6,033 nt of DNA from Geoglobus sp. (GTDB lineage Archaea > Halobacteriota > Archaeoglobi > Archaeoglobales > Archaeoglobaceae), in assembly GCA_015523645.1 (NCBI GenBank), contig WAJY01000235.1, positions 1 to 6,033 of the forward strand, in the 5' to 3' direction. Under the pieces are notes generated by a model. The model saw nothing but the letters and a program-made list of their open reading frames with translations. It had not been told where the DNA came from and ran no database searches. The translations under genes and the position numbers were made by a program. How positions within the stretch are numbered: the stretch's first letter is position 1; each line of letters opens with the position of its first letter. Positions 1 to 6,033 of the stretch are shown piece after piece.

Positions 1-118
1 ATCACGATGAACTCCAGCGGCTTCTCATCATCCAGCTTAGTTTCAATCTCGTGGCTTTGCTGCAGAAGTCACATCTTCCTATCAGATTTGATCTTAGCTC
101 TCCTATAAATTGGATCAT
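1..118 (-). pseudogene. Possible 5' part of a small CxxC zinc-ribbon protein gene, frame-disrupted, cut by the window edge
   Basis: An ATG at 118 (minus) opens a 38-codon frame that reads MIQFIGELRSNLIGRCDFCS and onward, with a zinc-ribbon-like CDFC pair at residues 16-19; it stops at positions 4-2. From about position 52 another minus frame, open to the window edge, looks more protein-like (EIETKLDDEKPLEFIV). That second frame has a TGA at 71-69 and no ATG, GTG or TTG start of its own. Joining the frames near positions 50-55, as if one base were missing, gives one continuous acidic peptide after the CxxC. I infer either a disrupted gene or a sequencing error. The ATG lies 15 bases past the tRNA 3' end and has no clear Shine-Dalgarno site; a TTTATA element at 104-109 could instead drive a start nearer the CxxC. 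The fragment is too short to name a family, and it could be non-coding. Confidence 0.3.
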
Positions 119-133
119 TCTGTTAATTGCAAG

Positions 134-219
134 TGGCGCCGGGGCTGGGACTTGAACCCAGGAGCCCGAAACGGGCAGTGGATCTCGAGTCCACCGCAGT
201 GCCTCTCTGCAACCCCGGC
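134..219 (-). tRNA. tRNA-Ser (anticodon CGA), type II with encoded CCA
   Basis: The minus strand folds into a complete 86-base class II tRNA. It has a 7-bp acceptor stem GCCGGGG/CCCCGGC (219-213 with 144-138), a 4-bp D stem GCAG/CTGC with a 7-base loop containing GG, and a 5-bp anticodon stem GTGGA/TCCAC around the loop CTCGAGA. The anticodon CGA is at 187-185 and reads the serine codon UCG. A long variable arm (GCCCG-TTT-CGGGC) is the serine/leucine hallmark. The T arm is CTGGG-TTCAAGT-CCCAG, followed by the discriminator G (137) typical of serine tRNA and an encoded CCA at 136-134. No intron is present. The gene lies 49 bases after the mdh stop on the same strand and could be co-transcribed with it. 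Confidence 0.97.
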
Positions 220-243
220 TCAGGTTAATGCTTCTAATTTCTG

Positions 244-257
244 ATTATTTATTTTTT
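244..257 (-). promoter_or_regulatory. Candidate TATA box for tRNA-Ser
   Basis: On the minus strand, the A/T-only stretch AAAAAATAAATAAT is centred about 31 bases upstream of the mature tRNA 5' end, compatible with an archaeal TBP site and a short leader. It sits between mdh and the tRNA, so it would allow tRNA transcription independent of mdh. It is a loose match to the archaeal box A, and A/T richness alone could explain it. Confidence 0.35.
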
Positions 258-268
258 GTCAAACTGTA

Positions 269-1156
269 TCAGTATCCGAGCTCCTTGAGCCTGTTTTTCA
301 ATATCTCAGCAGACTTCCTAAGAGAATTCAGCTCATCTTCGCTAAGATCATACTCAACAACCCTAACAACACCGCTCTTTCCCAAAATGGCTGGTACACC
401 AACTGAGACATCCTCAATTCCATATTCACCCTTCAAAACCACGCTTGTTGGTATCTCCTCGTTTGTGTCATTTAAAACAGCATTTACCATTCTGTAGATG
501 GAAATAGCTGGTCCGAAGATTGTTGCACCTTTCCTCTTTATAACCTCCATCGCTACACGCCTCGTCTCTTCCAGTATTTTATCTCTCTCAACCTCCCCTT
601 CAAATTCAGCCTGACTCCAAAGAATGAACATGCTGTCTCCATGCTCTCCAATTATCCACGCCTTTTTTATCTTTCTGACTCCAAAAGCGTTCAATCTCTC
701 CTTCAGTCTTGATGAATCAAGCAAGTTCCCCATCCCAAACACCTCTTCTCTCGCTTTCCCGGTTTCTTTCCACATTATGTATGTCATTATGTCCATTGGA
801 TTTGTAACAACAATTATCTTGCTTTCAGGGCTGTTCTCAGATATCTTGCTTGCAACATCCCTGATTATGCCTGCATTCTTTGTTGCAAGATCGAGTCTTG
901 ACATCCCCGGTTTTCTTGCTAGTCCTGCTGTAACAACAATCACATCACTACCTTTCAGCAAGGAGAAATCACTTCCACCCCTGATTTTTGGATACCTGTC
1001 AATTCCAGCACATGCGTGACTTATGTCCATAGCTTCCCCAACTGCAAGATCTTCAGCTATGTCAACTAATGCAATTTCATCAACATCCAGATTGAGTGCG
1101 CATGTAAAAGCAGAGGTAGAACCAACTCTGCCCGCACCAACAAAGCCCAGTTTCAT
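269..1156 (-). CDS. mdh: NAD-dependent malate dehydrogenase (LDH-like type)
   Basis: This cytosolic enzyme interconverts malate and oxaloacetate with NAD(H). At 295 residues it is about the usual length for archaeal MDH. The N-terminal Rossmann fold has GAGRVG at residues 7-12 and Asp32 at the end of the second strand, the residue that normally binds the adenosine ribose and favours NAD over NADP. The mobile substrate loop TAGLARKPGMSR has Arg81, which corresponds to the specificity Arg of malate rather than lactate dehydrogenases, and Arg87. NPMD is at 119-122, Asp147 and Arg150 form the proton-relay and substrate pair, and GEHGDSM contains catalytic His172. All expected active-site residues are present. 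The sequence strongly resembles A. fulgidus MDH as I remember it. The ATG at 1156 is chosen because a strong ribosome-binding site lies just before it. It is transcribed divergently from pdxS and followed by tRNA-Ser. Confidence 0.96.
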   Translation of the reverse strand: MKLGFVGAGRVGSTSAFTCALNLDVDEIALVDIAEDLAVGEAMDISHACAGIDRYPKIRGGSDFSLLKGSDVIVVTAGLARKPGMSRLDLATKNAGIIRDVASKISENSPESKIIVVTNPMDIMTYIMWKETGKAREEVFGMGNLLDSSRLKERLNAFGVRKIKKAWIIGEHGDSMFILWSQAEFEGEVERDKILEETRRVAMEVIKRKGATIFGPAISIYRMVNAVLNDTNEEIPTSVVLKGEYGIEDVSVGVPAILGKSGVVRVVEYDLSEDELNSLRKSAEILKNRLKELGY

Positions 1157-1160
1157 TCTT

Positions 1161-1168
1161 CCACCTCA
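1161..1168 (-). promoter_or_regulatory. Ribosome-binding site of mdh
   Basis: TGAGGTGG on the minus strand, four bases before the mdh ATG, matches the archaeal anti-Shine-Dalgarno complement GGAGGTGA well. It fixes the start at 1156. Confidence 0.8.
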
Positions 1169-1185
1169 TTCAGCCTTCATTCTGA

Positions 1186-1195
1186 GATATTTAAC
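1186..1195 (-). promoter_or_regulatory. Candidate TATA box of mdh
   Basis: GTTAAATATC on the minus strand is a fair archaeal box A. Transcription starting 25-26 bases downstream would begin near 1164-1166, giving a leader of about ten bases that barely contains the Shine-Dalgarno site. That tight spacing makes the call tentative; a promoter further upstream would leave more leader. Confidence 0.4.
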
Positions 1196-1220
1196 TTTTT
1201 GTAGAGATAAGCTTTGCCAG

Positions 1221-1226
1221 TTTTAT
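1221..1226 (+). promoter_or_regulatory. Weak candidate TATA element for pdxST
   Basis: TTTTAT lies in the 125-base divergent mdh/pdxS region. A start about 26 bases downstream would give a leader near 30 bases that contains the pdxS Shine-Dalgarno site. The A/T-rich ATTAATTTT at 1252-1260 is an alternative, but it would start transcription at or after the start codon and lose the ribosome-binding site. Confidence 0.3.
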
Positions 1227-1270
1227 CCGTAAGATAGAAAAACACTTCCCGATTAATTTTGATGAACTGA

Positions 1271-1277
1271 AGGTGAT
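1271..1277 (+). promoter_or_regulatory. Ribosome-binding site that decides the pdxS start
   Basis: AGGTGAT is a seven-base match to the archaeal Shine-Dalgarno consensus GGAGGTGATC and ends four bases before the ATG at 1282. In-frame GTG (1273) and ATG (1276) codons fall inside or across this motif, so they are unlikely starts. Confidence 0.75.
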
Positions 1278-1281
1278 GATT

Positions 1282-2283
1282 ATGGAAATGGAAAAACTCA
1301 GGTTTGGAACAGAGCTTGTGAAAAGAGGATTTGCAAAAATGCAAAAAGGTGGAGTTATAATGGATGTGACAACAGCTGATCAGGCAGTTATAGCGGAGGA
1401 GGCTGGAGCTGTTGCTGTGATGGCTCTTCACAAGGTTCCCGCAGACATAAGGGCTAGCGGAGGGGTTGCGAGAATGGCTGATCCAAGGATAATCAACGAA
1501 ATAATGGATGCTGTAACAATTCCAGTAATGGCGAAGGTTAGAATCGGTCACTATTCTGAGGCAAGAGCCTTGGAGGCTTTGGGAGTTGACATGATAGATG
1601 AGAGCGAGGTCTTGACTCCTGCAGACCCATTCTATCACATTGACAAGAGAAAATTTACAGTTCCATTTGTTTGTGGAGCGAGAAGCCTTGGTGAGGCTGT
1701 AAGAAGGATATGGGAAGGATGCGCGATGATAAGAACAAAAGGTGAGGCTGGCACTGGAAACGTTGTTGAGGCAGTGAGGCATATGAGAATGATGAATTTC
1801 GCAATTGACAAAATTAAGGAGATGGATGATGAGAGGCTTTATTCCCTTGCAGAGGTTTACAGCAAAGCCTATCTCCGACTTCCAGAAAAAATAAAGTCTG
1901 AATTTGGAGAGGACATCGCGTTTTCCAAAGAAGAGATTGTTTTTGAAGAGTACACACTAGGAGAAGTTGTGGAAGGGATTTTTGAGGTTTTGAAAGAAGT
2001 CAGAGAGCTAGGTAGACTGCCAGTTGTAAACTTTGCTGCAGGTGGTGTTGCAACTCCAGCAGACGCGGCTTTCATGATGATGCTTGGGGCAGATGGTGTT
2101 TTTGTCGGTTCTGGAATTTTCAAGTCATCAAATCCCGAGGCTTATGCCAGAGCAATAGTCCAGGCTGTTGAACACTACGATGAACCTGAAGTTGTTGCTG
2201 AGGTAAGCAGAGGGCTTGGAGAGCCTATGAAGGGTCTTGATGTTTCTGATTTGGAAATACAGATGCAAGAAAGAGGAGTATGA
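1282..2283 (+). CDS. pdxS: Pyridoxal 5'-phosphate synthase, lyase/synthase subunit PdxS
   Basis: PdxS (also PDX1 or SNZ) makes pyridoxal 5'-phosphate from ribose 5-phosphate, glyceraldehyde 3-phosphate and ammonia, within a cytosolic dodecamer fed by PdxT. The protein is a TIM barrel of 333 residues from the chosen start. Diagnostic residues are present: Asp28 in GVIMDVT, the ribose-binding Lys85 in [10 protein letters not shown], the second active-site Lys153 in [12 protein letters not shown], and the phosphate-binding GGV and GSGIFK motifs near the C-terminus. Bacterial PdxS is about 294 residues; the extra length lies roughly at residues 185-235, where archaeal PdxS proteins carry an insertion. 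Translation is assigned to the ATG at 1282, with ATG 1288 possible. The stop overlaps the pdxT start (ATGA), implying coupled translation of the two subunits. No oddities in the catalytic core. Confidence 0.96.
2272..2278 (+). promoter_or_regulatory. Ribosome-binding site of pdxT inside the end of pdxS
   Basis: AGAGGAG within the last codons of pdxS precedes the pdxT ATG very closely (one to three bases, depending on pairing). The spacing is short for independent initiation and fits reinitiation at the ATGA overlap. Confidence 0.5.
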
Positions 2284-2867
2284 AGATATCCATTATCGGT
2301 GTGCAGGGTGATGTTGAGGAACACGTTCTTATAACTAGAAAAGCGATGGAAAAGCTCGGTTTGGATGGAAAAGTTATTGCAACAAGAAAATTGGATCAGC
2401 TTTTTGGGAGTGATGGAGTTATAATTCCGGGAGGGGAGAGCACAACAATATCAAAGCTAATCTGGAAGGATGGAATGGCTGAAGAGATTATCAGAATGGC
2501 TGAAGAGGAAAAGCCTATTATGGGTACATGCGCTGGAATGATACTGCTGGCAAAGCATGGAGATGAGCAGGTTGAAAAAACCAAAACCAGGCTTTTAAAG
2601 CTTCTGGACGTAAAGATTAGAAGAAATGCTTTTGGAAGGCAGAGAGAGAGTTTTGAAGTTGAACTTGATGTGAAGGGAATTGGAAGATTTAATGCCATCT
2701 TCATAAGAGCTCCCGCAATAGAGTGGGCTGGAGATGATGTTGAGGTTCTGGCTAGATTTGAGGAAAAAATTGTTGGAGTGAGACAGAAAAATTTGATTGG
2801 ACTAGCTTTTCATCCAGAGCTTACCGGAGATACGAGGATTCATGAATTCTTTCTCTCACTGATCTAA
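2280..2867 (+). CDS. pdxT: Pyridoxal 5'-phosphate synthase, glutaminase subunit PdxT
   Basis: PdxT is the class I (triad) glutamine amidotransferase that hydrolyses glutamine and passes ammonia to PdxS. At 195 residues it is the normal family length. Visible signatures are the N-terminal [10 protein letters not shown] (residues 6-15), the oxyanion-loop GGES at 51-54, the nucleophile Cys84 in GTCAGM, and His178 and Glu180 in AFHPEL, completing the Cys-His-Glu triad. Arg138 in FIRAP lies in a conserved family segment. The start overlaps the pdxS stop by four bases, so the pair is one operon, as in most archaea and many bacteria with this deoxyxylulose-independent B6 route. Its last 12 bases overlap the end of the convergent DUF169 gene. 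All catalytic residues are intact. Confidence 0.95.
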
Positions 2868-3620
2868 TTTCCTCATGTTTTTCAGTGACTCCTCATAACT
2901 CTCAGGCAAAATCACTCTGATTCTTAGGGCTGTAACTGGAACCGGATACCTTATCCCCCTTCTGTGGGTTGCCTCAAGGTTTCTGGATATTTTTTCTGCA
3001 AAATGCCAGGGAAAAACGAAAGCAACCTCGTCATCCTGCGTTAAACCGAAAATTCTGTCCCCATAGCACGGAAGTATGAATCTTGGCTCGTCTGAAAGAT
3101 ATGCATCCAAAAATTCACTGCATGATGCCCTTCCAAGTATCTTTGTGGTTAAAGCTCCACCTTCATCATAGATTATAGCATGAACAAACCTTAGGATTTG
3201 GGCTGGATTTCCATATACCACGGCAAAATCTGGGATTGTTTCATCCCTCTCCAGTGGAAAGACGAGAACTCCCCTGTATTTACCATGCTCAAGCTTTGCA
3301 ACCTCTTTCTCGCATTTCATTCCTGCCTCTCTACTACTGGCATAGCCAGCATGATGAGCTAGCTCTCCACTCTCGTAAAGTTCATCTGGTTTTGAAAATC
3401 CATAGGCTACCAGTCCTATTGGGCAAGAAGTGGAGCCATCGAAATAGACAGTCCATCTATATCTTCTCGCCATGTTGTATGCTTGGCATATTGTAATATC
3501 ACTGAATCTCCTCGCCTTCTCTGGAATTATCTCTTCATCTTCAACAAGTTTGAATCCAATTGGAAACGTTGTTGGCTTTATGTATCTCTCCAAAATTTTT
3601 GCAAAATCTGAAGGCTTCAT
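2856..3620 (-). CDS. DUF169 family protein (COG2043-like), function unknown
   Basis: This is a 254-residue soluble protein with no signal peptide or membrane segment. I recognise the DUF169 family from its pattern of conserved cysteines and glycines: Cys45 in ITICQAYNMAR, Cys66 in TSCPIGLVAYGF, Cys103, a central VVYGNPAQILRFVHA segment (residues 134-148), Cys167 in GRASCSEF, and Cys185 in ILPCYGDRIFG. The repeated cysteines suggest metal or iron-sulfur binding, but that is inference; the family's biochemical role is not established as far as I know. The ATG at 3620 has no Shine-Dalgarno sequence and lies about 25 bases after a TATA box, pointing to a leaderless mRNA. The gene converges on pdxT with a 12-base overlap and lies 49 bases after the next minus-strand gene, so it probably has its own promoter. 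Confidence 0.85.
   Translation of the reverse strand: MKPSDFAKILERYIKPTTFPIGFKLVEDEEIIPEKARRFSDITICQAYNMARRYRWTVYFDGSTSCPIGLVAYGFSKPDELYESGELAHHAGYASSREAGMKCEKEVAKLEHGKYRGVLVFPLERDETIPDFAVVYGNPAQILRFVHAIIYDEGGALTTKILGRASCSEFLDAYLSDEPRFILPCYGDRIFGLTQDDEVAFVFPWHFAEKISRNLEATHRRGIRYPVPVTALRIRVILPESYEESLKNMRKLDQ
2868..2883 (+). terminator. Possible oligo-T terminator of pdxST
   Basis: Directly after the pdxT stop the plus strand reads TTTCCTCATGTTTTTC, with a run of five T at 2878-2882. Archaeal RNA polymerase can terminate at such oligo-T tracts without a hairpin. The tract lies inside the end of the convergent DUF169 gene and is short, so support is modest. Confidence 0.3.
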
Positions 3621-3627
3621 ATTAAAA

Positions 3628-3640
3628 TCCCTGAGAGGGA
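3628..3640. promoter_or_regulatory. Short palindrome between TATA box and start of the DUF169 gene; possible operator
   Basis: TCCCT-GAG-AGGGA is a perfect 5-bp inverted repeat with a 3-base spacer. It sits directly between the presumed TATA box (3641-3648) and the start codon at 3620. A dimeric regulator bound there would block transcription. A 5-bp arm can arise by chance, so only its placement makes it notable. Confidence 0.3.
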
Positions 3641-3648
3641 GTATTTAA
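3641..3648 (-). promoter_or_regulatory. TATA box of the DUF169 gene (leaderless-type promoter)
   Basis: TTAAATAC on the minus strand is centred about 25 bases upstream of the ATG at 3620. That is the usual archaeal distance from TATA box to transcription start, so the mRNA would begin at or near the start codon. No ribosome-binding site is present between the two. Confidence 0.6.
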
Positions 3649-3669
3649 GGTGAACGATTTGCAAGATTA

Positions 3670-4215
3670 TCAGCTATAAATATCATACCTCTCGGTTATC
3701 TTTATTGCTCCCGATACATCCAAGCTTGGATAGACGTATGCTTTTGCTGTGTAGAAGAACTCCTTGCCAAGTGGGGCTTCCTTTTCCCTCACGTCAATGA
3801 CATAATCAAAAAGATCCTTTAATGCAATTATCTCCTTTATCTCCAACATGTCTCTGTATATGAAGTTAAAGGTCTTTATGTTGTCGTCCAACACCAGTCT
3901 TATCAGGGCTTCGGTTGAATGAACTCCCAAAAGGCTCTGAAAATGATAGCCATAGGAGATGATTATTTCCCTGTCAATGTCATCATAGCTTGTAAAAACC
4001 TTTCCCACATCCTTAGGTGCGATCACGCTGAAGATTCTAAAAAACTTCTCAAGCCTTTTTTTCCCGAGCTCATTGAAAACGAACCAGCCTATCTTTTCTC
4101 TTGTGAACTTCTCTGCAATGAGCTTTGACATGGCAAGAAAAACGTCATTATCTGGATAAAGAATCAGGACGTTTTCTCCTTCCTTCACCGAGCTAACAAT
4201 GGTTTCGATGTCCAT
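3670..4215 (-). CDS. Hypothetical 181-residue protein, possibly an inactivated KaiC/Rad55-like (RecA-superfamily) domain
   Basis: I do not recognise a named family with certainty. The protein is soluble and predicted alternating alpha/beta. It opens with a helix and the strand ENVLILYP (residues 14-21), followed by a helix and a second strand IGWFVFN (42-48). Later strands are EIIISYGYHF (83-92) and FDYVIDV (136-142), then a C-terminal beta section ending IKITERYDIYS (171-181). The overall order, and especially the ending, recall KaiC/Rad55-type ATPases, which commonly finish with an ITxxGIxVY-like strand. However, no GxxxxGK[ST] Walker A follows the first strand, so if the relationship is real the domain has lost ATP binding. 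The ATG at 4215 lies about 27 bases downstream of a strong TATA box with no Shine-Dalgarno site, indicating leaderless transcription. The gene follows the CDIN1-like gene by 64 bases. Confidence 0.7.
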   Translation of the reverse strand: MDIETIVSSVKEGENVLILYPDNDVFLAMSKLIAEKFTREKIGWFVFNELGKKRLEKFFRIFSVIAPKDVGKVFTSYDDIDREIIISYGYHFQSLLGVHSTEALIRLVLDDNIKTFNFIYRDMLEIKEIIALKDLFDYVIDVREKEAPLGKEFFYTAKAYVYPSLDVSGAIKITERYDIYS

Positions 4216-4237
4216 CGTTTCATGATGATGAGATGAC

Positions 4238-4246
4238 TTTTATAAA
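4238..4246 (-). promoter_or_regulatory. TATA box of the 181-residue hypothetical gene (leaderless-type promoter)
   Basis: The minus strand reads GCTTTATAAAAGT, an excellent archaeal box A, centred about 27 bases upstream of the ATG at 4215. It lies in the 64-base gap after the CDIN1-like stop, so this gene has its own promoter even though it points the same way as the upstream pair. Confidence 0.65.
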
Positions 4247-4279
4247 GCTTTCTGTTCATCGAATGCAAAGCTAAGCTTC

Positions 4280-5227
4280 TCAGTCGAAAATTATTGTTTT
4301 GAAGCCCATGTTTCTGAGAACTCCTCTCAGCTCTCTGCTCCATCCAGAAATCACAACATTCCCCTTGATTGAATCAAAGAGATAAAAGATTTCATGGAGA
4401 AACTGCTTCGACTTCAAAACATCACTCTGCCAGTAAAAAACATCTGTTTCAAGAGACTCTGCAAGTTCTTCAGCCTTTTTGTTTGCAAGAAAAACCTCCA
4501 TGTTTAAAAGAAACCTCTTTGCCTTGTTTTCAACAAACCTGCAATCCTTAATCAACGCATTGGAGCTAAGCTCATCTATCTTTCCTAACCAGTAAACAAC
4601 AACTCCATCTCCATAAAGCTCGATGTATCTATCATACTGCTTTTTTGAGTAGAATCTGTGTAGTCTCAAGTCGCCAAAGAGTGCCTTGCTCTCTATCCAT
4701 TTTACCTCCCTTCCATCAATCCTCAGTTTATCCTCGATGTAGAAATCTGGAGTTTTGCTTGCAGGTCTGAGCATGTTCTCATCCTTGAATTCAACGTTCA
4801 TTTTTTCCAGAAACTGCCTGATCATCTCCTCCCCAACCCTGCCTCTCGCAAACTGGTTTCTTATAGCAATTGGCGAGTATATGAAATCCTTGTAAATCGC
4901 ATCCCATATCATGTCCTGAAACTCGCTTCTTTCCGGATTTGAAAGCGAATTTGCTATTTCTTTATTAGACATGCCCAGTGATTTCATCAAAAGTCTTATC
5001 CTCATCACAGGAGGAAGTCTAAGCCAGTTTGGTATCTCTCTATGCTTCTCCCAGTGATTTGCGATCTCGTGAAGTCTTGATGCATAAAGGTGGTATCTCC
5101 TTTTAACGTTCTCAATTCTTTTCTGTATTAAAATGCTGAAAAGCATCCCTCTTGGCTTTTTGAATCTCTTGAAGTCACTAAAACCCTTCAGCTCCTTTCT
5201 TATTCTGAAAAACTCTTCAGCCTTCAT
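4280..5227 (-). CDS. Archaeal CDIN1 (C15orf41)-like protein with TPD-type PD-(D/E)xK nuclease domain
   Basis: The 315-residue protein looks like a colinear homologue of human CDIN1, the codanin-1 partner mutated in congenital dyserythropoietic anaemia type I. That rests on recall of the human sequence, not an alignment. The N-terminal half is helical and basic, with a helix-turn-helix-like stretch at about residues 72-99. The nuclease-like core follows: GRVGEE (129-134), the family-defining TPD (159-161) and WIESKALFGD (177-186). Glu133, Asp161 and Glu179-x-Lys181 form a complete PD-(D/E)xK set. The next segment, GDGVVVYWLGKIDEL (206-220), also matches the human protein. Roughly 90 further residues seem longer than in the human protein. 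A nuclease acting on branched or structured nucleic acid is plausible but unproven. The ATG at 5227 overlaps the upstream NMD3-like gene by 11 bases; an in-frame TTG at 5233 is an alternative start adding two residues. Confidence 0.87.
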   Translation of the reverse strand: MKAEEFFRIRKELKGFSDFKRFKKPRGMLFSILIQKRIENVKRRYHLYASRLHEIANHWEKHREIPNWLRLPPVMRIRLLMKSLGMSNKEIANSLSNPERSEFQDMIWDAIYKDFIYSPIAIRNQFARGRVGEEMIRQFLEKMNVEFKDENMLRPASKTPDFYIEDKLRIDGREVKWIESKALFGDLRLHRFYSKKQYDRYIELYGDGVVVYWLGKIDELSSNALIKDCRFVENKAKRFLLNMEVFLANKKAEELAESLETDVFYWQSDVLKSKQFLHEIFYLFDSIKGNVVISGWSRELRGVLRNMGFKTIIFD

Positions 5228-5483
5228 TCTCAATCCTAACCGAATACGTGAAGAGCCATCTTACTCTCCCCTTTCTCAATCCAGCATATTTTGTGCTTGA
5301 CTTGACTTTGAATTTTCTTAATCTTTTTAGCCTAGAAATGAACCTTCTTGCTGAGTTAACGTCCTCAAAATAGACGTCCAGCCCATGTTTATTTCTCATC
5401 ACAGAAATTCCTTCAAATTTTTCAATGAACCTCTCAATTCCCGAAATGTTGCCTCTGAGCTGTATCAACGCTGGGTGCTTCAC
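5217..5483 (-). CDS. Small stand-alone protein resembling the C-terminal part of NMD3
   Basis: NMD3 binds the large ribosomal subunit and, in eukaryotes, is its nuclear export adaptor. This 88-residue, very basic protein resembles only a C-terminal region of NMD3: an opening IQLRGNISGIERFI (residues 7-20), then NKHGLDVYFEDVNSARRFI (31-49), where NMD3 has a GLDFYF-type strand followed by an alanine-containing helix, then a basic segment with KSSTKYAG, and finally FTYSVRI (78-84), like the FTYSVEI ending I recall from yeast. The N-terminal CxxC zinc ribbons of full NMD3 are absent, and no upstream codons could supply them because a divergent gene begins 40 bases away. The start is a GTG at 5483 without Shine-Dalgarno, about 25 bases after a TATA-like element. 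The stop overlaps the CDIN1-like start, so the two are probably co-transcribed and translationally coupled. Family assignment rests on motif resemblance. Confidence 0.7.
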   Translation of the reverse strand: MKHPALIQLRGNISGIERFIEKFEGISVMRNKHGLDVYFEDVNSARRFISRLKRLRKFKVKSSTKYAGLRKGRVRWLFTYSVRIENEG

Positions 5484-5492
5484 AGTGAAAGG

Positions 5493-5500
5493 TTAATATT
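5493..5500 (+). promoter_or_regulatory. TATA box for the plus-strand recombinase-like gene
   Basis: TTAATATT is centred about 27 bases before the ATG at 5524, with no Shine-Dalgarno sequence between them (the bases before the ATG are pyrimidine-rich). This is a leaderless-type promoter inside the 40-base divergent region. Confidence 0.55.
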
Positions 5501-5502
5501 CC

Positions 5503-5514
5503 GGTATTTCTTAA
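5503..5514 (-). promoter_or_regulatory. TATA-like element for the NMD3-like/CDIN1-like pair
   Basis: The minus strand reads TTAAGAAATACC, centred about 25 bases upstream of the GTG at 5483. It lies beside the box used in the other direction (5493-5500), so the two transcription complexes would compete for space. The match to the archaeal box A is moderate. Confidence 0.4.
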
Positions 5515-5523
5515 TTTCCTTTA

Positions 5524-6033
5524 ATGAGAAAAACTCTTGTTGAGATTGAAGAAGACATGCAGTACATTAACATTGCATCCAGAAGAAGTCTCTTTGATCA
5601 TGCACTGATAAGAGTAATCCTTTCGTCCCTTGCAGAAAAAGATGAGCTTCTGAATTTGAGAAAGAGAGATGTCGTTGTTTTGAATGAAGGAGACGAGCAA
5701 ATACATTATCTTTATCTGAGGAAAGGTGGAAGAGTGAGAAAGGCACCAATTGATTCTAGAACCTATCAGATTTTGACAAGCCTAACCACAGAAATTTCGG
5801 GAAAGGAGGAAATATTCAGAGTTTCTGAGAGAGAGTTAAATCAGATAGTAATGAAGTACTCTCCAAAAAACAGGAAATACGATGCAGAAAGTCTGAGAAG
5901 GGCTGTGATAATGATCTTGGAGGATAACTTGCTTGGAAAGAGCTACAAAAGCGTTTGCTCTTCCGACATCAAAGAGCTTTACGACTTCATGTCAGAATTT
6001 CATCCGATGTTTTCTGGGATGTGGGATTTGGAG
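5524..6033 (+). CDS. Tyrosine-recombinase-fold protein with degenerate catalytic site, C-terminus beyond the window
   Basis: 170 codons are open to the window edge from the ATG at 5524. The architecture recalls the catalytic domain of phage-integrase/Xer tyrosine recombinases without the usual N-terminal core-binding domain. FDHALIRVILSS followed by DELLNLRKRDVVV (residues 24-52) matches the helix, TGLRxSELLxL turn and strand of that fold. A beta-hairpin with KGGRVRKAPI (67-76) matches the KGxKxRxVP segment. VSERELNQIVMKY (100-112) and AESLRRAVIMIL (121-132) match the HxLRHTFA helix. Critical residues differ: catalytic Arg I aligns with Glu38 and the HxxR His with Glu122, although Arg125 and Lys67 remain. 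No LGH motif follows. It is therefore unlikely to be an active recombinase and may be a DNA-binding or regulatory derivative. The fold is inferred from pattern only. Confidence 0.6.
   Translation, partial: MRKTLVEIEEDMQYINIASRRSLFDHALIRVILSSLAEKDELLNLRKRDVVVLNEGDEQIHYLYLRKGGRVRKAPIDSRTYQILTSLTTEISGKEEIFRVSERELNQIVMKYSPKNRKYDAESLRRAVIMILEDNLLGKSYKSVCSSDIKELYDFMSEFHPMFSGMWDLE

What the first reader, a model, noticed from the sequence alone, without database searches (positions are those of the whole stretch)
4280..5483. NMD3-like module translationally coupled to an archaeal CDIN1-type nuclease
The stop of the small NMD3-like gene overlaps the start of the CDIN1-like gene by 11 bases (17 if the TTG start is used), and both appear to share one promoter. 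NMD3 acts on the large ribosomal subunit. CDIN1's molecular role is still unclear, and human studies tie it to codanin-1 and chromatin or erythroid biology. Coupling in an archaeon suggests that the ancestral CDIN1-type nuclease may work in ribosome or RNA processing or quality control, with the basic NMD3-like protein as a targeting partner. Overlap and motifs are seen; the functional link is inference.
Basis: partly seen in the sequence, partly recalled or inferred. Interest (0 to 1): 0.75.

Follow-up and report, generated by a model that had tools for sequence, protein, structure and literature searches.

The report
CDIN1-type nuclease with NMD3-domain partner
In one family of archaea, the gene for a relative of the human anaemia protein CDIN1 (predicted to be a nuclease) mostly lies next to the gene for a free-standing piece of the ribosome-assembly factor NMD3, while in another family its relatives lie directly behind a gene of the DNA-repair glycosylase superfamily, so the ribosome link is likely not its original or only job.

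Summary
The 88-residue protein is a free-standing copy of one NMD3 domain, the eL22-like domain that fills the P site in yeast; it lacks NMD3's other domains, and the genome keeps a full NMD3 elsewhere. The partner is a TPD/CDIN1 protein with intact PD-(D/E)XK residues. Adjacency is not a one-species quirk: 33 of 50 Archaeoglobaceae genomes holding both genes have them side by side, in 11 of 13 genera; the downstream neighbour is shared by at most 2 genera.

The broad inference (ancestral CDIN1 works on ribosomes, targeted by this partner) is weakly supported. In 392 genomes of the phylum, 59 Methanosarcinaceae hold CDIN1 with no small protein found, 11 genomes hold the small protein with no CDIN1 found, and four of an ANME-2 family hold both apart. 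In Methanosarcinaceae the CDIN1 gene sits directly behind an HhH-GPD glycosylase-family gene (43 loci, 33 overlapping). Elsewhere it follows RecJ-like, release-factor or archaeosine-synthase-like genes.

I favour a lineage-specific operon of a likely DNA-damage nuclease with an independent, likely large-subunit-binding protein. Ribosome tethering stays possible. Human CDIN1 has no published nuclease activity in the papers I saw, so these pairings name untested substrates.

The parts
5217..5483 (-). Gene for the 88-aa free-standing NMD3 eL22-like domain protein (GTG start)
4280..5227 (-). Gene for the TPD/CDIN1-type protein, 315 aa from ATG 5227 (alternative TTG 5233, 317 aa)
   Evidence: (PF14811 122.7 bits); AlphaFold2 pLDDT 95.6
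5217..5227 (-). 11-base overlap of the two frames (17 bases if TTG 5233 is the start)
   Evidence: the same 11-base overlap in 5 of the 6 other genomes of the genus, 4 bases in the sixth
4553..4921 (-). TPD domain of the CDIN1-type protein
4829..4831 (-). Glu133, first acidic residue of the PD-(D/E)XK pattern, invariant
   Evidence: Invariant in 48 aligned proteins; role inferred from the pattern
4745..4750 (-). Pro160-Asp161 (TPD motif), invariant
4685..4693 (-). Glu179-Ser180-Lys181 (E-x-K), E and K invariant
4283..4519 (-). C-terminal region of the CDIN1-type protein, in the place of a DUF488-like domain of some relatives; diverged here
   Evidence: 7 of 48 aligned proteins match PF04343 at E up to 0.1; the window's own tail matches no family; tails compared
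5484..5523 (.). 40-base gap to a divergent gene; where a promoter of the pair would lie (not shown)
5524..6033 (+). Divergent neighbour (cluster c2, unknown; runs off the window), found head-to-head with the small gene in 16 of 49 loci, 6 genera
   Evidence: weak XerA-like match of a relative, far below its cut-off

Best explanation
In Archaeoglobaceae the gene of a CDIN1-type protein with intact PD-(D/E)XK residues sits next to, and in the window overlaps, the gene of a free-standing NMD3 eL22-like domain, and the two are likely one operon in which the predicted nuclease would act on damaged DNA while the small protein would bind the large ribosomal subunit on its own account, with no obligate complex. 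Shown: the domain identities, the overlap, adjacency in 33 of 50 genomes with both genes (11 genera), a full NMD3 elsewhere in the same genome, and that outside the family each gene was found without the other. Inferred: co-transcription and translational coupling from the overlap; nuclease activity from conserved residues; a DNA substrate from the neighbours of CDIN1 in other lineages (an HhH-GPD glycosylase-family gene in 43 Methanosarcinaceae loci, an Nth-like gene in two Archaeoglobaceae, a RecJ-like gene in eight); subunit binding of the small protein from its domain homology. In this reading a change of neighbour (NMD3 domain, glycosylase, RecJ-like, release factor) would change how CDIN1 is expressed, not what it cuts.
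Against: Translation genes also sit next to CDIN1: release factor aRF1 in 14 loci of ANME-2 or unnamed Methanosarcinales (at least two of them the same genomes seen twice), mostly with small gaps, and an archaeosine-synthase-like gene in 3 genomes. The RecJ-like genes stand 166-178 bases away, so that link is loose. In Methanosarcina itself no glycosylase gene is next to CDIN1 (24 loci with another gene upstream). The Archaeoglobaceae pair is kept more widely than any other neighbour there, which is more than shared expression strictly needs. An Nth-like gene is next to the pair in only 2 of 59 genomes although HhH-GPD relatives are in 54. No nuclease activity is published for CDIN1 in the passages I read, and human CDIN1, alone or with Codanin-1, was inactive on the DNA and RNA tested.
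Confidence: 0.4

Rival explanations
1. One reading: the small protein is a P-site plug that would carry the nuclease to the large subunit, where it cuts rRNA, tRNA or mRNA of defective particles.
For: Widest conserved neighbour of CDIN1 in its family. The small protein keeps ten of sixteen strongly conserved residues also found in its own genome's NMD3 (Q8, R10, G34, D36, Y38, A45, K61, S63, G72, F78) and aligns to it without a gap in the hairpin; in yeast this domain reaches into the peptidyl-transferase centre (passages of PMC6579518; PMC6393466). aRF1 and archaeosine-synthase-like genes next to CDIN1 in other lineages. Codanin-1 is proposed to share ancestry with CNOT1 of the CCR4-NOT deadenylase (passage of PMC11911400).
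Against: Each gene occurs without the other; none of the 62 CDIN1 hits carries an NMD3 label, so no fusion was seen; the small gene also lies directly behind other genes (OBG-type GTPase, MptE-like, Ssb-like OB).
Confidence: 0.25
2. Compact-genome neighbourhood: the pair became an operon once in the family and stays because separating overlapping genes is costly; no shared function.
For: 41% of other same-strand neighbours in these loci overlap too (105 of 258); adjacency changed at least 4 times on the CDIN1 tree.
Against: Other neighbours of CDIN1 are not kept: the downstream gene is shared by at most 2 genera against 11; four genomes (of g3 and g9) have gaps of 74 to 351 bases and yet keep the adjacency.
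Confidence: 0.2
3. The NMD3-derived domain was recruited into DNA repair and acts with CDIN1 as a basic DNA- or RNA-binding subunit.
For: Nth-like>small protein>CDIN1 order in two genomes; in three of three f14 loci fetched the small gene overlaps an Ssb-like OB-fold gene by 8 bases (family read on one of them; gaps); the protein is strongly basic, pI 11; it differs from its own NMD3 at conserved H3, N43, R46, S50, Y66.
Against: Its conserved core is still NMD3's; OB-fold proteins may bind RNA; only two lineages show such context.
Confidence: 0.12

Closest known systems
NMD3 (PF04981), ribosome-assembly factor
   Same: The small protein has the sequence and predicted fold of NMD3's eL22-like domain
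   Different: Only this one domain: no room for zinc fingers, eL31-like, SH3 or OB domains in 88 aa; the genome has a complete NMD3 frame besides
CDIN1 / C15orf41 (TPD, PF14811)
   Same: TPD domain over the cut-off, E...PD...ExK pattern invariant in 48 aligned proteins
   Different: Archaeal; Codanin-1 is described as younger than CDIN1 (PMC7092493 passage) and was not searched for here; carries an extra C-terminal region in the place of a DUF488-like domain
PD-(D/E)XK DNA nucleases (AF1548, EcoT38I, FokI, Bax1 among the rows; Hjc named in PMC7261414)
   Same: Active-site pattern; most of the best structural neighbours of the core are nucleases I recall as this class
Methanosarcinaceae HhH-GPD > CDIN1 gene pair (seen here)
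   Same: CDIN1 gene close behind, mostly overlapping, a smaller partner gene
   Different: Partner is a DNA-glycosylase-family protein, not an NMD3 domain

Membership tests
NMD3 | PF04981 profile match | tested here: met
   35 bits against cut-off 24.9, but only positions 182-243 of 243; relatives cover up to 145-243
NMD3 | eL22-like domain fold | tested here: met
NMD3 | Two treble-clef zinc fingers, eL31-like, SH3 and OB domains | tested here: not met
   88 aa, only one domain; domain list from PMC6579518 passages. It is an NMD3-derived single domain, not an NMD3
CDIN1/TPD | TPD domain | tested here: met
   122.7 bits, cut-off 27
CDIN1/TPD | Catalytic pattern E...PD...ExK | tested here: met
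   E133, P160-D161, E179, K181 invariant in 48 rows; the same columns invariant in 15 rows including Methanosarcinaceae and ANME-2 family members
CDIN1/TPD | N-terminal helix-turn-helix domains (as stated for human, PMC7261414 passage) | tested here: inconclusive
   N-terminal 142 residues are all-helical in the model; no convincing family match there
CDIN1/TPD | Nuclease activity | not testable with these tools
   Also undetected for the human protein (passages)
PD-(D/E)XK superfamily | Core fold | tested here: inconclusive
Conserved operon | Adjacent on one strand beyond one species | tested here: met
   33 of 50 genomes with both, 11 of 13 genera of the family; 0 of 4 in family f31
Conserved operon | Common transcript and coupled translation | not testable with these tools
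   Only the overlap is seen
CDIN1-DUF488 fusion | DUF488 match in the C-terminal region | tested here: not met
   Window tail alone: 0 families; 7 of 48 aligned proteins match

The most novel reading that the evidence does not exclude
The free-standing eL22-like domain is a P-site plug that docks a CDIN1-type nuclease on large subunits whose peptidyl-transferase centre is unfinished or damaged: an archaeal nuclease arm of large-subunit quality control, built from a loose NMD3 domain. It would also explain why human CDIN1 shows no activity on naked DNA or RNA: its substrate would be a ribosomal particle presented by a partner.
Probability: 0.18. Interest if true: 0.87.

Novelty: new variant of a known kind. 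Interest (0 to 1): 0.58.

Why it matters
CDIN1 is a human disease protein whose predicted nuclease activity has not been demonstrated; tests on plain and branched DNA and on simple RNAs failed (PMC7261414 passages; PMC13370696 passage). Its archaeal relatives come with neighbours that suggest substrates not in the list I read there: abasic or alkylated DNA made by an HhH-GPD glycosylase, and the large ribosomal subunit. Small archaeal proteins make both directly testable. A loose NMD3 eL22-like domain would also be a new piece in archaeal ribosome biology; the listings and the passages I opened from them describe none.

Tried and rejected
Rejected: the 88-aa protein as a degraded or split NMD3. 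A complete NMD3 (339-aa frame) lies on another contig of the same genome, and the small family is found in 65 of 392 genomes (matches of 63.9 bits or more; complete NMD3s score up to 63.6 there). Left out of the 65: G090 (74-aa frame, 51.6 bits), G321 (139-aa frame, 44.8 bits), which may be further or partial copies. In G029 the small gene matches in two frames, so it may be broken or misread there; it is counted.

Rejected: TTG 5233 as the likely start. Five of six other genomes of the genus have the 11-base overlap that ATG 5227 gives here.

Looked promising, then weakened: an Nth-like gene beside the pair is found in 2 of 59 class genomes only; the Methanosarcinaceae glycosylase is a different HhH-GPD subfamily. 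The HhH-CDIN1 single frame in L238 differs from two relatives by an 8-base gap and is one metagenome-derived genome. MutS-family and CDIN1 genes lie near each other in L255 (and cluster-wise L259), but not tightly.

Led nowhere: no CDIN1 relative among solved structures by sequence (the one weak row is an alanine racemase); Foldseek for CDIN1 gave no significant hit. A list without Hjc excludes nothing. DUF488 literature: listings only. I recall a classification that puts DUF488 in the rhodanese-phosphatase superfamily with predicted nucleic-acid-end activities, but that paper is not held, so it is not used as evidence.

Not done: complex prediction (the tool takes one natural chain), co-variation between the proteins, transcript data, whole-genome search of other phyla.

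Count notes: the tree and table hold 50 of the 51 CDIN1 genomes of the family (G008 is missing there; its adjacency is read). G047 (no small gene found) counts as non-adjacent on the tree. G036's CDIN1 frame is cut by a contig end. Several genomes are fragmented; the four of f31 have the two genes on different contigs, each with other neighbours. One search kept the best 80 of 397 relatives, biased to Methanosarcinaceae because the first row was one; L199 and L256 gave no CDIN1 frame in my gene list. Only the 14 largest neighbour classes were printed, and families of neighbour clusters were read on one or two members each.

Full report
What is there. The window is contig C235 of a 1.71 Mb draft genome. 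Its nearest named relatives are Geoglobus proteins. Matching contig lengths tie genome G025 to Geoglobus acetivorans, G020 to Archaeoglobus veneficus and G002 to A. neptunius, so family code f1 is taken as Archaeoglobaceae; in the same way G160 and G257 match records titled Euryarchaeota archaeon MAG165 and ANME-2 cluster archaeon, and f5 is taken as Methanosarcinaceae from the many named Methanosarcinaceae loci with the same neighbours, f31 as an ANME-2 family. On the minus strand an 88-aa frame (5483-5217) is followed by a 315-aa frame (5227-4280); they overlap by 11 bases, or 17 with the TTG.

Is the pairing conserved? In the class, 51 of 59 genomes hold TPD and 54 of 59 match the small family's profile A1. 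Of the 50 family genomes with both, 33 have the genes adjacent in the order small>large, in 11 of 13 genera; gaps run from -41 to +351. Not adjacent: G015-G017, G021, G034-G038, G040 and seven of g13. The downstream neighbour is shared by at most 2 genera, the divergent gene c2 upstream of the small gene by 6. On the CDIN1 tree adjacency needs 4 changes, and the deepest family split (g4+g11, never adjacent, against the rest) is weakly supported, so gain and loss cannot be told apart.

Does one need the other? In the same 392 genomes of the phylum, TPD is in 114 and the free-standing small family in 65: both in 54 (50 Archaeoglobaceae, 4 of f31 with the genes apart), the small one alone in 11 (two of them Archaeoglobaceae drafts at 68 and 76% completeness), TPD alone in 60 (59 of f5 and G047, a 78% draft). 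More distant forms of either gene would be missed. The protein search with the broad alignment returned short relatives named from Archaeoglobales, Syntrophoarchaeum, Alkanophagales and Methanocellales, most rows unnamed. On this evidence neither gene needs the other.

Other neighbours of CDIN1. In 43 loci, all Methanosarcinaceae by name or family code, the gene directly upstream on the same strand is an HhH-GPD protein; the one tested against NCBI models is nearest to 3-methyladenine glycosylase but below its cut-off (115 of 192 bits). 24 loci, mostly Methanosarcina, have an unknown gene instead, mostly over 100 bases away; 14 loci of ANME-2 or unnamed Methanosarcinales have aRF1; 8 Archaeoglobaceae have an archaeal RecJ-like gene at 166-178 bases; 3 have a TGT/PUA-domain gene that I call archaeosine-synthase-like from memory. 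Two Archaeoglobaceae have Nth-like>small>CDIN1. DNA repair and translation are thus both represented. I lean to DNA repair because three different repair enzyme types recur and the largest set is tight, but the lean is modest.

Other neighbours of the small gene. It also follows an OBG-type GTPase gene (7 loci, g5 and g12), an MptE-like gene (seven g13 loci) and, in three of three f14 loci fetched, an Ssb-like OB-fold gene with an 8-base overlap; in the two f2 loci it lies 40-45 bases upstream of cluster c62.

Literature. Human CDIN1 has no published nuclease activity (PMC13370696 passage), and a detailed attempt on plasmid, linear and branched DNA and simple RNAs failed (PMC7261414 passages). 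PMC7092493 (passages) reports archaeal relatives in Euryarchaeota only. PMC8481954 (passages) finds NMD3 ubiquitous in archaea with its release mechanism unknown. Searches for archaeal CDIN1, TPD and PF14811 and for NMD3 in archaea listed no paper whose title or opened passages describe this gene pair or a loose NMD3 domain; most listed papers were not opened, and subscription papers are not held.

Verdict. A real, family-wide gene pair with correct family calls. The claim that it reveals an ancestral ribosomal role of CDIN1 is not carried by the evidence, but neither is it excluded. The wider survey turns it into a sharper question: which of the neighbours names CDIN1's substrate?

Noticed in passing
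L170, L172-L176 and 37 loci of L204-L254 (Methanosarcinaceae): CDIN1 gene directly behind an HhH-GPD glycosylase-family gene in 43 loci, 33 overlapping by mechanical starts.
   Followed up: partly
L259:2654-3067 and C-termini of Archaeoglobaceae CDIN1: DUF488 as an overlapping downstream gene in Candidatus Pyrohabitans and as a fused, often diverged C-terminal region in Archaeoglobaceae.
   Followed up: partly
L238:4326-5789: Single 487-aa frame joining HhH-GPD and CDIN1 in a Methanococcoides metagenome-derived genome; two relatives have overlapping separate frames.
   Followed up: partly
L157, L158, L159: The NMD3-domain gene overlaps an Ssb-like OB-fold gene by 8 bases in three genomes of family f14, in which no CDIN1 was found.
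   Followed up: no
5524-6033 and relatives (cluster c2): Unknown protein head-to-head with the NMD3-domain gene in 6 genera, also where CDIN1 is elsewhere; faint XerA-like match.
   Followed up: no
3670-4215: Unknown gene (c4) behind CDIN1, seen next to it only in this genus among the loci fetched, in tandem copies in the six other genomes.
   Followed up: no
1273-2867: Two overlapping plus-strand frames that look like pdxS and pdxT (recognised from memory, not searched); a tRNA-Ser (CGA) lies at 134-219.
   Followed up: no
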